The position numbers were made by a program, and so were the translations under genes. From NCBI GenBank assembly GCA_947499565.1, contig CANMOV010000003.1, forward strand, positions 372,001 to 436,000: DNA of 64,000 nucleotides, in the 5' to 3' direction. This DNA comes from an uncultured Croceitalea sp. (GTDB lineage Bacteria > Bacteroidota > Bacteroidia > Flavobacteriales > Flavobacteriaceae). The notes beneath the pieces are model-generated. The model ran no database searches. It was not told where the DNA came from and was given only the letters and a program-made list of their open reading frames with translations. How positions within the stretch are numbered: the first letter of the stretch is position 1; each line of letters starts with the position of its first letter. This document shows, piece after piece, positions 1-64,000 of this stretch.

Positions 1-189
1 AACCTGTCCCAATTATTTACTTTATATATACATCGGTAAACATCATTATTGTAATTCATACTTCTATTGCAATAGATAAGAAAAAACAAATCTTAAAATT
101 CTTTCCAGACTTGATATGACATCGTTATTGTCATAAAAATGTCATAAAAATTGCAGATGACTTTTTTATTCATAAAGTCCCTATTCGAA

Positions 190-197
190 TAGTTTTG
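190..197 (+). promoter_or_regulatory. Candidate -7 element (TAGTTTTG) of the serine hydrolase gene
   Basis: TAGTTTTG matches the Bacteroidota -7 consensus TAnnTTTG and lies 23 bases before the ATG at 221. I see no well-spaced TTTG -33 partner, so this rests on the -7 match alone. The rest of 1-189 shows no gene. Confidence 0.4.
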
Positions 198-220
198 AGT
201 TCAATCAAAATAAAGCGAAC

Positions 221-1999
221 ATGAAATTACGAACACTCTTTTTTGCACTGCTCATTTTAATTTCCGGTCATACGTATTCTCAAAATCTGAATTCAAAAAA
301 ACTTGACGAGTTTTTTAACTCACTTGAAAAACGAAATGAAGCCATGGGTAGCATTGCTATCTCTAAAAATGGAAAACACATCTATTCCAAAGCCATAGGT
401 TATAGGACTATCGAAGGAAAAAATACAACGCCTTCAAACACAGCAACGCATTTTAGAGCTTGGTCCATTACAAAAACATACACAGCAGTTATGATTTTGC
501 AATTAATTGAAGAAGGAAAATTATCACTCCATACAACCTTAGACACCTATTATCCTCAAGTACCAAATGCAAAGAAAATTACAGTGGAGTCGATGCTAAA
601 ACATAGAAGTGGCCTATTTGACTATGTAAATGATACCGATAAATCCATAAGCCTGCATGGTATTGCAGATAAAGATTCAGTTTTAGCAATTATCTCTAGA
701 CTTAAACCCAATTTTGAACCAGGGGAAGATTTTAGATATAGCAACACGAACTATCTGCTTTTAGGATATATTATTGAAATTCTGGATGAAGCTACCTATG
801 AAACCTCCTTATTTAAAAGAATATCTTCCAAGTTAAATCTCAATAGCACCTATTTCGGCACAAATACCATAAGCAAACTTGAGAATATTGCTGAAACCTA
901 TCACTATGATAGGAACTGGAAACCGGTAACTGGAGAAGCAAATTACAGCAATCATCTTGCAACGGCCGATGGAGGCATTGTTACTACACCTGAAGATATG
1001 ACGCTTTTTATTGATGCACTATTCAATGAACGCTTAGTTTCTAAGCAAAGCCTTAATACCATGCTTCAGGGTGAGGAACTTTATAGCCTGGGTTTAATGA
1101 AAAACCAATTCGAAAACTATGAAGGCTATGGTCATACAGGGGGGTGGATATCTGAATCCAGTCTTTTTTATTACCCTGAACACAAATTGGCCATCGCTTA
1201 TGCCACCAATGGAATTGTTATTAGAAAAGAAGATATCCTAAATAATGTATTAAAAATTGTTCTTAACAAACCCTTCGCAGTCTCTATGAGTAGAAATTTA
1301 CTAGCACTTTTGGTATTTGGAATTGGACTATTGTTATTTATAGTAGGTAAATTAAAATTCAAAAAAAATCTTAACACTAGATATCTACTTTACTTAGGAT
1401 ACATTATTGCCATACTATATTGGGCAGGAACCATTATCTCCGGTCTTTTATATGGAAATAGCTATAGTCATATAAGAGACGGCATACCAATATTAGATTC
1501 TTTTTACTCGAATTCTGGAACTTTTAATGCAACTGTTCAATTTACAATTTCTTTGTTGTCCATTCCGTTTATCTACAGTATATATAGAAGTTCTAAGCGA
1601 TTCAGTATTCACATTCTTCCTTTATTACCGTTGATTTTCATTCCAATCTATTTGATGGGATCTTCTTTATTTTCATTTCCTAATAATGTCTTATACCCAT
1701 TTTTTGCAAACTGTATAATCCTAAGTATTCTTAGCCCACTATTAGCTATTGTTCTATGGAGGAATAAAAGTTTATCAAAAATTAGACTAGGTGCTGTTAT
1801 CAGTTTCTTTTTGATGATAATTTCAATTTGCTTAATTATAAGTAGGTCATCTATTCCTGAACTTGTTCATACCTATTGGGGTATTATTCAAAGGATATTG
1901 TTTTTAGGGTGGACCTCATGGATTGTCTTCTTAAGCTTTTATTTTATAGAAATCTCAAAGCTAAAACTTCATAATGAAAGTAAGCTAGTCAACAAGTAA
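221..1999 (+). CDS. Exported serine hydrolase (beta-lactamase/class C PBP-like) with C-terminal membrane region
   Basis: The protein has 592 residues. A signal peptide (about residues 1-21, ending TYSQN) precedes a beta-lactamase/DD-peptidase-type domain. Visible motifs are S82-I-T-K85 (nucleophile SxxK), a YSN motif in RYSNTNY, and HTGG in place of the usual KTG. From about residue 355 to 590 there are several hydrophobic segments, roughly six, which look like a multi-span membrane region. Family knowledge suggests hydrolysis of a peptide or ester outside the cytoplasm; the substrate is unknown. The catalytic domain would face the periplasm, tethered by the C-terminal half. A TAnnTTTG promoter-like site lies just upstream. 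I am sure of the fold, not of the role. Confidence 0.85.
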   Translation: MKLRTLFFALLILISGHTYSQNLNSKKLDEFFNSLEKRNEAMGSIAISKNGKHIYSKAIGYRTIEGKNTTPSNTATHFRAWSITKTYTAVMILQLIEEGKLSLHTTLDTYYPQVPNAKKITVESMLKHRSGLFDYVNDTDKSISLHGIADKDSVLAIISRLKPNFEPGEDFRYSNTNYLLLGYIIEILDEATYETSLFKRISSKLNLNSTYFGTNTISKLENIAETYHYDRNWKPVTGEANYSNHLATADGGIVTTPEDMTLFIDALFNERLVSKQSLNTMLQGEELYSLGLMKNQFENYEGYGHTGGWISESSLFYYPEHKLAIAYATNGIVIRKEDILNNVLKIVLNKPFAVSMSRNLLALLVFGIGLLLFIVGKLKFKKNLNTRYLLYLGYIIAILYWAGTIISGLLYGNSYSHIRDGIPILDSFYSNSGTFNATVQFTISLLSIPFIYSIYRSSKRFSIHILPLLPLIFIPIYLMGSSLFSFPNNVLYPFFANCIILSILSPLLAIVLWRNKSLSKIRLGAVISFFLMIISICLIISRSSIPELVHTYWGIIQRILFLGWTSWIVFLSFYFIEISKLKLHNESKLVNK

Positions 2000-2153
2000 C
2001 CAAATGCGAATAACGCGTGTAAGTAATAGTGGTTTGAATCCTAATTCGAATCGCTTTTCTTTTTATTCCGTATTTTACCTTCTAAAAATTAAAATATATA
2101 AAGTCGCTACTATTCATACACAAATCGTTGGTAAAAAATTTAAAACCATATTA

Positions 2154-2546
2154 ATGAAAAAGTATTACCTCTCAATTTTACTTGCTTTTACGTTATCGAG
2201 TATCATCGGTCAAAATACGGATCCACAATATTTATTTCATGATTATATTTTTAGCGATTTATATATTGTGGAAATCATAGAGATTCATCCTGACTCCACC
2301 TATACAAGTAAAACTTGGTCATTTGAGGATAAGAAGGATTGGACATCTTATAAGAATATTGATCCTGATGTTAAAAATGGCCGAATCATAAAAGAAGGAG
2401 CATATTTTAGATATACCGAATATAAAAATGGAAAGGAAGTTACTTTAGAAAGTAAAATAAAACTTAATAAACGTATGTTGGTTTTTTATTATCCCAATTC
2501 AAATGGCAAATTAGAAGCCCAAGGAAAGTACAAGAGAATCAATTAG
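2154..2546 (+). CDS. Small exported protein of unknown function
   Basis: The 130-residue protein starts MKKYYLSILLAFTLSSIIG, a good signal peptide, so I place the start at 2154. The open frame extends back to 2004, but the extra 50 residues look like translated intergenic sequence. The mature part is polar and rich in Tyr, Lys and Asp, with alternating patterns that suggest a beta-rich small domain of the lipocalin-like kind common in Flavobacteria; that is inference from pattern only. No family is recognised. It follows the serine hydrolase by about 155 bases on the same strand. Confidence 0.6.
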   Translation: MKKYYLSILLAFTLSSIIGQNTDPQYLFHDYIFSDLYIVEIIEIHPDSTYTSKTWSFEDKKDWTSYKNIDPDVKNGRIIKEGAYFRYTEYKNGKEVTLESKIKLNKRMLVFYYPNSNGKLEAQGKYKRIN

Positions 2547-2723
2547 GACAAGAAAAGCTGTTTTCAACCTTGTATAACAGCAATCACCGCGGATTCGACT
2601 ATGCTTCGACAAGCTCAGCACAGGCTAGAATCCACTCGGAATTACGTGCGACAGTACTTAATCGAAATATAGTAACTTAAGTCCCGTAACGAACGGTTAT
2701 AAGAGACCGTTGTAAAAGCTCCC
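2547..2723. repeat. Intergenic segment with a probable dispersed extragenic repeat
   Basis: Around 2590-2640 lies GCTTCGACAAGCTCAGCACA, flanked by short inverted arms GGATTC and GAATCC. Strings of the type TTCGACAAGCTCAG recur as dispersed extragenic repeats in many Bacteroidota genomes. Only this copy is in the window, so the repeat nature is from general knowledge, not shown here. It lies between convergent genes. Confidence 0.3.
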
Positions 2724-3860
2724 CTAACTATACCTTACTTTTCGTAATACCCGCAATGCCTCTTTTAATGATAAATATATTCTCCTGTCTATTTTCTTGA
2801 GAATTGTTCTAGCATGCTCCATTTGCTCCTTTGCTTCTTCAAAACCATTTAAATAACATATGAGATAAGTATCAGACAAATGGTTTAAATCTTCTTTTTC
2901 TAGTGAAGATAACAGTATTCCTTTTTCCAATTTCTTTAGTAATGCATTGTTGGTATTCAAAATATGGTGTAGTGTCTTTTTATCATATTGGGGAGGTTCA
3001 AAAACTAAATTGCTATTGATGGTATATTTTCCATTTTCAGAAAATGTGATAGTAACTTCTTCCAATGGGTAATATTTTTGTCGCTTTCCTAAGCCTAATT
3101 GCACATATTCCAATGTTGTAAAAGAATCTTCATCATAAGAAATGGTAATCTCGTCTAACGCAGAATAGAACAATTTTACCTGTTCATTAATCAATTCAAT
3201 ATCCACTCTAGAATAATAGATGTCGTCCTCTACTTTTTTTTGATTCCCCGCCCAGCATACCACAAATTGCTCTTTAAAAACCTTATAGTTACTTGTTAGG
3301 TCTGCGTGACGATTATTAATAAAATCGATGACACCATCTAAGGTTAATTCGATATTATTGCGAGCATGTTGCTCTATGGTAGCAACTTTTTCAGAATTAA
3401 TATCTTCTAGCTTTATGTCAAAAACCTTTGGCAAGCTTATACTCCCTTCACGAAAGAAAACTGCTCCGCCATAATACTTCCAAATATTCTTCCTGAGCGC
3501 ACAAACTTTTCCATTGGAAGTTATGGTAACCAAGCCAACCACTTTTCCCTCTTCTAAATGCGGGAATGGAATATTCTCATATGCTATTTTTGGAGGATTA
3601 TCTAGATAGGCGTTTACGAGGTTTTGAATTTTACTATCATCAAAAAAATCTACCCCAATAATCTTGTTGTCTTCATCTTCTACGCCAACTACAATAAAAG
3701 AATTATTAAAAGGGTTGCTATTTGCTAAGGCACAAACATGCTTTAAAAATTTAGCTTTACCTTCTTTTTCACCTATAGCTATAAAACGTTTCTTGTCGTA
3801 AAAGCTGTTCTCGTCATTATGAGCGAGAAGGTTTTTTACAAGAAGGCGTTTGTTAATCAT
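2724..3860 (-). CDS. AlbA_2 (Schlafen-type) domain protein, putative nucleic-acid binding
   Basis: The protein has 378 residues. The N-terminal 150 or so resemble AlbA_2/divergent AAA-4 domains: an early Glu/Lys-rich helix, then KHVCALANSNPFNNSFIVVGVED, the usual 'ANTxGG...ilvGVeD' region, then IIGVDFF and a segment ending FFREGS that matches the FxRxGS end of such domains. In this family the domain is thought to bind or process nucleic acid. The rest (about 160-378) is not recognised and lacks membrane segments, so the protein should be cytosolic. It is single, on the minus strand, convergent with the gene to its left. Confidence 0.7.
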   Translation of the reverse strand: MINKRLLVKNLLAHNDENSFYDKKRFIAIGEKEGKAKFLKHVCALANSNPFNNSFIVVGVEDEDNKIIGVDFFDDSKIQNLVNAYLDNPPKIAYENIPFPHLEEGKVVGLVTITSNGKVCALRKNIWKYYGGAVFFREGSISLPKVFDIKLEDINSEKVATIEQHARNNIELTLDGVIDFINNRHADLTSNYKVFKEQFVVCWAGNQKKVEDDIYYSRVDIELINEQVKLFYSALDEITISYDEDSFTTLEYVQLGLGKRQKYYPLEEVTITFSENGKYTINSNLVFEPPQYDKKTLHHILNTNNALLKKLEKGILLSSLEKEDLNHLSDTYLICYLNGFEEAKEQMEHARTILKKIDRRIYLSLKEALRVLRKVRYS

Positions 3861-3896
3861 AGCTTAAATAAACCCGTTATGCGATTTAATGAAATT

Positions 3897-4016
3897 CGTC
3901 AATTCGAGTGAAATTTGCGATTGTAAATGAGTAAATTTTGTATCGAGAACAAGAATTTCTCATCTAAATTAGTTCTCGATACTATTTTTCGTTCCTCAAA
4001 ATCACTCGAACTGACG
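3897..4016. repeat. Long imperfect inverted repeat with nested hairpin
   Basis: Outer arms are 3897-3911 (CGTCAATTCGAGTGA) and 4002-4016 (TCACTCGAACTGACG), 14 of 15 complementary. Nested inside are perfect 11-bp arms at 3940-3950 (GTATCGAGAAC) and 3972-3982 (GTTCTCGATAC). No protein is encoded. The 'CGAGTGA...TATCGAGAAC' style is familiar from dispersed intergenic repeats of Flavobacteriia. It separates two minus-strand genes and could end transcription of the SDR gene or be a miniature mobile or REP-like unit. Confidence 0.6.
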
Positions 4017-4057
4017 CTTAATTATATTTTGACCACTTTCTTTAGCCTATTTTTTTC

Positions 4058-4816
4058 CTAACTCGAATTTTTTTTCACAATAGTACTACTTGCTTGTGCA
4101 GTGCACATTACGACTAAATCAGCAATATTTACATGATACGGTCTCGTTACTACAAAATGAATAATATCTGCAATATCGTCTGGTTTTAAAGCTTGAAAAC
4201 CTTGATAAACTTTTTCCGCTCTAGCTGTATCGCCTTTAAAACGGACCTCACTAAACTCGGTTTCCACTAAACCTGGATTTATAGCGCCAACACGAATTCC
4301 ATATTCGTTTAAATCTAGCCGCATCCCTTGGTTGATAGCATCTACAGCATGTTTAGAAGCACAATACACATTTCCTTTTGGGTAAACTTCCTTACCAGCA
4401 GTAGAACCAATATTTATAATATGTCCCGCCTCTCGCTCAACCATTTGAGGAATGGTGGCTTTAGAAACATATAGTAAGCCTTTTACATTAATATCCAGCA
4501 TGGCATCCCAATCGTCTAAACTCCCTTCATCTACTTTATCTAGCCCATGAGCATTGCCTGCATTATTAATTAAAATATCAATTTTTGAAAAAGGTTCTGG
4601 TAGGGATTCTATCTGCTTAAAAACCAGTTTCTTATCTCTAACATCAAAATTTAAAGTAGTCACCGCCGTTTTAGTCCCTAATTCCTTTTGCAATTGGTCT
4701 AACCTTTCTTGGCGACGTCCACAAAGGATTAAACGAAATCCATTTTTAGCTAAAAGTTCTGCCGTAGCTTTTCCTATTCCACTTGTTGCTCCTGTAATTA
4801 GTGCCGTTTTGGACAT
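4058..4816 (-). CDS. SDR-family NAD(P)-dependent oxidoreductase (YdfG-like)
   Basis: The 252-residue classical short-chain dehydrogenase starts SKTALITGATSGIGKA, giving the TGxxxGIG cofactor motif at about residues 8-14. It carries NNAG (about 85-88), the catalytic Ser in INIGSTAG, and YxxxK in YCASKHAVDA. Length and motifs match the YdfG group, NADP-dependent 3-hydroxy acid or serine dehydrogenases acting in the cytosol. The substrate cannot be read from sequence. It lies 9 bases downstream of the aldo/keto reductase on the same strand, so the two are probably one transcript of two carbonyl-reducing enzymes. Confidence 0.88.
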   Translation of the reverse strand: MSKTALITGATSGIGKATAELLAKNGFRLILCGRRQERLDQLQKELGTKTAVTTLNFDVRDKKLVFKQIESLPEPFSKIDILINNAGNAHGLDKVDEGSLDDWDAMLDINVKGLLYVSKATIPQMVEREAGHIINIGSTAGKEVYPKGNVYCASKHAVDAINQGMRLDLNEYGIRVGAINPGLVETEFSEVRFKGDTARAEKVYQGFQALKPDDIADIIHFVVTRPYHVNIADLVVMCTAQASSTIVKKNSS

Positions 4817-4825
4817 ATTTATAGT

Positions 4826-5698
4826 TTATGGTACTGGTTCTCCTTTGCTTGCTTCCAGCAATAAAAACCAATCTTGTAATTCTAAATTTATAGAAACAGC
4901 TTCCAGGGAAGCCTTTAATCTTTCCTTGGTGGTAGTTCCAACTACCGGATAAATACCAACTGGATGTTTTAAAATAAATGCTAATAATAACTGACTCTCA
5001 TCAACATTGTATTTTGCTTTTAAAACTTCCAACACCTTCCCAATGCGTTCATTCTGTTTGTTCTTCGCTCTAAAATAATTGCCAAGTGGACTCCAAGACA
5101 TTGCCATTCTTTTGTTTGCTATACAATCATCAAAAGTGCCATCGTACATGGGATAGTCGTGGGTCAAAGAAAATTCAACTTGATTGGCACCTATAGGAAC
5201 TTTAGTTTCTACCATTGCTATTTGCGAAGGGGTAAAATTAGAAACTCCAAAGGTCTTTACCTTACCCTCAGTCGTTAAACTTTGAATAGCTTCTGCAATT
5301 TCGTCTGGCTGCATTAAAGGACTTGGGCGATGCAATAACAATACGTCTAGATAGTCTGTTTGTAATTTTTTTAGGGATTGTTCTACAGACCAAATAATAT
5401 AGGCTGCATCGTATTGGTAATGTGCAACTTTGTTGGTGCGCCCACTCGTCATTTGAATTCCACACTTACTAATAAATTGCGTCTTAGACCTGCTTATACC
5501 GCTTTCTACAAAGGCTTTCCCAAAGGCTGTTTCGTTTTCATAATCCCCGTAAATATCTGCATGATCAAAAGTTGTAATTCCAATTTCTAAGCAGTAATTT
5601 ATTAAATCGGTCATTTGGGTTGTAGAAAGCTGTTTTCCCCAACTTCCCCAAGTCATTGTTCCAGCAATAACTTTTGAGTATAAATTTGTTTCTTGCAT
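4826..5698 (-). CDS. Aldo/keto reductase (YdhF-like)
   Basis: The protein has 290 residues. The catalytic tetrad of aldo/keto reductases is visible: Asp in FDHADIYG, Tyr in the same segment, Lys in QFISKCGI and His in LLLHRPSP. The later GVSNF and the C-terminal VVGTTTKERLK (NADPH phosphate-binding region) fit. It should be an NADPH-dependent cytosolic carbonyl reductase of unknown substrate, of the YdhF/Tas type. It is the first gene of a likely two-gene unit with the SDR. The MoxR gene starts divergently 158 bases away. Confidence 0.88.
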   Translation of the reverse strand: MQETNLYSKVIAGTMTWGSWGKQLSTTQMTDLINYCLEIGITTFDHADIYGDYENETAFGKAFVESGISRSKTQFISKCGIQMTSGRTNKVAHYQYDAAYIIWSVEQSLKKLQTDYLDVLLLHRPSPLMQPDEIAEAIQSLTTEGKVKTFGVSNFTPSQIAMVETKVPIGANQVEFSLTHDYPMYDGTFDDCIANKRMAMSWSPLGNYFRAKNKQNERIGKVLEVLKAKYNVDESQLLLAFILKHPVGIYPVVGTTTKERLKASLEAVSINLELQDWFLLLEASKGEPVP

Positions 5699-5856
5699 AT
5701 CAGGTGAATTTATAAAATTAATACCTTAAACTCTTCATAAAACTTGGGGCTACAACGTTTTTTTAACCAATAATTAACAGGTGAATTTTAAATAAATTTT
5801 CATTTTGCACTCTGTTAAAATTCTTAATTACAATTTAAGTAATCATATAATTTCCT

Positions 5857-6858
5857 ATGGAAGAAAATACTACGATAGACATTAGCGCTGTTAATGAGAA
5901 AATTGCCCAAGAAAGTGCTTTTATTGACCTGCTTACAGTGGAAATGAATAAAGCTATTGTTGGACAAAACCACATGATAGAGCGTTTGCTTATTGGTTTG
6001 CTTGGACAAGGACATATTTTATTAGAAGGTGTTCCAGGACTTGCAAAAACTTTAGCTATAAATACTTTGGCTAAAGCAGTTAAAGGAAGTTTTAGTAGAA
6101 TACAGTTTACACCAGACCTTTTACCTGCAGATGTAGTAGGTACAATGATTTATAATATTAAAGAGAATGACTTCTCTATTAAGAAAGGTCCAATTTTTGC
6201 CAATTTTGTTTTGGCAGATGAGATTAACAGAGCGCCAGCTAAAGTACAATCTGCATTACTAGAGGCAATGCAAGAAAAACAGGTTACAATTGGTGATGAG
6301 ACTTTTAAATTAACGCCTCCATTTTTGGTAATGGCAACGCAAAACCCAGTTGAGCAAGAAGGAACTTATCCTTTGCCAGAAGCTCAAGTTGACCGTTTTA
6401 TGTTGAAAACAGTAATAGACTACCCAAAATTAAATGAAGAACAATTAATTATTCGCCAAAACCTAAAAGGTAGCGGTGAAGCAATTAAGCCTGTAGTTAC
6501 TATAAAGCAAATATTAAGTGCTCAAAATGCTGTTCGTGAAGTTTATATGGACGAAAAAATAGAAAAATACATTCTGGATATTGTATTTGCTACACGTTAT
6601 CCAGAAAAATACAACCTAGAAAACTTAAAACCCCTTATTAGTTTTGGTGCTTCCCCAAGAGGTAGTATCAACCTTGCCAATGCTTCAAAGTGCTATGCTT
6701 TTATAAAACGAAGAGGATATGTGATTCCAGAAGATGTGCGCGCAGTAGTGCATGATGTGCTTCGCCATAGAATTGGAATAACCTACGAGGCTGAAGCAGA
6801 GAATATCACTTCAGAGGAAATCATTAATAAGATTGTAAACGAGGTAGAAGTACCTTAA
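5857..6858 (+). CDS. MoxR-family AAA+ ATPase of the Bat operon
   Basis: The protein has 333 residues. Walker A is GVPGLAKT (residues 58-65), Walker B ends in D121-E122 (VLADEINRAPAK), and sensor-1 is in MATQNP. A C-terminal lid domain ends the protein. MoxR ATPases act as chaperones for proteins with von Willebrand factor A (VWA) domains. Here the VWA partners (DUF58, BatA, BatB) follow directly. It is the first gene of a cluster of eight on the plus strand running to 14931, with only an 88-base gap to the next gene. Confidence 0.95.
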   Translation: MEENTTIDISAVNEKIAQESAFIDLLTVEMNKAIVGQNHMIERLLIGLLGQGHILLEGVPGLAKTLAINTLAKAVKGSFSRIQFTPDLLPADVVGTMIYNIKENDFSIKKGPIFANFVLADEINRAPAKVQSALLEAMQEKQVTIGDETFKLTPPFLVMATQNPVEQEGTYPLPEAQVDRFMLKTVIDYPKLNEEQLIIRQNLKGSGEAIKPVVTIKQILSAQNAVREVYMDEKIEKYILDIVFATRYPEKYNLENLKPLISFGASPRGSINLANASKCYAFIKRRGYVIPEDVRAVVHDVLRHRIGITYEAEAENITSEEIINKIVNEVEVP

Positions 6859-6946
6859 ATCAGTTGTCAGTGAACAGTTTCCGGTGAAACAAATTAGTTT
6901 TTGTAACACTCAATACTGAATACTAATCTCTGCTTACTGAAAACAA

Positions 6947-7813
6947 ATGAATACAAAAGAGCTACTTAAAAAAGTACGGAAGATTGAGATTAAGACACGC
7001 CGGTTGTCTGATCATATCTTTGGAGGTGAGTACCACTCTACCTTTAAAGGTCGCGGTATGACTTTTAGTGAAGTACGCCAATACCAGTTTGGGGATGATG
7101 TTCGCTCAATAGATTGGAATGTAACCGCTCGTTACAATGAGCCTTATGTAAAGGTTTTTGAAGAAGAACGAGAACTTACCATGATGTTAATGGTAGATGT
7201 TAGTGGTTCTGAGCTTTTTGCAACCACCAATCAATTTAAAAAAGATGTCTTAACAGAAATCTCAGCAACATTGGCTTTTTCTGCCATGCAGAATAATGAT
7301 AAAGTTGGGCTTATTCTATTTTCTAATGAAGTAGAGCTTTTTATTCCTCCAAAAAAAGGGAAAAGTCATGTGCTAAGAATAATTCGTGAATTGCTAGAAT
7401 TTAAGCCACAAAGTAAAGAGACCAATATTGCGGAGGCTCTTAAATTCTTAACTAACGTAATGAAGAAAAAGGCAATCGTTTTTGTATTGTCTGATTTTAT
7501 TGCAGATGACTATGACAATACGTTAAGAATTGTTGGTAATAAACACGATGTTACTGGAATTCGTGTTTATGATGAAAAAGAAGAGTACATTCCAAATTTA
7601 GGAATGATTCAGGTTCAAGATACTGAAACAGGAGGAGTTAAGCTAGTGAACACCAGTTCTAAAAAAGTACGTCATGAGTACTGGCGTTATCACCTAGAAA
7701 AGGTAGACTATTTTAATAATGCCTTTACCAAATCTGGCAGTGGCGTAATTGATTGTAGGGTTGATGAAAGTTACGTTAAAAAATTACTAGGGTATTTTAA
7801 ACGAAGAGGGTAA
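6947..7813 (+). CDS. DUF58 domain protein (VWA-like) of the Bat operon
   Basis: The protein has 288 residues. It has the DUF58 core: YxxGDDVRSIDWNVTAR at about residues 47-63, followed by a VWA-like fold whose metal site is VDVSGSELF (near residue 83, DxSxS). No membrane segment is seen, so it should be cytosolic or peripheral. By family it works with the MoxR ATPase encoded just before it. It ends one base before the next gene's start, indicating tight co-transcription. Confidence 0.93.
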   Translation: MNTKELLKKVRKIEIKTRRLSDHIFGGEYHSTFKGRGMTFSEVRQYQFGDDVRSIDWNVTARYNEPYVKVFEEERELTMMLMVDVSGSELFATTNQFKKDVLTEISATLAFSAMQNNDKVGLILFSNEVELFIPPKKGKSHVLRIIRELLEFKPQSKETNIAEALKFLTNVMKKKAIVFVLSDFIADDYDNTLRIVGNKHDVTGIRVYDEKEEYIPNLGMIQVQDTETGGVKLVNTSSKKVRHEYWRYHLEKVDYFNNAFTKSGSGVIDCRVDESYVKKLLGYFKRRG

Positions 7814-9481
7814 ATGGGAGTTGAAAGTTTAAAATTGAAAATCGAAAATATAACTTTGCTTTCTGGCAGGGGTATTTTCCTTTGTTCCCTATGTCTCCTT
7901 TTATTTCCCTTGTTTGCTAAGGCCCAATCTTCCAAAGTTTCAGCAGAGTTAGATACCACAGCAATAAAAATTGGGGAGCAAATTCAGTATAAAATCACAG
8001 TAGAAACAGATTCCTTAAACCTAGTGTATTTTCCAGAAGATCAAACTTTTTCTCCAGTAGAAATGGTGGAGGCTTTAAAAATAGATACCACCAAAAATAA
8101 AGACAGGATTACCCTTCAGCGTATTTATGCATTAACGCAGTTTGATAGCGGAGCATATACTATTCCTCCGCAACGTATTGCTATTAATGAAGAACCATTT
8201 TTTACAGACTCTTTTAGAATTAGAGTTGGTGATGTTGCTGTAGATACCACAAAACAAAAGTTATATGATATTAAACCCTTAATCGAGGTTGAAAGAAGCA
8301 ATGCTAAAATGTGGCTAATTGCAATTTTAATCTTATTGGGGCTTTTAATCATTGGAGGTTTGGTCTACTGGTTTTTCTTAAGAAAAAAGCCTTTAACAGA
8401 AGAAGAAAAAGTTGCGCTACTCCCGCCATACGACCGTGCGCTTTTGCAGTTGAAAGAGCTAGAAAACTCAAGATATTTAATTCAAGATGAGTACAAAAAA
8501 TACTATTCTGAATTAACAGCTATTGTTCGTTCTTATCTTGAAGAAGATGCCCACGTTTCTGCCTTGGAAAGCACCACAGACCAATTGATAGAAAAGTTAG
8601 AACTGCTTAAGGATGCAGGAGAATTAAAGATTGGTGAAGATACTATTGGTCAATTCAAAAAAGTATTGCAAACTGCAGATTTGGTAAAGTTTGCAAAATC
8701 CAAGCCGCCAACTTCTGTCGCCGAGGAAGACCGTTTGCTTGTAGAAAATATAGTAGTAAAAACCAAAGAAGCTTTACCTGAACCTACAGAAGAGGAACTA
8801 TTGCAGAATGAAGCTTATTTGGAAGAACTAATCAAGAAAAAGCAACGCAAAAGAATCTATATTGCTGCTGCGGTTTTTGGCGGATTAGTTTTAATTGGTG
8901 GGGGAATTTCCCTTGCTTACTTTGGTTTTAAAACAGTTAAAGACACTGTTTTTGGATATCCAACGAAAGACTTACTTGAGGGGGAATGGATAGCAAGTTC
9001 TTATGGCTTCCCTCCTATTGATTTGGAAACTCCAGAAGTACTTTTAAGAAATACGGAACAATTACCAGAAGAGGCTCGTGAGGCTCTTAAAGAAGTTCAA
9101 CTTTTTTCTTACGGGAGTATGTTAGGCCTATTTTCTATAAATGCAAGCTCTGCTACTTTTAAAGAACAGGTGGAACCTAATTTTGAAGGAGCATTATCCA
9201 CTGCATTAGCAGATTTCGAAGCAAATGGTATAAAGAACATAATACCTAAACAAGAAGATTTTGTAAGCAAATCTGGAGTTCAAGGATTAAAAGTATATGG
9301 CTCAGGACAATACCAAGATCCCATTTCAAAAGACAGAAAGAAAATTGAATACACTATCCTGTTATTTGGTGGAAAAGGGTTTATGCAGCAAGTTTATATG
9401 ACCTGGGAAGAAGGCGATGAATATGCAGAAAAGATTGTTGAACGGATATTGGCTTCGGTCGATGTAAAAACGCAAGCATAA
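7814..9481 (+). CDS. BatD-like membrane protein with extra C-terminal domain
   Basis: The protein has 555 residues. A signal peptide (about 1-38, ending AKAQ) leads into an exported beta-type domain (SAELDTTAIKIGEQIQYKI), as at the start of BatD-type proteins. A membrane segment lies at about 167-190 (WLIAILILLGLLIIGGLVYWFF), then a cytosolic helical region (about 195-340) with the DALLQLKELENS-like motif typical of this operon position. A second membrane segment (about 350-372) precedes a further domain of about 180 residues not known to me. The start codon is immediately after the DUF58 stop, and the stop overlaps batA by one base. The C-terminal domain's function is unknown. Confidence 0.82.
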   Translation: MGVESLKLKIENITLLSGRGIFLCSLCLLLFPLFAKAQSSKVSAELDTTAIKIGEQIQYKITVETDSLNLVYFPEDQTFSPVEMVEALKIDTTKNKDRITLQRIYALTQFDSGAYTIPPQRIAINEEPFFTDSFRIRVGDVAVDTTKQKLYDIKPLIEVERSNAKMWLIAILILLGLLIIGGLVYWFFLRKKPLTEEEKVALLPPYDRALLQLKELENSRYLIQDEYKKYYSELTAIVRSYLEEDAHVSALESTTDQLIEKLELLKDAGELKIGEDTIGQFKKVLQTADLVKFAKSKPPTSVAEEDRLLVENIVVKTKEALPEPTEEELLQNEAYLEELIKKKQRKRIYIAAAVFGGLVLIGGGISLAYFGFKTVKDTVFGYPTKDLLEGEWIASSYGFPPIDLETPEVLLRNTEQLPEEAREALKEVQLFSYGSMLGLFSINASSATFKEQVEPNFEGALSTALADFEANGIKNIIPKQEDFVSKSGVQGLKVYGSGQYQDPISKDRKKIEYTILLFGGKGFMQQVYMTWEEGDEYAEKIVERILASVDVKTQA

Positions 9482-10479
9482 TGTTTGAGAATATAGAATT
9501 TGCTAACCCGCAGTTGTTTTGGTTGCTCCTATTGCTTCCATTAGGGTTGTTATGGTATATTCTCACACGAAAAAATCAAGTTGCCTCTTTGAATATTTCA
9601 AGTATAAAAGGGTTTAAAACTTCAAACTTTCTCTCTAAACTAAAACCATTTCTTTTTGTTTTGCGCCTTTTGGCTTTAGCAGCTGTAATTACAGCATTGG
9701 CAAGGCCGCAAACTAAGGAGGTATCTACTAGGACAAAAACCACAAAGGGTATAGACATTGTTATGTCCATTGATGTTTCGTCTAGTATGCTGGCAAGAGA
9801 TTTAAAGCCAAATAGACTAGATGCACTTAAGGAAGTAGCGGAAGACTTTATTAAAAAACGCCCTAACGATAGAATTGGCCTTGTGGCTTATGCAGGAGAA
9901 AGTTACACCAAGACTCCTATCACAAGCGATAAGTCTATTGTTTTAGCAGCACTTAGGGATATCGACTATGGACAGCTAGAAGATGGTACTGCCATTGGAA
10001 TGGGTTTAGCCACTTCTGTAAATAGGCTTAAAGAAAGTAAGGCCATTAGTAAGGTTATTATCTTATTGACGGATGGTGTAAATAACGCTGGTTTTATAGA
10101 ACCGCAAACTGCTGCAGACTTAGCTGTTGAATATGATATAAAAGCATATACTATTGGTCTTGGAACTAATGGGAACGCGCTAACACCTATTGCTTATAAG
10201 CGGGATGGTACATTTCAATTTGGAATGCGCCAAGTAGAAATTGATGAGGCCTTGTTAGAGGATATCGCAAGTGCAACTGGCGGAAAATACTTTAGAGCAA
10301 CTGATAATGATAAGCTTGAAGAAATCTATGATGAAATAAATAAGCTAGAGAAAACTGAAATTGAAGAATTCAAATATACTCGATACGAAGAAAAATTTAG
10401 ACCTTGGGTATTTCTAGCTGGGCTATTATTATTGATAGAATGGGTATTAAGAGCAACAATATTTAAAAGTTTTATTTAA
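9481..10479 (+). CDS. batA: BatA, VWA-domain membrane protein
   Basis: The protein has 332 residues. An N-terminal membrane segment (FWLLLLLPLGLLWYIL) and a second near 57-77 precede a VWA domain with a full metal-ion-dependent adhesion site: D-V-S-S-S near residue 97, a conserved Thr in GTAIGMG, and LLTDGVNNAG. A last membrane segment sits at about 303-325. By family, Bat (Bacteroides aerotolerance) proteins form a membrane complex linked to oxygen or stress tolerance in Bacteroidota; the biochemical role remains unclear. It overlaps the gene before by one base and is followed by batB after one base. Confidence 0.93.
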   Translation: MFENIEFANPQLFWLLLLLPLGLLWYILTRKNQVASLNISSIKGFKTSNFLSKLKPFLFVLRLLALAAVITALARPQTKEVSTRTKTTKGIDIVMSIDVSSSMLARDLKPNRLDALKEVAEDFIKKRPNDRIGLVAYAGESYTKTPITSDKSIVLAALRDIDYGQLEDGTAIGMGLATSVNRLKESKAISKVIILLTDGVNNAGFIEPQTAADLAVEYDIKAYTIGLGTNGNALTPIAYKRDGTFQFGMRQVEIDEALLEDIASATGGKYFRATDNDKLEEIYDEINKLEKTEIEEFKYTRYEEKFRPWVFLAGLLLLIEWVLRATIFKSFI

Positions 10480-10480
10480 A

Positions 10481-11527
10481 ATGGTGCAATTCGACGAAAA
10501 ATTATACTTCTATCTACTGGGAATTATTCCAGTATTGGTATTGCTTTTCCTTTTGTTGCAGGTTTGGAAAAAAAGTAAGCAACGTGAGTTTGCAGATGCC
10601 AAATTATTAAAGCGTTTGGCTCCAGAAAAATCAAGCTTTAAGTCTACTTTAAAACTAATTTTCCTATTACTAGGATTTACTTTTTTAACGCTAGGGTTAG
10701 TAAATCCAAAGATTGGCACAAAATTAGAAACCGTAAAACGTGAAGGTGTAGACATTGTTTTTGCGGTTGATGTTTCTAAAAGTATGCTCGCTGAAGATAT
10801 TGCTCCCAATCGTATTGAAAAATCTAAGCGATTAGTTTCGGAGATAATTAACCAATTAGCGAGTGATCGCATTGGTATTATCGCATATGCAGGACAAGCC
10901 TATCCACAATTACCCATAACAACAGATTATGGAGCAGCAAAAATGTTTCTGCAAAGTATGAATACGAACATGCTATCCTCCCAAGGTACTGCTATTAATT
11001 CCGCGATAGAACTAGCTACAACGTATTATGATGATGCGGAGCAAACCAATCGTGTTTTGTTTATTATTTCGGATGGTGAAGACCATTCAGAAGGCACTAC
11101 CTTAGAAGCTGTTGAAAAAGCCACACAAAATGGAATTCGAATATTTACTATTGGTGTTGGAAAACCCAAAGGAGCTCCTATCCCTATTAAAAGAAGAGGT
11201 GTTGTAGAAAGTCTTAAGAAAAATGCTCAGGGAGAAGTAGTTATTACCAAATTGAACGAAGCAGTGCTTGATGCCATAGCTCAAGAAGGTAATGGACAAT
11301 ATATTAATGGGTCTAACACAGAAGAGGCTGTAGATTTTATTAAAGAAGAATTAAACCAAATGGATAAAAAAGAGTTCGAAGCAAAGCAATTTGCCGAATA
11401 CAAAGACCAATTTCAATGGTTTCTTGGGATAGGACTTTTATTTCTATTTTTAGATATTTTCTTATTAGATAGAAAAACCAAATGGTTGAAAAAGTTGAAC
11501 CTTTTTAATGAACATGACGATGAATAG
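10481..11527 (+). CDS. batB: BatB, VWA-domain membrane protein
   Basis: The 348-residue protein parallels BatA. Two N-terminal membrane segments (about 8-26 and 57-76) are followed by a VWA domain with DVSKS (about residue 97), TAINSAIELA and ISDGEDHSEGT, so its metal site also looks intact. A C-terminal membrane segment (about 307-327) follows. BatA and BatB are paralogues that probably assemble together through their VWA domains. The 3' end overlaps possible starts of batC. Confidence 0.93.
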   Translation: MVQFDEKLYFYLLGIIPVLVLLFLLLQVWKKSKQREFADAKLLKRLAPEKSSFKSTLKLIFLLLGFTFLTLGLVNPKIGTKLETVKREGVDIVFAVDVSKSMLAEDIAPNRIEKSKRLVSEIINQLASDRIGIIAYAGQAYPQLPITTDYGAAKMFLQSMNTNMLSSQGTAINSAIELATTYYDDAEQTNRVLFIISDGEDHSEGTTLEAVEKATQNGIRIFTIGVGKPKGAPIPIKRRGVVESLKKNAQGEVVITKLNEAVLDAIAQEGNGQYINGSNTEEAVDFIKEELNQMDKKEFEAKQFAEYKDQFQWFLGIGLLFLFLDIFLLDRKTKWLKKLNLFNEHDDE

Positions 11528-11528
11528 G

Positions 11529-12395
11529 ATGAAACTAATTTTAGCAATTGGATTGCTCTCTTTTTGTGCCGTGCATGCTCAAGAAGAAGATAAAAAAGCC
11601 CAAAGACAAGCAGAAAAAGCTTTACGAGAATCAAAAAATATTACTTACGAAGCAAACGAAAACCTAGTCCAAAACGACTTTGTAAATGCAGAAGCAGATT
11701 ATAGAAGAGCCATATCTAAAAGCCCACAAAATATAGCAGCACCGTATAATCTAGGTAGAGCATATTACAATCGAGAGAGTTACTCTGAAGCTTTTGGAAA
11801 GTTCAAACAAGCAGGAGAAAAGGCTGAATCAAAAAATGAAAAACATAAAGCATACCATAATATGGGTAATGTTTTTATGAATAATAAGGAATATGAGAAA
11901 GCTGTTGAAGCTTATAAAGAAGCCTTACGCGCCAATCCAACTGATGAAGAAACTCGTTATAATCTTGCTTTAGCAAAAGAAATGCTGAAAAAAGAACAAG
12001 ACGAGCAAAAAAACGACCAAAACAAAGACGATAAGAACGAGGATAAAAAAGAAGACCAAAATAAAGATCAAAACAAAGAAGGGGATAATAAGGAAGATAA
12101 AGAAGGAGATCAAAAAGACGATAAGAACAAAGACGAAGGTGATGATGGTGACAAGGGAGAAAAGAAACCTGAAGAAAATAAAGAAGGAGAAGGCGATGAA
12201 AAGAAAGAACAAAAGCAAAAACCTAATGAGGGTGACAAGCCTGAACAGAAGAATAAACCTCGTCCAAATCAGCTTTCAAAACAACAAATTCAAAATTTGT
12301 TAGAGGCAATGCAGAATGAAGAAAAGAAAGTACAAGAAAAGATTGATGCCAAAAAAGTAAGAGGCGCTAAAATTAAAAACGAAAAAGACTGGTAA
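11529..12395 (+). CDS. batC: BatC, exported TPR protein with acidic/lysine-rich tail
   Basis: I prefer the start at 11529 (MKLILAIGLLSFCAVHAQ, a clean signal peptide directly after the batB stop). In-frame ATGs at 11508, 11514 and 11520 inside batB are alternatives. TPR repeats occupy about residues 45-150 (AAPYNLGRAYYN, KAYHNMGNVFMN, DEETRYNLALAKEM). From about 160 to 250 the sequence is nearly all Lys, Asp, Glu, Asn and Gln, a low-complexity disordered tract, then a short helix at the C-terminus. BatC is thought to scaffold the periplasmic side of the Bat complex. batD starts at the stop codon. Confidence 0.9.
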   Translation: MKLILAIGLLSFCAVHAQEEDKKAQRQAEKALRESKNITYEANENLVQNDFVNAEADYRRAISKSPQNIAAPYNLGRAYYNRESYSEAFGKFKQAGEKAESKNEKHKAYHNMGNVFMNNKEYEKAVEAYKEALRANPTDEETRYNLALAKEMLKKEQDEQKNDQNKDDKNEDKKEDQNKDQNKEGDNKEDKEGDQKDDKNKDEGDDGDKGEKKPEENKEGEGDEKKEQKQKPNEGDKPEQKNKPRPNQLSKQQIQNLLEAMQNEEKKVQEKIDAKKVRGAKIKNEKDW

Positions 12396-14173
12396 TGCGA
12401 AGTTTGCTCTTCACATATCTATTTTTAATACTCCCTACTTTTCTGCTAGGTAATAGTAATCCTGTGCAAGATGAGATAACCTTTGAAATGAAGCTTAGCA
12501 AAGAAAAGCTCGGTGTTAATGAAAGATTACGTGTAGAGTTTACCATGAACAAAGATGGCGACAACTTTAATCCACCCAATTTTAATGGTTTTAAAGTGAT
12601 TATGGGACCTTCCCAATCTATTAGTTCTTCATGGGTAAATGGCAAAAGGAGCTTTTCAAAATCTTATGGCTATATCCTTACTCCAACCGCAACTGGGAGT
12701 TTTCAAATAGGGCAAGCAACCATAGAAATTGACGGCAAAACTTATAAAACTGTTCCGAAAAAAGTTCAAATAACTGCTGCCGTTGCCAACCCTAATGCGC
12801 CTAAAACAGCCGATGATATTGCGGATGAAAATCTACATCTAATTGCAGAGGTTTCAAAGGCTAATCCTTATTTAAATGAAGCTGTTACCGTAGTCTACAA
12901 ATTATATATAAGCCCTTCTGTAAGCGTTACTAATTTTAGACCACTCGATAGCCCTAAGTATAATAATTTTTGGAGTCAGGACATTCCGGTAAAACGATAT
13001 GATACAAAAAATACTACTTATGATGGTAAACCTTTTAGAAGTGTTATTCTAAAGCGCGTTGTGTTGTATCCTCAAAAAAGTGGGAAACTTAATATTGAGC
13101 CTTTAGCATTAGAAGTTTATGTAGATGTTCCTACCAATAGACGGGATTTTTTTGGAGGAAAAATCTTTAAACAAGCCAAAAAAACAGTATCTGCAGGCAG
13201 AAGAACCTTAAATGTAAAAAACTTGCCAGAGGCTGGGAAACCTGTTGATTTTGGTGGTGCAGTTGGCGATTTCGACTTTTCCGTGACTACAAGTAAAAGT
13301 TCGCTAAACGCTTCAGAATCTTTGCAAGCAAGAGTTGAGGTTACTGGGAAAGGAAACTTAAAATTATTTCAACTTCCAAAACCAGAATTGCCAAGTGCAT
13401 TAGAAGTTTATGAACCGGAGTTTGATGAGAGTGTAAGAACTACCATTTCTGGAATGGATGGAAAAGTTGCAAACAACTATACGGTGGTTCCATCTTTTAG
13501 AGGTAAATATCCTATTCCAAGCATTTCTTTTAGTTATTTCAATCCAAAAACAGGAAAATACAACACGCTCAACTCAGACGAAATAATAATTAGTGTTATG
13601 GAAGGTCCTGAGGATAAGAATGCGACTATCGCAACAAATCCTTCCAATCAAAAAATAATTGTCCCGACAGGCAAACAATTTCATTTTATTAAAGTTCAGC
13701 CTAATCTTAAAGCAATAGGAACTTCTTATTTCTTTGGGTCAAATAAGTTTTACCTCATGCTTTTTGGGCCACTCCTATTAATACCACTATTCATATTACT
13801 GTATAGAAAACGAAAAGAAAAGGAGCAAGATGTAGTTGGCAATAAAGTAAAAAAAGCGAACCGATTAGCACGTAAATATCTATCTACCGCTAAAAAAGAA
13901 CTAGGTAATGAAGCTAACTTTTATATTGCTTTGGAGAAAGCTTTACATAATTATTTAAAGGCAAAGCTTAAAATTGAAACTTCAGAATTTAGCAAGGAAA
14001 AAATTACTTCACTTTTAACAGGCAAGAAAGTAGACCAGACAACAACAGAAAATTTTATCAATTTACTTAAGAATTGTGAGCTTGCTAGATATAGTCCATT
14101 TACTGATGTGCAGATGCAACAAGATTATGATAAAGCAAGTGAAGTAATCTCTCAAATAGACAAGCAATTATGA
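12395..14173 (+). CDS. batD: BatD, oxygen-tolerance protein
   Basis: The protein has 592 residues. A signal peptide (about 1-19) is followed by a long exported region made of several beta-sandwich repeats (for example VNERLRVEFTMNKDGDNFNPPNFNGFKVI near 35-63, and a later repeat at about 300). A membrane segment lies at about 447-468 (FYLMLFGPLLLIPLFILLY), with a cytosolic helical tail after it. This is the standard BatD/DUF11-like layout. It starts on the batC stop codon and overlaps batE by four bases (ATGA), so the genes are translationally coupled. Confidence 0.93.
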   Translation: MRSLLFTYLFLILPTFLLGNSNPVQDEITFEMKLSKEKLGVNERLRVEFTMNKDGDNFNPPNFNGFKVIMGPSQSISSSWVNGKRSFSKSYGYILTPTATGSFQIGQATIEIDGKTYKTVPKKVQITAAVANPNAPKTADDIADENLHLIAEVSKANPYLNEAVTVVYKLYISPSVSVTNFRPLDSPKYNNFWSQDIPVKRYDTKNTTYDGKPFRSVILKRVVLYPQKSGKLNIEPLALEVYVDVPTNRRDFFGGKIFKQAKKTVSAGRRTLNVKNLPEAGKPVDFGGAVGDFDFSVTTSKSSLNASESLQARVEVTGKGNLKLFQLPKPELPSALEVYEPEFDESVRTTISGMDGKVANNYTVVPSFRGKYPIPSISFSYFNPKTGKYNTLNSDEIIISVMEGPEDKNATIATNPSNQKIIVPTGKQFHFIKVQPNLKAIGTSYFFGSNKFYLMLFGPLLLIPLFILLYRKRKEKEQDVVGNKVKKANRLARKYLSTAKKELGNEANFYIALEKALHNYLKAKLKIETSEFSKEKITSLLTGKKVDQTTTENFINLLKNCELARYSPFTDVQMQQDYDKASEVISQIDKQL

Positions 14174-14931
14174 TAAAAAATAGTGTTGTCATAGTAATTT
14201 TTCTGTTCGCATCGGGCTTATTTGCCCAAAACGAAGTATTATTTAGTCGTGCCACGGATTCCTATAATGCTGGGGAGTACGGAAAGGCTATTGAATATTA
14301 TCAAAGAATAATTGATAATGGTAAACATTCTGCTGAGCTCTATTTTAATATGGCCAATGCACATTACAAACGTGATGAAATTGGCCCTAGCATTTATTAC
14401 TATGAAAAAGCATTGCTTCTAAAGCCCAATGATCCCGAAATCTTAAATAATTTGGGGTATGCTCAAAACATGCGATTAGATGCTATTGATAAAATGCCGG
14501 AGAGTGCCATGACTAGATTTTATAATGCTTTTATTGGCAAATTTTCGTTTGATCAATGGGCCTATTTAGCTGTAGCAATGCTAGTCCTTTTTGTCCTTGC
14601 TTATTTGGCATACTACCTTTTAAATAGTGCATTGCAAAAGCGTTTTTCCTTTATATTAAGCATGTTGGCTTTGCTTTTATCTGCGGTTACCTTAAGCTTT
14701 GCTTATTTGCAATACGATGCATTTAAAAATAACAACCCTGCTATTATTTTTGAGCGCGAAGTTGCAGTCACTTCTGAGCCTAATGAACGCAGCGAACGCA
14801 TATTTACACTTCATGAAGGGACCAAAGTAAATGTATTGGAAGAACTAAATGATTGGATGAAAATTAAAATCGTAGACGGACAAACCGGTTGGATTCCATC
14901 AGATAACTTGAAATTGTTGAGGATTTTTTAA
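14170..14931 (+). CDS. batE: BatE, TPR and SH3-domain membrane protein
   Basis: The 253-residue protein begins with a signal peptide (about 1-19, ending FAQN). Two TPR motifs follow (YNAGEYGKAIEYYQRII and YFNMANAHYKRDEIGPSIYYYEKAL), then two membrane segments (about 134-153 and 160-181). It ends with an SH3b-like domain (about 195-253) containing VTSEPNERSERIFTLHEGTKV and GQTGWIPSDNLKLL. It is the last gene of the Bat cluster. By family it links to BatA-D in a membrane complex, with the SH3 part perhaps contacting cell wall or partner peptides. Confidence 0.92.
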   Translation: MIKNSVVIVIFLFASGLFAQNEVLFSRATDSYNAGEYGKAIEYYQRIIDNGKHSAELYFNMANAHYKRDEIGPSIYYYEKALLLKPNDPEILNNLGYAQNMRLDAIDKMPESAMTRFYNAFIGKFSFDQWAYLAVAMLVLFVLAYLAYYLLNSALQKRFSFILSMLALLLSAVTLSFAYLQYDAFKNNNPAIIFEREVAVTSEPNERSERIFTLHEGTKVNVLEELNDWMKIKIVDGQTGWIPSDNLKLLRIF

Positions 14932-14990
14932 AATAGTTTTAACAATTTTTCAATAGCTTTACTATTATCTTTACTCTTTACAGTTTTTTA

Positions 14991-15296
14991 ATGCTTAAAT
15001 CTTCTACATTTTCCTTACTAGCTATTATGCTTGTGATTTCTATACTTGCGCCATCTATAGAAGCACTATGCAATTCTAATCATGATAATGTTTTGGTAAT
15101 GGATTTAAATGAAGAGGAAAACAATAAAAAAGAGTCTGAAAAAAAGTTTGATCAAAAAGAATTGTTTTTTTCTAACTATTCAGAAAGAACTACCCTTTTT
15201 ATTACTCAAGAAATAGCGAATAGTCAGACCCAATTACTCTCAAGTTCTGATTTTTCCGCCGAAATAGTATTACCTCCCCCTCAAAGATTGATTTAA
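14991..15296 (+). CDS. Small exported protein with PPP-rich C-terminus
   Basis: The 101-residue protein has a hydrophobic N-terminus (residues 6-25) that is a signal peptide or anchor, an acidic/lysine-rich middle (NEEENNKKESEKKFDQKE) and the end VLPPPQRLI. Small exported proteins of similar shape ending in a PPP motif occur in Flavobacteriia, sometimes beside transporters, but I cannot name a family. It lies 59 bases after batE and 75 bases before the first SulP gene on the same strand, so it may belong to either unit. Confidence 0.6.
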   Translation: MLKSSTFSLLAIMLVISILAPSIEALCNSNHDNVLVMDLNEEENNKKESEKKFDQKELFFSNYSERTTLFITQEIANSQTQLLSSSDFSAEIVLPPPQRLI

Positions 15297-15371
15297 TCTT
15301 TTATTTTTTTACCTATTTTTCATATTATCTTCTAAAATTAGAAACAACTAGAAGACTAAAAACTAATTTTT

Positions 15372-16952
15372 ATGTTTAAGAATATTAAAAAAGACTTGCC
15401 CGCAAGTATTGTGGTATTTTTTGTAGCATTACCGCTCTGTTTGGGTATTGCACTTGCTAGTGGCGCTCCGCTTTTTTCAGGTTTAATCGCTGGAATTATA
15501 GGGGGTATTATGGTTGGCGCTTTAAGTGGCTCGCAAATTGGTGTAAGTGGTCCTGCAGCAGGGCTAGCAGCTATTGTATTAGCTGCAATAGCCACATTAG
15601 GCTATGAAAATTTTCTAGTAGCCGTAGTTTTAGGTGGTGCCATTCAGTTGCTGTTTGGAGTACTTCGCCTAGGTATTATTGGTTACTATTTCCCTTCTTC
15701 TGTGATTAAAGGGATGTTAACAGGTATTGGTATCATTATTATACTAAAACAAATACCTCACTTTTTTGGTTATGACCCTGACCCAGAAGGAGATTTTGCA
15801 TTCTTTCAAGTAGATGGAAAGAATACATTTTCTGAAATTTTAGAAACTGTAAACAACATAAGTCCTGGAGCTACTTTAATAGCTATAATTGGTTTAGGTA
15901 TTCTGTTGTTATGGAGCAATGTCCTTTCCAAAAAAGGGAAACTATTTCAGCTAGTTCAAGGACCACTTGTAGCTGTTGTCATAGGAATATTGTTCTATGT
16001 TTTCACCAAAGACAATGAAACACTTGCAATATCAGCAGACCATTTAGTTAATGTACCTGTTCCAGAAGATGCTAGTTCTTTTTTAGCACAATTTAGTTTT
16101 CCAAATTTTGCTGCCATTACTAACCCAGCTGTTTGGTTAACGGGCTTCACAATTGCATTGGTAGCAAGTTTAGAAACATTGTTGTGTGTTGAAGCCACGG
16201 ATAAATTAGATCCTGAGAAACGCGTTACACCTACTAATCGCGAACTATTAGCACAAGGTACAGGAAACATTGTTTCCGGTCTTATAGGAGGTATCCCCAT
16301 AACGCAGGTAATCGTGCGTAGTTCTGCAAATATTCAATCTGGAGGAAAGACAAAAGCTTCTGCTATTATTCATGGGTTCTTTCTATTGATTTCAGTGATG
16401 CTAATTCCAAGATTACTGAATATGATTCCGTTGTCTGTTTTAGCGGCAATACTATTTATTGTGGGTTATAAACTAGCTAAACCAAAGCTTTTCAAAACAA
16501 TGTATCAACTTGGGTGGAAACAGTTTTTACCTTTCATAACAACCGTATTGGTAATTGTGTTCAAAGATTTACTTTGGGGAATCGGTATTGGCCTTGCCGT
16601 TGGCATAGTTGTAATATTAATAAAAAGCTATCAAAACTCGCATTTCTTACATATTGAAGGAGAGGATGTTGATGATGGAAAAATTAAAATGACCTTGGCT
16701 GAAGAAGTAACCTTTTTTAACAAAGGTGCAATTTTAAAAGAACTGGATAAACTTCCAGAAAATTCATATCTCGAACTTGATGTTACAAAAACAAGATACC
16801 TTGATAACGACATCATTGAGATATTAGAGGATTTTTCGACCAAAGCAAAAAATAAGAATATCAACATAAAGTTGATTTCTGAACGAGGTGTTGTGGAAAA
16901 TCCACCTAGTTATATAGAATTTTTTAAACTAAGACCAAAAACATCAGCATAA
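15372..16952 (+). CDS. SulP-family anion transporter (probable bicarbonate transporter)
   Basis: The 526-residue protein has 10 or more hydrophobic segments and the SulP signature region in its first 60 residues (DLPASIVVFFVALPLCLGIALASG, then SGPAAGLAAIVLAA). A short cytosolic C-terminal region (about 425-520) ends in a STAS-like fold. SulP proteins move sulfate, bicarbonate or other anions. The carbonic anhydrase gene begins two bases after its stop, which by context points to bicarbonate. Such SulP-CA pairs are a known arrangement. The substrate is inferred, not shown. Confidence 0.88.
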   Translation: MFKNIKKDLPASIVVFFVALPLCLGIALASGAPLFSGLIAGIIGGIMVGALSGSQIGVSGPAAGLAAIVLAAIATLGYENFLVAVVLGGAIQLLFGVLRLGIIGYYFPSSVIKGMLTGIGIIIILKQIPHFFGYDPDPEGDFAFFQVDGKNTFSEILETVNNISPGATLIAIIGLGILLLWSNVLSKKGKLFQLVQGPLVAVVIGILFYVFTKDNETLAISADHLVNVPVPEDASSFLAQFSFPNFAAITNPAVWLTGFTIALVASLETLLCVEATDKLDPEKRVTPTNRELLAQGTGNIVSGLIGGIPITQVIVRSSANIQSGGKTKASAIIHGFFLLISVMLIPRLLNMIPLSVLAAILFIVGYKLAKPKLFKTMYQLGWKQFLPFITTVLVIVFKDLLWGIGIGLAVGIVVILIKSYQNSHFLHIEGEDVDDGKIKMTLAEEVTFFNKGAILKELDKLPENSYLELDVTKTRYLDNDIIEILEDFSTKAKNKNINIKLISERGVVENPPSYIEFFKLRPKTSA

Positions 16953-16954
16953 TT

Positions 16955-17581
16955 ATGAAAGCACAAACAAAAGAAACACAGGCAGCAATGATTCCTGCCT
17001 CTGCGTTGCAAGCTTTAAAAGACGGTAACGAAAGATTCGTAAATAATCAAATGGCCAATAGAAACCTAAATAGTCAAGTTTCTGATACGGCTTCTGGGCA
17101 ATATCCATTTGCTACAGTCTTGCATTGTATTGATTCTAGAGTCTCTGCCGAATTATTGTTTGATCAAGGTATAGGGGATGTTTTTAGTATTCGTATCGCA
17201 GGAAACTTTGTAAACGAAGATATTTTAGGAAGTATGGAGTTTGCTTGCAAACTGGCAGGTACAAAGTTAGTGGTAGTACTTGGACATACCGCATGTGGTG
17301 CGGTTAAAGGGGCTTGTGATCATGCCCGACTAGGAAACCTAACGGCATTGATACACAAAATAGAGCCTGCAGTGGCCGCTGTAAAGGAGCCTGCCGATGA
17401 TGAGCAACGTACCTCTAAGAATATTGGTTTTGTTAATGCCGTTGCCAAAAAAAATGTAGAGATGGCTATTGAAGACATTAGACATAGAAGCAGTGTTCTA
17501 AAAGAGATGGAAGACAATGGAGAAATTGCCGTTGTAGGTGCAATGTATGATATTGCTGACGGAAAAGTCCATTGGATGTAA
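16955..17581 (+). CDS. Beta-class carbonic anhydrase
   Basis: The 208-residue protein shows all zinc ligands: C58, the D60-S61-R62 dyad, H111 and C114 (LGHTACGAVKGA). It therefore should interconvert CO2 and bicarbonate. No signal peptide is evident, so it is cytosolic. It is two bases after the SulP gene, co-transcribed, and a terminator-like hairpin follows at 17610. The probable role is trapping or supplying bicarbonate for carboxylases together with the flanking transporters. Confidence 0.95.
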   Translation: MKAQTKETQAAMIPASALQALKDGNERFVNNQMANRNLNSQVSDTASGQYPFATVLHCIDSRVSAELLFDQGIGDVFSIRIAGNFVNEDILGSMEFACKLAGTKLVVVLGHTACGAVKGACDHARLGNLTALIHKIEPAVAAVKEPADDEQRTSKNIGFVNAVAKKNVEMAIEDIRHRSSVLKEMEDNGEIAVVGAMYDIADGKVHWM

Positions 17582-17609
17582 TATAGATTATTAGCAGAAA
17601 CTTTCTAAA

Positions 17610-17641
17610 GGCCATTGATTAACATATCATTGGTCTTTTTT
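17610..17641 (+). terminator. Intrinsic terminator after carbonic anhydrase
   Basis: Arms GGCCA and TGGTC enclose a second short stem TGAT/ATCA with one mismatch, followed by TTTTTT. It would close the SulP-carbonic anhydrase transcript before the second SulP gene at 17696. Confidence 0.65.
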
Positions 17642-17695
17642 GTTAACACAAAATAACTATCTTGGATTAGAAATAAAATTAGAATAATTACTATT

Positions 17696-19549
17696 ATGTT
17701 CAAACACATAAAAGGAGATCTTTTTGGAGGAATAACTGCTGGTATTGTTGCATTACCATTGGCATTAGCTTTTGGTGTAAGTTCTGGCCTTGGTCCAAGT
17801 GCCGGATTGTACGGAGCTATATTCATAGCATTTTTTGCGGCCTTATTCGGGGGTACAAATACACAAATATCAGGTCCGACTGCCCCGATGACTGCGGTGA
17901 GTATGATTGCCATAGCAAGTATCATTGCTTTAAATGATGGTGATATTTCAAAGGCATTGCCTATTATTTTAACCGTATTCCTACTCGCAGGTTTAATGCA
18001 AATAGCCCTAGGAGGTTTGGGTCTTGGCACCTATATAAAGTATATTCCTTATCCTGTAGTTTCTGGATTTATGACTGCTATTGGAATAATTATTTTGGTC
18101 ACACAAATACTCCCTGCAGTTGGCTATTATCCAAAAGAAGATTCAGAATATGTAACTCAATTCAAACCAGCAGCCAAGGAAAAAATACTAGAAAGCTTTC
18201 TATCCGAAAATAAAGAAGACCGTTTCCTAACACCAGAAGATTTTAAACAGACCATTGTAAAAGCGGAGACCATAACAGAAGCTGCTATTTTAAAGGAAGC
18301 CGAAACTTTAGCTGCTAATAATGCATCTGGTGTTCTGGGTACCTTTAAGGTTTTAGGGAATGCTTTTAAAAATATTAATTGGTTAGAATTTGTTTTAGCC
18401 CTTGTTACCATTATTATAATCTACGGCTTTAAACGCATTACAACAGCAATACCCAGTACCTTAGTAGCCTTGGTAGTCGTTACTGGTATTGCCTATGGTT
18501 TTGGTCTAAATTATAGACCAATCCAAGAAATTCCAGGTGGTCTTCCAGTTCCAAATTTTGAAATATTTACCAAATTTAAAATTGGAAATATCCTACCCTA
18601 CTTTTTTACAGCATTAACATTAGCCCTTTTAGGAGCAATAGATTCCCTGCTAACTTCTGTTATCGCGGATAATATGACACAAACCAAGCACAAACCAAAT
18701 AAAGAACTTGTTGGACAAGGTATAGGGAACAGTATTGCAGCCCTGTTTGGTGGTATACCAGGAGCCGGTGCAACTATTAGAACCGTAATTAACATAAAGT
18801 CTGGTGGCAAAACTCGTCTTTCTGGTATGATTGCAGCTGTACTTCTTCTAATAATTTTACTCGCGTTAGGTCCAGTGGCATCGCAAATACCCGCAGCAGT
18901 ATTAGCTGGCATTTTAATTACCGTTGGTATTGGTGTTATGGATTATAAAGGTCTTAAAGCCATACCCTATTTACCAAAAGACATCAAATTTGGGCCCTTA
19001 AAATTAAGCTCAGAAGTTATAATTATGGTGCTAGTATTTGTGCTTTCATCTATTTGGAATTTGGTATATGCTGTAGGTATTGGACTTGTTTTCGCTTCTC
19101 TTTTATTTATGAAAAAAATTGGAGACCTTACTGCAGAACGCTCCAAGGTTGGATCTTTAGAAGAAGTTCCATGGGCAGATGAAAAAGATTTTCCATCCAA
19201 ATTAAAAGAAGAAGTCTTTATTAAGCATGCAAATGGGCCATTGTTTTTTGGTTCAAACAATGAGTTTCAAATATTGGCTGATCAAATTCCTGATACGGCA
19301 AATACTGTAATTATTCGAATGGATAAAATGCACTATATGGATCAATCTGGTTTATATACTATGGAAGAGATAGTACAAGAATTAAAAAAGAACACCATAA
19401 CAGTGCTATTAGTAGATATCCAAAACCAACCTAGGTTGATGATGGAAAAAATTGATATTATTCCAGATTTAATCCCCCAAGAACACATCTTTAAAACCTT
19501 TGAGGCTTGCTTAAAATGGGTTAAAGAAAACATTAAAGATGTGGCATAG
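17696..19549 (+). CDS. Second SulP-family anion transporter with long hydrophilic insert and STAS domain
   Basis: The 617-residue protein opens with FGGITAGIVALPLALAFGVSSG and SGPTAPMTAV, the SulP signatures. It has about 10-12 membrane segments and a C-terminal STAS domain (about 510-612, with MDKMHYMDQSGLYTMEEI). Unusually, residues about 150-230 form a hydrophilic, Glu/Lys-rich insert between membrane segments that the first SulP lacks. Some cyanobacterial and marine SulP bicarbonate carriers (BicA type) share the overall plan. The carbonic anhydrase next door supports bicarbonate, but sulfate cannot be excluded. A terminator separates it from that gene, so it may be expressed independently. 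Confidence 0.87.
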   Translation: MFKHIKGDLFGGITAGIVALPLALAFGVSSGLGPSAGLYGAIFIAFFAALFGGTNTQISGPTAPMTAVSMIAIASIIALNDGDISKALPIILTVFLLAGLMQIALGGLGLGTYIKYIPYPVVSGFMTAIGIIILVTQILPAVGYYPKEDSEYVTQFKPAAKEKILESFLSENKEDRFLTPEDFKQTIVKAETITEAAILKEAETLAANNASGVLGTFKVLGNAFKNINWLEFVLALVTIIIIYGFKRITTAIPSTLVALVVVTGIAYGFGLNYRPIQEIPGGLPVPNFEIFTKFKIGNILPYFFTALTLALLGAIDSLLTSVIADNMTQTKHKPNKELVGQGIGNSIAALFGGIPGAGATIRTVINIKSGGKTRLSGMIAAVLLLIILLALGPVASQIPAAVLAGILITVGIGVMDYKGLKAIPYLPKDIKFGPLKLSSEVIIMVLVFVLSSIWNLVYAVGIGLVFASLLFMKKIGDLTAERSKVGSLEEVPWADEKDFPSKLKEEVFIKHANGPLFFGSNNEFQILADQIPDTANTVIIRMDKMHYMDQSGLYTMEEIVQELKKNTITVLLVDIQNQPRLMMEKIDIIPDLIPQEHIFKTFEACLKWVKENIKDVA

Positions 19550-19759
19550 TTTAAACATTACTACATATGCCTCATAACCATTTTAATGCAATTACTATAA
19601 ATACCATTGATTTAATTCAAACTTATCTTAATAGTTATTATAATCTTTAATTCAATATGTTTTGTGATTTTCCGTATTCTTAATTAAGAATTAAATTATG
19701 GCTCTAGAAGGTTTTTTCTTATAAAATATTATCTTGAGCTTTTTAATAATATTTATCAA

Positions 19760-20849
19760 TTGAATTACAATTTTTTTAATACGGTTGTCTTTTCTGGTAT
19801 TATTTATGGGTTAGTTTTTTGTTTTTACTTGACAACGGCTAAAAAACACAGTTCCCCTCCAATAAAATTTTTAATTTTCTCAACCCTTTCACTTTGTCTT
19901 AGCAATTTACAATTTTGGACTATAGATACTGGTAATTATTTTATTGCTGATATTTTTCGCATAAAATTCGAGCTTCTAATGGTTCCTTTTTTTTTACTTG
20001 TTTTTAAAAAAATACCTACTGTTACCTAAAAATAATACGGAAAAAGCCCTCTTTATCCCTTTCTTTATGGGGATGCTCTACAAAACATGGGTAAACACCT
20101 ATCCATTAAGCAGACAACTTATAGACAAATACAATTTTTATGTGGAACTAGCCGTAATTCTTTTTAATGTGTATGTTATTTTGCTTTGCCTAGCAAAAAT
20201 TAAAATTTATGAAAAGACTAAAAAAGAAAATGTGATTAACCTATCCACAAAATGGATTGTCTATTCACTTTATGGTGGTGGAGTTTTAATACCTATATGG
20301 ATTTATATTACCATATACCATCAGAATATATGGCGGTTTTACTATCCACTATGGATAGGTATATCTGCTTTAGTTTTCTTTATAGGAAATAAAGCAATTA
20401 TAGAACTTCGTACTTATAATGAAAGACAAAAGATTAGAATTAAAAAACAGTCTCTCCAACCTAAAATAAATTCAATAGGTAAAACAGGTGTTTCAGGTTC
20501 CAAAAAGACCTTTGAAAAGATAAAAAACGAAATTATTGACAGAAAGCTGTATTTAAATCCTAATATTACCCTTTCAAGTGTTGCAGAATTATTTAATATA
20601 AGTAGTGGTTACCTTTCACAACTTATTGGTAGTTATTCAGAATATAGTTTTAATAGTTTAATTAATGCGCTTAGGATAGAAGAAGCCAAAAACTTATTGT
20701 TGAATCCAGAATTTAACAAATATACTACTGCAGCTATTGGGCTTGAATCAGGTTTTAATTCTAAATCAACTTTCTTTGCAGAATTTAAAAAACATACTGG
20801 AACCTCACCTGCAAATTTTAAACTTAAAAAAGCACTCCAAAATAATTAG
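19760..20849 (+). pseudogene. AraC-type membrane-anchored regulator, interrupted by a frameshift
   Basis: Two frames make one protein. The first (19760-20029, TTG start) gives membrane segments such as VVFSGIIYGLVFCFYL and stops early. The second (from about 19998) continues with further membrane segments and a C-terminal AraC HTH domain (LSSVAELFNISSGYLSQLIG, SGFNSKSTFFAEFKKHTGTSPANF). Removing one A from the seven-A run at 20006-20012 joins VFKK directly to YLLLPKNN and restores the usual layout of this family. So this is a one-base insertion, either a true mutation, a phase-variable tract, or a sequence error. A T9 run at 19987-19995 is the alternative site. Confidence 0.75.
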
Positions 20850-20927
20850 ATAGTTATAAATCTTGGACTTTTGATACACTTCCATAGTTTAGCTTTGAGA
20901 GAAATTAAACTCCATTAACTTTATAGT

Positions 20928-22245
20928 ATGAAAGTAACACCGTCCAGTAAAATTTTTCTCTTAATTCTAACACTTATGACAATAATGAGCTGTCAAGAGG
21001 AACAGCTCCAAGAAATTACTATTAATAGTGAACAACAACTAAACCTAGAAACATTACCAAAACATGTTAGGGAAAAGGCTCAACAATCTCAAAGTTATTT
21101 TCTAAAAGTTGGTAAGACCAATACCTCCTCTAAATATAATGGTGCCTCCTTTGGCCCAATTGACCCATCTGCAGCAACTCATACTATTGACCGTCAAGAC
21201 AATGATTCTTACGCTTTAGCATTAGAACGTGGAAGTGACCCCAGGGCCATTGACAATATGGTCATTGTGGACAATGGCAATGGAGAAACAAAAAGTTATG
21301 TCATTAGGCACTTGCCTACAGATGACTGGTTTTACGAAAACCCTAATTCAAAAGACTTTGGCCTAGAATTTTCAGGTACTATTCAAATATTTGATGAAGA
21401 AAATGGTTTAATAGCTTCTTCAGAACTAAAAGATGGAGATTTAATCTCAAGTTCTAGAAAGAATGATTTTACAACAAAAGGATCCTGGAGCTGTAGTATA
21501 GCAAGTGTCCAAAATGCAGGACTGGTTCAAAATGGTATATTTTATATCACTGAAACCCTAATTACCTTTAAATGCACTTTTGAGGGTGGTGGAGGTGGGG
21601 GCTTTGACAATCCTTTTGGAGACCCAACTTATGGCGACGACCCCAATGACAACAGTTCTGGCGGTAGTGGAAATGGGCAAAACCCCGTTCTTGACTATGA
21701 CCCTTTAATGCCCGAATGCCCCGTTGGGTATATAAACGCGCCAATTGAGAATGGATGCGTCCCCGCTAATTACCAAAAGTTCTTAGAATTTGAACAAGAT
21801 TATAGATCTAGGATGTCTGACCAAGAAAAGCAGCTGTTTGATACGTTATCAACAAAACAAAAAACAGATTATTTACTTAGCGCTTTTGAAGCCGAACAAG
21901 AAGCTTCCAATATTTTTCCTACTTCTTGTGAAAGACTTAATGGTAAAGGAGATGCTTATAGACATGCTCTTTGGAATGCATTATCGGCAAAAAGAATAGG
22001 TTCTTTTCTAACCAAACAATTAACTACAGCCCATGAGGAAAAACCACATACTTATGCATTCCAAGGAAAAGGAAATGGATTTATTTAACAATACCGTTGG
22101 TCGAAATGTTGGCATTACAAACAATGAAAACTTAAGACAATTAATTTTAGATAAACTTAATAATGGAGAATTAAGATATCTTAGTAGTTTAACCTCAAAT
22201 TGTCTTGCCAGCCATGAGTCATTGCTAATTAACACCAATCAATAA
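20928..22245 (+). pseudogene. Lipoprotein with C-terminal DUF6973-type domain, frameshifted near 22070
   Basis: The first frame (20928-22088, 386 residues) starts with a lipoprotein signal (lipobox MSC at about residue 22), then a beta-rich region, a Gly/Asn/Asp-rich linker (about 222-250) and a domain with GDAYRHALWNAL and TTAHEE. That frame then ends in FQGKGNGFI. The adjacent frame holds the rest: KEMDLFNNTVGRNVG up to 22245. DUF6973 domains have the order RHxxWNA, AHE, MDxxNNxxGR, so one protein is split. Dropping one A from the AAAA in GGAAAAGG near 22069 rejoins it. The conserved His, Glu and Asp suggest a metal-dependent or hydrolase-like surface domain; function unknown. Confidence 0.72.
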
Positions 22246-22246
22246 A

Positions 22247-22606
22247 ATGAAGAAGAAACATCTGACTAAGTTTATAATACTAACCTTAATACTAACAGCT
22301 GCTTGTAGCAAAAAATCAAATAAGTTAAAGATTACTGATTTTTCAAAATCAACATATGACACCTTATTTCCCAATACAAATAATAATATACTGTTTTCAG
22401 ATTCCTATGCTGTACAATTATTTAGAATAGTCGGAGAATCAAATGATACTATTCGTATAAATTTTGGAGGCATAGAAAAAAAATATGTAGGCGATTTCAC
22501 TGATAAATGGGCGGCAGACTATTATGGCGCTATGCCTGTTCATTTTAAATTTGACCCATATAAAGCAGATGAAGGTAAAATTATAGTTGATTATAGTATA
22601 GAATAA
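22247..22606 (+). CDS. Small lipoprotein of unknown function
   Basis: The 119-residue protein has a lipoprotein signal peptide ending LTAACSKKSNK (lipobox near residue 20). The mature part, about 100 residues, is polar and not recognised. Its ATG follows the reconstructed stop of the DUF6973 lipoprotein gene by one base, so the two are a coupled pair. A small lipoprotein partner right behind a larger surface protein could be an accessory or protective partner, but this is conjecture from position only. Confidence 0.6.
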   Translation: MKKKHLTKFIILTLILTAACSKKSNKLKITDFSKSTYDTLFPNTNNNILFSDSYAVQLFRIVGESNDTIRINFGGIEKKYVGDFTDKWAADYYGAMPVHFKFDPYKADEGKIIVDYSIE

Positions 22607-22919
22607 GAGATAGTGTTTAAAAAAATTAAACCAACAAGCATTTTTGACTAGAAGTAATCTTCGGGGTTTTGTTAACTTTTATAGCCCTCCTATGAATGTG
22701 ACTAAGATTTTAGCTTACCTAGTATTCTGTTTCATCTTCTTGAGTGATGAGACTATTCAAGCCCCGATAATCTCTTTGGGTTTTAATAAAACAAGGCGAT
22801 AGCGGATGGTATTTTTTAACTTTTAATCTTCTTTAAGTTTGTTTAGGTTTTTATGAAATTACAATTTTAAAAACAAAAGCCGTAGCATAGCTTTTGAATT
22901 AAATTAATTTTTAAAGCTT
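22607..22919. other. 313-base intergenic region without a gene
   Basis: No open frame worth calling is seen. A small hairpin, AAAGC/GCTTT around 22876-22896, lies just before the next gene. The stretch holds AT-rich DNA and probably the promoter of the 22920 gene. Confidence 0.4.
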
Positions 22920-23498
22920 ATGAAGAAAAGATTAATATTTGGTTTAATTATTAGTATCATAGTAATTATAGGTGTAATATACTTTTTAGGTTTTGGATTA
23001 GGCTTTAATACAAGACATGCAAGAACAGAGATACCTGTAACATATAAAGTTGGTTGGTGGAGCAATCAGAAAGCCTTAACCGTTACAAATTTAAAGGTAA
23101 CTATTGTTGAAAGTAAGCTTAGTATGTTCAATAATCACTCCATAATCTCTTATGAGATAAAAGGAAAACTAAGCCTTCCTCGAGGAACATGGCAGCCTTA
23201 TATAGAAGAGGTTCATATTTGTGAAAGAAATATACAGTTAAGTTCAGAAGGTCATATAGCAACAAATAAATCTATAGCTAACACAAAAGAAACATGGGAT
23301 GAATCGAATCCCCAAGTTATCATAGAAATAACCCCTATTGTTGATACTAAAAAAAGTAACTCTTATAACGCTGGCGATGTAATTGATTTTAGTTTTAAAA
23401 ACGAGCATAAAATTCAATCACTTTGGTGGGGTAAAAACTATTATAAAATAAAATGTGGAGATTTTGAAAAAGTAATTGTTTTGGACCAAAACAAATAA
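22920..23498 (+). CDS. Membrane-anchored protein of unknown function
   Basis: The 192-residue protein has one strongly hydrophobic N-terminal segment (about 5-28, LIFGLIISIIVIIGVIYFLGFGLGF) and then a soluble, probably beta-rich domain facing the periplasm. Trp-rich spots (KVGWWSNQK, SLWWGKNYY) and two Cys are visible. No family is recognised. It is followed after one base by another small membrane-protein gene (start at 23500), suggesting a two-gene unit. Confidence 0.6.
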   Translation: MKKRLIFGLIISIIVIIGVIYFLGFGLGFNTRHARTEIPVTYKVGWWSNQKALTVTNLKVTIVESKLSMFNNHSIISYEIKGKLSLPRGTWQPYIEEVHICERNIQLSSEGHIATNKSIANTKETWDESNPQVIIEITPIVDTKKSNSYNAGDVIDFSFKNEHKIQSLWWGKNYYKIKCGDFEKVIVLDQNK

Positions 23499-23499
23499 T

Positions 23500-23913
23500 A
23501 TGAGTAAATACATAACCCTATCAAAATTATTAATGCTTATTTCACTTTTATTTATCTCTAGTTGTGGAGAACATATTAGTATTCCAATAATTTTGGGGAA
23601 TTTACTTTTTATATCTCAACCTTTTTATGGCTATGAATTTCATTGGAGAATGTTATTTTCATTGTTAATTATTTTATCCTTTGTGTATCTCTTTGCAAGT
23701 CTTTTTATCCAAAATTCTAGAAAACATACTTTAGCCTTTATTATAAATCTGTCCGTTTTATATATTCCAGTAACACTAAACTCTATTAGTTGTTTAGACA
23801 GAACGCATTGGTATAAGCATTTGTTCTTTTTATACCCTTCCATTTTCTTTCTTTTATTTACTCTCCTTACTTTGGTTTTGCTTTATAGAAAAAGCACTAA
23901 ATTTGTCCGCTAA
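23500..23913 (+). CDS. Small multi-span membrane protein of unknown function
   Basis: I place the start at the ATG at 23500 (MSKYITLSKLLMLISLLF). An in-frame TTG at 23476 lies inside the previous gene. The 137-residue product has about four hydrophobic segments and few charged residues. A possible lipobox (FISSCGE, Cys near 22) raises the alternative of a lipoprotein signal. No family is recognised. Confidence 0.55.
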   Translation: MSKYITLSKLLMLISLLFISSCGEHISIPIILGNLLFISQPFYGYEFHWRMLFSLLIILSFVYLFASLFIQNSRKHTLAFIINLSVLYIPVTLNSISCLDRTHWYKHLFFLYPSIFFLLFTLLTLVLLYRKSTKFVR

Positions 23914-23927
23914 CAGTGCCATCAACA

Positions 23928-24947
23928 ATGATTGAGACCATAAAAGAACATTTGGCTGAAGTTGAAAAGTTTGTTTCAACTTCAAAAGATGAAATTGAGA
24001 ATTTCCGAATTAAGTATCTAGGTAAAAAAGGTTTGCTTAACGAGTTCTTCGCAGAATTTAAAAATATCCCTAACGAACAAAAAAAGGAGTTTGGACAGGT
24101 AATCAATCAGTTAAAAACTACTGCTGCTGAGAAGGTAAATTCCTTGAAAGCAGCATTAGAAAATCAATCAGAAACCACAGGCAAATATGGCGATTTAACA
24201 CGCCCTGGCGAACCTATAGAAATTGGAGCAAGACACCCTATTTCAATCGTAAAAAACCAGATTATCGATATTTTCTCGAGAATTGGATTTAATGTCTCTG
24301 AAGGCCCAGAAATTGAGGATGATTGGCACAATTTTACGGCACTAAATTTACCAGAATACCACCCTGCCCGCGATATGCAGGATACCTTCTTTATCCAAAC
24401 GAATCCCGATATTCTATTGCGTACCCATACCTCATCGGTACAAGTGCGTTATATGGAAAATAACCAGCCACCTATCCGTACAATATCTCCTGGAAGAGTT
24501 TATCGTAACGAAGCTATTTCCGCACGTTCACATTGTTTTTTCCATCAAGTAGAGGGATTGTATGTGGATAAAGATGTTTCGTTTGCAGATTTAAAACAAA
24601 CGCTACAATACTTTACTTCAGAGCTATTTGGGAAGTCAAAAATTAGACTTCGTCCTTCGTATTTCCCATTTACGGAGCCAAGTGCAGAAGTAGATGTGTA
24701 TTGGGGACTAGAAACCGAAACAGACTATAAAATGACCAAAGGAACAGGTTGGTTAGAAATTATGGGCTGTGGAATGGTAGATCCTAATGTTTTAACCAAT
24801 TGCGGCATAGATTCTGAAGTCTACTCAGGTTTTGCTTTTGGCATGGGTATAGATCGTATCGCATTATTACTTCATCAAATTTCTGATATTCGTTTATTGA
24901 GCGAAAATGATGTGCGGTTTTTAGAGCAGTTTAAAAGCGCTCTATAA
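23928..24947 (+). CDS. pheS: Phenylalanine--tRNA ligase alpha subunit
   Basis: The product has 339 residues from the ATG at 23928; a GTG at 23916 in frame is less likely. The N-terminal coiled coil (about 1-85, with KYLGKKGLLNEFF) binds tRNA. The class II catalytic core shows motif 2-like residues in YRNEAISARSHCFFHQVEG and motif 3 in SGFAFGMGIDRIALL. The PheS signature GARHPI and FTEPSAEVDV are present. It charges tRNA-Phe in complex with PheT, whose gene is not in this window, so the subunits are encoded apart. Confidence 0.96.
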   Translation: MIETIKEHLAEVEKFVSTSKDEIENFRIKYLGKKGLLNEFFAEFKNIPNEQKKEFGQVINQLKTTAAEKVNSLKAALENQSETTGKYGDLTRPGEPIEIGARHPISIVKNQIIDIFSRIGFNVSEGPEIEDDWHNFTALNLPEYHPARDMQDTFFIQTNPDILLRTHTSSVQVRYMENNQPPIRTISPGRVYRNEAISARSHCFFHQVEGLYVDKDVSFADLKQTLQYFTSELFGKSKIRLRPSYFPFTEPSAEVDVYWGLETETDYKMTKGTGWLEIMGCGMVDPNVLTNCGIDSEVYSGFAFGMGIDRIALLLHQISDIRLLSENDVRFLEQFKSAL

Positions 24948-24956
24948 TATCCTATA

Positions 24957-25352
24957 ATGAAAAAAGACATCAAAATTCCTGTAGTAAAGGATGTTTATGT
25001 TGCCATTGTACACGAATGGAATCAAGAATTCTTATCTAAAGATTGGAATGCTTATATCATAAACAATCGCAAAACCCCAATTGAAATGGCTCTAGTGGTT
25101 TCCAAGGGTTACGATGGTGACCGTAAAACCTCAACCATGCGTTATGCTTTTGGAGTTGTTGCTGCAAAGGGTTTTGAGAAAATAGAACTAGTACAAGAAG
25201 ATGTCCTTTCTCTTAACAATGAGTTCTACGTTACCTACTATGCAGATAACATCCTATATGAAAAACGCTTTCTTTTTGAGAAAAACACGGTAAAAGAAAG
25301 TAACCTTACTAACATTCCTCTTATAGAAATAGACGGCATTTTTGCCAAATAA
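24957..25352 (+). CDS. Conserved hypothetical protein
   Basis: The 131-residue soluble protein starts nine bases after pheS, on the same strand, so is probably co-transcribed. It has no signal peptide or membrane segment. The composition is ordinary and globular, with VVSKGYDGDRKTSTMRYAFG as a central segment. Its position next to pheS and clean coding character suggest a real housekeeping gene, but I recognise no domain. Confidence 0.7.
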   Translation: MKKDIKIPVVKDVYVAIVHEWNQEFLSKDWNAYIINNRKTPIEMALVVSKGYDGDRKTSTMRYAFGVVAAKGFEKIELVQEDVLSLNNEFYVTYYADNILYEKRFLFEKNTVKESNLTNIPLIEIDGIFAK

Positions 25353-25401
25353 GCTATTTTAAAAGAAACATTTCTTTTATCGTAGAGGGTTATGCAATCA
25401 A

Positions 25402-26511
25402 TTATTTAATATGGTCAGGCAACACATCAAAACTAAATGAAGCTTTGCCTTGGGTCGCTTTCCAATAGTTATGAAGGCTTCCCCATGAAGCATCTGGTTC
25501 TGCCTGACGAGAAAAATTCTCTAGATTAGAATGGATGTTCTCCATTTTATCCGCTTCCAATTTTTCCCTAGAAATAATAACTGTTAAAGCTCTATATTCT
25601 TTCTGCGAATTTTGATGAGATGGTACTCTTTCTCCATTGTTAGCAATCATCTCTTGTGGAGTATAAACTGTTATAGCATCTGCAGTAAATTGACCAAATG
25701 AGCCACCTGCTTGTGGGTTTTCTGCCACTTGAATAGCCTCTAGTTCTTCTGGACCAATAAGCCCCATGAGATAAAGTTCCAAATTACCATATGCAATAGA
25801 GTTTCCACCATTAGCAAAGGTCCCAAAGCCATCTTCATTATTTAGTCTTCCTTGATAACTATTCCCACCTAAACTTACCAATTCATCAAAGCCTCCTAAC
25901 TGGCCACCAACTCCAGCATAGCCCCAGTGGCCACCTACTGTAGTAGGTAAGAAATTTTTATTGGCCCATGCGTGGGCAATTTCATGTAAAAATGGTCCGT
26001 TTCTAACATATTCGGAGCGCGGCATATACATAATGCCTTTTAATTTCCCCTCGGAGCCATAAGATGCAGCGTTGTTAAAAGTATTACCCCCAATACCTTC
26101 AATACCATTGCTTACTGGTGTAAACCTACCAAAGAATAGATCATCTGGTTGTGAAGCTTCCACGGAGAGAATTATAATAAAATCATATGAATCGTTTAAA
26201 TACTCATAGGCCTTCTCCGTAACCAATCTAAGATCACCTTCTCCAGTGATAAATTTATTATACTCAACATTTGATAAAACGAAATTTGTAAAAGAACGCT
26301 CTTCGCTTAAATCAAAATTGTCATCAAAAGTAATAGCTCCTGTTTCTGGGTTCTCCTCCGGATCTGTATTTTCTTCTGGGTCATCTGTCCCATCTGCAAT
26401 ACTTTCCTCAACTATTTCATCATTAACTTCCTCTGTACTACAAGAGGTAAGTGCTAGACTAAAAAATATAGAAATAACGAGGTATAATTTATATTCAGAA
26501 ATATGGCGCAT
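25402..26511 (-). CDS. Lipoprotein with HExxH site, probable zinc metallopeptidase
   Basis: The 369-residue protein has a lipoprotein signal (LALTSCSTEE, Cys24) and an acidic linker of Asp, Glu and Pro (about 25-58). H176-E177-I-A-H180 in PFLHEIAHAWANKN is a zinc-binding HExxH helix. A His about 19 residues later (VGGHWGY) may be the third ligand. A surface-exposed metallopeptidase is the natural reading, but I cannot assign a named family. It is a single gene; neighbours are convergent on the left and a minus-strand gene on the right. Confidence 0.68.
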   Translation of the reverse strand: MRHISEYKLYLVISIFFSLALTSCSTEEVNDEIVEESIADGTDDPEENTDPEENPETGAITFDDNFDLSEERSFTNFVLSNVEYNKFITGEGDLRLVTEKAYEYLNDSYDFIIILSVEASQPDDLFFGRFTPVSNGIEGIGGNTFNNAASYGSEGKLKGIMYMPRSEYVRNGPFLHEIAHAWANKNFLPTTVGGHWGYAGVGGQLGGFDELVSLGGNSYQGRLNNEDGFGTFANGGNSIAYGNLELYLMGLIGPEELEAIQVAENPQAGGSFGQFTADAITVYTPQEMIANNGERVPSHQNSQKEYRALTVIISREKLEADKMENIHSNLENFSRQAEPDASWGSLHNYWKATQGKASFSFDVLPDHIK

Positions 26512-26652
26512 AGCATGTTTTAAGAAGGTTATGTATTATTATAACCTAGCATCATTCTTTTTATTTCAACATGTGTGTGATAATCGTTAAAATACGCGCT
26601 TAAGAAAATAGCCCTAAAACATCTTGCAATGTTTAAACACTATTAAGACCTG

Positions 26653-27126
26653 CTACCATTGTAAAAAAGGTTTTTTACTTAATTGTGAATTGTAATATTT
26701 GGTTTGTCCTGTAACTTCTTCCCCTAGCCAATCAGGTTTTTTAAAAAATTCACTTTCGTGTTGCAACTCTATTTCAGCAATAACCAATCCTTTATTATCT
26801 CCTAAAAATTCATCCACCTCAAAAATGTGTTCTCCGATAGTAACTTCGTATCGAATTTTTTCTAAAATACCTTGTTCACATAAATCTATAAGATTGGTTG
26901 CTTCTACCACACTAATTTCTGTTTCCCACTCAAAACGGGTGGTGCCTGTAGCATTTCCTTTTCCCTTTACTGTTAAATAGCCTTTATTACCTCTAATACG
27001 AACACGCACTGTTCTTTCTGGGTCTGTGTTTAAAAAACCTTGGACTATTCTAATTTCGATAGTTGCATTAGTTTTATATGCACTTGATTTTACTAAAAAC
27101 TTGCGTTCAATTTCTAGGTTATTCAT
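26653..27126 (-). CDS. CYTH-domain protein (triphosphate tunnel enzyme)
   Basis: The 157-residue single-domain protein begins LEIERKFLV, the ExExK signature of CYTH proteins. It continues with VRVRIRGNKGYLTVKGKG (alternating basic residues lining the tunnel), FEWETEI, FEVDEF and IAEIEL (acidic metal ligands). Enzymes of this family hydrolyse or cyclise triphosphates: tripolyphosphate, thiamine triphosphate or ATP. Bacterial singletons of this size are most often tripolyphosphatases. The reading frame overlaps the next gene upstream by eight bases, so the two are coupled. Confidence 0.88.
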   Translation of the reverse strand: MNNLEIERKFLVKSSAYKTNATIEIRIVQGFLNTDPERTVRVRIRGNKGYLTVKGKGNATGTTRFEWETEISVVEATNLIDLCEQGILEKIRYEVTIGEHIFEVDEFLGDNKGLVIAEIELQHESEFFKKPDWLGEEVTGQTKYYNSQLSKKPFLQW

Positions 27127-27790
27127 GTTTTGAAAGCTGTTTTAGTTCATCTGAAAGAATCCTATTTTTTTCAAAATCATTATTTGCTAACCAAACCATA
27201 GATTTCGCAATAGTTTCTGGGTGAATAACTCTATATTTTTTTAATGCCCCCTGAAACAAAAAACTTAACCCCTGCATCATTTTTTTAAAGAAATATTCTC
27301 TGGGTCTTTTCTCTTTTCTGTTTCCCCCAATCATAGAGGGCTGTACAATGTGCATTTTTGGAATCTTAATTTCCAGAACTTTATCCTCCATTTCTCCTTT
27401 AATACGATTGTAAAAAATAGAACTGTTAGCATCTGCACCAAGTGCAGAAACAATCATAAGCGTATTGATGTTATTTTGGACACAGAGCTTGGCTGCTGCA
27501 ACGGGAATGCCATAATCTATTCTCTTGTACAGTTCGTTATTTGGAGTTTTAGCATTTGTACTACCAATGCAACAAAAGACCTCATCTGCTTTAAAATGTT
27601 CTTGCTGCAACTCCAATTCTAATAAATCACAAAGATGCTCTTCAATCTTTTGGTGCTTAATTTCTACCGCCCTTCTAGAAAAAAGAACAATTTTTTTATA
27701 TAGCTTATCCTTTACTAAAAGCTCAAGCAAAATACCTCCAACCAAACCAGTAGCCCCTAAAATAATTGCAGTTTTTCCTGTCCTTTTCAT
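27119..27790 (-). CDS. NAD(P)-binding Rossmann protein (atypical SDR, TIP30/HTATIP2-like)
   Basis: The 223-residue protein has GATGLVGG near residue 14, the atypical SDR motif GxxGxxG. Other features are IGSTN near 78, the line LMIVSALGADANSSIFYNRIKGEMED (Ser, Tyr, Lys of the active region, YNRIKGE) and IVQPSMIGGNR. It resembles nucleoside-diphosphate-sugar epimerase-like, NAD(P)H-binding proteins. Substrate unknown. It precedes and overlaps the CYTH gene by eight bases, and starts divergently from dinB with only about 28 bases between. Confidence 0.8.
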   Translation of the reverse strand: MKRTGKTAIILGATGLVGGILLELLVKDKLYKKIVLFSRRAVEIKHQKIEEHLCDLLELELQQEHFKADEVFCCIGSTNAKTPNNELYKRIDYGIPVAAAKLCVQNNINTLMIVSALGADANSSIFYNRIKGEMEDKVLEIKIPKMHIVQPSMIGGNRKEKRPREYFFKKMMQGLSFLFQGALKKYRVIHPETIAKSMVWLANNDFEKNRILSDELKQLSKHE

Positions 27791-27818
27791 CCACCTAAAT
27801 ATAGTCTAAATTTGAAGT

Positions 27819-28925
27819 ATGGACTTCGATTTTCCTTTACGAAAAATCATTCATGTGGATATGGACGCTTTCTATGCTTCCGTAGAACAGCATGACAATC
27901 CTGAGCTCAAAGGAAAGCCTGTTGCGGTTGGCGGGGGATCTAAAAGAGGTGTGGTTTCCGCAGCAAGTTACGAGGCCCGTAAGTTTGGGGTGCGTAGTGC
28001 AATGAGTGGTTATATTGCACAGCGAAACTGTCCAGATTTAATATTTGTAAAACCCCGATTTGACCGCTACAAAGAGATTTCCCAACAAGTAAGAAGTGTG
28101 TTTTTTGAATATACAGATTTGGTTGAGCCTCTATCCTTAGATGAAGCTTATTTAGATGTTACCAAAAACAAAAAGGGAAATCCATCCGCTACTTTAATCG
28201 CAGAAGAAATCCGTAAAAAAATACTTGATAAAACCGGCTTAACGGCTTCCGCAGGAATTTCCATTAATAAATTCATAGCTAAAATAGCTAGTGATTACAA
28301 CAAACCTAATGGGCAAAAAACAGTAAATCCCGAGGAGGTTATTCAATTTTTAGAAGATTTAGAAATTCGAAAATTCTATGGTGTTGGAAAGGTGACCGCA
28401 GAAAAAATGTATAAACTAGGCATTTTTACAGGTAGGGATTTAAAGCAAAAGTCATTGGAGTTTCTAGATGCTAACTTCGGTAAAGGCGGCAAGTTTTACT
28501 ACAATGTGGTACGCGGCATTCACTTTAGTGAGGTAAAACCACATCGTATTCCAAAATCTGTTGGTGCAGAACGCACTTTTAGCGAAAATTTGAGTAGCGA
28601 AATCTTTATGCAAGAGCGTTTAGAACATATTGCTACAGAACTAGAGCGACGACTTTTAAAATCAAAAATTGCAGGCAAAACCATTACTTTAAAAATTAAA
28701 TACAGTGATTTTACCCTACAGACCAGAAGCAAAACCCTACCTTATTATATCTCAGCTAAAGACTTAATCCTAGAAACGGCAAAAGAGTTATTATACCAAG
28801 AAGAATTAGAGAACTCCGTACGTCTACTTGGGATATCACTTGCTAATCTAAATACAGAAAAAGAGAAGGTTGAAAAAGATGTCCCTCCAGAACAGCTATC
28901 TGTGCAATTAAAGTTTGACTTTTAG
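27819..28925 (+). CDS. dinB: DNA polymerase IV (Y-family, translesion)
   Basis: The 368-residue protein shows VDMDAFYASVEQ (first metal site), SAASYEARKFGVRSAM, and SLDEAYLDV (second metal site with Asp-Glu). The helix-hairpin-helix thumb region FYGVGKVTAEKMYKLGI and little finger domain follow, so the polymerase looks complete. The C-terminus VQLKFDF resembles a beta-clamp binding motif (QLxLF-like), as expected for Pol IV. It copies damaged DNA in the cytosol. It is divergent from the gene on its left. Confidence 0.94.
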   Translation: MDFDFPLRKIIHVDMDAFYASVEQHDNPELKGKPVAVGGGSKRGVVSAASYEARKFGVRSAMSGYIAQRNCPDLIFVKPRFDRYKEISQQVRSVFFEYTDLVEPLSLDEAYLDVTKNKKGNPSATLIAEEIRKKILDKTGLTASAGISINKFIAKIASDYNKPNGQKTVNPEEVIQFLEDLEIRKFYGVGKVTAEKMYKLGIFTGRDLKQKSLEFLDANFGKGGKFYYNVVRGIHFSEVKPHRIPKSVGAERTFSENLSSEIFMQERLEHIATELERRLLKSKIAGKTITLKIKYSDFTLQTRSKTLPYYISAKDLILETAKELLYQEELENSVRLLGISLANLNTEKEKVEKDVPPEQLSVQLKFDF

Positions 28926-28928
28926 TAT

Positions 28929-29426
28929 CTAAATGCTTTTTACGGAAACGGTTAAAAACCAAATTATTAAAGAAGAAAAGAGAATCCCAATAGTATTTGC
29001 CATAAAAGCTTTTTTACGGTCTATTTTAAATAAATACGCAGCTATTGTCCCTGCATAAACTCCGGTCCCAGGCAATGGAACCATTACAAAGAGTACAAGT
29101 CCAAAAAAGCCAAATTTTTTAATCTTATCCCTGCTTCCAAACTTTGCTCTTTGCGCAACCCAAACAGCAGCCCTTTTATATGGGCGCCATTTTACCAGAA
29201 TCTGGTTTACATATTCTAAAAAGAACATCATAATTGGAAACACCAATAGATTTGCTAAAAAGCAAGTGATAAGAACCAAGTAACTGTTAACTCCTTGAGT
29301 TATTCCATAAGGAATCCCAACTTTAGATTCTCCGAATGGGGAAACACTCCAAAGTAAAGCAACCAATAAGTCTTTAATCACAGCTAAAATTTCTTGCAAA
29401 ACTACGCTTGAAAAATGCGATACCAA
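28929..29426 (-). CDS. Small multidrug-export-like membrane protein (COG2426 type)
   Basis: The 165-residue protein has four or five hydrophobic segments and the family signature VPLPGTGVYAGTIAAYLF at about 115-132, as well as SKVGIPYGI near 35. This fits the small 'multidrug export' family, whose real substrate is not established. It ends three bases from the dinB stop, on the opposite strand, and starts divergently from the TetR gene at 29505. Confidence 0.82.
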   Translation of the reverse strand: MVSHFSSVVLQEILAVIKDLLVALLWSVSPFGESKVGIPYGITQGVNSYLVLITCFLANLLVFPIMMFFLEYVNQILVKWRPYKRAAVWVAQRAKFGSRDKIKKFGFFGLVLFVMVPLPGTGVYAGTIAAYLFKIDRKKAFMANTIGILFSSLIIWFLTVSVKSI

Positions 29427-29478
29427 CTAATAAAAACCTAAAAATTGATTAAATTTTTTATTGATTTTAAATATAGAC

Positions 29479-29488
29479 AGACTAGTCT
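29479..29488. promoter_or_regulatory. Candidate TetR operator (AGACTAGTCT)
   Basis: A perfect 10-bp palindrome AGACTAGTCT, with a further AGAC half-site just before it (ATAGACAGACTAGTCT), lies 17 bases before the TetR start at 29505. TetR regulators often repress their own gene from such sites. It also sits in the divergent region facing the exporter gene, so could control both. Confidence 0.5.
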
Positions 29489-29504
29489 TTATTATCTTTA
29501 ACCA

Positions 29505-30086
29505 ATGCAAAGAACTAATATAAAGCAACATATTATAGATGTTGCCAGTAAACTCTTCTACACACAAGGCTATAATGCAACTGGCATTAATGAAATTATT
29601 GCAAAAGCTGAAATTGCAAAAGCAACACTTTACCACCATTTTAAATCCAAAGAAGATATTTGTATTGCTTATTTAGAACAGCGTCATAAAGTGTTTTTAG
29701 AAGCACTTAAAGACTTCACCTCTAAGGCGAATAAAGGAAGGCAACAATTAGTAAGTATTTTTGATTTTTTAAGAAATACCTATCGCGAAGGTGATTTTCA
29801 TGGATGTTGGGCTATTAAAACATTGGGGGAATTACCTCCAAAAAATAAAAAAATCCTTACTGTAATACAGCGACAGAAGAAAGAGTTACTCTTGTTTTTA
29901 GGTGAAATTGTTGGTGATAATATCGCTAATATTTCTATAGCAGAAACAGAAAAGATATCTGGCGGTATTTACTTACTTTATGAAGGTGCTATAACAGAAA
30001 GTCATCTTCATAAAAATGATTGGCCTATTCATCTTGCAAAAAGTATAGCTCCTTCACTATTTGCAGAAGCTAAATTGGTATCATAA
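29505..30086 (+). CDS. TetR/AcrR-family transcriptional regulator
   Basis: The 193-residue protein has an N-terminal HTH: IDVASKLFYTQGYNATGINEIIAKAEIAKATLYHHFKSKEDI (about 10-52), textbook TetR. The C-terminal ligand domain contains GDFHGCWAIKTLGE with a Cys, similar to regulators described as YxaF/AcrR-like. A palindrome directly upstream suggests autoregulation. It is divergent from the small exporter-like gene, which is a plausible target. Confidence 0.9.
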   Translation: MQRTNIKQHIIDVASKLFYTQGYNATGINEIIAKAEIAKATLYHHFKSKEDICIAYLEQRHKVFLEALKDFTSKANKGRQQLVSIFDFLRNTYREGDFHGCWAIKTLGELPPKNKKILTVIQRQKKELLLFLGEIVGDNIANISIAETEKISGGIYLLYEGAITESHLHKNDWPIHLAKSIAPSLFAEAKLVS

Positions 30087-30090
30087 AAAA

Positions 30091-30118
30091 GCCCCATCAC
30101 TTTTAAAAGTAATAGGGC
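30091..30118. terminator. Bidirectional intrinsic terminator between TetR and cupredoxin-like genes
   Basis: GCCC and GGGC arms with an inner ACTTTT/AAAAGT stem form a hairpin between two convergent genes (ends 30086 and 30140). An A-run precedes it, giving a U-run for minus-strand transcripts, and ATTCTT follows on the plus strand. Confidence 0.65.
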
Positions 30119-30139
30119 ATTCTTCAAAACTTAAAAACA

Positions 30140-30544
30140 CTATTTTACTAGCAACGTATTATCTGTTGATGTAGGATTTAATGGGCAAAAATAGATATAC
30201 TCTCCTTTGCTCAATGTTGTTGGTTTTGATGTTTGTGAAGAATTAGTTCCAACAGGTGCAGTAACATACGCAGTCTGTATATGATTCTCTGGTTTACTAA
30301 TATCTTTCCCTTTTTCTACCAAAACAAAACCTACATTATGGTCAACCCCATTATTTGCGATTTCGAATATATAAGTACCCTCTGATACAGTTACTTGCTT
30401 TTGCGTGAATTCGCCTTTTGTTTGTTCCAAGGCAATGGTCTTAACTGATTTGGACATCATTTTGTCCTTCATCATTTTGTCTTGCGCATTTGCTGTAAAA
30501 ACGGTTCCTACAGCTAAAACTAAAATTGCTAATACTTTTTTCAT
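30140..30544 (-). CDS. Exported cupredoxin-like protein, copper site doubtful
   Basis: The 134-residue protein has a signal peptide (about 1-20, ending ANAQD), then a Met/Lys-rich stretch (KMMKDKMMSK) and a beta-rich domain resembling plastocyanin-like cupredoxins: FEIANNGVDHNVGFVLV holds a His, and GEYIYFCPLNPTSTDN the Cys. The usual His and Met that follow the Cys in a type 1 copper site are absent, so copper binding is uncertain. It is periplasmic. It lies 28 bases after the AhpD-like gene and is probably the last gene of that unit. Confidence 0.7.
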   Translation of the reverse strand: MKKVLAILVLAVGTVFTANAQDKMMKDKMMSKSVKTIALEQTKGEFTQKQVTVSEGTYIFEIANNGVDHNVGFVLVEKGKDISKPENHIQTAYVTAPVGTNSSQTSKPTTLSKGEYIYFCPLNPTSTDNTLLVK

Positions 30545-30572
30545 CTTTTCTATTTATAAATTATTGTTTGAA

Positions 30573-31118
30573 TTATGCTACTACTTCTAATGGTTGTGCT
30601 TCTGGAAAATCAACAGGAATCTCTGTTGTGTTATTTATGTAATTAGATATGGTTTTATCACCTATCAAAACGATAGTGTCTATTAGGTTTTCTTTTGTCC
30701 ATCCAGCTTCAAAGAAGTTTTCCAATACTTGCGCATCAGTGGCTCCTCTATTTTCTGTAATATTCTTAGCTAACTTTGCTAAAGCATCTAACTTATTGTC
30801 AAACGATGCATTACCTGCTCTAAGTTCTAGTATTTGCTCATCTGTAAATCCGTTCATTTTGCCAATAGCTGTGTGCGCAGAAAGACAGTAAACACAGTTG
30901 TTTACTTCACTAACCGCCAAATTCACGACTTCTTTTTCCTTTGTCTTTAATGATGTTTTTGCATTTGAAAGATTTAAGTAATTTCCCAATGCATTTTCTG
31001 AGTGTGCATAAGTGGCAAATAAGTTAGGTACAAACCCAACTGCCTTTTCTAGGTTATCAAAAATTGCTTGATTATTACTTGTTACTTCTTCTCTTTTAGG
31101 TACGTTAAATGTGCTCAT
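30573..31118 (-). CDS. Carboxymuconolactone decarboxylase/AhpD-like protein
   Basis: The 181-residue protein contains NNCVYCLSAHTAIGKMNG: a CxxC with a following His, the AhpD-type active site. The N-terminal part (VPKREEVTSNNQAIFDNLEKAVGFVPNLFATYAHS) matches peroxidase-related members of this family. By family it acts in peroxide reduction or as an alkylhydroperoxidase; cytosolic. The sequence places it in a minus-strand unit: AraC regulator, small ORF, this gene, cupredoxin-like gene. Confidence 0.85.
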   Translation of the reverse strand: MSTFNVPKREEVTSNNQAIFDNLEKAVGFVPNLFATYAHSENALGNYLNLSNAKTSLKTKEKEVVNLAVSEVNNCVYCLSAHTAIGKMNGFTDEQILELRAGNASFDNKLDALAKLAKNITENRGATDAQVLENFFEAGWTKENLIDTIVLIGDKTISNYINNTTEIPVDFPEAQPLEVVA

Positions 31119-31126
31119 AATATTAT

Positions 31127-31288
31127 TTATTTAAATTGTTCTACAAATGGTTTTTCAGCATCACAATAAAAATCATGATGATGTTTTTGCTCGCAATGCG
31201 CATCAGCTGAAATGATTTGAATTGCAGATTTTTTTGATGTTCTAAATATTTCAATAAGATTGAAAATCGATTTCTGTGCTATATTCAT
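31127..31288 (-). CDS. Small His/Cys-rich ORF (53 residues)
   Basis: Reading the minus strand from ATG at 31288 gives a 53-residue frame ending at 31127, eight bases before the AhpD-like gene. Its C-terminal half is striking: ADAHCEQKHHHDFYCDAEK has four His and two Cys in 19 residues, like a metal-binding patch. It fills the gap between the AraC regulator and the AhpD-like gene on the same strand. I cannot name a family, and only position and composition support it, so it may be unexpressed. Confidence 0.45.
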   Translation of the reverse strand: MNIAQKSIFNLIEIFRTSKKSAIQIISADAHCEQKHHHDFYCDAEKPFVEQFK

Positions 31289-31378
31289 CGCTATTAATTT
31301 TTAATTACACAGCAAAGATGTAGCTAATAGAAGTGCAAGTGTTAGTAGTGATTTCCCGACTACTTGCCAAAATTTCCC

Positions 31379-32227
31379 TTAGGCAGGGATTTCAACGTTT
31401 TCGCGGTATTGAGAAGGTGTTAGAAGTGTCATTTTTTTGAAAAAACGACTAAAATGAGCTGGGTCATTAAACCCTAAATCATAAGCAATTTCTTGATTTT
31501 GCTTATCTGTAAAATGAATAAGACGTTTGGCTTCTAAAGCCAATCTGTCTAAAATAATCTGTTGTGGAGACTTGTGGTTATAAATTGAAAATAGGTTAGA
31601 AAGGGTTTTAGGAGATTTAAAAAGTAGATCTGCATAATCACTAACCTTTCTTTTGGTTTTGTAATGAATATCTACCAAATAATTAAACTTGCGGATAACA
31701 TCTATCTGGTCATTATTCAATTCTTTAACGATAAGCTGTTCTTTAGCAAGGCGTGTGCTCATAATAATAAGTCTTTTAAGCATCATCTGGAGCATATCCC
31801 CCTGTATCTTATCTGGAGTAGAAAACTCTTCTACAAAAACATCGTATAACGTATCAAATCTTTTTTGTTGTTGTTCTGGTATCGTAATAATTGGTAAATC
31901 TTGGGTTCCAAAAAAGAGGATTCCGTTACAAGAAACTTCCTCATCATGATCAGAAATACAGTAGAATTCTCGGTTAAATAAAAAAGCTGTAATAGGCAGT
32001 TCAGATTCTTTAAAAGAAATATTTTGCAGATAAGTTGTAGTGACAATCTGGTTAGGCAACAAATCAAAGCTAATACCGTCCACATAAAGTTTAGCCGCTT
32101 CCTTATTTCTATTCCACAATAATTTTATGGTGTTCTCAGTTAATGAAAATCTTTTTTCATCATTTTTAATATCATCTGTTAAACCTAAAATAGAATCTAA
32201 TTTGCTCTCTCTAAATTCTAATTTCAT
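31379..32227 (-). CDS. AraC-family transcriptional regulator
   Basis: The 282-residue protein has an N-terminal cupin-like sensor region and a C-terminal double HTH domain (about 180-280): KRKVSDYADLLFKSPKTLSNLFS, HKSPQQIILDRLALEAKRLI and IAYDLGFNDPAHFSRFFKKMTLLTPSQYRE. The last segment is the classic second AraC helix. It probably controls the downstream unit (small ORF, AhpD-like, cupredoxin-like). The inducer is unknown. Confidence 0.9.
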   Translation of the reverse strand: MKLEFRESKLDSILGLTDDIKNDEKRFSLTENTIKLLWNRNKEAAKLYVDGISFDLLPNQIVTTTYLQNISFKESELPITAFLFNREFYCISDHDEEVSCNGILFFGTQDLPIITIPEQQQKRFDTLYDVFVEEFSTPDKIQGDMLQMMLKRLIIMSTRLAKEQLIVKELNNDQIDVIRKFNYLVDIHYKTKRKVSDYADLLFKSPKTLSNLFSIYNHKSPQQIILDRLALEAKRLIHFTDKQNQEIAYDLGFNDPAHFSRFFKKMTLLTPSQYRENVEIPA

Positions 32228-32389
32228 AGCTAATTTTATCTTTTAAAGTGTCTATTATATAGGCTTTAGTCTCTTTTTCTGTTGATTCTTACAGCTTATA
32301 TAACTGCAATTTTGGGCAATATATTGAACAAAAGTGTTAATCTCTACTTTAAATTTTAATGCCCCTGCAACTTTTTATAGTATTGAAAC

Positions 32390-32911
32390 ATGAAAGAGAT
32401 ACAACATTACGATAGAGCTGCTCATAAATTTTATAGAAAGCAAAGTTTTAATGCCTTGCCACTTACCTCTTGGGATTTGTTTGCTGATGAATTTAAGAGA
32501 ATTGGGGATGCCCTAAATGATGCCACCAAATTAGAAAAACTAGCCCAAACTAATAACTGGAATTCTGCGGTATCCTTTAAGGAAGAAATTTTGGACAAAA
32601 GCCATGTAATTGTTGTCACCGATGATTCTTTAAATATTGTTCACACTTCTAAGAACATTTATAAAATGAACGGATATGTTTCTGAAGAAATCATTGGGAA
32701 AAAACCAAAAATGTTCCAAGGAAAACTTACCTGTAAAAAGACGTCTCGTAAAATTGGAGAGGCTGTCGAAAATAAAATTCCCTTTGAAGCTACCATCTTA
32801 AATTATAGGAAAGATGGTTCAACCTACATGTGTTGGATTAAGGGCAGCCCCATTAGAGATATGAATGGAAATGTGGTAAACTTTATCGCTTTTGAAAAAG
32901 AAGTTGCTTAA
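32390..32911 (+). CDS. PAS-domain protein
   Basis: The 173-residue protein is mainly a PAS domain (about 65-170): HVIVVTDDSLNIVHTSKNIYKMNGYVSEEIIGKKPKMFQG and YRKDGSTYMCWIKGSPIRDMNGNVVNFIAFEKEV. It looks like the LOV subclass in layout, but the flavin-linking Cys of GRNCRFLQ is missing (GKKPKMFQ), so a blue-light switch is unlikely. No output domain is present; it may act by binding a partner. It is a single gene, convergent with pyk. Confidence 0.8.
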   Translation: MKEIQHYDRAAHKFYRKQSFNALPLTSWDLFADEFKRIGDALNDATKLEKLAQTNNWNSAVSFKEEILDKSHVIVVTDDSLNIVHTSKNIYKMNGYVSEEIIGKKPKMFQGKLTCKKTSRKIGEAVENKIPFEATILNYRKDGSTYMCWIKGSPIRDMNGNVVNFIAFEKEVA

Positions 32912-32912
32912 C

Positions 32913-34343
32913 CTATTCTATTTCTGTTACTCGTAAGGTATTTACCATTCCTTTAGCCTTAATTGGCATGGCTGCTAAGCTTACTACCATATCCCCCTTA
33001 TTTAAAAAGCCTCTTTCACTAGCTATAGCATTTACGTCTTCTATAGTATCATCTGTTGATACAAACTTGTCATAGAAGAAAGCTTTTACACCCCATAACA
33101 AATTTAGCTGCGTTAAGATTCTTCTATTGGAAGTAAATACTAAAATGTGAGCGCTAGGTCTCCATGCAGAAATTTGAAATGCCGTATATCCACTATTCGT
33201 TAAGGTAGAAATTGCTTCTGCTTGAATTTCGTTGGCCATTAATGAGGCATGGTAACAAATAGATTTTGTAATATATCGTTTAGTTCTTATATGCGGTGGG
33301 CTTTGAGGTACCGTTATTAAATCTGAAGCTTCCACACTTTTAAGGATACTTGCCATTTTTTCAATAACCTGCACTGGATAATTACCAACCGATGTCTCGC
33401 CAGAAAGCATTACCGCGTCAGCACCGTCCATCACAGAATTGGCCACATCATTCACCTCTGCTCTGGTAGGGGTTAAACTCGTAATCATCGTCTCCATCAT
33501 TTGAGTAGCAATAATCACAGGAATTCTTGCTCGCTTTGCGGTAAGCACTAATTTCTTCTGTATTAATGGAACTTCATGTGCTGGAATTTCTACTCCTAAA
33601 TCCCCACGAGCAACCATTAAACCATCACAGTACGCCACTATCTTTTCGATATTTTCGACTGCTTCAGGCTTCTCAATTTTAGCAATAATTGGAATCTTAT
33701 GCTCAGAATGTTCTTTAATTATGTTTTGGAGATCTATCAAATCTTGACTAAAACGAACAAATGAAAGTGCAATCCAATCCACCTCTTGTGAGATTGCAAA
33801 AATCGCATCCTTTACATCTTTTTCAGTAAGTGCAGGTAGCGAGATATTGGTGTTAGGTAAGTTTACACCTTTCTTAGATTTTAAAGGTCCTCCTTGTATT
33901 ACTTTAGTTTTAACCTCATCCTTTCCATTTGTAGAAAGCACTTCAAACATTAATTTCCCATCATCCAATAAAACGCGCTCTCCAGCTTTTACATCTTTAG
34001 GGAAGTTGGCATAATTCATATAAACGCGCTCAGCATTACCCTCAAATGGTTCTCCAGTAACAAAAGAAATTTCATCACCAGGGGCAACAACAACTTCACT
34101 ACCCATTACCCCAACTCTTAGTTTAGGGCCTTGTAAATCTGCTAAAATAGAAGTATGCTTTCCTGTCTCTTCATTGAGTTCTCGAATCATTTTAATACGT
34201 TCGATTACATCATCATAATTAGCATGAGAAAAGTTAATACGAAAAACATCCGCACCAGCATTCATCATACTTCTTAAAACATCTTTATTGCTTGTTGCTG
34301 GCCCAAGGGTTGCTACAACTTTAGTTTTCTTTTTAGTTGGCAT
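32913..34343 (-). CDS. pyk: Pyruvate kinase
   Basis: The 476-residue protein is full length. Motifs include KVVATLGPAT, VFRINFSHANYDD, the active-site stretch IIAKIEKPEAVENIEKI (Lys), GLMVARGDLGVEIP and MLSGETSVGNYP. It catalyses the last glycolytic step, phosphoenolpyruvate plus ADP to pyruvate plus ATP, in the cytosol. It starts three bases from the stop of the IPExxxVDY gene, so is co-transcribed with it and probably with rnc further up. This order is common in Flavobacteriia. Confidence 0.97.
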   Translation of the reverse strand: MPTKKKTKVVATLGPATSNKDVLRSMMNAGADVFRINFSHANYDDVIERIKMIRELNEETGKHTSILADLQGPKLRVGVMGSEVVVAPGDEISFVTGEPFEGNAERVYMNYANFPKDVKAGERVLLDDGKLMFEVLSTNGKDEVKTKVIQGGPLKSKKGVNLPNTNISLPALTEKDVKDAIFAISQEVDWIALSFVRFSQDLIDLQNIIKEHSEHKIPIIAKIEKPEAVENIEKIVAYCDGLMVARGDLGVEIPAHEVPLIQKKLVLTAKRARIPVIIATQMMETMITSLTPTRAEVNDVANSVMDGADAVMLSGETSVGNYPVQVIEKMASILKSVEASDLITVPQSPPHIRTKRYITKSICYHASLMANEIQAEAISTLTNSGYTAFQISAWRPSAHILVFTSNRRILTQLNLLWGVKAFFYDKFVSTDDTIEDVNAIASERGFLNKGDMVVSLAAMPIKAKGMVNTLRVTEIE

Positions 34344-34346
34344 TTT

Positions 34347-34808
34347 TTAGAAAATTAAGTTTCCTTTTGATTTTAAAGCAGCAACATCTAAACTGTATGC
34401 TGTAACTACTTTTGGTATCAAATTAATTTTTTTTACTGCTTCATTTATTACGCTGTTATCATCAGCTTCTACTTTAAGAAAGTAATCAACTTCTTTGCGT
34501 TCTTCCAATAGATGAAATGTATTTATCGCTCTCTCATTTGAGAACAATCCCAAAGATTCGCTTTCTTTTTCCTCTTTAACGGTATTGCATACAAGTGTCC
34601 AATAGTGATCATTAATTTCATCTTTCCATTCATATATTGGAAAGGAAGTTGCAGAAACATCTAAGTCTTTTTCGCACCTTGCAAGTTGCAATTCTGCAGA
34701 CTTATTTAAATGATAAGCCATAGCGTAACTTTCTAAACCACAATGCATAGCAATGAGTTTAAAAGAATCGTCATATAGTTCTGCCGATATCTTATGCGTT
34801 GTTACCAT
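34347..34808 (-). CDS. IPExxxVDY-family protein
   Basis: The 153-residue soluble protein contains LLEERKEVDYFLKVEADD, the region giving the IPExxxVDY family its name, here with LEE in place of IPE. The family is restricted to Bacteroidota and its members sit beside pyruvate kinase, exactly as here. Function is unknown. No signal peptide or membrane segment is present. Confidence 0.82.
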   Translation of the reverse strand: MVTTHKISAELYDDSFKLIAMHCGLESYAMAYHLNKSAELQLARCEKDLDVSATSFPIYEWKDEINDHYWTLVCNTVKEEKESESLGLFSNERAINTFHLLEERKEVDYFLKVEADDNSVINEAVKKINLIPKVVTAYSLDVAALKSKGNLIF

Positions 34809-34922
34809 TAAATTTAAGCGAATTGTAAATATAGAACTAATACGTAAACCAGCCTAGTTGTAACTACTGTTTAGCGCTGTAAAACACTACGAAAACGTTT
34901 GAGTTTACCTTTTCTTAATGCT

Positions 34923-35660
34923 TTATGGGTTGTCTATTTTATCTTGTAAAGCAAAATACGCTCTTTTAGATGCTTTTTCTTCTGCTTTCTTTTTTGAGGT
35001 AGCTCTCGCTTTTGCCATTATTTTTTCTCCAATTGTAAGCTTTACGGCAAAATGTTTTAAGGTGTCATTCCCAGTGTCCTCATACACATCATAATGAAAG
35101 TTCTTTTTTTGTTTCTGACACCATTCTATCACCAAACTTTTATAGCTAATTACTTTACCCTCTAGTTGTTCTATATCTACGTAGGGCTCTATAACACGAC
35201 TTTGAATAAATTTTTCGCAATAGACATATCCTTTGTCTAAGTAAATTGCACCTACTAGCGCTTCAAAAACATTACCATGTATATTCTCTCCAAAGTGCGA
35301 TTTTGGAATACGACTTTCAACATACTTTAAAAGCTCTAAATCCTTTCCTAATTCATTTAAATGTTTTCTGCTAACAATTTTAGAACGCATTTTGGTCAAA
35401 TATCCTTCATCACCTTCGGGTACTTGATTATAAAGGTGTTTAGAAATAATTGTTCCAAGCATAGCATCACCCAAAAACTCTAACCTTTCATAGTTCATTG
35501 GATTTCCTTCACTATCCCTTTTATTTACAGACCTGTGAAGAAATGCCTTTTTGTAGAAGCGAATGTTTTTGGGGGCAAATCCCAAGATAGTTTTCATTCC
35601 CAAAAAAAAATCCCCATCCGTTTTCGGATGGGAATTAAATATTTTGGAATAAAATTTCAT
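34923..35660 (-). CDS. rnc: Ribonuclease III
   Basis: The start at 35660 (MKFYSKIFNS) gives 245 residues. A longer frame to 35696 would run into fabF. The catalytic signature NYERLEFLGDAMLG is intact, with the second acidic pair in FEALVGAIYLDKGY; the C-terminal double-stranded RNA-binding domain (about 170-240) ends in KKAEEKASKRAYFAL. It cleaves double-stranded RNA in rRNA and mRNA processing. Its first 20 codons contain a perfect terminator-like hairpin (35602-35632), which is unusual. It follows fabF by 8 bases. Confidence 0.94.
   Translation of the reverse strand: MKFYSKIFNSHPKTDGDFFLGMKTILGFAPKNIRFYKKAFLHRSVNKRDSEGNPMNYERLEFLGDAMLGTIISKHLYNQVPEGDEGYLTKMRSKIVSRKHLNELGKDLELLKYVESRIPKSHFGENIHGNVFEALVGAIYLDKGYVYCEKFIQSRVIEPYVDIEQLEGKVISYKSLVIEWCQKQKKNFHYDVYEDTGNDTLKHFAVKLTIGEKIMAKARATSKKKAEEKASKRAYFALQDKIDNP
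35602..35632 (-). terminator. Terminator-like hairpin inside the start of rnc
   Basis: On the minus strand an 8-bp perfect stem CCCATCCG/CGGATGGG with an AAAA loop is followed after two bases by nine T. It lies about 28-60 bases inside rnc, after the fabF stop at 35669. It could attenuate read-through from fabF into rnc, or be a site for RNase III control of its own mRNA. Confidence 0.6.
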
Positions 35661-35668
35661 ATGTAATA

Positions 35669-36919
35669 TTAGCTCATTTTTTTGAACAAAACACAAGCAT
35701 TATGTCCACCAAAGCCAAAAGTATTGCTCATTGCCACATTTACTTCCCTTTTTTGTGCCTTGTTCAATGTCAAGTTTAAAGAAGGATCAATGTTTTCATC
35801 AACTGTGGTATGATTTATTGTAGGAGGCACTAAACTGTGCTTCATTGCTAAGATTGAAGCAATAGCCTCAATGGCTCCAGCAGCTCCTAATAAATGCCCT
35901 GTCATTGATTTTGTAGAGTTTATATTTATGTTGGGAGCATGTGCCCCAAAGACTTTAGAAATTGCTTTTAATTCTGCCACATCACCTAATGGTGTAGAAG
36001 TACCATGTGTATTAATAGCATCTACATCTTCAGCTTTTAAACCAGCATTTTCAAGACAGTTTTCCATCACTTTAATAACCCCTATTCCTTCTGGGTGTGG
36101 AGCTGTCATATGATAAGCATCACTAGAAAGTCCGCCGCCTAAAACCTCAGCGTAAATCTTTGCGCCTCTAGCCTTAGCATGTTCGTATTCTTCAAGGATT
36201 AAAGCACCTGCTCCTTCTCCTAGCACAAAACCATCTCTTGTAGCATCAAATGGTCTTGATGCTGTTTCTGGGCTTTCATTTCTTGTAGATAACGCGTGCA
36301 TTGCATTAAATCCTCCCATACCTGCAATAGTAACTGCTGCTTCACTACCGCCTGTTACTACAACATTACAGTGCCCTAACCGTATATAGTTTAAAGCATC
36401 TATCATAGCATTTGCAGAAGATGCGCAAGCCGAAACTGTGGTATAATTTGGACCCATAAACCCATGTTTAATTGAGATATTCCCTGGGGCAATATCAGCA
36501 ATCATTTTGGGTATAAAGAAAGGATTGAAACGTGGCGTGCCATCGCCTTGGGCAAAATTCAACACTTCATTTTGGAAGGTTTCTAATCCGCCTATTCCTG
36601 CTCCCCAAACAACACCAACCTTAAACTTGTCTACCTTGTCTAAATCTAAACCAGAATCTGCTATCGCTTCATCTGAAGATACTAATGCATACTGCGCAAA
36701 GCGATCTAGCTTTCTAGCTTCTTTCCTATCAAAATAGTTTAGAGGGTCGTAATCTTTAAGTTCGCAGGCAAATTTTGTTTTGAACTTTTCGGTATCGTAA
36801 TATGTTATAGGGGCCGAACCGCTTTTTCCGCTTATTAGTCCGTCCCAATAAGTCTCTATATTGTTTCCGATAGGTGTTAATGCACCTAATCCGGTAACGA
36901 CGACTCGTTTTAATTCCAT
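35669..36919 (-). CDS. fabF: Beta-ketoacyl-ACP synthase II
   Basis: The 416-residue protein is full length. The Cys-His-His triad is visible: Cys in VSACASSANAMIDAL, His in NTHGTSTPLGD and His in GHLLGAAGAIEA. The start RRVVVTGLGALTPIGN-like segment (KRVVVTGLGALTPIGN) is typical. It elongates fatty acids by condensing malonyl-ACP with acyl-ACP. It lies downstream of acpP with a strong terminator between, and precedes rnc. Confidence 0.97.
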   Translation of the reverse strand: MELKRVVVTGLGALTPIGNNIETYWDGLISGKSGSAPITYYDTEKFKTKFACELKDYDPLNYFDRKEARKLDRFAQYALVSSDEAIADSGLDLDKVDKFKVGVVWGAGIGGLETFQNEVLNFAQGDGTPRFNPFFIPKMIADIAPGNISIKHGFMGPNYTTVSACASSANAMIDALNYIRLGHCNVVVTGGSEAAVTIAGMGGFNAMHALSTRNESPETASRPFDATRDGFVLGEGAGALILEEYEHAKARGAKIYAEVLGGGLSSDAYHMTAPHPEGIGVIKVMENCLENAGLKAEDVDAINTHGTSTPLGDVAELKAISKVFGAHAPNININSTKSMTGHLLGAAGAIEAIASILAMKHSLVPPTINHTTVDENIDPSLNLTLNKAQKREVNVAMSNTFGFGGHNACVLFKKMS

Positions 36920-36953
36920 AGAACTAATTGTTTTAACCTATTCCGCCTTAAAT

Positions 36954-36994
36954 TAAAAAAAATTATCCATGTGGGTATTACCACATGGATAATT
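36954..36994 (-). terminator. Strong intrinsic terminator between acpP and fabF
   Basis: Perfect arms ATTATCCATGTGG and CCACATGGATAAT, loop of about seven, followed on the minus strand by eight T. It lies after acpP and before fabF. It likely ends most acpP transcripts, giving far more ACP than FabF, a sensible stoichiometry. Confidence 0.8.
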
Positions 36995-37021
36995 TACAAT
37001 CTTTAGTAAGATATCATAAAA

Positions 37022-37255
37022 TTACTTAGCTTCTTCTATATAGCTTGTTGCTTGACCTACGGTTGCAATGTTTTCCGCTTGATCATCTGGAATCTGAATA
37101 TCAAATTCTTTTTCGAATTCCATAATAAGTTCCACAGTGTCTAATGAATCTGCACCTAAATCGTTGGTAAAACTTGCTTCAGGTACCACCTCATTTTCAT
37201 CAACTCCTAATTTATCAACGATGATAGCTTTTACTCTTGATGCAATGTCTGACAT
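37022..37255 (-). CDS. acpP: Acyl carrier protein
   Basis: The start at 37255 ([18 protein letters not shown]) gives 77 residues, the normal ACP length; a longer frame to 37318 is an artefact. The phosphopantetheine serine lies in [12 protein letters not shown]. It carries growing acyl chains on the 4'-phosphopantetheine arm in the cytosol. A -7-like element (CAAAAATA on the plus strand, 37288-37295) lies upstream. Confidence 0.96.
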
Positions 37256-37287
37256 AATTATATTGGTTTTAAAAAATTTAATCGGGG

Positions 37288-37295
37288 CAAAAATA
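37288..37295 (-). promoter_or_regulatory. Candidate -7 element of acpP
   Basis: On the minus strand TATTTTTG matches TAnnTTTG, 33 bases before the acpP start at 37255. No clear TTTG partner is seen at the usual distance. Confidence 0.4.
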
Positions 37296-37416
37296 TAAAA
37301 CTTTGGATTAAATACCACATTTGTCGATAAAATGTGATTTAAAATACTGATTTTAAGTTTAACAAACTTAATTTAGCCCTAGTTTTATGTAGTGTTCTTA
37401 ACCTTTTGTTTAGTAG

Positions 37417-37989
37417 ATGAAACGTATTGTAATTCTTGCTTCTGGATCTGGTTCTAATGCCGAAAACATTATCACATATTTTCGTAAACGTAAACAAATA
37501 GAAGTGTCTGCGGTACTTACCAATAAAAATACAGCACAAGTTTTAGAACGTTGTAAAAGATTAAAAGTACCAGCATTATATTTTAATAAAGCTGCTTTTT
37601 CCGATACTACCACCATTTTAGACTTTTTAGTATCCCAAAAACCAGACTTAGTTGTTTTAGCAGGCTTCCTATGGAAAATACCTAAAAATCTTGTAGCTGC
37701 TTTCCCTAATAAAATAGTAAACATCCATCCTGCTTTGCTTCCAAAGTATGGCGGAAAAGGAATGTATGGTAGTAAAGTACATAAAGCAGTAAAAGAGAAT
37801 GGAGAAACCGAAACAGGGATAACCATTCACTTTGTAAATGAGCATTATGATGAAGGTGCTATAATTTATCAAGCTAAGACAAGTATTATAGCTAAGGATA
37901 CTGCTGAACAAATTGCTGAAAAGGTTCATACGTTAGAGTATGAGCATTTTCCTATAGTATTAGAAAAACTACTCCTTAAAAATGGCTAA
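37417..37989 (+). CDS. purN: Phosphoribosylglycinamide formyltransferase
   Basis: The 190-residue protein starts KRIVILASGSGSNAENII. The catalytic Asn-His are in VNIHPALLPKYGGKGMYG and the catalytic Asp in FVNEHYDEGAIIYQ; GETETGITIHFV also fits. It adds the formyl group from 10-formyltetrahydrofolate to GAR in purine synthesis. It overlaps the next gene by eight bases and starts divergently from acpP. Confidence 0.95.
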   Translation: MKRIVILASGSGSNAENIITYFRKRKQIEVSAVLTNKNTAQVLERCKRLKVPALYFNKAAFSDTTTILDFLVSQKPDLVVLAGFLWKIPKNLVAAFPNKIVNIHPALLPKYGGKGMYGSKVHKAVKENGETETGITIHFVNEHYDEGAIIYQAKTSIIAKDTAEQIAEKVHTLEYEHFPIVLEKLLLKNG

Positions 37990-38617
37990 AAAACAGAAGT
38001 TTTATGTGGTTTGGAAAGGTAAACGCCCTGGTATTTTTGAATCTTGGGATGATTGTAAAGCACAGATAACTGGGGTAAAGGGGGCCCAGTACAAATCGTT
38101 TTCCACTTTTGCCGAAGCAAAAAAAGCTTTTAACGGAAATTACCTCGAATATAAAGGAACAAAAAAAGGGAAGCCTTCACTAACGCCAGAACAATTATTG
38201 AAAATTGGGGAACCCAATATGTATTCTATTGCTGTAGATGCGGCTTCTAGCGGGAACCCTGGTGTTATGGAATATCAAGGAGTAGATACCAAAACCAAAA
38301 AAAAAATATTTAAACAAGGCCCTTTTAAGCAAGGAACCAATAACATAGGAGAGTTTTTAGCTTTAGTTCATGGTCTTGCTTTTTTAAAACAACAAAAGAG
38401 CGACCGTATTATTTATACAGACTCGCGTATTGCTATGGGATGGGTACGGAAAAAAGCATGTAAAACAAAGTTAAAACCTAATACAAAAAATAACGAAGTT
38501 TTTGAATTGATTAAAAGAGCCGAAACTTGGTTGAAAGAGAATTCCTATAGTACTCCAATAGTAAAATGGGAAACAAAAGCATGGGGTGAAATTCCCGCAG
38601 ATTTTGGAAGGAAATAG
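37982..38617 (+). CDS. Ribonuclease H with viroplasmin-like N-terminal domain
   Basis: The 211-residue protein has a short N-terminal viroplasmin/RNase H1-type domain (about 1-50: KFYVVWKGKRPGIFESWDDC, then YKSFSTFAEAKKAF) that binds RNA-DNA hybrids. The RNase H fold follows, with acidic residues in SIAVDAASSGNPG, IGEFLALVHG, IIYTDSRIA and ADFGRK. It removes RNA from RNA-DNA hybrids. The start overlaps purN by eight bases, so they are co-transcribed. Confidence 0.9.
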   Translation: MAKKQKFYVVWKGKRPGIFESWDDCKAQITGVKGAQYKSFSTFAEAKKAFNGNYLEYKGTKKGKPSLTPEQLLKIGEPNMYSIAVDAASSGNPGVMEYQGVDTKTKKKIFKQGPFKQGTNNIGEFLALVHGLAFLKQQKSDRIIYTDSRIAMGWVRKKACKTKLKPNTKNNEVFELIKRAETWLKENSYSTPIVKWETKAWGEIPADFGRK

Positions 38618-38659
38618 TTCTAGAAAATCGCCATATATTTGCAGCAAAATTCTAATTGA

Positions 38660-39586
38660 ATGGGCAAACTTTTGATTGTAGGTTCTCTAGCCTTCGACGC
38701 CATTGAATCACCTTTTGGAAAAACAGATAAGATACTAGGGGGGGCTGCTACATTTATTGGTCTTGCAGCTTCAAAATTTGATGTTGATTCATCAATTGTA
38801 TCCATAGTTGGTGAGGATTTTCCTCAGGAGTACTTTGATTTGCTTACCCATAGAAATATTGATATTTCTGGTGTTGAAATTGTAAAAGGTGGAAAAACCT
38901 TTTTCTGGAGTGGCAAATATCATAACGATATGAATACCCGTGATACACTCGTTACAGAACTAAACACTTTAGCAGATTTTAATCCTATTGTTCCAGACAA
39001 TTATAAAGACGCTGGGGTGGTAATGTTGGGGAATTTACACCCAAGTGTGCAGCTAAGTGTAATCAATCAGATGGAAAAGCGACCAAAACTTATCATTTTG
39101 GATACCATGAATTTTTGGATGGATAATACGTTAACGGAGTTGTTAGAAGTCATTAAAGAAATAGATGTTATTACCATAAATGACGAGGAAGCTAGGCAAT
39201 TAACTGGGGAATACTCCTTAGTTAAAGCGGCAGAGAAAATACATACAATGGGACCAAAATATGTTGTTATTAAAAAAGGAGAGCATGGTGCTTTACTATT
39301 TCATGACCAACATATCTTTTTTGCGCCTGCATTGCCTTTAGAAGAAGTATTTGATCCTACAGGAGCTGGTGATACTTTTGCAGGAGGATTCGCTGGGTAT
39401 TTAGCAGCAACAGAGAACATCTCGTTTGAGAATATGAAGAATGCTGTAATACACGGTTCTAATTTAGCCTCTTTTAGTGTAGAGAAGTTTGGAACAGAAC
39501 GTATGAAGGTTTTAAATAAAGAAGAAATCGATAGTAGGTTGCATCAATTTAAAGCATTGACACAATTTAATATTGAATTACAATAA
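38660..39586 (+). CDS. PfkB-family carbohydrate/nucleoside kinase
   Basis: The 308-residue protein has the PfkB signature at its C-terminal side, DPTGAGDTFAGGFAGYLA (about 230-247), with the catalytic Asp, and GGAATFIGLAASKF early on. PfkB enzymes phosphorylate sugars or nucleosides with ATP. Between RNase H/purN and the PurF-like gene, an adenosine or ribose-type substrate is suggested, but that is context only. A terminator follows at 39593. Confidence 0.85.
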   Translation: MGKLLIVGSLAFDAIESPFGKTDKILGGAATFIGLAASKFDVDSSIVSIVGEDFPQEYFDLLTHRNIDISGVEIVKGGKTFFWSGKYHNDMNTRDTLVTELNTLADFNPIVPDNYKDAGVVMLGNLHPSVQLSVINQMEKRPKLIILDTMNFWMDNTLTELLEVIKEIDVITINDEEARQLTGEYSLVKAAEKIHTMGPKYVVIKKGEHGALLFHDQHIFFAPALPLEEVFDPTGAGDTFAGGFAGYLAATENISFENMKNAVIHGSNLASFSVEKFGTERMKVLNKEEIDSRLHQFKALTQFNIELQ

Positions 39587-39592
39587 CCCAAC

Positions 39593-39616
39593 GCCCTGAA
39601 AATTCGGGGCTTTTTT
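39593..39616 (+). terminator. Intrinsic terminator after the PfkB gene
   Basis: GCCC/GGGC arms with an inner GAA/TTC stem, followed by TTTTTT. It separates the PfkB gene from the PurF-like gene at 39630. Confidence 0.7.
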
Positions 39617-39629
39617 ATTTTATAGAAAC

Positions 39630-41528
39630 ATGAGTGATGCCATTAAGCACGAATGTGGAATTTCATTGATTCGATTGTTAAAACCACTCGAGTACTACAA
39701 AGAGAAATACGGTACAGCCTTTTACGGTGTAAACAAGATGTACCTTATGATGGAAAAGCAGCACAACCGAGGACAGGACGGTGCTGGTTTTGCAAGCATT
39801 AAACTAGATATGAAGCCAGGCGAACGCTACATGAGTAGGGTAAGGTCTATAGAGCAACAACCTATTCAGGACATTTTCAAACAGATTAATGGCAGAATAA
39901 ATACTGCATTAACCGAAAATCCAGATTTAAAAAACGATGTTGCACGCCAGAAAAAGGAAATCCCATATATAGGAGAGCTTTTATTAGGTCACGTTCGCTA
40001 CGGTACTTTTGGAAAAAACAGTATCGAAAGCGTACACCCTTTCCTAAGACAAAACAACTGGATGCATCGTAATTTAATTGTGGCCGGAAATTTTAATATG
40101 ACCAATGTGGACGAGCTCTTTGGAAATTTGGTAGAGCTAGGACAGCATCCGAAAGAAATGGCGGATACGGTAACGGTTATGGAAAAGATAGGCCACTTTT
40201 TAGATGATGCTGTTGCCAAAATATATAAGCAAATAAAAAAAGAAGGGTATAACAAAAGAGAAGCTTCACCCCAAATTGCTGAACGATTAAATCTTGCTAA
40301 GGTTTTACGCAAGGCTGCCAAAAACTGGGATGGTGGTTATGCTATGGGTGGATTGGTTGGTCACGGTGATGCATTTATGCTACGTGACCCGGCAGGAATA
40401 AGACCTACCTATTATTATAAGGATGATGAAGTAGTTGTAGTTGCCTCTGAAAGGCCTGCCATACAAACCGTATTTAATGTAAAATATGAGGATGTAAAGG
40501 AGCTGGACCCTGGTAATGCCATGATTATTAAAAAAAGTGGTGAGGTTTATTTTGAAGAAATTTTAACTCCAACGGAACGCAAAGCGTGTTCTTTTGAACG
40601 TATTTATTTTTCTAGAGGAAGTGACAAAGAAATTTATCAAGAACGGAAAGAACTAGGGAAACTTGTTTTCCCCCAAATATTGAAAGCCGTTAATAATGAT
40701 ATAACTAACACGGTTTTTTCGTACATCCCAAATACTGCTGAAACCTCTTTCTTTGGCATGGTTAAAGAAGCTCAAAACTCTTTGAATAGGAGAAAAGAAG
40801 AACAGATTTTAAATATTGGGGCAAGTATTACGAAAGAACAGTTACATAAAATTTTAGAGGTGCGCCCTAGAATTGAAAAGGTGGCTATAAAAGATGCCAA
40901 GCTTCGAACCTTTATAACCCAAGATAGCAGCAGAGACGATTTGGTAACTCATGTTTACGACATTTCCTATGGTTCTGTGGGTAAAGATGATAATCTGGTA
41001 ATTATTGATGATAGTATCGTTCGTGGAACTACTTTAAAAAAGAGTATTCTTAGAATGTTAGACAGACTTTCTCCTAAAAAAATTGTGGTAGTATCTTCGG
41101 CTCCTCAAATACGCTATCCAGATTGTTACGGTATAGACATGGCAAAATTAGAGGACTTTATTGCCTTTAGAGCGGCATTAGCAATGCACGAAGAACGAGG
41201 AACAACAAGTAAAATAGAAGAAATCTATAAAAAATGTCTTCGCCAAGTTAATTCAAAAGACAAAGATGTTGTGAATTATGTCCAAGAATTCTATGAGCCA
41301 TTTTCAGCGGAGGAAATTTCAAAAAAAATAGGGGAATTACTAAGTGATCCCGCGATTAACGCTGAGGTAGAAATTATTTATCAAACTATTGAAAATCTCC
41401 ATAAGGCTTGCCCCAAAAATTTAGGGGATTGGTATTTTACGGGGAACTATCCTACCCCAGGCGGCAATCGTGTTGTAAACCGTGCTTTTATCAACTTTTT
41501 TGAAGGTAAAAATGAACGCGCCTACTAG
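39630..41528 (+). CDS. purF: Amidophosphoribosyltransferase (PurF-like, long Bacteroidota form)
   Basis: The 632-residue protein has an N-terminal nucleophile Cys9 after a short leader (MSDAIKHE), class II glutamine amidotransferase regions HNRGQDGAGFA and GHVRYGT, and the PRPP-binding loop NLVIIDDSIVRGTTLKKS (about 452-468). Family enzymes make phosphoribosylamine from PRPP and glutamine, the first purine step. It is about 130 residues longer than E. coli PurF, a form seen in Bacteroidota. Some genomes also carry a shorter PurF, so whether this is the main enzyme is open. Confidence 0.9.
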   Translation: MSDAIKHECGISLIRLLKPLEYYKEKYGTAFYGVNKMYLMMEKQHNRGQDGAGFASIKLDMKPGERYMSRVRSIEQQPIQDIFKQINGRINTALTENPDLKNDVARQKKEIPYIGELLLGHVRYGTFGKNSIESVHPFLRQNNWMHRNLIVAGNFNMTNVDELFGNLVELGQHPKEMADTVTVMEKIGHFLDDAVAKIYKQIKKEGYNKREASPQIAERLNLAKVLRKAAKNWDGGYAMGGLVGHGDAFMLRDPAGIRPTYYYKDDEVVVVASERPAIQTVFNVKYEDVKELDPGNAMIIKKSGEVYFEEILTPTERKACSFERIYFSRGSDKEIYQERKELGKLVFPQILKAVNNDITNTVFSYIPNTAETSFFGMVKEAQNSLNRRKEEQILNIGASITKEQLHKILEVRPRIEKVAIKDAKLRTFITQDSSRDDLVTHVYDISYGSVGKDDNLVIIDDSIVRGTTLKKSILRMLDRLSPKKIVVVSSAPQIRYPDCYGIDMAKLEDFIAFRAALAMHEERGTTSKIEEIYKKCLRQVNSKDKDVVNYVQEFYEPFSAEEISKKIGELLSDPAINAEVEIIYQTIENLHKACPKNLGDWYFTGNYPTPGGNRVVNRAFINFFEGKNERAY

Positions 41529-41630
41529 TTTCTGCATTTTATCCTTTAGTTTGTGCAATTCATCGATGAAAACAACTATTCAACGTCATTTTGGGTCTTT
41601 TGGTAAAATCAAAAAGTAAATTAGTACTTG

Positions 41631-41701
41631 CCATAGCATAAGTAGGTTAAGTTCATGGTAAGATTTGGGGCAAAAAAGGTGGAGACTTCTCCGCCTTTTT
41701 T
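41631..41701 (+). ncRNA. Tandem small RNA, copy 1
   Basis: This 71-nt unit has a 40-nt conserved 5' part (CCATAGCATAAGTAGGTTAA, then GTTCATGGTAAGATTTGGGG), with CCAU and AUGG able to pair around a 20-nt loop. A terminator stem follows: GGTGGAG, loop ACTT, CTCCGCC, then six T. A weak -7-like TAAATTAG lies at 41617-41624; its TTTTG partner is at 41589, 23 bases away. No protein is encoded. Function unknown. Confidence 0.75.
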
Positions 41702-41847
41702 ATTGCTATAAATTTCTTCTTTAAATTCCGTAATCTTTTTCTTCAGTTTTTATAATCCGTTAGATTCAATTAAGCATTTCAACCTATTAACTTGGTTCTT
41801 ATCTAATACCTTTTGAATACCCCTAGCACTGTAATACATTTGGAGGA

Positions 41848-41917
41848 CCATAGCATAAGTAGGTTAAGTTCATGGTAAGATTTGGGGAAAAAAGGCGAAG
41901 ACTTCTTCGCCTTTTTT
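41848..41917 (+). ncRNA. Tandem small RNA, copy 2
   Basis: The first 40 nt match copy 1 perfectly. The terminator stem is GGCGAAG, loop ACTT, CTTCGCC: both arms differ from copy 1 in a compensating way, so the stem is under selection. A full Bacteroidota promoter precedes it: TTTTG at 41811-41815, 19 bases, TACATTTG at 41835-41842, with the start six bases later. Confidence 0.82.
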
Positions 41918-42064
41918 ATTGCTTTTAAGTTGCCACTTCAAGCCCTGTAATCCTTTTCTCCAACCTTTATAATCCATTTAATTTTACTACGTATTTCACC
42001 GTAATAACTGGAACCTTGTCTAAAACCTTTTGAATACCCTCAACACTACAATACATTTGAAGAA

Positions 42065-42134
42065 CCATAGCATAAGTAGGTTAAGTTCATGGTAAGATTT
42101 GGGGAAAGAAGGCGGAGAAATCTCCGCCTTCTTT
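42065..42134 (+). ncRNA. Tandem small RNA, copy 3
   Basis: The 5' 40 nt are identical to copies 1 and 2. The terminator stem is GGCGGAG, loop AAAT, CTCCGCC, extended by GAA/TTC. The promoter is TTTTG at 42028-42032, 19 bases, TACATTTG at 42052-42059. Start to start it is 217 bases from copy 2, exactly the spacing of copies 1 and 2. Confidence 0.82.
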
Positions 42135-42258
42135 ATGTTTGAACATCAATGATTTATCTTCTTTTTCCACAAAAGAACTTCGTTCTCGCGCATTTTTTAA
42201 ATCAAAAAATTGTTAAATATCCTTTGTTATTTCTCACAATACCAGTAATTTAGTTTTG

Positions 42259-42330
42259 CCATAGCATAAGTAGGTTAAGTTTATGGTAAGATTTGGGACG
42301 AAAAGGGTGGAGGCTTCTCCACCCTTTTCT
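42259..42330 (+). ncRNA. Tandem small RNA, copy 4
   Basis: The conserved part differs by C to T in TTTATGG and in its last bases (TGGGAC). The CCAU/AUGG pairing survives. The terminator stem is GGGTGGAG, loop GCTT, CTCCACCC. A TTTG at 42223-42226, 19 bases, then TAATTTAG (one mismatch to TAnnTTTG) gives a promoter with the same geometry. It is 194 bases after copy 3 and has a unique spacer. Confidence 0.78.
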
Positions 42331-42356
42331 ATTGTATTAATTTGAATTCTCTTCAT

Positions 42357-42386
42357 AAAAAAAGCGCATCCGATTAAAGATGCGCT
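42357..42386 (-). terminator. Intrinsic terminator of the superoxide dismutase gene
   Basis: On the minus strand GCGCATC and GATGCGC pair around an 8-base loop, followed by a T-run (AAAAAAA on the plus strand). It lies just after the stop at 42415. Confidence 0.75.
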
Positions 42387-42414
42387 AGATTTTAGTATTA
42401 GAATACTAAAACTT

Positions 42415-43023
42415 TTACTTGTTCGCAGCGTATAGCTCTGCTACTTTGTCCCAATTGATTACATTAAAAAAAGCTGATACATAATCTGGTCTTCTGTTTT
42501 GGTAATTTAAATAGTAAGCGTGTTCCCAAACATCCAAACCTAAAATAGGGTGGCCGCCACAACTAACACCAGGCATAATTGGATTGTCTTGATTTGGAGT
42601 AGAGCATACTTCAACTTTACCTCCTTTATGCACACAAAGCCAAGCCCAGCCGGATCCAAAGCGTGTTCCTGCAGCCGCACTAAATTTTTCCTTAAAAGCA
42701 TCAAAAGAGCCAAAAGCATCGTTAATAGCATTTGCTAATTCCCCTGAAGGCGTTCCTCCTCCATTAGGAGACATTACACTCCAAAAAAGGCTGTGATTAT
42801 AAAATCCGCCGCCATTATTTCTAACAGCTCCGTTATTCATATCTAAATCAGAAAGAATAGCATCTATGGATTTACCTTCTAGTGCTGTTCCAGAAATTGC
42901 TGCATTAAGTTTAGTTGTATAACCATTGTGATGTTTTCCATGATGAATTTCCATAGTGCGAGCATCTATATGTGGTTCTAAAGCATCATGAGCATATGGT
43001 AAACTTGGTAGTTCAAAAGGCAT
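42415..43023 (-). CDS. Superoxide dismutase (Fe/Mn family)
   Basis: The 202-residue protein is a complete Fe/Mn SOD. Metal ligands lie in HHGKHHNGY (His near 27), FYNHSLFW (His near 81), and [15 protein letters not shown] (Asp and His). The C-terminal [11 protein letters not shown] signature is intact. It converts superoxide to oxygen and peroxide in the cytosol. Mn or Fe cannot be decided by eye. It has a TACTTTTG -7-like site upstream. Confidence 0.96.
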
Positions 43024-43057
43024 AATTATTATTTTTTAAGTTATTACTGTTGTCCTT

Positions 43058-43065
43058 CAAAAGTA
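43058..43065 (-). promoter_or_regulatory. Candidate -7 element of the superoxide dismutase gene
   Basis: Reading the minus strand, TACTTTTG matches TAnnTTTG and lies 35 bases before the ATG at 43023. No TTTG partner is obvious at 17-23 bases. Confidence 0.45.
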
Positions 43066-43116
43066 CGGGTTTTAACATAAAAATTCATAAAACTTTATGT
43101 TAAGAACATTGTAAGA

Positions 43117-46100
43117 ATGTGTAATTTGCAAGCAAAACACTTGCCAACAAACGCCTTTAAAATATACAGTGCTTCTGCTGGGTCTGGAAAAACCTACCAG
43201 CTTACTAAGGCGTATTTAAAACTTATTTTAGCTCCTTTATCAAAACAAAAATATCGCGAGCTACTAGCAATTACTTTTACCAATAAAGCTGTTGCCGAAA
43301 TGAAGCAACGAATTCTTGAAAGCCTATATGCTTTTAGTCAAGAAGAGCTTCCAAAAAATAAAATTTCGCTATTTGATGATATGCTGCAGGAGTTGCAGGT
43401 AACATCATCTGAATTACGCTTAAAATCAAAACAAGTACTAAAAGAATTACTACATAACTACGCCTTTTTTGAAATTTCTACGATTGATAAATTCACCCAT
43501 AAAATTATCCGGACTTTTGCACGGGATCTAAAAATCTCTCAAGGTTTTGATGTTGTTTTAGATACTGATATTTTGCTAGAAGAAGGTATTAGCAGACTAC
43601 TAAATAGGGCTGGTGAAGATAAAGAACTCACAAAAGTATTGCTCGATTTTTCATTAGAGAAGATTGAAGATGACAAAAGCTGGAATATTGCTTATGACCT
43701 TTTTGAAATTGGGAAGTTACTTTTTCAAGAAAACCACCATTCTCATTTAAAAACTATTTCCACTAGAGAAATAAAGGATTTTATTCGATTACAAAATACG
43801 GTAAAAGCTCAGATTAAGAAAGGTGAAGATGAGCTAGTAAAACTGGCAAGTCAAGCTTTAGACATTATTTCTTCAAATGGTATTGAGTTTACAGATTTTA
43901 AAGGAAGTTATTTTCCAAAATTTATGGAGGCAATATCTAAGAATAACCCCTCGGTAAATTTTAACGCAGCCTGGAAACAAGATTTTGATAATACCCCTCT
44001 ATATACTTCTAAATCTTTAGCTAAGGATAAGATCGATTCTCTTTGGCCAAGGTTTTCAATTCTTTTTAATACCATAAAACAGCAATTTCATCGATTAAGT
44101 TTTTTAAAAAATTGTTATAAAAATATTGTGCCTCTAACAGTATTAAATGAAATAACCAAAGAGGTTAGGGAATTACAAAAAGAAAAAGATGTTTTACCCA
44201 TTTCCGAATTCAATACAATTATTGCAAAAGAGATAAAAAATCAGCCAGTACCTTTTATTTATGAACGTTTAGGAGAAAAATACCGTCATTATTTTATTGA
44301 TGAATTTCAGGACACTTCACAAATGCAGTGGCAAAACCTTATTCCTTTAATTGGCAACGCAGTAGAAAGCGAAAATGAAAAAGGAGAGAAAGGGTCTTTA
44401 CTTTTAGTGGGAGATGCAAAACAGGCTATTTATCGTTGGAGGGGAGGACGCGCTGAGCAGTTCTTAAATCTATTGAGCTTAAGTACAAATCCATTTGTAA
44501 TAACCCCAAAAATTGAAAGCCTAGATACCAATTGGCGAAGTCAAAAAGAAATAATTGACTTTAACAATAGCTTTTTCAGTTTTGCAGCAGAAAAATTAAA
44601 CAATCCTAGTTATAAAAAGCTATTTGAGGATGGTAACAAGCAAAAAGAAAACACAAAAGACAGCGGTTATGTTGAGATTATTCTAAATACAAAAAGTGAA
44701 GAATTAGTCAACGATTCTTATTGTGAGAAAACATTGGAAGTTTTAAAAAGAACCTTGGATAATGGTTATAAGCTAAAGGATGTTTGTGTCCTAGTTAGAG
44801 ATAATAAAAAAGGAACCAAATTGGCAGATTTTCTTACTGCACAAGAAATTCCTATAATTTCTCCAGATTCACTTTTATTAGCGAATAACAAGGAGGTTTC
44901 CTTTTTAATTTCATTACTTCAATTTATTGAGAACAACCAAAATGATGAAGCTATCTATATCATATTGGAATATTTGTTTGAAGAGAAAAAAGGCGCTAAA
45001 CATGACTTTATCGCTAAAAATTTAACTGACCTCCCAGGATTCCTAAAAACAAATTATAGTTTTCAAGTAGCATATATAAAAAGACTTTCTACTTATGATA
45101 TTTTAGAGGAAGCCATTTATAGTTTTAGTTTAGCAGGATATTCCGATGCCCATTTAATCCAATTTATGGATGAAGTTTTTGATTTTTCCCAAAAAGAAGA
45201 TTCGAGTATCTTTTCTTTTTTAAATTTTTGGAAACGTAAAAAGGGAAAGCTAAGTGTAAAAGCTCCAGAAAGTTTAAATGCTGTTCAGATTATGACTGTC
45301 CATAAGGCAAAAGGATTAGAATTTCCTGTTGTAATTTTTCCTTATGCAGATGCAAAGATTATAGACCATCGAAGCAAAAAGTTATGGCTACCAGTTAAAA
45401 ATGAATCTTTTGAAGGCTTTAGTGAATTACTAATAAATTCGAACAAAGAATTGGCCAATTATAATGAAATAGCGGAAGCTATTTATACAGATGAATTACA
45501 TAAATCCGAATTGGATTCCTATAACGTTCTTTATGTGGCATTGACAAGGGCGCAAAATGCGCTTTTTGTAATTTCATCCGAAGAGGGTAAGGCAAATACT
45601 TATTCTGAGTTATTTATAGATTATCTAAAACATACCAGCCAATGGAATCCTGCATTGTTACAGTACGGTTTTGGTAAGTTCATCAAGAAAGAATCAGAAA
45701 ATGATAAGGTTGAATCACAAGAGAACATACCTTATATATATACTCAAAAAAGTAATTCTAGTTTTAAAATAGTGACTAAAGCTGCTATGTTTTGGGATGC
45801 AGAAAGACAAGAAGCCATTGAAAAAGGAAATTTAATTCATAAGGCATTATCAAAAGTCACTTTTCAAAACGATATTACTGAAGCTATTAAGTCACTTAAG
45901 GATAATGGTGATATTACATCATCAGATGTACAAACACTTGAGGAAAAATTAAGACAAGTTGTTTTTCACCCTAAGCTAAATACTTATTATGACAAAGGGA
46001 TACAAGTTTATAACGAAAAAGAATTTTTAACACCAGAAGGAGTCTTGTTAAGACCGGATAGATTGGTGGTCGAAAGTAAAAATATAACCATAATAGATTA

Positions 46101-46236
46101 TAAAACAGGGAGTAATAGCGAAACTCATAAAAATCAATTACAAGAATATGCTAGCATTTTAGAAAGAATGGGTTATACCGTTAAAGACATGATATTAGTA
46201 TACGTTAACGAAACAGTGAAGCCAATTTTTATATAA
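43117..46236 (+). CDS. AddA/RecB-like UvrD-type helicase with C-terminal nuclease
   Basis: The 1039-residue protein has Walker A SASAGSGKTYQ (about 19-29), Walker B YFIDEFQDTSQMQW (about 391-404), motif LLVGDAKQAIYRWRGG and a late helicase motif ALTRAQNALFV (about 808). A PD-(D/E)xK nuclease motif follows: RPDRLVV and IIDYKTG (about 985-1005). This is the layout of AddA/RecB helicase-nucleases, which process broken DNA ends for recombination. It should pair with the AddB-like gene at 48985, which lies two genes away. Confidence 0.9.
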   Translation: MCNLQAKHLPTNAFKIYSASAGSGKTYQLTKAYLKLILAPLSKQKYRELLAITFTNKAVAEMKQRILESLYAFSQEELPKNKISLFDDMLQELQVTSSELRLKSKQVLKELLHNYAFFEISTIDKFTHKIIRTFARDLKISQGFDVVLDTDILLEEGISRLLNRAGEDKELTKVLLDFSLEKIEDDKSWNIAYDLFEIGKLLFQENHHSHLKTISTREIKDFIRLQNTVKAQIKKGEDELVKLASQALDIISSNGIEFTDFKGSYFPKFMEAISKNNPSVNFNAAWKQDFDNTPLYTSKSLAKDKIDSLWPRFSILFNTIKQQFHRLSFLKNCYKNIVPLTVLNEITKEVRELQKEKDVLPISEFNTIIAKEIKNQPVPFIYERLGEKYRHYFIDEFQDTSQMQWQNLIPLIGNAVESENEKGEKGSLLLVGDAKQAIYRWRGGRAEQFLNLLSLSTNPFVITPKIESLDTNWRSQKEIIDFNNSFFSFAAEKLNNPSYKKLFEDGNKQKENTKDSGYVEIILNTKSEELVNDSYCEKTLEVLKRTLDNGYKLKDVCVLVRDNKKGTKLADFLTAQEIPIISPDSLLLANNKEVSFLISLLQFIENNQNDEAIYIILEYLFEEKKGAKHDFIAKNLTDLPGFLKTNYSFQVAYIKRLSTYDILEEAIYSFSLAGYSDAHLIQFMDEVFDFSQKEDSSIFSFLNFWKRKKGKLSVKAPESLNAVQIMTVHKAKGLEFPVVIFPYADAKIIDHRSKKLWLPVKNESFEGFSELLINSNKELANYNEIAEAIYTDELHKSELDSYNVLYVALTRAQNALFVISSEEGKANTYSELFIDYLKHTSQWNPALLQYGFGKFIKKESENDKVESQENIPYIYTQKSNSSFKIVTKAAMFWDAERQEAIEKGNLIHKALSKVTFQNDITEAIKSLKDNGDITSSDVQTLEEKLRQVVFHPKLNTYYDKGIQVYNEKEFLTPEGVLLRPDRLVVESKNITIIDYKTGSNSETHKNQLQEYASILERMGYTVKDMILVYVNETVKPIFI

Positions 46237-46245
46237 ATCAACACC

Positions 46246-47439
46246 ATGTACGGAAAAATTAAAGAACACCTCCAAAAAGAATTAAAAGAAATTGAAGAAG
46301 CAGGGTTATACAAAAAAGAACGGATTATTACTTCTCCGCAGGACGCGGTAATCAAAATCTCTACAGGGGAAGAAGTAATCAATTTTTGTGCAAATAATTA
46401 TTTGGGTTTATCATCTCATCCTGAAGTAATACAGGCAGCAAAAGATACTTTAGACTCCCACGGATTTGGAATGTCATCTGTGCGCTTTATTTGTGGTACT
46501 CAGGATATTCATAAAGAACTTGAGCGGAAAATAGCAGATTTCTATGGTACAGAAGACACCATTTTATATGCAGCTGCATTTGATGCTAATGGCGGAGTTT
46601 TTGAGCCCTTGTTAACTTCTGAGGATGCAATTATATCAGATTCGCTTAATCACGCTTCAATCATAGATGGAGTTCGTTTATGTAAAGCTAAGCGCTATCG
46701 TTATGCAAATAATGATATGGCAGATTTAGAAATACAATTGAAGCAAGCAAATAATGATGGGGCAAGATTCAAAATAATTGTTACCGATGGTGTTTTCTCT
46801 ATGGATGGATTACTTGCTCCACTAGATGAAATAGCAGATTTAGCCGATGCTTATGACGCTATGATACTAATTGACGAATGTCATTCTGCAGGTTTTATTG
46901 GGGAAACCGGTCGTGGAACATTGGAAGAGAAAGGTGTACTAGATAGAATAGACATAATTACTGGAACATTGGGGAAAGCGCTCGGCGGGGCAATGGGTGG
47001 ATATACTACAGGGAAAAAAGAAATTATTGAAATTCTAAGGCAACGATCAAGACCCTATTTATTTTCAAATTCTTTAGCTCCAGCTATTGTAGGTGCTTCT
47101 ATTAAGGTTTTTGATATGTTAAAAAACGATACTTCATTACGTGATAAGCTTGAAAAAAACACCACTTACTTTAAAAATGGAATGAAAAAAGCCGGATTTG
47201 ATATCGTTGATGGAGATTCTGCCATTGTCCCTGTCATGTTATATGATGCAAAACTATCGCAGCAAATGGCAGACAAACTTCTTGAAAAGGGGATTTATGT
47301 CATTGGTTTCTTCTACCCAGTAGTTCCCAAAGGAAAAGCTAGGATTAGAGTTCAGCTTTCAGCAGCACATGAAAAAGAACATTTAAATCATGCTATTAAT
47401 GCATTTATAGCAGTAGGAAAAGAGTTAAACATCGTTTAA
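46246..47439 (+). CDS. kbl: Glycine C-acetyltransferase
   Basis: The 397-residue PLP enzyme has the internal-aldimine lysine in [17 protein letters not shown] (about 243-257), DECHSAGF and CANNYLGLS near the N-terminus, all typical of the alpha-oxoamine synthase group. Overall sequence fits KBL: 2-amino-3-ketobutyrate CoA ligase, making glycine and acetyl-CoA from aminoketobutyrate. It starts ten bases after the helicase gene. Confidence 0.93.
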
Positions 47440-47486
47440 GTGCATGATTCTTTCTACGTAATGCATTAAAAAAAATAAGTATTTGA

Positions 47487-47518
47487 TTTTGTTAATAGTT
47501 CTTAACAACTTACATTTG
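47487..47518 (+). promoter_or_regulatory. Promoter of the OmpA-family gene
   Basis: TTTTG at 47487-47491, 19 bases, then TACATTTG at 47511-47518: an exact Bacteroidota -33/-7 pair. The ATG lies 35 bases further on. A strong promoter fits an abundant outer-membrane protein. Confidence 0.78.
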
Positions 47519-47552
47519 CAGCTGATAAACACTTAAACTTAAAATTTTGAGC

Positions 47553-48920
47553 ATGAAACATCTTAGCAAATTTTTAGTTGTTGCCTTACTATTAGTAGGC
47601 TTTAACAACCTACAAGCGCAAGACGAGAATAATCCATGGCAAATCGGTTTTGGGATAAATGCAATTGACACTTACCCAGCAAGCGCAAGCCAACTTTCTG
47701 AAGCACTAGGTCAAACAAGTTCATTTGGTAATGAGTATTTTAACGCAAATGACCATTGGAACATTTTACCATCTATCTCTTACGTATCTGTATCTAGATA
47801 TATAGGTGATGGTTTTTCTGTTGGTGCAAGAGGTTCTTTAAACAGAATCGACAAATTAGGCGATTTTGGTGTAGATGACTTATCTCACTATGCCGTAGAT
47901 GGTACCATCAAATACAATTTTACTCAAGGAAAGAAATTAGATCCTTTTGTAGAAATCGGTGGTGGTTACACTTGGGTTGATGAAATCGGTGCAGGTACTG
48001 TTAATGGTGGTGTTGGTTTAAACTATTGGTTTTCTGATAATTTAGGTTTAAGCTTACAAACACAATACAAACACGCTTTTGAAGATTATGGAGTAACACA
48101 TCTTCAGCACTTAGCTGGTATTAACATCCGTTTTGGTGGTACTGATACAGATGGTGATGGTATCTATGATAGAGATGATGCTTGTCCAGAAGTTGCTGGT
48201 CTTGAAGCATTCAATGGTTGTCCTGATTCTGATGGTGATGGTATCGAAGATGGTAAAGATAGCTGTCCTAACGCTGCAGGTTCAAAAGAAATGAACGGTT
48301 GTCCTGATGCTGATGGTGATGGTATCGCTGATAAAGATGATGCTTGTCCTAACGAAGCTGGTATCGCTGCTTTAGCTGGTTGTCCTGATGCTGATGGTGA
48401 TGGTGTTGCTGATAAAGATGATGCTTGTCCTAGCGAAGCTGGTCCTGCTGAAAACAAAGGTTGTCCTTGGCCAGATGCTGATGGTGACGGTGTTCTTGAT
48501 AAAGATGATCAGTGTCCAGAAGTTGCTGGTACTGTTGCAAATAATGGCTGTCCAGAAGTAACTGAAGAAGTTCAGAAACAATTAAACGATTACGCTAGAA
48601 CTATATTATTTGACACTGGTAAAGCTTCTATAAAAGCTGAGTCTACTTCAGTAATGGTTGATATCATTCAAATCTTGAGTGAATATCCAACTGCTAAATT
48701 TACTGTAGAAGGTCACACTGATAGTGTTGGTAGTGCTAAATTAAACCAATCTTTATCTGAAAAACGTGCTAATTCAGTTCGTGATTTCTTAATCGATAAA
48801 GGTATTGGTTCTGATAGATTAACTGCTATCGGTTATGGTGAAGACAAACCAATCGCAACAAATAACACTAGAGCTGGTAGAACTCAGAACAGAAGAGTTG
48901 AAATCAACTTAGTGAAATAA
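47553..48920 (+). CDS. OmpA-family outer-membrane protein with thrombospondin type 3 repeats
   Basis: The start at 47553 ([19 protein letters not shown]) gives 455 residues; a TTG two codons earlier is less likely. A signal peptide and an eight-strand-like beta-barrel (about 23-195) precede at least five calcium-binding type 3 repeats ([30 protein letters not shown] and similar). A C-terminal OmpA domain ends with [10 protein letters not shown] and [14 protein letters not shown], which binds peptidoglycan. It anchors the outer membrane to the wall. A strong terminator follows. Confidence 0.94.
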
Positions 48921-48944
48921 GTTTAAGATAAAATCTTTATAAAA

Positions 48945-48976
48945 AGCCTCAGCAAATTCGCTGAGGCTTTTTTATT
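48945..48976 (+). terminator. Intrinsic terminator after the OmpA-family gene
   Basis: AGCCTCAGC and GCTGAGGCT form a perfect nine-bp stem with a six-base loop, followed by a run of T. It separates this gene from the AddB-like gene at 48985. Confidence 0.85.
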
Positions 48977-48984
48977 TTTAATAA

Positions 48985-51723
48985 ATGCAAAGCTTTCTTG
49001 AAACTACTCTTAGTAAATTATATACAGACCACAACTCTTTAGAGAAACTAACATATGTGGTACCCAGTAAGAGGGCAGCTACCTTTTTAATTAAATACAT
49101 TTCTTCATTTTTAAAAGCTCCCGTATTTTCCCCAAAGATTTATAGTATTGAAGAATTTATAGCCGAGATAGCAGATTTAGAATATGCCTCAAATACGGCA
49201 TTGCTATTTGAATTATACACTTCATATTCCAAGACGCCTATTCAACAAAAAGATGACTTCAATTCTTTTCTAAAGTGGGGACAAACATTGCTTCAAGATT
49301 TCAATGAAATAAACAGGTATTTAATTGATGACAAGACGTTATTCTCTTATCTATCATCTATTCAGAAGTTAAAAAGCTGGGGCGTAACCGATACGAAAAC
49401 TGAGCTAATCTCTAACTATTTGGCCTTTTGGACCAGTCTTCCAAAAATTTACAATGATTTTAATACACAGTTACTAAATAAAAGAAAAGGCTATCAGGGC
49501 TTAGTTTATCAAGAGGCTTCCAAAGCCATTGAAGCCTATTTAGAATTACAGTATCAACAAACCTTTGTGTTTATTGGTTTTAACGCATTAAACAAGGCAG
49601 AATCAAGTATAATCCAAAAGTTTTTAGCCAATGGAAATTCTGAAATCTATTTTGATATTGATGCTTATTTTTTAAAGGACTCTATACATTCCGCTTCTTA
49701 TTTTATTCGTTACTATAAAAAGAACTGGACTTACTTTAGCAGTAATTCTTTAAAAGGAATCACTGAAAACTATTCCAAAAAGAAATCTATACAGATTATA
49801 GGTGTCCCAAAATCGGTCTCTCAGGCGAAGTACTCAGGAAGTTTAATCAAAAAGTTACACGCCTCAAATAATCTAAAAAAAACTGCATTAGTGTTAGCAG
49901 ACGAGACTTTACTTAACCCTATTTTAAATGCAATTCCAGAAAAAATTAGTGAAGCCAATATCACTATGGGACTTACCTTAAGAAATACTACGCTCGCTAG
50001 TTTTTTTGAAGCAATCTTTGAACTACATATTAATAATGGCAAAAATGGATTTTTCTATCAAGATGTGCTAAAGTTCTTATCTAATCCATATGCAGCTATC
50101 CTTCTAAGCTCAGATGGTATGGACTATTCAAAAAAAATAAAGGATACAATTCATAAGAATAATTGGGTCTACCTAAAATTAGAGCAAATTCAGTCAATAA
50201 TCCCATCGAAAGATACATCAACACTTCAGCTTTTCAATAGTTCTTTAAATACACATTCACTAATACAATTACTTCAAAACACCATTTTAATTTTAAAAGA
50301 AAAAGCGAGCGATGAAAACAATTCTTTTGATTTAGAACAGCTGTATCATAGCTATAAAATTGGCAACCAAATAGAAGAACATTTAAATTCATCTGATTTT
50401 GCTATCAATACTAAATCTTTAAAAAGCTTATTCTTTGAACTACTGAGTAAAGAAACACTAGACTTTAGAGGTAATCCCACCGAAGGGTTGCAGATAATGG
50501 GAATGCTAGAAAGTAGAGTTTTAGATTTTGAGACTGTAATTATAACTTCGGTTAATGAAGGTATATTACCCTCTGGTAAAAGCAATAATTCTTTTATTCC
50601 TTACGATGTAAAACTGGAGTTTGGGCTACCAACGTATAAAGAAAAAGACGCTATTTACACCTATCACTTCTATCGCCTTTTGCAACGTGCAAAAAACGTA
50701 TACCTTATCTATAATACGGAACCAGATGTGTTAGAAGGTGGCGAAAAAAGTCGTTTTATAAATCAATTATTAACGGATGAAAATATAAATCAATATATAT
50801 CTCACACTATTGCTTCACCAAATGTTAAGTCTAATGCCACAAAAGATAGTTCGGTCAAAAAATCTCCATTATTACTGGAAGAATTGAAGTTATTGGCGGC
50901 TAAAGGCTTCTCTCCAACATCACTTACTAATTATATTAGAAATCCATTGGGTTTTTACAGGCAGCATGTCCTTAAAATAGACGTTCTCGAGGAGGTTGAG
51001 GAAAGTATAGCGCTTAACACTTTTGGTACTATTATACATGATTCTTTAGAGGATTTATATCGTCCATTCATTGAACGAGTTTTAACTCCGGAAATGCTTT
51101 TAGGGCTTAAGGAAAGGGTTCCAGTAATTATTGAGCGTAATTTTCTTAAAAGTCACCTGGGAGCAGATTTAACTAAAGGGAAAAATTTAATTATCTATAA
51201 TGTCATCATAAAATACCTTGAAGATTTTATAAAAAATGAAATCTCCCTGATAAAGAACCATCAAATAAAGCTTTTAGGTGTTGAACAGAACTTAGCTATT
51301 GAATTAAATATCTCAGAATTGGATTTTCCTATAGTTTTAAAAGGCAAAATTGATAGGATAGATGAGTTGGACGGACAGTTGCGAATCATCGATTACAAAA
51401 CAGGAAATGTAACTCAAGCAGAAGTAGAACTTATGGATTGGGATACTTTGATAGAAGATAAAAAATACAACAAAGCATTTCAATTATTATGCTATGCTCT
51501 AATGTATAGCAGTAAAGAAAGCGTTTCTTCTTTTGAGGCAGGTATTATTCCCATTAAAAAATTGAGCTTAGGTATAATTCGTTTTGCAACCAAAGCTTCT
51601 TCAAGAGGGTCAAAGAATTATCAAATTGATGATGAAGTACTTTCTTCCTTTCAGTTACAACTAAAGACCCTAATCCTCGAAATTTTTAATCCTGAAATTC
51701 CATTCGTGGAAAAAGAAGTCTAG
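48985..51723 (+). CDS. AddB-like PD-(D/E)xK nuclease
   Basis: The 912-residue protein has the AddB-type helicase-like layout without a Walker A motif (start LTYVVPSKRAATFLIKYI). Its C-terminal nuclease has LKGKIDRIDELDGQLRIIDYKTGN (about 792-812), the Asp and Asp/Lys residues of PD-(D/E)xK. No four-cysteine iron-sulfur set is visible. It should form a complex with the AddA-like protein encoded at 43117 in double-strand break repair. The stop is directly followed by the convergent SDR gene. Confidence 0.87.
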   Translation: MQSFLETTLSKLYTDHNSLEKLTYVVPSKRAATFLIKYISSFLKAPVFSPKIYSIEEFIAEIADLEYASNTALLFELYTSYSKTPIQQKDDFNSFLKWGQTLLQDFNEINRYLIDDKTLFSYLSSIQKLKSWGVTDTKTELISNYLAFWTSLPKIYNDFNTQLLNKRKGYQGLVYQEASKAIEAYLELQYQQTFVFIGFNALNKAESSIIQKFLANGNSEIYFDIDAYFLKDSIHSASYFIRYYKKNWTYFSSNSLKGITENYSKKKSIQIIGVPKSVSQAKYSGSLIKKLHASNNLKKTALVLADETLLNPILNAIPEKISEANITMGLTLRNTTLASFFEAIFELHINNGKNGFFYQDVLKFLSNPYAAILLSSDGMDYSKKIKDTIHKNNWVYLKLEQIQSIIPSKDTSTLQLFNSSLNTHSLIQLLQNTILILKEKASDENNSFDLEQLYHSYKIGNQIEEHLNSSDFAINTKSLKSLFFELLSKETLDFRGNPTEGLQIMGMLESRVLDFETVIITSVNEGILPSGKSNNSFIPYDVKLEFGLPTYKEKDAIYTYHFYRLLQRAKNVYLIYNTEPDVLEGGEKSRFINQLLTDENINQYISHTIASPNVKSNATKDSSVKKSPLLLEELKLLAAKGFSPTSLTNYIRNPLGFYRQHVLKIDVLEEVEESIALNTFGTIIHDSLEDLYRPFIERVLTPEMLLGLKERVPVIIERNFLKSHLGADLTKGKNLIIYNVIIKYLEDFIKNEISLIKNHQIKLLGVEQNLAIELNISELDFPIVLKGKIDRIDELDGQLRIIDYKTGNVTQAEVELMDWDTLIEDKKYNKAFQLLCYALMYSSKESVSSFEAGIIPIKKLSLGIIRFATKASSRGSKNYQIDDEVLSSFQLQLKTLILEIFNPEIPFVEKEV

Positions 51724-52431
51724 TTATTTCAAATCTGGACGAGTAGGCCTTACTTCTATCTTACTCGGCAATGTTCTTGGGTGCATTTTTAAAAGATCTA
51801 CAACTAGCTTTCCAATATCTTCTGGTTGAATCTTCCAAGCGTCTTTCTCAGATGGGTCATTGTCATTAAAATGAGTGGATACGGAACCAGGCATAATAGT
51901 AGTAACCTTAACACCATACTTTCGCAAATCTAGCATAGCTGCCTGTGTAAAACCTACTACACCAAACTTAGTTGCATTGTAACCAGCACCAGAAGCAAAG
52001 AAGTTGGTGCCTGCTAAACTAGCCAGAGTCATATAATATCCTTCTGAAGTCTTTAAGGCTTCTACGGATGCTTTAAGTGTGTGGAAGACACCTGTTAGGT
52101 TTGTATCTATCATCTGTTTCCAATCTGTCTCCTCCATTATATCAACAGGAGCAAAATGGCCCACACCTGCATTGGCCAAAACAACATCTAAAAGCCCCCA
52201 TTTATCCAAGATAGCACTAACCGCTTCACGCTCATTCTCTAATATCGTAACATCTGAACTTAGGGGCAAGACCCGATCTTCATGTCCTAGAACTGCAGCT
52301 GCTTGCATAGCAGTTTCTATATTTCTTCCGCTTATAGCGACCTTCATACCCTGTTCCAACAGACATTTAGCGACCCCTAATCCTATTCCTTTGGTTCCAC
52401 CAGTAATATAAGCGACTTTATCTTTAAGCAT
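51724..52431 (-). CDS. SDR-family oxidoreductase
   Basis: The 235-residue classical SDR has VAYITGGTKGIGLGVA (TGxxxGIG, about 10-16), LANAGVGH (about 86-93, NAG), the serine in MTLASLAG and YNATKFG (about 149-155, YxxxK). It is a cytosolic NAD(P)-dependent reductase; substrate unknown. It lies tail to tail with the AddB-like gene with no gap. Confidence 0.88.
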   Translation of the reverse strand: MLKDKVAYITGGTKGIGLGVAKCLLEQGMKVAISGRNIETAMQAAAVLGHEDRVLPLSSDVTILENEREAVSAILDKWGLLDVVLANAGVGHFAPVDIMEETDWKQMIDTNLTGVFHTLKASVEALKTSEGYYMTLASLAGTNFFASGAGYNATKFGVVGFTQAAMLDLRKYGVKVTTIMPGSVSTHFNDNDPSEKDAWKIQPEDIGKLVVDLLKMHPRTLPSKIEVRPTRPDLK

Positions 52432-52526
52432 ATTGGTAATTTTAATAACAAAAATACCATCAATCTTTAAAGAACAAGCATTGTGAAGCTATCTTAACTG
52501 CTTTTTAATATATATAGCTGCAAAAA

Positions 52527-52697
52527 TTAATGTCTATTTCGTAAACAGTTTATCTTAAAAAGTTTTTTAACGTGGAAACCTCTTTTTTTCATAGATTCTT
52601 GCGCTAAAGGAACCACTAAATTAAGGGTGTAGAAAAAAGCAAATACCGCTAAGCAAAGAAATATCCCAAGTATAACATTGATAAAGGTGTCATTCAT
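52527..52697 (-). CDS. Small membrane protein (56 residues)
   Basis: Read on the minus strand from ATG at 52697, the frame encodes MNDTFINVILGIFLCLAVFA, a single strong membrane segment (about 7-31), then VVPLAQESMKKRGFHVKKL and a short basic tail. The hydrophobic-then-basic pattern is typical of small single-span membrane proteins with an inside-positive end. No family is recognised. The rest of the gap (52432-52526 and 52698-52936) shows nothing more. Confidence 0.5.
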   Translation of the reverse strand: MNDTFINVILGIFLCLAVFAFFYTLNLVVPLAQESMKKRGFHVKKLFKINCLRNRH

Positions 52698-52936
52698 AAC
52701 ATATTTGATTTGTTGTATGTATTAGACACTTATCATTTAAAAAAGTCACTGATTTTCATATTGTTACCATGATTTTTGCGGTTGTGTGAGAGGTAAAAAT
52801 AACAGTGCGTTTGGTAAGCGCATTTTCTTAATGAAAGAAAGCATTGGCTATATTAATGGAAGATTATTTATAAATTCACCTTCTGGTATAAAAATCCTGA
52901 TAACCATAAATTATAATCTAAGCAACAAAAAGGCAG

Positions 52937-53530
52937 ATGGAACGCAATGAATTATACCCTGTTTTTCTTAAAGTCAACAACCTAAAAATTTTACTAGTTG
53001 GAGGAGGCAATGTAGCGGAAGAGAAACTAGCATTCCTATTAAAGTCTAGCCCAAATGCGCAAGTAGAAATGATTTCACCAATGTATCGTGGCGCCACCAT
53101 GGAACTAGCTAAAAATCATGGAGTGAAGATTCACAAGGGTAAATACCGCAAGAAATTTTTAAAAGGAAAACATATTGTAGTTGCAACCACAGATGTGCCA
53201 GAGGTTAACGAAAAGGTTTATGCTGATTGCCGTAAGCGAGCAATTCTAGTAAATGTCGCCGACAACCCTCCGTATTGTGACTTTTATATGGGTGGAATTG
53301 TAACAAAAGGCAATGTAAAGGTTGCGATATCTACCAACGGTAAATCTCCAACGACCGCAAAACGTCTTCGGCAATTTTTTGAAGATGTAATTCCTGAAAA
53401 TATAGATGATTTAGTCAAAAACCTTAACAAATACCGAAAAACTATTAAGGGGGATTTTGAAGAAAAGGTGGAAACCCTAAATGAATTCACGAAAGGTTTG
53501 GTCAACAAAAAAGAAAGTGATGAAAATTAG
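52937..53530 (+). CDS. Precorrin-2 dehydrogenase/sirohydrochlorin ferrochelatase-like
   Basis: The 197-residue protein starts LYPVFLKVNNLKILLVGGGNVAEEKL, the NAD-binding GGGxVA motif of the CysG N-terminal/MET8 domain. Later VVATTDVPEVNEKVYADCRKR and LVNVADNPPYCDFYMGGIV are typical. It oxidises precorrin-2 to sirohydrochlorin and may insert iron to make siroheme for sulfite or nitrite reductase. The methyltransferase half of CysG is not fused. It is the last gene before the half-tRNA. Confidence 0.92.
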   Translation: MERNELYPVFLKVNNLKILLVGGGNVAEEKLAFLLKSSPNAQVEMISPMYRGATMELAKNHGVKIHKGKYRKKFLKGKHIVVATTDVPEVNEKVYADCRKRAILVNVADNPPYCDFYMGGIVTKGNVKVAISTNGKSPTTAKRLRQFFEDVIPENIDDLVKNLNKYRKTIKGDFEEKVETLNEFTKGLVNKKESDEN

Positions 53531-53703
53531 AATCAAAAAAAATTGATAGGGATGCGATTAGCTAAAACTTAGATTGAGGTATTCACTTAAAACACCACAT
53601 ATGTCGACACCACATAGTATGTAAGGGTTACATACTACTATTGATTACCGGTAAGACTAGAGGTCGAAGAGAGTATTTGTAAATCATGCATTGACATAAA
53701 TTG

Positions 53704-53724
53704 ACAAAGCCCCCATATTAGTGG

Positions 53725-53728
<4 letters not shown>
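53704..53728 (-). terminator. Terminator-like hairpin next to the half-tRNA
   Basis: GCCTCCAC and ATGGGGGC pair imperfectly on the minus strand around four bases. It corresponds in place and part of its sequence to the terminator of tRNA-Ala at 63064-63090. Only three T follow, so activity is doubtful. Confidence 0.4.
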
Positions 53729-53779
<51 letters not shown>

Positions 53780-54102
53780 ACTCATTATGAAGTTGCCAAA
53801 ACACTCCAAATTTCATTGATACATAATATTTAGAGAAAATCAGATTATTAGAAATAGTATATAAACCCATTTAGCATTAATTGAAATCAAAATACTATAA
53901 GAAACAGAATATGAGTATCGAACCATCCCATAAAAGGTGAATTAACGAAACTATTAAAAGAGACCTAGAAAAGGACACATCAATTATCCAGAAATTGATT
54001 TTGTCAAACTGTCCCTAAAAATTGCCGTTTTCTTGGAAATAATTATCCAAAGCTAGTCCATTACTTTTATCGTAACTGTTTTGAGCCTTCCTTTGAGAAC
54101 AT
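53780..54102. other. Gap inside the island edge, no intact gene
   Basis: About 320 AT-rich bases without a usable frame. Short coding-like pieces on the minus strand (around 54020-54100, for example ALDNYFQENGNF then stop) hint at gene remnants, but none can be assigned. No integrase is readable here, where one would be expected. Confidence 0.35.
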
Positions 54103-54777
54103 TTAGATAAAATGAGCAATTGAAATACCCAAGCATATCATTACCAGCTTGGATAAGTTAAACTTATGACCCTCACTACTCTCAAACAAAATAGTTGTAG
54201 CAATATGGAGAAAAATACCAATAACGATAGCGTTTACAACATCGATATAATCCGTAGCCAAAATAGTATTGTTAGAGATGTAAGTACCCAAAGGGGTCAT
54301 TACTGCAAATACAACCAAAAAACCAATGATTTGCACTTTACTATAGTTAGATTGAAATAAAAATGAAGTTATTAACGCAGCAATAGGAATTTTATGAATC
54401 AATACACCATATACCATGTCGTTATGTTCATGTATAGGAAACCCTTCTAAAAAACTATGGATACAAAGACTGATAAATAATACCAATTGAAACTTTTTAT
54501 CATCATTATCTATGTCTGGATGACCATGCTCAGCTCCTTTAGAAAAAAATTCTAAAACAATTTGCATTACAATACCTAACATGATGAATAAACCAGTTTG
54601 CTTAGGTTCTAAATGATGATACACTTCTGGCAATAATTCAAAAAGCGCTAATGCCAATAGAAATGCACCACTAAATGATAATAGGAGTTTTGTCCCTATT
54701 GATTTTTGTTTTTTGGTGATAAAGGCAATAATAACACCAATGAAAATGGCAATAACTGGAAGCAAATACTTATTCAT
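54103..54777 (-). CDS. ZIP-family metal transporter
   Basis: The start at 54777 (MNKYLLPVIAIFIGVIIAF) gives 224 residues; the frame extends eight codons further. About seven or eight membrane segments are seen. The metal-site helices are HSFLEGFPIHEHND (about 123-136) and VLIHKIPIAALITSF (about 142-156), with the His and Glu of ZIP binuclear centres. A His-rich loop (GAEHGHPD) precedes them. It should import zinc or another divalent metal. It is 33 bases downstream of the zinc alcohol dehydrogenase. Confidence 0.85.
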   Translation of the reverse strand: MNKYLLPVIAIFIGVIIAFITKKQKSIGTKLLLSFSGAFLLALALFELLPEVYHHLEPKQTGLFIMLGIVMQIVLEFFSKGAEHGHPDIDNDDKKFQLVLFISLCIHSFLEGFPIHEHNDMVYGVLIHKIPIAALITSFLFQSNYSKVQIIGFLVVFAVMTPLGTYISNNTILATDYIDVVNAIVIGIFLHIATTILFESSEGHKFNLSKLVMICLGISIAHFI

Positions 54778-54834
54778 AAGGATACTACTTAAAAATCTCA
54801 ATCAAACGTTCAGGCGATAAATGTGTTAAAAGGA

Positions 54835-55914
54835 TTAAGGACGTAAAGCCACTTTAAGCGTTCCAGAGGAACGATCCCGCATTAAATCATATCCTTTTTC
54901 TGCCTCTGACAAAGGTAAAATGTCAGTAAAGATTTTACTAGGGTCAATCACTCCTCTTTCTACTATAGGAAGTAATTTTTCCATATAGGCAGCTACGTTT
55001 ACGACACCAGCGTGAATAGTGATATTTCTAAACAATGCAGACGAATAAGGTTGTTCTACTGGTTCATAAAGATGGCCAAATCCTAGAACACTTATTGATG
55101 CTCCGGCCTGAGTCATTTCCATCCCTTGTGCAATCGCTGTCTTATTACCGACAGAATCGATAACCGAATTTGCACCTCTACCTTCAGTAAGTGATTTTAC
55201 GAAAGCTACAGGGTCTTCGTTTTTAGAGTTCACTACATGAGTAGCTCCAATAGTTTTTGCCAATTCTAATCTATCATCGTGACGTCCTACCAAAATAATA
55301 GTAGACGGACCGAATAACGTAGCAGCCATTACTGCACTTAAACCTACTGCACCATCACCAATAACCACAACAGTTTCACCTGTCATGATATTTGCATTTA
55401 ATGCGCCGTGATATCCGGTAGCAAAATTGTCTCCTAAAGGAAGTACTTTCGTATCATGCTCATCTCCAGTTAAACCTTCAGGAAGTTTAAATAGTGTAGA
55501 ATCAGCATAAGGAACACGAATAAATTCAGCCTGACCTCCTTGAATATCATCACCGCCATGCTCGGCAAAAAGTGGTGTTCCAAATAAACCACCATGCTCA
55601 CATGCCGATGGCAAATCACGTTTACAATAATAACATCCACCGTCAACAAACATGGCAGAAGCGACTACTCTGTCTCCGACTTTTAAGTTGCGTATGTCCT
55701 TACCTACTTGGTCTACGACACCCACAAACTCATGCCCTATTCGCATTCCTTCAAACAAGCCCATTTCTGGTCCGTTTTGGGTGAACTCTAAATCCGCTCC
55801 GCAAACACCTGCAAGAGTGATACGAACGATGACATCATTATCTTTTACTAATTGAGGTTTTGGTATGTCTACGACCTCGATTTTTGCTCTTTCTTTATAT
55901 ACTACCGCTTTCAT
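54835..55914 (-). CDS. Zinc-dependent alcohol dehydrogenase (MDR family)
   Basis: The 359-residue protein has the catalytic zinc Cys in GVCGADLEF, His-Glu in RIGHEFVG, and NAD(P)-binding GDGAVGLSA (about 185-193). The structural-zinc loop shows only three cysteines (GGCYYCKRDLPSACEHG), one fewer than the usual four. The core matches Tdh/sorbitol-dehydrogenase-like enzymes; substrate unknown. The ZIP transporter gene follows on the same strand. Confidence 0.88.
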   Translation of the reverse strand: MKAVVYKERAKIEVVDIPKPQLVKDNDVIVRITLAGVCGADLEFTQNGPEMGLFEGMRIGHEFVGVVDQVGKDIRNLKVGDRVVASAMFVDGGCYYCKRDLPSACEHGGLFGTPLFAEHGGDDIQGGQAEFIRVPYADSTLFKLPEGLTGDEHDTKVLPLGDNFATGYHGALNANIMTGETVVVIGDGAVGLSAVMAATLFGPSTIILVGRHDDRLELAKTIGATHVVNSKNEDPVAFVKSLTEGRGANSVIDSVGNKTAIAQGMEMTQAGASISVLGFGHLYEPVEQPYSSALFRNITIHAGVVNVAAYMEKLLPIVERGVIDPSKIFTDILPLSEAEKGYDLMRDRSSGTLKVALRP

Positions 55915-56062
55915 AATTAATTATTTACGCTGTTTTTAATTTATTTTACTGTGTTTATTTATTTAATTTTTTCTCTGATTAGGAGTTGTAAATCGATATT
56001 GCAACAACCAAATTTGCGTCGAGCTTATCCTATATTGTAGTATCGAGATACAGCTTTGACTA

Positions 56063-56848
56063 CTACTTTGAAATATTCTCTAAATTGTAACCATTATTGA
56101 ACTTCACATTCTTGGTGTACTGCTCGGTCCATGGTCCTTCTTTCTTGTTTCCGTCCCAATCTGCAGGAGCGTACTTGCGATAGGTAGATATATAGATCCC
56201 ATCAATTTTTTCATACTTCACCTTCATTATACTGGGTTCCGTAACACCGAATCCGGTTGCATTGTATAAAAACTGGTCGATTCTATTTGTTTCAGGATTG
56301 ATGTATAGGATGTACTTATCATCGCTTGATTCACCGATGTTTTCGCCAAAGGTCATCTCAACAATTTTATAGGTTGTTCCATCGACATCTCTAGCCGGTA
56401 ACATTTTATGATTTACACCTGGGTCAGCTAGTTTGAACATCATGGTAAACCAGTAATAGTTGGTTTTTCTAAGAATATGGCCATAGAACGCTGGTTGTTG
56501 CTCAGCAATAACTTTTCCATCCATTGTAGAAACTGATTTGTTACCATCAAAGAACTGTGTATAGGTTTTACCTGGCATTTGTGGTATGGCATACACCTCT
56601 CTTTTGGTATATTCAGCGAAGGAAACTTCTCCATCAAAAATGTACCGCTCTTTAGATACATCTTCTATGTTATTATCCTTTACCATAAAACTGTAGTCAT
56701 AGGATACATCCTTTAATTTATGCAGGCCATCTTTGCCACCATTCGCTTCAACTACTTTCCTGATGAGTTGTTTTGCTTCTTGAGCTTCCACAGTAATTGT
56801 AGCCGCAATTAGAATAAATGGAAGGATTTTTGAAATTAATTTTTTCAT
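56063..56848 (-). CDS. Exported protein, DUF6503-like
   Basis: The start at 56848 (MKKLISKILPFILIAATITVEAQ) gives 261 residues with a clean signal peptide; the frame reads on to 56905 inside the previous gene. The mature domain has YDYSFMVKDN, a long beta-rich region with YIFDGEVSFAEYTKRE, and ends WTEQYTKNVKFNNGY. This pattern is seen in periplasmic proteins of Bacteroidota labelled DUF6503 or LolA-like. It may bind lipid; that is inference. It is 31 bases after the peroxiredoxin-like gene. Confidence 0.65.
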   Translation of the reverse strand: MKKLISKILPFILIAATITVEAQEAKQLIRKVVEANGGKDGLHKLKDVSYDYSFMVKDNNIEDVSKERYIFDGEVSFAEYTKREVYAIPQMPGKTYTQFFDGNKSVSTMDGKVIAEQQPAFYGHILRKTNYYWFTMMFKLADPGVNHKMLPARDVDGTTYKIVEMTFGENIGESSDDKYILYINPETNRIDQFLYNATGFGVTEPSIMKVKYEKIDGIYISTYRKYAPADWDGNKKEGPWTEQYTKNVKFNNGYNLENISK

Positions 56849-56879
56849 GATAAATTGTTTTAAACTGTTTTTAGAATTA

Positions 56880-57551
56880 TTAGGATTTATTTTTATGTAA
56901 TGCATTTATAATTTCGGATGATTCTACACGATTTCTATAATCGCCTCCCTCGGTCTTTGCAAAGGAAATGGTACCATCTTTTTCGATGATGAAAGTAGCC
57001 GGTATGGGTAGTTCACTTGCTTCATCACTATAATAACTATCATAATCAGTCCCTAACTCGGTCATTTTGGTTAAAGACTTTTCGGGTATCTTATGAATGG
57101 TCGTGAATTCTTTGGACACGATATTCCCATTATCGCTCAAGATTTCAAACTGTACATTATTTTTCTCTTTAATGTTTAAAGATTCTTCTGGCGTTTGAGG
57201 AGAAATAGCGAGTATAGTAGCTCCTGCTTTCTGTATTTCAGGAAGTGCTGTTTCATAATGACTTAGCATTAAATTGCAGTATGGACACCAAGTACCTTTA
57301 TAAAAGGTAAGAACCACCTTTTTTGTTTTTAATACATCATAAAGATTTACCGGTTCATTACCCGTATTTAGTAACCTAAAATTCGGCGCTTTGTCTCCAA
57401 CCTTACGTTTTAAAATAAACGTATGTTCTTTATTTAGTTCTTCGGCATCTGAATTAAAAACACCAAACGCATTCGGAGAAATCAACTCTGAGAGTTGTTT
57501 TTTCAATGCTTTTGACCCTTCTTTATAAGAAGAGATTTTTGTCTTTTTCAT
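56880..57551 (-). CDS. Peroxiredoxin-like (AhpC/TSA) protein
   Basis: The start at 57551 (MKKTKISSYKEGSKALKKQ) gives 223 residues; a TTG/ATG extension is less likely. The active site is VLTFYKGTWCPYCNLMLSHYE (about 92-112): the peroxidatic Thr/Cys with a CxxC. Peroxiredoxin-like proteins of this type reduce peroxides with thiols. No signal peptide is evident, so it is cytosolic. The FNR-type palindrome at 57712 lies in its upstream region and a Crp/Fnr gene is next. Confidence 0.86.
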   Translation of the reverse strand: MKKTKISSYKEGSKALKKQLSELISPNAFGVFNSDAEELNKEHTFILKRKVGDKAPNFRLLNTGNEPVNLYDVLKTKKVVLTFYKGTWCPYCNLMLSHYETALPEIQKAGATILAISPQTPEESLNIKEKNNVQFEILSDNGNIVSKEFTTIHKIPEKSLTKMTELGTDYDSYYSDEASELPIPATFIIEKDGTISFAKTEGGDYRNRVESSEIINALHKNKS

Positions 57552-57652
57552 AACTACTAACTTTGTATTAAACAAGGACATAGGGTTTAAAAATTTCCTA
57601 TGTTTTTAGTGTCTATTTATTTGCTATTCATAGACATGACAAAGTTGAGTCA

Positions 57653-57667
57653 TATGCGCAGCGCATA
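57653..57667. promoter_or_regulatory. 15-bp palindrome upstream of the peroxiredoxin-like gene
   Basis: TATGCGC, A, GCGCATA is a perfect inverted repeat about 100 bases before the start at 57551. It has no T-run, so it looks like a protein-binding site rather than a terminator. Confidence 0.4.
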
Positions 57668-57711
57668 ATATGACCTGTGTTAAGAAAAGCGATTGACACG
57701 CATCAAGGTGT

Positions 57712-57733
57712 AATCTTGATGCATATCAAGATT
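57712..57733. promoter_or_regulatory. FNR-type operator (TTGAT-N4-ATCAA in a 22-bp palindrome)
   Basis: AATCTTGAT, GCAT, ATCAAGATT: nine-base arms around four bases, holding the FNR consensus TTGATnnnnATCAA at 57716-57729. It touches the stop codon of the Crp/Fnr gene and lies 161 bases upstream of the peroxiredoxin-like start. A second pair GCATCAAG/CTTGATGC (57700-57722) overlaps it. No T-run follows, so a terminator is less likely. Confidence 0.6.
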
Positions 57734-58308
57734 TATGATTTCGAACGGATTCTACTAATAGATTCAGCAGAAATGCCCAAGTAGGATGCTAAAACATACT
57801 GTGGCACTCTATTAGCGATTTGAGGATATTTATTAACATAGTCCCAATAGCGTTCTTCGGAAGTTTTACTGATATTGGTAATGACCCTCTCATTAGCATA
57901 GGACAAGGCTTTCTCTATAAAAAGCCTAAAGTACTGACTTAAGGCGTGTATTTTTTCACAGAGTTCCTCTACATCATCATATTTCATTTGTATAATTACG
58001 GAGTCTTCTAACGCTTCTGCGAAATATTTAGCAGGTGTTCTATTTAAATAACTGGAAAAGTCTGTAAAGAACCAGTCTTCTACTCCAATACTTACCGTAT
58101 GTTCTTTTCCAACGTCATCTAAATAAAAAACGCGTACCGCACCTTTTACGATATAGTTTCGATACTCAGATACAAAACCTGGCTGAATGATAAATTGTCT
58201 TTTTTTTACCCTAGTAATTTTTAAGATGGAAATAAACTCCGCAATTTCACTGTCTGATAATTCAACATATCTAGCTATGTGGTCCAATATCTCTTTGTAT
58301 CTACTCAT
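57733..58308 (-). CDS. Crp/Fnr-family transcriptional regulator
   Basis: The 191-residue protein has an N-terminal cyclic-nucleotide-like domain (about 10-120, FIIQPGFVSEYRNYIVKGAVRVFYLDDVGKEHTV) and a C-terminal winged HTH (VPQYVLASYLGISAESISRIRSK, about 168-190). No Cys cluster for an iron-sulfur centre is seen, so oxygen sensing like FNR is unlikely. A matching operator just downstream suggests that it controls the peroxiredoxin-like unit. Confidence 0.87.
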   Translation of the reverse strand: MSRYKEILDHIARYVELSDSEIAEFISILKITRVKKRQFIIQPGFVSEYRNYIVKGAVRVFYLDDVGKEHTVSIGVEDWFFTDFSSYLNRTPAKYFAEALEDSVIIQMKYDDVEELCEKIHALSQYFRLFIEKALSYANERVITNISKTSEERYWDYVNKYPQIANRVPQYVLASYLGISAESISRIRSKS

Positions 58309-58425
58309 CGATTTATCTTTTTTTTACTCATAATCTAGAGCTGAGCTGAAGCTCATTTCGGTGATTCATTCAAGAAACAATCCGGTCAAAGCTGAAGATA
58401 ACCTTTTTCAACAAAAGGTCTCTGT

Positions 58426-59748
58426 TCAATCGTTGCGACCAGCTAAATATGTGGTCATACGTTCCATCGCAACTTGTAAATGGGCAAAAGGTATGGCCGT
58501 AAAAACTATTCTGAAGAGTCCCTTTTTCTGGTGCCCGAATCCCTCTCCTGGGGTCAAGAGTACTCCAGAATTGCGATAAATTTCCAACCAAAGCTGCTCT
58601 TGTCCCTTATCGGTATCCTCGACCAGGTATTTGGAAAAATCCGCCCAAACGAAAAAACTTCCTTCACTAGGTATATATGGAATTTCATTTTCCTTTAAAT
58701 GTGTTACTAATAACGTAAAGCTTTTGGTAAGACGTTGTTGATTCTCCAAAATATAAGCATCGATAAAATGTGTATCCTTTAACAACTCTCCGAGCGCCCA
58801 TTGGGTGATGTTGGAGACCAGGTGCGGAACATTAGCATTCGCAAAGCCATTCATAAAGTCCTTGTTCAAGGAATGTACGACGCCTACCCGCAAACCGGAC
58901 ATGGAAAAATCCTTGGAAAAAGCATACCATAAATGCAGGAAATCACTATTCAGTTCATGCATTATCTTGGCAAATGAGGTATAACTTCTTTCTGCGGGAT
59001 AATCGGCTTTAAGCTTCTCGTCTCGAATGTCTATAAGTGAAAGCCCATAGATTTCATTAACGACCATATGGACATTGCGTTGAATGCACCACTGCGCCAA
59101 TGCTCTCAGTTCCTTTTCGGTGTACCTGCCTCCGGTTGGGTTGTCAGGTGAAGTAATCAATAATATTTTAAAAACCTTTCCTTGATTGTTTAGCTCGTTC
59201 AAAGTGATATCCAACAATGCGGTCGTCACGGGTGCCTCCGAACCATAGTCCTCGAGATTGTGATGTGTTTGAAGGTCATAGCGTTCCATTCCGCTTTTAA
59301 TACCCATGTCGTTAGTGTACATTGTATATGATGGTGCCGGAATAACAACCACATCACCTGGGTTGGCAATAACAAAGGAACTGACCTCGATAATCGCAGA
59401 AGCTCCTGCGGATAAACCAATGATGTCTGGAGCAATTGGAACCTTACAAAGATATTGTTCCATAAAATTCGCAACTGTCTTTCTTACATCTATATTTCCT
59501 AACAGGTCAGTGTATTTGAGCGTCCATTCTGGAATTTCGTTCTTTTTGATGATAGTGCTTAACTTTTCCCTTATTTCAGAGGTCATCAATTGGTTCTCGG
59601 CAATATTTAAGGGAAATGCCCCATCTGGATTTTCTTGGGGGGAATAAAGGTTTTGGACAGCCTCCATGAAAATTTCAAAATCAATCCGTGCGGGATTCGA
59701 GGCTAACTTGTTTCCTCTGTTTGATAAACTTGATATGATATTATGCAT
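58426..59748 (-). CDS. Aminotransferase class I/II (PLP-dependent)
   Basis: The 440-residue protein has SAGASAIIEVSSFVIANPGDVVVIPAPSY (about 112-140), TSPDNPTGG (about 199-207) and the probable PLP lysine in WYAFSKDFSMSGLRVG (about 281-296). The layout resembles ACC-synthase-like class I enzymes. It transfers amino groups or performs a related PLP reaction; substrate unknown. Its DNA is visibly richer in G+C than the flanks at 52 kb or 62 kb, suggesting recent transfer. Confidence 0.85.
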   Translation of the reverse strand: MHNIISSLSNRGNKLASNPARIDFEIFMEAVQNLYSPQENPDGAFPLNIAENQLMTSEIREKLSTIIKKNEIPEWTLKYTDLLGNIDVRKTVANFMEQYLCKVPIAPDIIGLSAGASAIIEVSSFVIANPGDVVVIPAPSYTMYTNDMGIKSGMERYDLQTHHNLEDYGSEAPVTTALLDITLNELNNQGKVFKILLITSPDNPTGGRYTEKELRALAQWCIQRNVHMVVNEIYGLSLIDIRDEKLKADYPAERSYTSFAKIMHELNSDFLHLWYAFSKDFSMSGLRVGVVHSLNKDFMNGFANANVPHLVSNITQWALGELLKDTHFIDAYILENQQRLTKSFTLLVTHLKENEIPYIPSEGSFFVWADFSKYLVEDTDKGQEQLWLEIYRNSGVLLTPGEGFGHQKKGLFRIVFTAIPFAHLQVAMERMTTYLAGRND

Positions 59749-59833
59749 TGTAGTGCTAGGTTTTAAACTTGATTTTAAATTTACGATTTAGCTTTATGAT
59801 TTTTATGGATGTGGCGATACACCCATTTGAAAA

Positions 59834-59868
59834 CAAAAAGCCCGAACAACAAATACTGTCGCTCAGGC
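59834..59868 (-). terminator. Intrinsic terminator after the exported NTF2-like gene
   Basis: GCCTGAGC and GTTCGGGC pair with G-U wobbles on the minus strand, followed by TTTTTG. It lies just after the stop at 59901 and ends the unit before the aminotransferase gene. Confidence 0.6.
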
Positions 59869-59900
59869 CTCTATCTATTTAAGGTTTATGATATCCTTCA

Positions 59901-60344
59901 TTAATTACGGGAGTGTGAATCATAGACCTTGCCACTGATTTTCCATTTTCCATCCTCTTTGTAAAGGACAAAGAAATCTGTGAAGCGAAATCCACCCCAA
60001 TCCTGAAATTCTACTTTTGCCGCAGCAGCAGGTCCTGAAACATCGACCCAGACTATATGATGCTTTACGTTTTTAGAAGGGCCACCTTCATCGACAATAC
60101 CTTCAAACTGGTCTGCGGTCACATTATAGACTTCCCCATCTACCGAACCGACCACATGGGCATGTCCATAAAATGCGGAACGGCTCAATTTTCCATCTCC
60201 GGTCTTCGCGCTTTCGATATATGGCTGTAAAGCCTCTACTACTTCTTGGTACGCATCAAAGCTCTTTTTGTCCTGATCGGTTTCCTTCTGCGCGAACCCA
60301 TTAAGGGCGATAAGGGAAAACAATACTACACTTAGTGTCTTCAT
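59901..60344 (-). CDS. NTF2-like protein, exported copy
   Basis: The 147-residue protein has a signal peptide (about 1-18, ending NGFAQ) and an NTF2-like fold of the lumazine-binding-like type (PF12893-like): AFYGHAHVVGSVDGEVYN, AKVEFQDWGGFRFTDFFVLYKEDGKWKISGKVYDSH. It is closely related to the adjacent gene, plainly a tandem duplicate. The signal peptide is the main difference, so this copy works outside the cytoplasm. Function unknown; NTF2 folds are small-molecule binders or enzymes. Confidence 0.82.
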   Translation of the reverse strand: MKTLSVVLFSLIALNGFAQKETDQDKKSFDAYQEVVEALQPYIESAKTGDGKLSRSAFYGHAHVVGSVDGEVYNVTADQFEGIVDEGGPSKNVKHHIVWVDVSGPAAAAKVEFQDWGGFRFTDFFVLYKEDGKWKISGKVYDSHSRN

Positions 60345-60368
60345 CTGATTTTTGATTTTATGGATTAA

Positions 60369-60782
60369 TTAATTATTGGCATGTGAATCGTACACTTTGC
60401 CGCTAAGCTTCCATACTCCGTTCTCTTTGTAAAGGACAAAGAAATCAGTAAACCGGAGTCCGCTCCAATCGATGAACTCTACCTTGGCCGCTGCTGCAGG
60501 ACCTGAAATATCAATCCATGCAATATGGCTTTTTACATCCGGAGATGCTCCACCTTCTGTTACCGCTCCCCCAAACTCATCAGCTGTCATGTTGTACAAT
60601 TGTCCACCTATAGAACCTACAATATGAGCATGGTCATAAAATGCCGTACGGCTTGATTTTCCATCTCCTGTTTTTGCACTATCGATATAGATTTGCAATG
60701 CTTTTTTTACTTCTTCGTATTCATTGAAGTTTTGAACTTCGTCTGCTCTAGTTTCCTTTGTCAATTTTGTTATTGTTTCCAT
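60369..60782 (-). CDS. NTF2-like protein, cytosolic copy
   Basis: The 137-residue protein aligns with the gene at 59901 along the whole mature part (AFYDHAHIVGSIGGQLYN; ISGPAAAAKVEF; LRFTDFFVLYKENGVWKLSGKVYDSH). Its N-terminus (METITKLTKETRADEVQNFN) is polar with no signal peptide. It is 24 bases upstream of the exported copy and 21 bases from the alcohol dehydrogenase gene, so the three are one unit. Confidence 0.82.
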   Translation of the reverse strand: METITKLTKETRADEVQNFNEYEEVKKALQIYIDSAKTGDGKSSRTAFYDHAHIVGSIGGQLYNMTADEFGGAVTEGGASPDVKSHIAWIDISGPAAAAKVEFIDWSGLRFTDFFVLYKENGVWKLSGKVYDSHANN

Positions 60783-60803
60783 TTCTATTTATTTATAATT
60801 GTA

Positions 60804-61808
60804 TTAATTTTTAAGAACTATTCTAAAACGTGCTTTACCTGCCTCGAGATGCTGCATAGCCTCATTTACTTCTTCCATGGGAAACTCTTCCACTATGGGA
60901 TAGATATCGTGTCTTCTGCAGAATTCTAGCATGGTTTTGGTCAACTCAGGACTTCCAACGGTACTGCCACCAACCGTTTTATCTCCGGCAATTAAACTAA
61001 AAGCTGGAATTGCCATGGGTTCCAATACGGCTCCAACAGTATGTAGTTTTCCTTTTTTTGAAAGGGCCGATAAATAGGCATTCCAATCCAAGCTGGCATT
61101 TGTGGTATTTAGGATAAGTTTGAGTTTTCCTTGTACCGCTTCCAATTCTTTTGGGTCTCTAGAGTTGATGACCTTGGACGCTCCCATAGCTAGTATTTCT
61201 TCTTTTTTGTCAGGATTTGAAGAGAAGGCGATGACCTCACATCCCCAAGCCTTTAAAAACTTCAGTGCTAAATGTCCAAGACCCCCAATACCGATTACTC
61301 CAACAGCGTCCGTAGGTTGTACTCCAGCAATCACAATCGGGTTGAATACCGTGGCGCCCCCACAGAACAATGGGCCTACTTTGCTCGAATCCATTCCTTC
61401 AGGAATTGGGATTGCCCAAGACCAATGTCCGCGTACATGGTCGGCGAATCCGCCCTGTCTGCCAACAATCGTCTGTTCAGCAGTATCGCACATGTTGTGG
61501 TCTCCATTCATACAATTGGAACAGCTCATACAGGAGCCCGAAAACCAACCCATACCCACTGTTTGTCCCACTTTCAGATTTTTCACGGAACTTCCGATAG
61601 CAATAACTTCTCCCACTATTTCGTGTCCGGGAACCAAAGGGTATTCTGTCATGCCCCATTCGTTTTTTATCATGCTCAAATCTGAATGACAAACCCCACA
61701 ATAGGTCACTTTAATATCAACCTCTTCTAACCCAATTTCACCAAGTTCATAGGTGTACGGTGCCAGTTTCCCTTTGGGTTCTCTAACTGCATATGCATGT
61801 ACTTTCAT
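60804..61808 (-). CDS. NAD(P)-dependent alcohol dehydrogenase (YahK/CAD-like)
   Basis: The 334-residue protein has the catalytic zinc Cys in GVCHSDLSM, VPGHEIVGEV (His and Glu), the complete structural-zinc cysteines in GSCMSCSNCMNGDHNMC and the cofactor motif GIGGLGHLA (about 173-181). It fits YahK or cinnamyl-alcohol-dehydrogenase-like aldehyde reductases, NADPH dependent. Its DNA is richer in G+C than the flanks. The TetR operator at 61844 lies 36 bases before the start, so it is the likely target of that regulator. Confidence 0.9.
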   Translation of the reverse strand: MKVHAYAVREPKGKLAPYTYELGEIGLEEVDIKVTYCGVCHSDLSMIKNEWGMTEYPLVPGHEIVGEVIAIGSSVKNLKVGQTVGMGWFSGSCMSCSNCMNGDHNMCDTAEQTIVGRQGGFADHVRGHWSWAIPIPEGMDSSKVGPLFCGGATVFNPIVIAGVQPTDAVGVIGIGGLGHLALKFLKAWGCEVIAFSSNPDKKEEILAMGASKVINSRDPKELEAVQGKLKLILNTTNASLDWNAYLSALSKKGKLHTVGAVLEPMAIPAFSLIAGDKTVGGSTVGSPELTKTMLEFCRRHDIYPIVEEFPMEEVNEAMQHLEAGKARFRIVLKN

Positions 61809-61843
61809 CTTATTTTCATTTATTATATTTGTATTTATTTTAA

Positions 61844-61864
61844 ATATTAGAACGTTCGTATATT
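61844..61864. promoter_or_regulatory. TetR-type operator upstream of the alcohol dehydrogenase gene
   Basis: ATATTAGAAC, GT, TCGTATATT. It agrees at 17 of 21 positions with the site at 62462-62482 before the TetR gene itself. Two like sites at the two ends of the regulator's probable regulon suggest one protein binds both. Confidence 0.55.
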
Positions 61865-61878
61865 AAATTATAAAAAAA

Positions 61879-62457
61879 TTAATTCAAGATTAGATTGGTC
61901 ATATAAGACTGAAATAATTTATATGGTTCAATAGTACGGGAAGCTTTTACTCGTGTTAAAGCACCTTGTCTACTAGACAAAAAGAAAATAGCCATTTCTT
62001 TAGCATTAAAGCTTTTTGAAAAAGAACCCTCTTTTTGACCCTCATTAAAAAACCGTTCGAAAATATCTTGCCATCTATTGTAATTAGTATCACTTATATT
62101 TTGGATAAGAGTATTTTGTCCAGCTATTTCACTTGTTAGGTCACCTATCATACAACCCTCCGTAAAAGCTGTTTGATTTATTCTTTCTATTTCCTCATTA
62201 AAAACAATCTCAAGTCGATTATAGAAAGGCTTACTGTTATCGAATAATAAATGATTAAAATAATTCGCAACTTTTTCTCCATAATGTTCTATTACCTTGG
62301 CTGCAAAGTCTTCCTTACTCTTAAAGTAATAATAGAAAGAGCCACTAGGAATACCTGCATTTTCTAAAAACTCTCTTAGCCCAAGTCCATGATATCCTTT
62401 CTGGCCTAAAATTTTTGAACCAATTTCTAATGCTCTATGTATATTCTCTTTTTTCAT
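61879..62457 (-). CDS. TetR/AcrR-family transcriptional regulator
   Basis: The start at 62457 (MKKENIHRALEIGSKILGQ) gives 192 residues; an extension to 62484 would cover an operator. HTH: GYHGLGLREFLENAGIPSGSFYYYFKSKEDF (about 25-55), the TetR signature. The C-terminal half contains a Cys in TEGCMIGDL, resembling regulators that sense electrophiles or aldehydes (NemR/AcrR type). With an aldehyde reductase next door, control of that gene by reactive carbonyls is plausible. Confidence 0.87.
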   Translation of the reverse strand: MKKENIHRALEIGSKILGQKGYHGLGLREFLENAGIPSGSFYYYFKSKEDFAAKVIEHYGEKVANYFNHLLFDNSKPFYNRLEIVFNEEIERINQTAFTEGCMIGDLTSEIAGQNTLIQNISDTNYNRWQDIFERFFNEGQKEGSFSKSFNAKEMAIFFLSSRQGALTRVKASRTIEPYKLFQSYMTNLILN

Positions 62458-62461
62458 TTTA

Positions 62462-62482
62462 ATATTCGAACAGTCGTATATC
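62462..62482. promoter_or_regulatory. TetR-type operator at the TetR gene
   Basis: ATATTCGAAC, AG, TCGTATATC lies four bases before the preferred start at 62457. The match with 61844-61864 (17 of 21) is the evidence; autoregulation is the natural reading. Confidence 0.55.
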
Positions 62483-62484
62483 AA

Positions 62485-63063
62485 ATTTAGTAATTACAGA
62501 AAAAATTAAAAAACTTCATTTTTTAATTCCCATTTTCAACTTTTCATATTCAACAGTTGTCTATAATCCCATGGAAAAAACACAAAAGAAGCTGGGAGCT
62601 ATTTCATAAAAAAAAGTATAAATCATTAAATATAAAGGAGTTGCCATATTTTCTTGCTCAAAAGAGTTACTATTAAAAGGGTAGATGAACTTATGTGGTT
62701 TTTGGGAAACAGAAAAAAAATATTGAAATGAAAGTATTGGTAACAGCATAAATCCTCTCGGTCTTTCATCGTGCGAGCAGATATCTAAAGAGAAAGGCAA
62801 TAAGGAGAAAAAGGTGGAGTTGATAGCGGCTTTTGAGGGGCAACAGTTAATGGGGATAACAGTATCCGATAAACGAACGTTTTTTGGGACTTTAATGTCA
62901 TCAGTTTAAAACGGCACTATTCTTATATATTGTATAAAAGTTAATATCCATTAACAGAGTTAATTTATATTAGTTTGAAGGATTATAGGCCCATTTATGT
63001 TAAATTTTAGTATGAAATAAAGAAATTTCAAAAAGTGTGCACAAACTGTGCCTTAACAAAAAT
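62485..63063. other. Gap at the right island edge with possible gene remnants
   Basis: About 580 bases lack a convincing gene. A plus-strand frame at about 62727-62909 reads KEKKVELIAAFEGQQLMGIT and ends MSSV; it has no ATG near its beginning and might be a C-terminal fragment of a lost gene. A minus-strand frame (62561-62800) lies opposite. No family is recognised. Confidence 0.35.
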
Positions 63064-63086
63064 CAAAAAAGCCCTCACATCTGCGA

Positions 63087-63090
<4 letters not shown>
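63064..63090 (-). terminator. Terminator of the tRNA-Ala gene
   Basis: On the minus strand GCCTTCGC and GTGAGGGC pair (two G-U wobbles) around AGAT, then six T. It follows the tRNA 3' end by 11 bases. Confidence 0.7.
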
Positions 63091-63179
<89 letters not shown>

Positions 63180-63234
63180 TTACCGACAAAGGAAACACAT
63201 TTTAAATTGGTTTCCAAAATAGGATTTCCTTGGC

Positions 63235-64000
63235 TTAGTATTTCTTTACACTAAGCACCAAAACAGGTACTGGGGCATAAAATTCTGACTTAAGCACCGT
63301 ACTTTTTTCCCAAAGTTTCTTGAAAAAACCACGCTTCTTTCTAAAAACACAAAGTAAATCTGGTTGTTTGGTTTGGAAATGTTGTAACACCCCTAAATAA
63401 GTAGTAATATTCTCTGTAATCGTAAGGTTTTTACTAATATCCAAAAGAGCAGTATTCACTTGCAAATCCTCTTCAGAATATCCAGGGGTTTTTACCAAAA
63501 GTAAATTTACCTCAGCTTGATGCTTGTTCATTATATTTACCAATGGATGTATAATTTTGCTGCGTTTTAAAATTCCCGACTTAAAAGCTGTTAAAACACT
63601 TTTTATAGGCTTATAAGGCATCCCTTTCGGCACTATTAAGGTTGGAATATTGGTCTGCTTTATAATTCTTCCTGACGTGTTACCTAGATAGTACTCTTCA
63701 TTAATATCATTGCTTCGAGGAGCAATAATGATTAAATCGATCCCTAGTTCTTTTTTAATCTCTAAAAGCCCATCAATTATGTCGCCATTATACGAAGCTA
63801 TTTTCACATCTAGCCCCTTTGTATCTATTTTAGCTACAATTTCTTTTATATTTTCTCTGCTGCTTTCGGCGACTTTCTGTTGAACATTTCCAAGACTTCC
63901 CGTTCCAGAAGTAACGGTAAAAACATCCATTATGTAAACATTTGCTCCAAAATCTGCTGCAAAGTCAACTGCATATTGCAATGTTTCATGGGAGTCTGGA
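63235..64000 (-). CDS. Universal stress protein (partial, continues past window)
   Basis: The minus-strand frame runs open to the end of the window; the visible part is 255 residues and its start lies outside. ETLQYAVDFAADFGANVYIMDVF is the first beta-alpha unit of a UspA domain. The GxxG-like region GNTSGRIIKQTNIPTLIVPKG at about 113-133 is the end of that domain. A second, weaker Usp-like half follows and ends PVPVLVLSVKKY. Tandem Usp proteins act in stress survival in the cytosol. It is likely the ancestral neighbour of the tRNA-Ala gene. Confidence 0.85.
   Translation of the reverse strand, partial: PDSHETLQYAVDFAADFGANVYIMDVFTVTSGTGSLGNVQQKVAESSRENIKEIVAKIDTKGLDVKIASYNGDIIDGLLEIKKELGIDLIIIAPRSNDINEEYYLGNTSGRIIKQTNIPTLIVPKGMPYKPIKSVLTAFKSGILKRSKIIHPLVNIMNKHQAEVNLLLVKTPGYSEEDLQVNTALLDISKNLTITENITTYLGVLQHFQTKQPDLLCVFRKKRGFFKKLWEKSTVLKSEFYAPVPVLVLSVKKY

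Follow-up and report, generated by a model that had tools for sequence, protein, structure and literature searches.

Four small-RNA units of about 73 nt lie in tandem between a purF-like gene and a superoxide dismutase-like gene in the 64,000-nt stretch of DNA analyzed here (the window), which derives from an uncultured Croceitalea species. Re-reading of the sequence and a repeat tool, which recovered a four-copy family in the window, confirmed the unit starts given in the preliminary description (41631, 41848, 42065 and 42259; steps of 217, 217 and 194 nt). As also described there, the first 40 nt, referred to as the core, are identical in copies 1 to 3, and copy 4 differs from them at 2 of 40 positions. 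Since the unit was also read in 25 other genomes (26 loci including that of the window), the array is not a product of chance. The following features were assigned.

39630..41528, + strand: purF, amidophosphoribosyltransferase-like, upstream neighbour (name from translation)
41538..41584, + strand: direct repeats TTTATC (41538), TTCATC (41559) and TTCAAC (41579), 21 and 20 nt apart
41617..41624, + strand: -7-like box of copy 1, TAAATTAG, no clear -33 partner at 19-nt spacing
41631..41704, + strand: sRNA copy 1, core 41631-41670, terminator stem 41672-41684 / 41689-41701
41638..41650, + strand: putative seed 1 of copy 1, predicted hairpin loop AUAAGUAGGUUAA; equivalent place in every copy
41661..41670, + strand: putative seed 2 of copy 1, open linker AGAUUUGGGG; equivalent place in every copy, last base A in copy 4
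41811..41842, + strand: predicted Bacteroidota-type promoter of copy 2, TTTTG 41811-41815, 19 nt, TACATTTG 41835-41842
41848..41920, + strand: sRNA copy 2, core 41848-41887, terminator hairpin 41888-41917
42028..42059, + strand: predicted promoter of copy 3, TTTTG 42028-42032, 19 nt, TACATTTG 42052-42059
42065..42137, + strand: sRNA copy 3, core 42065-42104, terminator hairpin 42105-42134
42223..42253, + strand: predicted promoter of copy 4, TTTG 42223-42226, 19 nt, TAATTTAG 42246-42253
42259..42334, + strand: sRNA copy 4, variant UUUAUGG / GGGAC, core 42259-42298, terminator hairpin 42300-42329
42415..43023, - strand: Fe/Mn superoxide dismutase-like gene, downstream convergent neighbour (name from translation)

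Architecture and distribution of the RNA

The proposal that each unit possesses its own promoter and terminator is supported at the level of the sequence, with the reservation that copy 1 has no clear -33 box. The pair TTTG-N19-TAnnTT(T/A)G was recognized by eye upstream of copies 2, 3 and 4; the -7-like box of copy 1 lacks a clear partner at this spacing. TAnnTT(T/A)G is close to the -7 box of Bacteroidota and starts 11-16 nt before CCAT in 55 of the 66 distinct copies with 110 nt of upstream sequence. As expected for the phylum, a sigma-70 promoter scanner reported nothing at the locus. The three direct repeats upstream of copy 1 represent a possible activator site of this copy, which we presume might be of the LytTR type. 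When spacings of 8-33 nt were scanned, the repeat T(T/C)NA(A/T)C recurred at 20 nt in 17 of 57 copies (mononucleotide-shuffled mean 0.33) and at 21 nt in 9, and a test at 21-23 nt gave 10 of 57; the copies are related and therefore not independent.

The predicted fold of each unit starts with a small hairpin at the 5' end, continues with an open linker and closes with a strong terminator. In all four copies the terminator stem pairs as described, with z-scores of -2.9 to -4.5 against dinucleotide shuffles; a terminator scan called just two of the four in the window. Comparison of the copies revealed double changes in 11 of the 13 pairs of the terminator helix. In the 5' helix one of 10 pairs showed double changes and four of 10 never vary; as this helix is mostly invariant, covariation neither proves nor refutes it. 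The CCAU/AUGG stem of the preliminary description is able to form, but the best fold adds inner pairs, which makes AUAAGUAGGUUAA the likely loop rather than the 20-nt one. A 1-nt difference after AUGG between two groups, detected by eye, would shift any reading frame crossing it and thus argues against a coding role.

The four copies had been suggested to provide dosage or to act as sibling regulators, and both parts of this suggestion appear to apply, each to different copies. Copies 1 to 3, which share one core, look like dosage copies. Copy 4 looks like a sibling kept under separate control, because it combines its own promoter block with a recurrent variant RNA: the conserved block upstream, ending in CACAATACCAGTA(A/T)TTTAG, was found in ten loci, and the RNA variant occupies the final place in the array, adjacent to the dismutase gene, in 10 of 26 loci including the window's own. 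A fifth near-copy elsewhere in the same genome (L005) was dismissed as a chance match, as it lies near the end of a coding sequence with no terminator after it, as read from the sequence.

A covariance model based on 34 of the 55 distinct copies detected the RNA in 241 of 299 sampled Flavobacteriaceae genomes and in 194 of 236 genera, a presence list from which filters lose some weak matches. Core and following stem are widespread in related genomes, with 1-7 matches per genome in the genomes listed. Carriers among the matches listed include Zobellia, Maribacter, Cellulophaga, Flagellimonas, Winogradskyella, Aquimarina and two Flavobacterium species. Searching 59 related genomes by BLAST, with a composite copy as query, gave matches in 26, all from the family of the window. 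Sampling across the whole class yielded matches in 8 of 295 genomes, six of them within the family and two others with weak scores, and no core was visible in the latter two. Blastn of the RNA against phage and plasmid collections gave no match, nor did the exact core pattern in viral contigs. At the 26 loci, which represent one per genome and of which some are cut by contig ends, the fetched flanks included a purF homologue at 24 loci, a homologue of the dismutase gene at 21, and both genes at 19. For this reading ten loci were set aside (duplicates within the genome of the window, second loci belonging to the same array, L005 and L036). At least five genomes (G012, G013, G014, G021 and G031) harbor a further copy elsewhere. 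Taken with the enrichment of target sites described below, distribution and covariation support the earlier view that the RNA is kept by selection.

Complementary sites at start codons

The hairpin loop had been regarded as a possible target-recognition site. A search of the 299 family genomes with the pattern AACCTACTTAN{0,8}ATGAAR identified its complement, AACCTACTTA, 0-8 nt before ATGAAR at 102 places in 88 genomes; 99 of the 102 sites belong to genomes that carry the RNA. The sole scrambled decamer tried occurred at 19 places in 18 of the 299 genomes. The reversed pattern gave approximately 53 matches by hand count (46 in genomes with and seven in genomes without the RNA), so that the excess over this control is about twofold. 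A site was present in 85 of 241 RNA-carrying genomes versus 3 of 58 without the RNA (Fisher p = 8e-7). Because genome size confounds part of this association, the comparison was repeated with genomes of at least 3 Mb, where 73 of 190 and 2 of 19, respectively, possessed a site (p = 0.02). Relative to the scrambled decamer, sites numbered 99:13 with the RNA and 3:6 without it (p = 4e-4); relative to the reversed pattern, the ratios were 99:46 and 3:7 (p = 0.03). The genome lists for these comparisons were assembled by hand. A search for the 10-mer without ATGAAR displayed, by eye, no general excess over the control, and 20 chosen regions (22 places) were read.

The sites are mostly located 1-5 nt before the start codon (67 measured; 0-8 nt allowed). 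When all 102 were read, 65 opened a frame of at least 80 codons, compared with 2 of 19 scrambled controls. A lipobox-like start was found in 24 of the 65 frames versus 18 of 369 background genes, and 38 more had a hydrophobic start according to a loose signal-peptide rule, applied without a background count, which also flagged cytosolic-looking enzymes (e.g. L232 and L266). The remaining 37 sites precede shorter frames. In 14 of these, corresponding to 14 of the 102 sites, a membrane protein of 22-43 aa (MKN..KRI..LL....ASKVLFSDF) is encoded directly 3' of the motif (L220, L240, L251, L259, L285, L288, L311 and others); two members were scanned and had no Pfam match. Recurrent genes among the 102 sites encode a CSDETTVF lipoprotein (13 times) and a lipoprotein of about 123 aa (four times). 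Of 18 target-side proteins chosen for Pfam analysis, nine matched no family. The assignments for the others include a ricin-type lectin domain, an esterase, a 7TMR-DISM protein, a histidine kinase, and both a peptidase and an adhesin that carry type 9 secretion tails.

Upstream of many of these sites a CCAAATCT-like sequence was first noticed by eye. When every hexamer within the upstream 40 nt was ranked by enrichment, CCCAAA, CCAAAT, TCCCAA, ACCCAA and CAAATC came first. They are the complement of the linker AGAUUUGGGG or overlap it, and their order relative to the loop complement fits antiparallel pairing. Of the 102 sites, 79 open frames of 40 codons or more, and CCCAAA was present at 23 of these, versus 2 of 369 background starts, all from one genome (p = 5e-17), and none of 19 controls. 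When related proteins were clustered, using the 67 sites with frames of at least 60 codons, CCCAAA or CCAAAT occurred in 10 of 37 clusters versus 6 of 369 background genes; with one member drawn per cluster, a mean of 8.2 of 37 clusters contained either hexamer. Sites for this second putative seed are found at a minority of targets.

In the genome of the window itself the signal is weak. The pattern search found one strict seed-1 site in it, which has no obvious seed-2 site. Pairing energies were scored for 369 genes, taken from the window and a further 400 kb, with starts chosen mechanically. Ranked by energy alone, the loop was marginal and the other segments were not unusual. The best loop match among the 369 genes, AAACCTACTTATATATGAAA, precedes a lipoprotein gene with a ricin-type lectin domain, and the same motif precedes the homologous lipoprotein in two other genomes (L201 and L210). 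It was equalled by 2 of 60 shuffled RNAs; the best matches of nucleotides 1-23 and of the linker were equalled by 23 and 53 of 60. Lipoproteins as a class (18 of the 369 genes) paired no better than other genes. TonB-receptor-like starts (30 of 38 Plug-domain matches in this genome) show a modest tendency to pair better with the loop, with a mean energy of -6.1; the mean was -5.3 over the 369 genes and -4.7 (sd 0.4) with shuffled RNAs. Before one TonB-receptor-like gene (L122, C3:336087) CCCAAATCT ends 13 nt upstream of the chosen start, which makes this gene a possible seed-2-only target. In the window (26380-26580, - strand), AACCTTCTTAAAACATGCTATG at a lipoprotein-like gene start at 26511 resembles the complement of the loop plus the RNA 5' end; 23 of 60 shuffled RNAs had an equally good best match.

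In one genus (g147), several copies have the loop changed to AUUAGUAGG or GUUAGUAGG, some of them with changes in the stem as well (L097-L101, L105-L108 and L110). Hand counting gave 47 AACCTACTTA and 75 AACCTACTAA entries in this genus, with genomes not sorted by RNA type. Reading of 30 of these 122 entries found seed-2 hexamers upstream of two, and neither the old nor a compensating motif was convincing in this genus.

Pooled over the genomes of the family, complementary sites in distant mRNAs appear to exceed chance. Their enrichment before start codons is consistent with the loop as target-recognition site, as originally suggested.

Comparison with known RNA families

An Rfam search of the window assigned no family at threshold to the array, and the tRNA gene at 63105-63178 alone reached one. 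Flavo-1, the candidate suggested in the preliminary description, is absent from the 54 Rfam matches down to E = 10 at the locus. Alignments showed that matches to STnc40, sraA, RmaA and microRNA families rest mainly on the terminator hairpin, as does the best match to STnc40 (RF02057), with 43.4 bits versus a gathering score of 45 on the opposite strand. A full-text literature search retrieved no paper with the core sequence, and topic searches listed none that dealt with this RNA. Sibling sRNAs such as OmrA/B and Qrr also exist in several near-identical copies; they use Hfq, and OmrA/B have envelope-protein targets. We know of no sequence relation between them and the RNA described here.

The closest known RNA in design is FopS (RF04319), described as a family of paralogous sRNAs in B. 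thetaiotaomicron with nine intergenic, four antisense and one 3'-UTR-derived member among 14 (PMC11697453). According to the same source, the likeness extends to multicopy RNAs of about 65-70 nt, promoters of the sigma-ABfr type, a conserved 5' seed part before the terminator, and pairing near start codons of outer-membrane protein genes (PMC11697453). A short stretch, UUCAUGGUA..AGAUUU, aligns between the RNA of the window and the FopS model. Membership in FopS was nevertheless rejected: the model gives 17.8-18.3 bits at the locus versus a gathering score of 56, and its best match in the whole genome (23.9 bits) lies at another place than the array. Conversely, the present covariance model produced weak matches at best on 12 of 30 FopS loci. 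FopS carries a single-stranded 5' seed directly before the terminator, whereas a 5' hairpin and then a linker are predicted here. Moreover, the binding partner of FopS is RbpB, an RRM_1 protein, whereas no RbpB-type RRM_1 domain (PF00076) was found at E <= 0.001 in the genome of the window, which is 97% complete; 2 of 14 control genomes gave a match. FopS pairs with translation initiation regions of SusC-type transporters; for the RNA of the window start-codon sites exist, but the recurring ones belong to lipoproteins and small proteins. The FopS-like RNAs L084 and L091 (G574), from a different family within the class, carry UUUUCAUAGAUUUGG, which shares AGAUUUGG with the flavobacterial linker, a possible link between the two RNA families.

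GibS (RF04182) of B. thetaiotaomicron likewise has two seeds, R1 and R2, which act on translation initiation regions (PMC11697453). It scored 20.8 bits versus 115 on the opposite strand, and the likeness is one of design without a demonstrated sequence relation. Within the Flavobacteriaceae, the regulatory RNA Rfp18 of F. psychrophilum, for which protease targets have been proposed, is said to pair through its third stem-loop and is therefore built differently from the RNA of the window (PMC9723704).

A putative two-seed regulatory RNA and alternative readings

We consider it probable (roughly 0.78) that each unit is a gene for a non-coding regulatory RNA acting in trans, which has two seeds and would pair at start codons and probably repress. 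Each unit would be transcribed from its own promoter and end at its own terminator. The RNA is predicted to display AUAAGUAGGUUAA on the 5' hairpin, ahead of the open linker AGAUUUGGGG and the terminator. The loop would pair with AACCTACTTA just before start codons, as suggested by complementarity and enrichment, and at a minority of targets the linker may additionally pair with a CCCAAATCT-like sequence slightly further upstream. Covering of the ribosome-landing zone would most likely repress translation, a direction suggested by the position of the sites. The repressed set would comprise lipoproteins destined for export, proteins that are secreted or sit in the outer membrane, and tiny membrane proteins. 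Extra copies would add dosage, and copy 4, with its own promoter and variant stem, probably answers a different signal.

The position directly before the start codon is the classic place for blocking ribosomes, and the location of most of the 67 measured sites 1-5 nt upstream of it speaks against the RNA pairing as proposed but activating or stabilizing its targets, for example by opening leader structures. FopS is reported to repress from the same position (PMC11697453). Activation is unlikely on these grounds, even though deletion of Rfp18 in F. psychrophilum reportedly lowered two metalloprotease mRNAs (PMC9723704). It is distinctly less probable still that genomes of the family ordinarily use AACCTACTTA before ATG as a translation or promoter signal, which the RNA matches by chance or shares. 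Such a signal would accommodate the 37 of 102 sites that open no 80-codon frame and the approximately 53 matches of the reversed pattern, but few genomes that lack the RNA have the site (3 of 58), and the hexamer most enriched upstream is complementary to another, separate segment of the RNA.

That the RNA mainly sequesters a protein in the manner of CsrB, with the near-invariant core as protein-binding site, would account for core conservation beyond the apparent need of one seed and for the tandem copies. We give this reading an equally small chance, as the complements of both open segments are enriched at start codons and no RRM_1 protein was found in the genome of the window. Tandem copies with drifting spacers, and further copies elsewhere in some genomes, might also suggest that, instead of a regulatory RNA, the units form a repeat that is mobile or selfish, consisting of attenuators, terminators or remnants of insertions. 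This is highly improbable: homologues of purF and the dismutase gene both flank 19 of 26 loci, phage, plasmid and viral collections contained no match, and the promoter box keeps a fixed distance in 55 of 66 copies.

Building on the two-seed regulatory RNA, we tentatively advance, at somewhat short of even odds, a broader view. A near-invariant, family-wide RNA of this kind would control surface lipoproteins, exported enzymes and very small membrane proteins as one regulon throughout the Flavobacteriaceae, without an RRM chaperone like that of FopS (none in the one genome checked). As such it would be a counterpart, perhaps a distant relative, of FopS with a separately controlled sibling copy. 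Flavobacteriaceae are major degraders of polysaccharides in sea and soil, and little is known of their regulatory RNAs. An RNA present throughout the family, whose target code has two readable parts, would offer concrete candidate targets for post-transcriptional control of the cell surface, and may bear on the question whether multicopy RNAs that block start codons arose once or repeatedly in the Bacteroidota.
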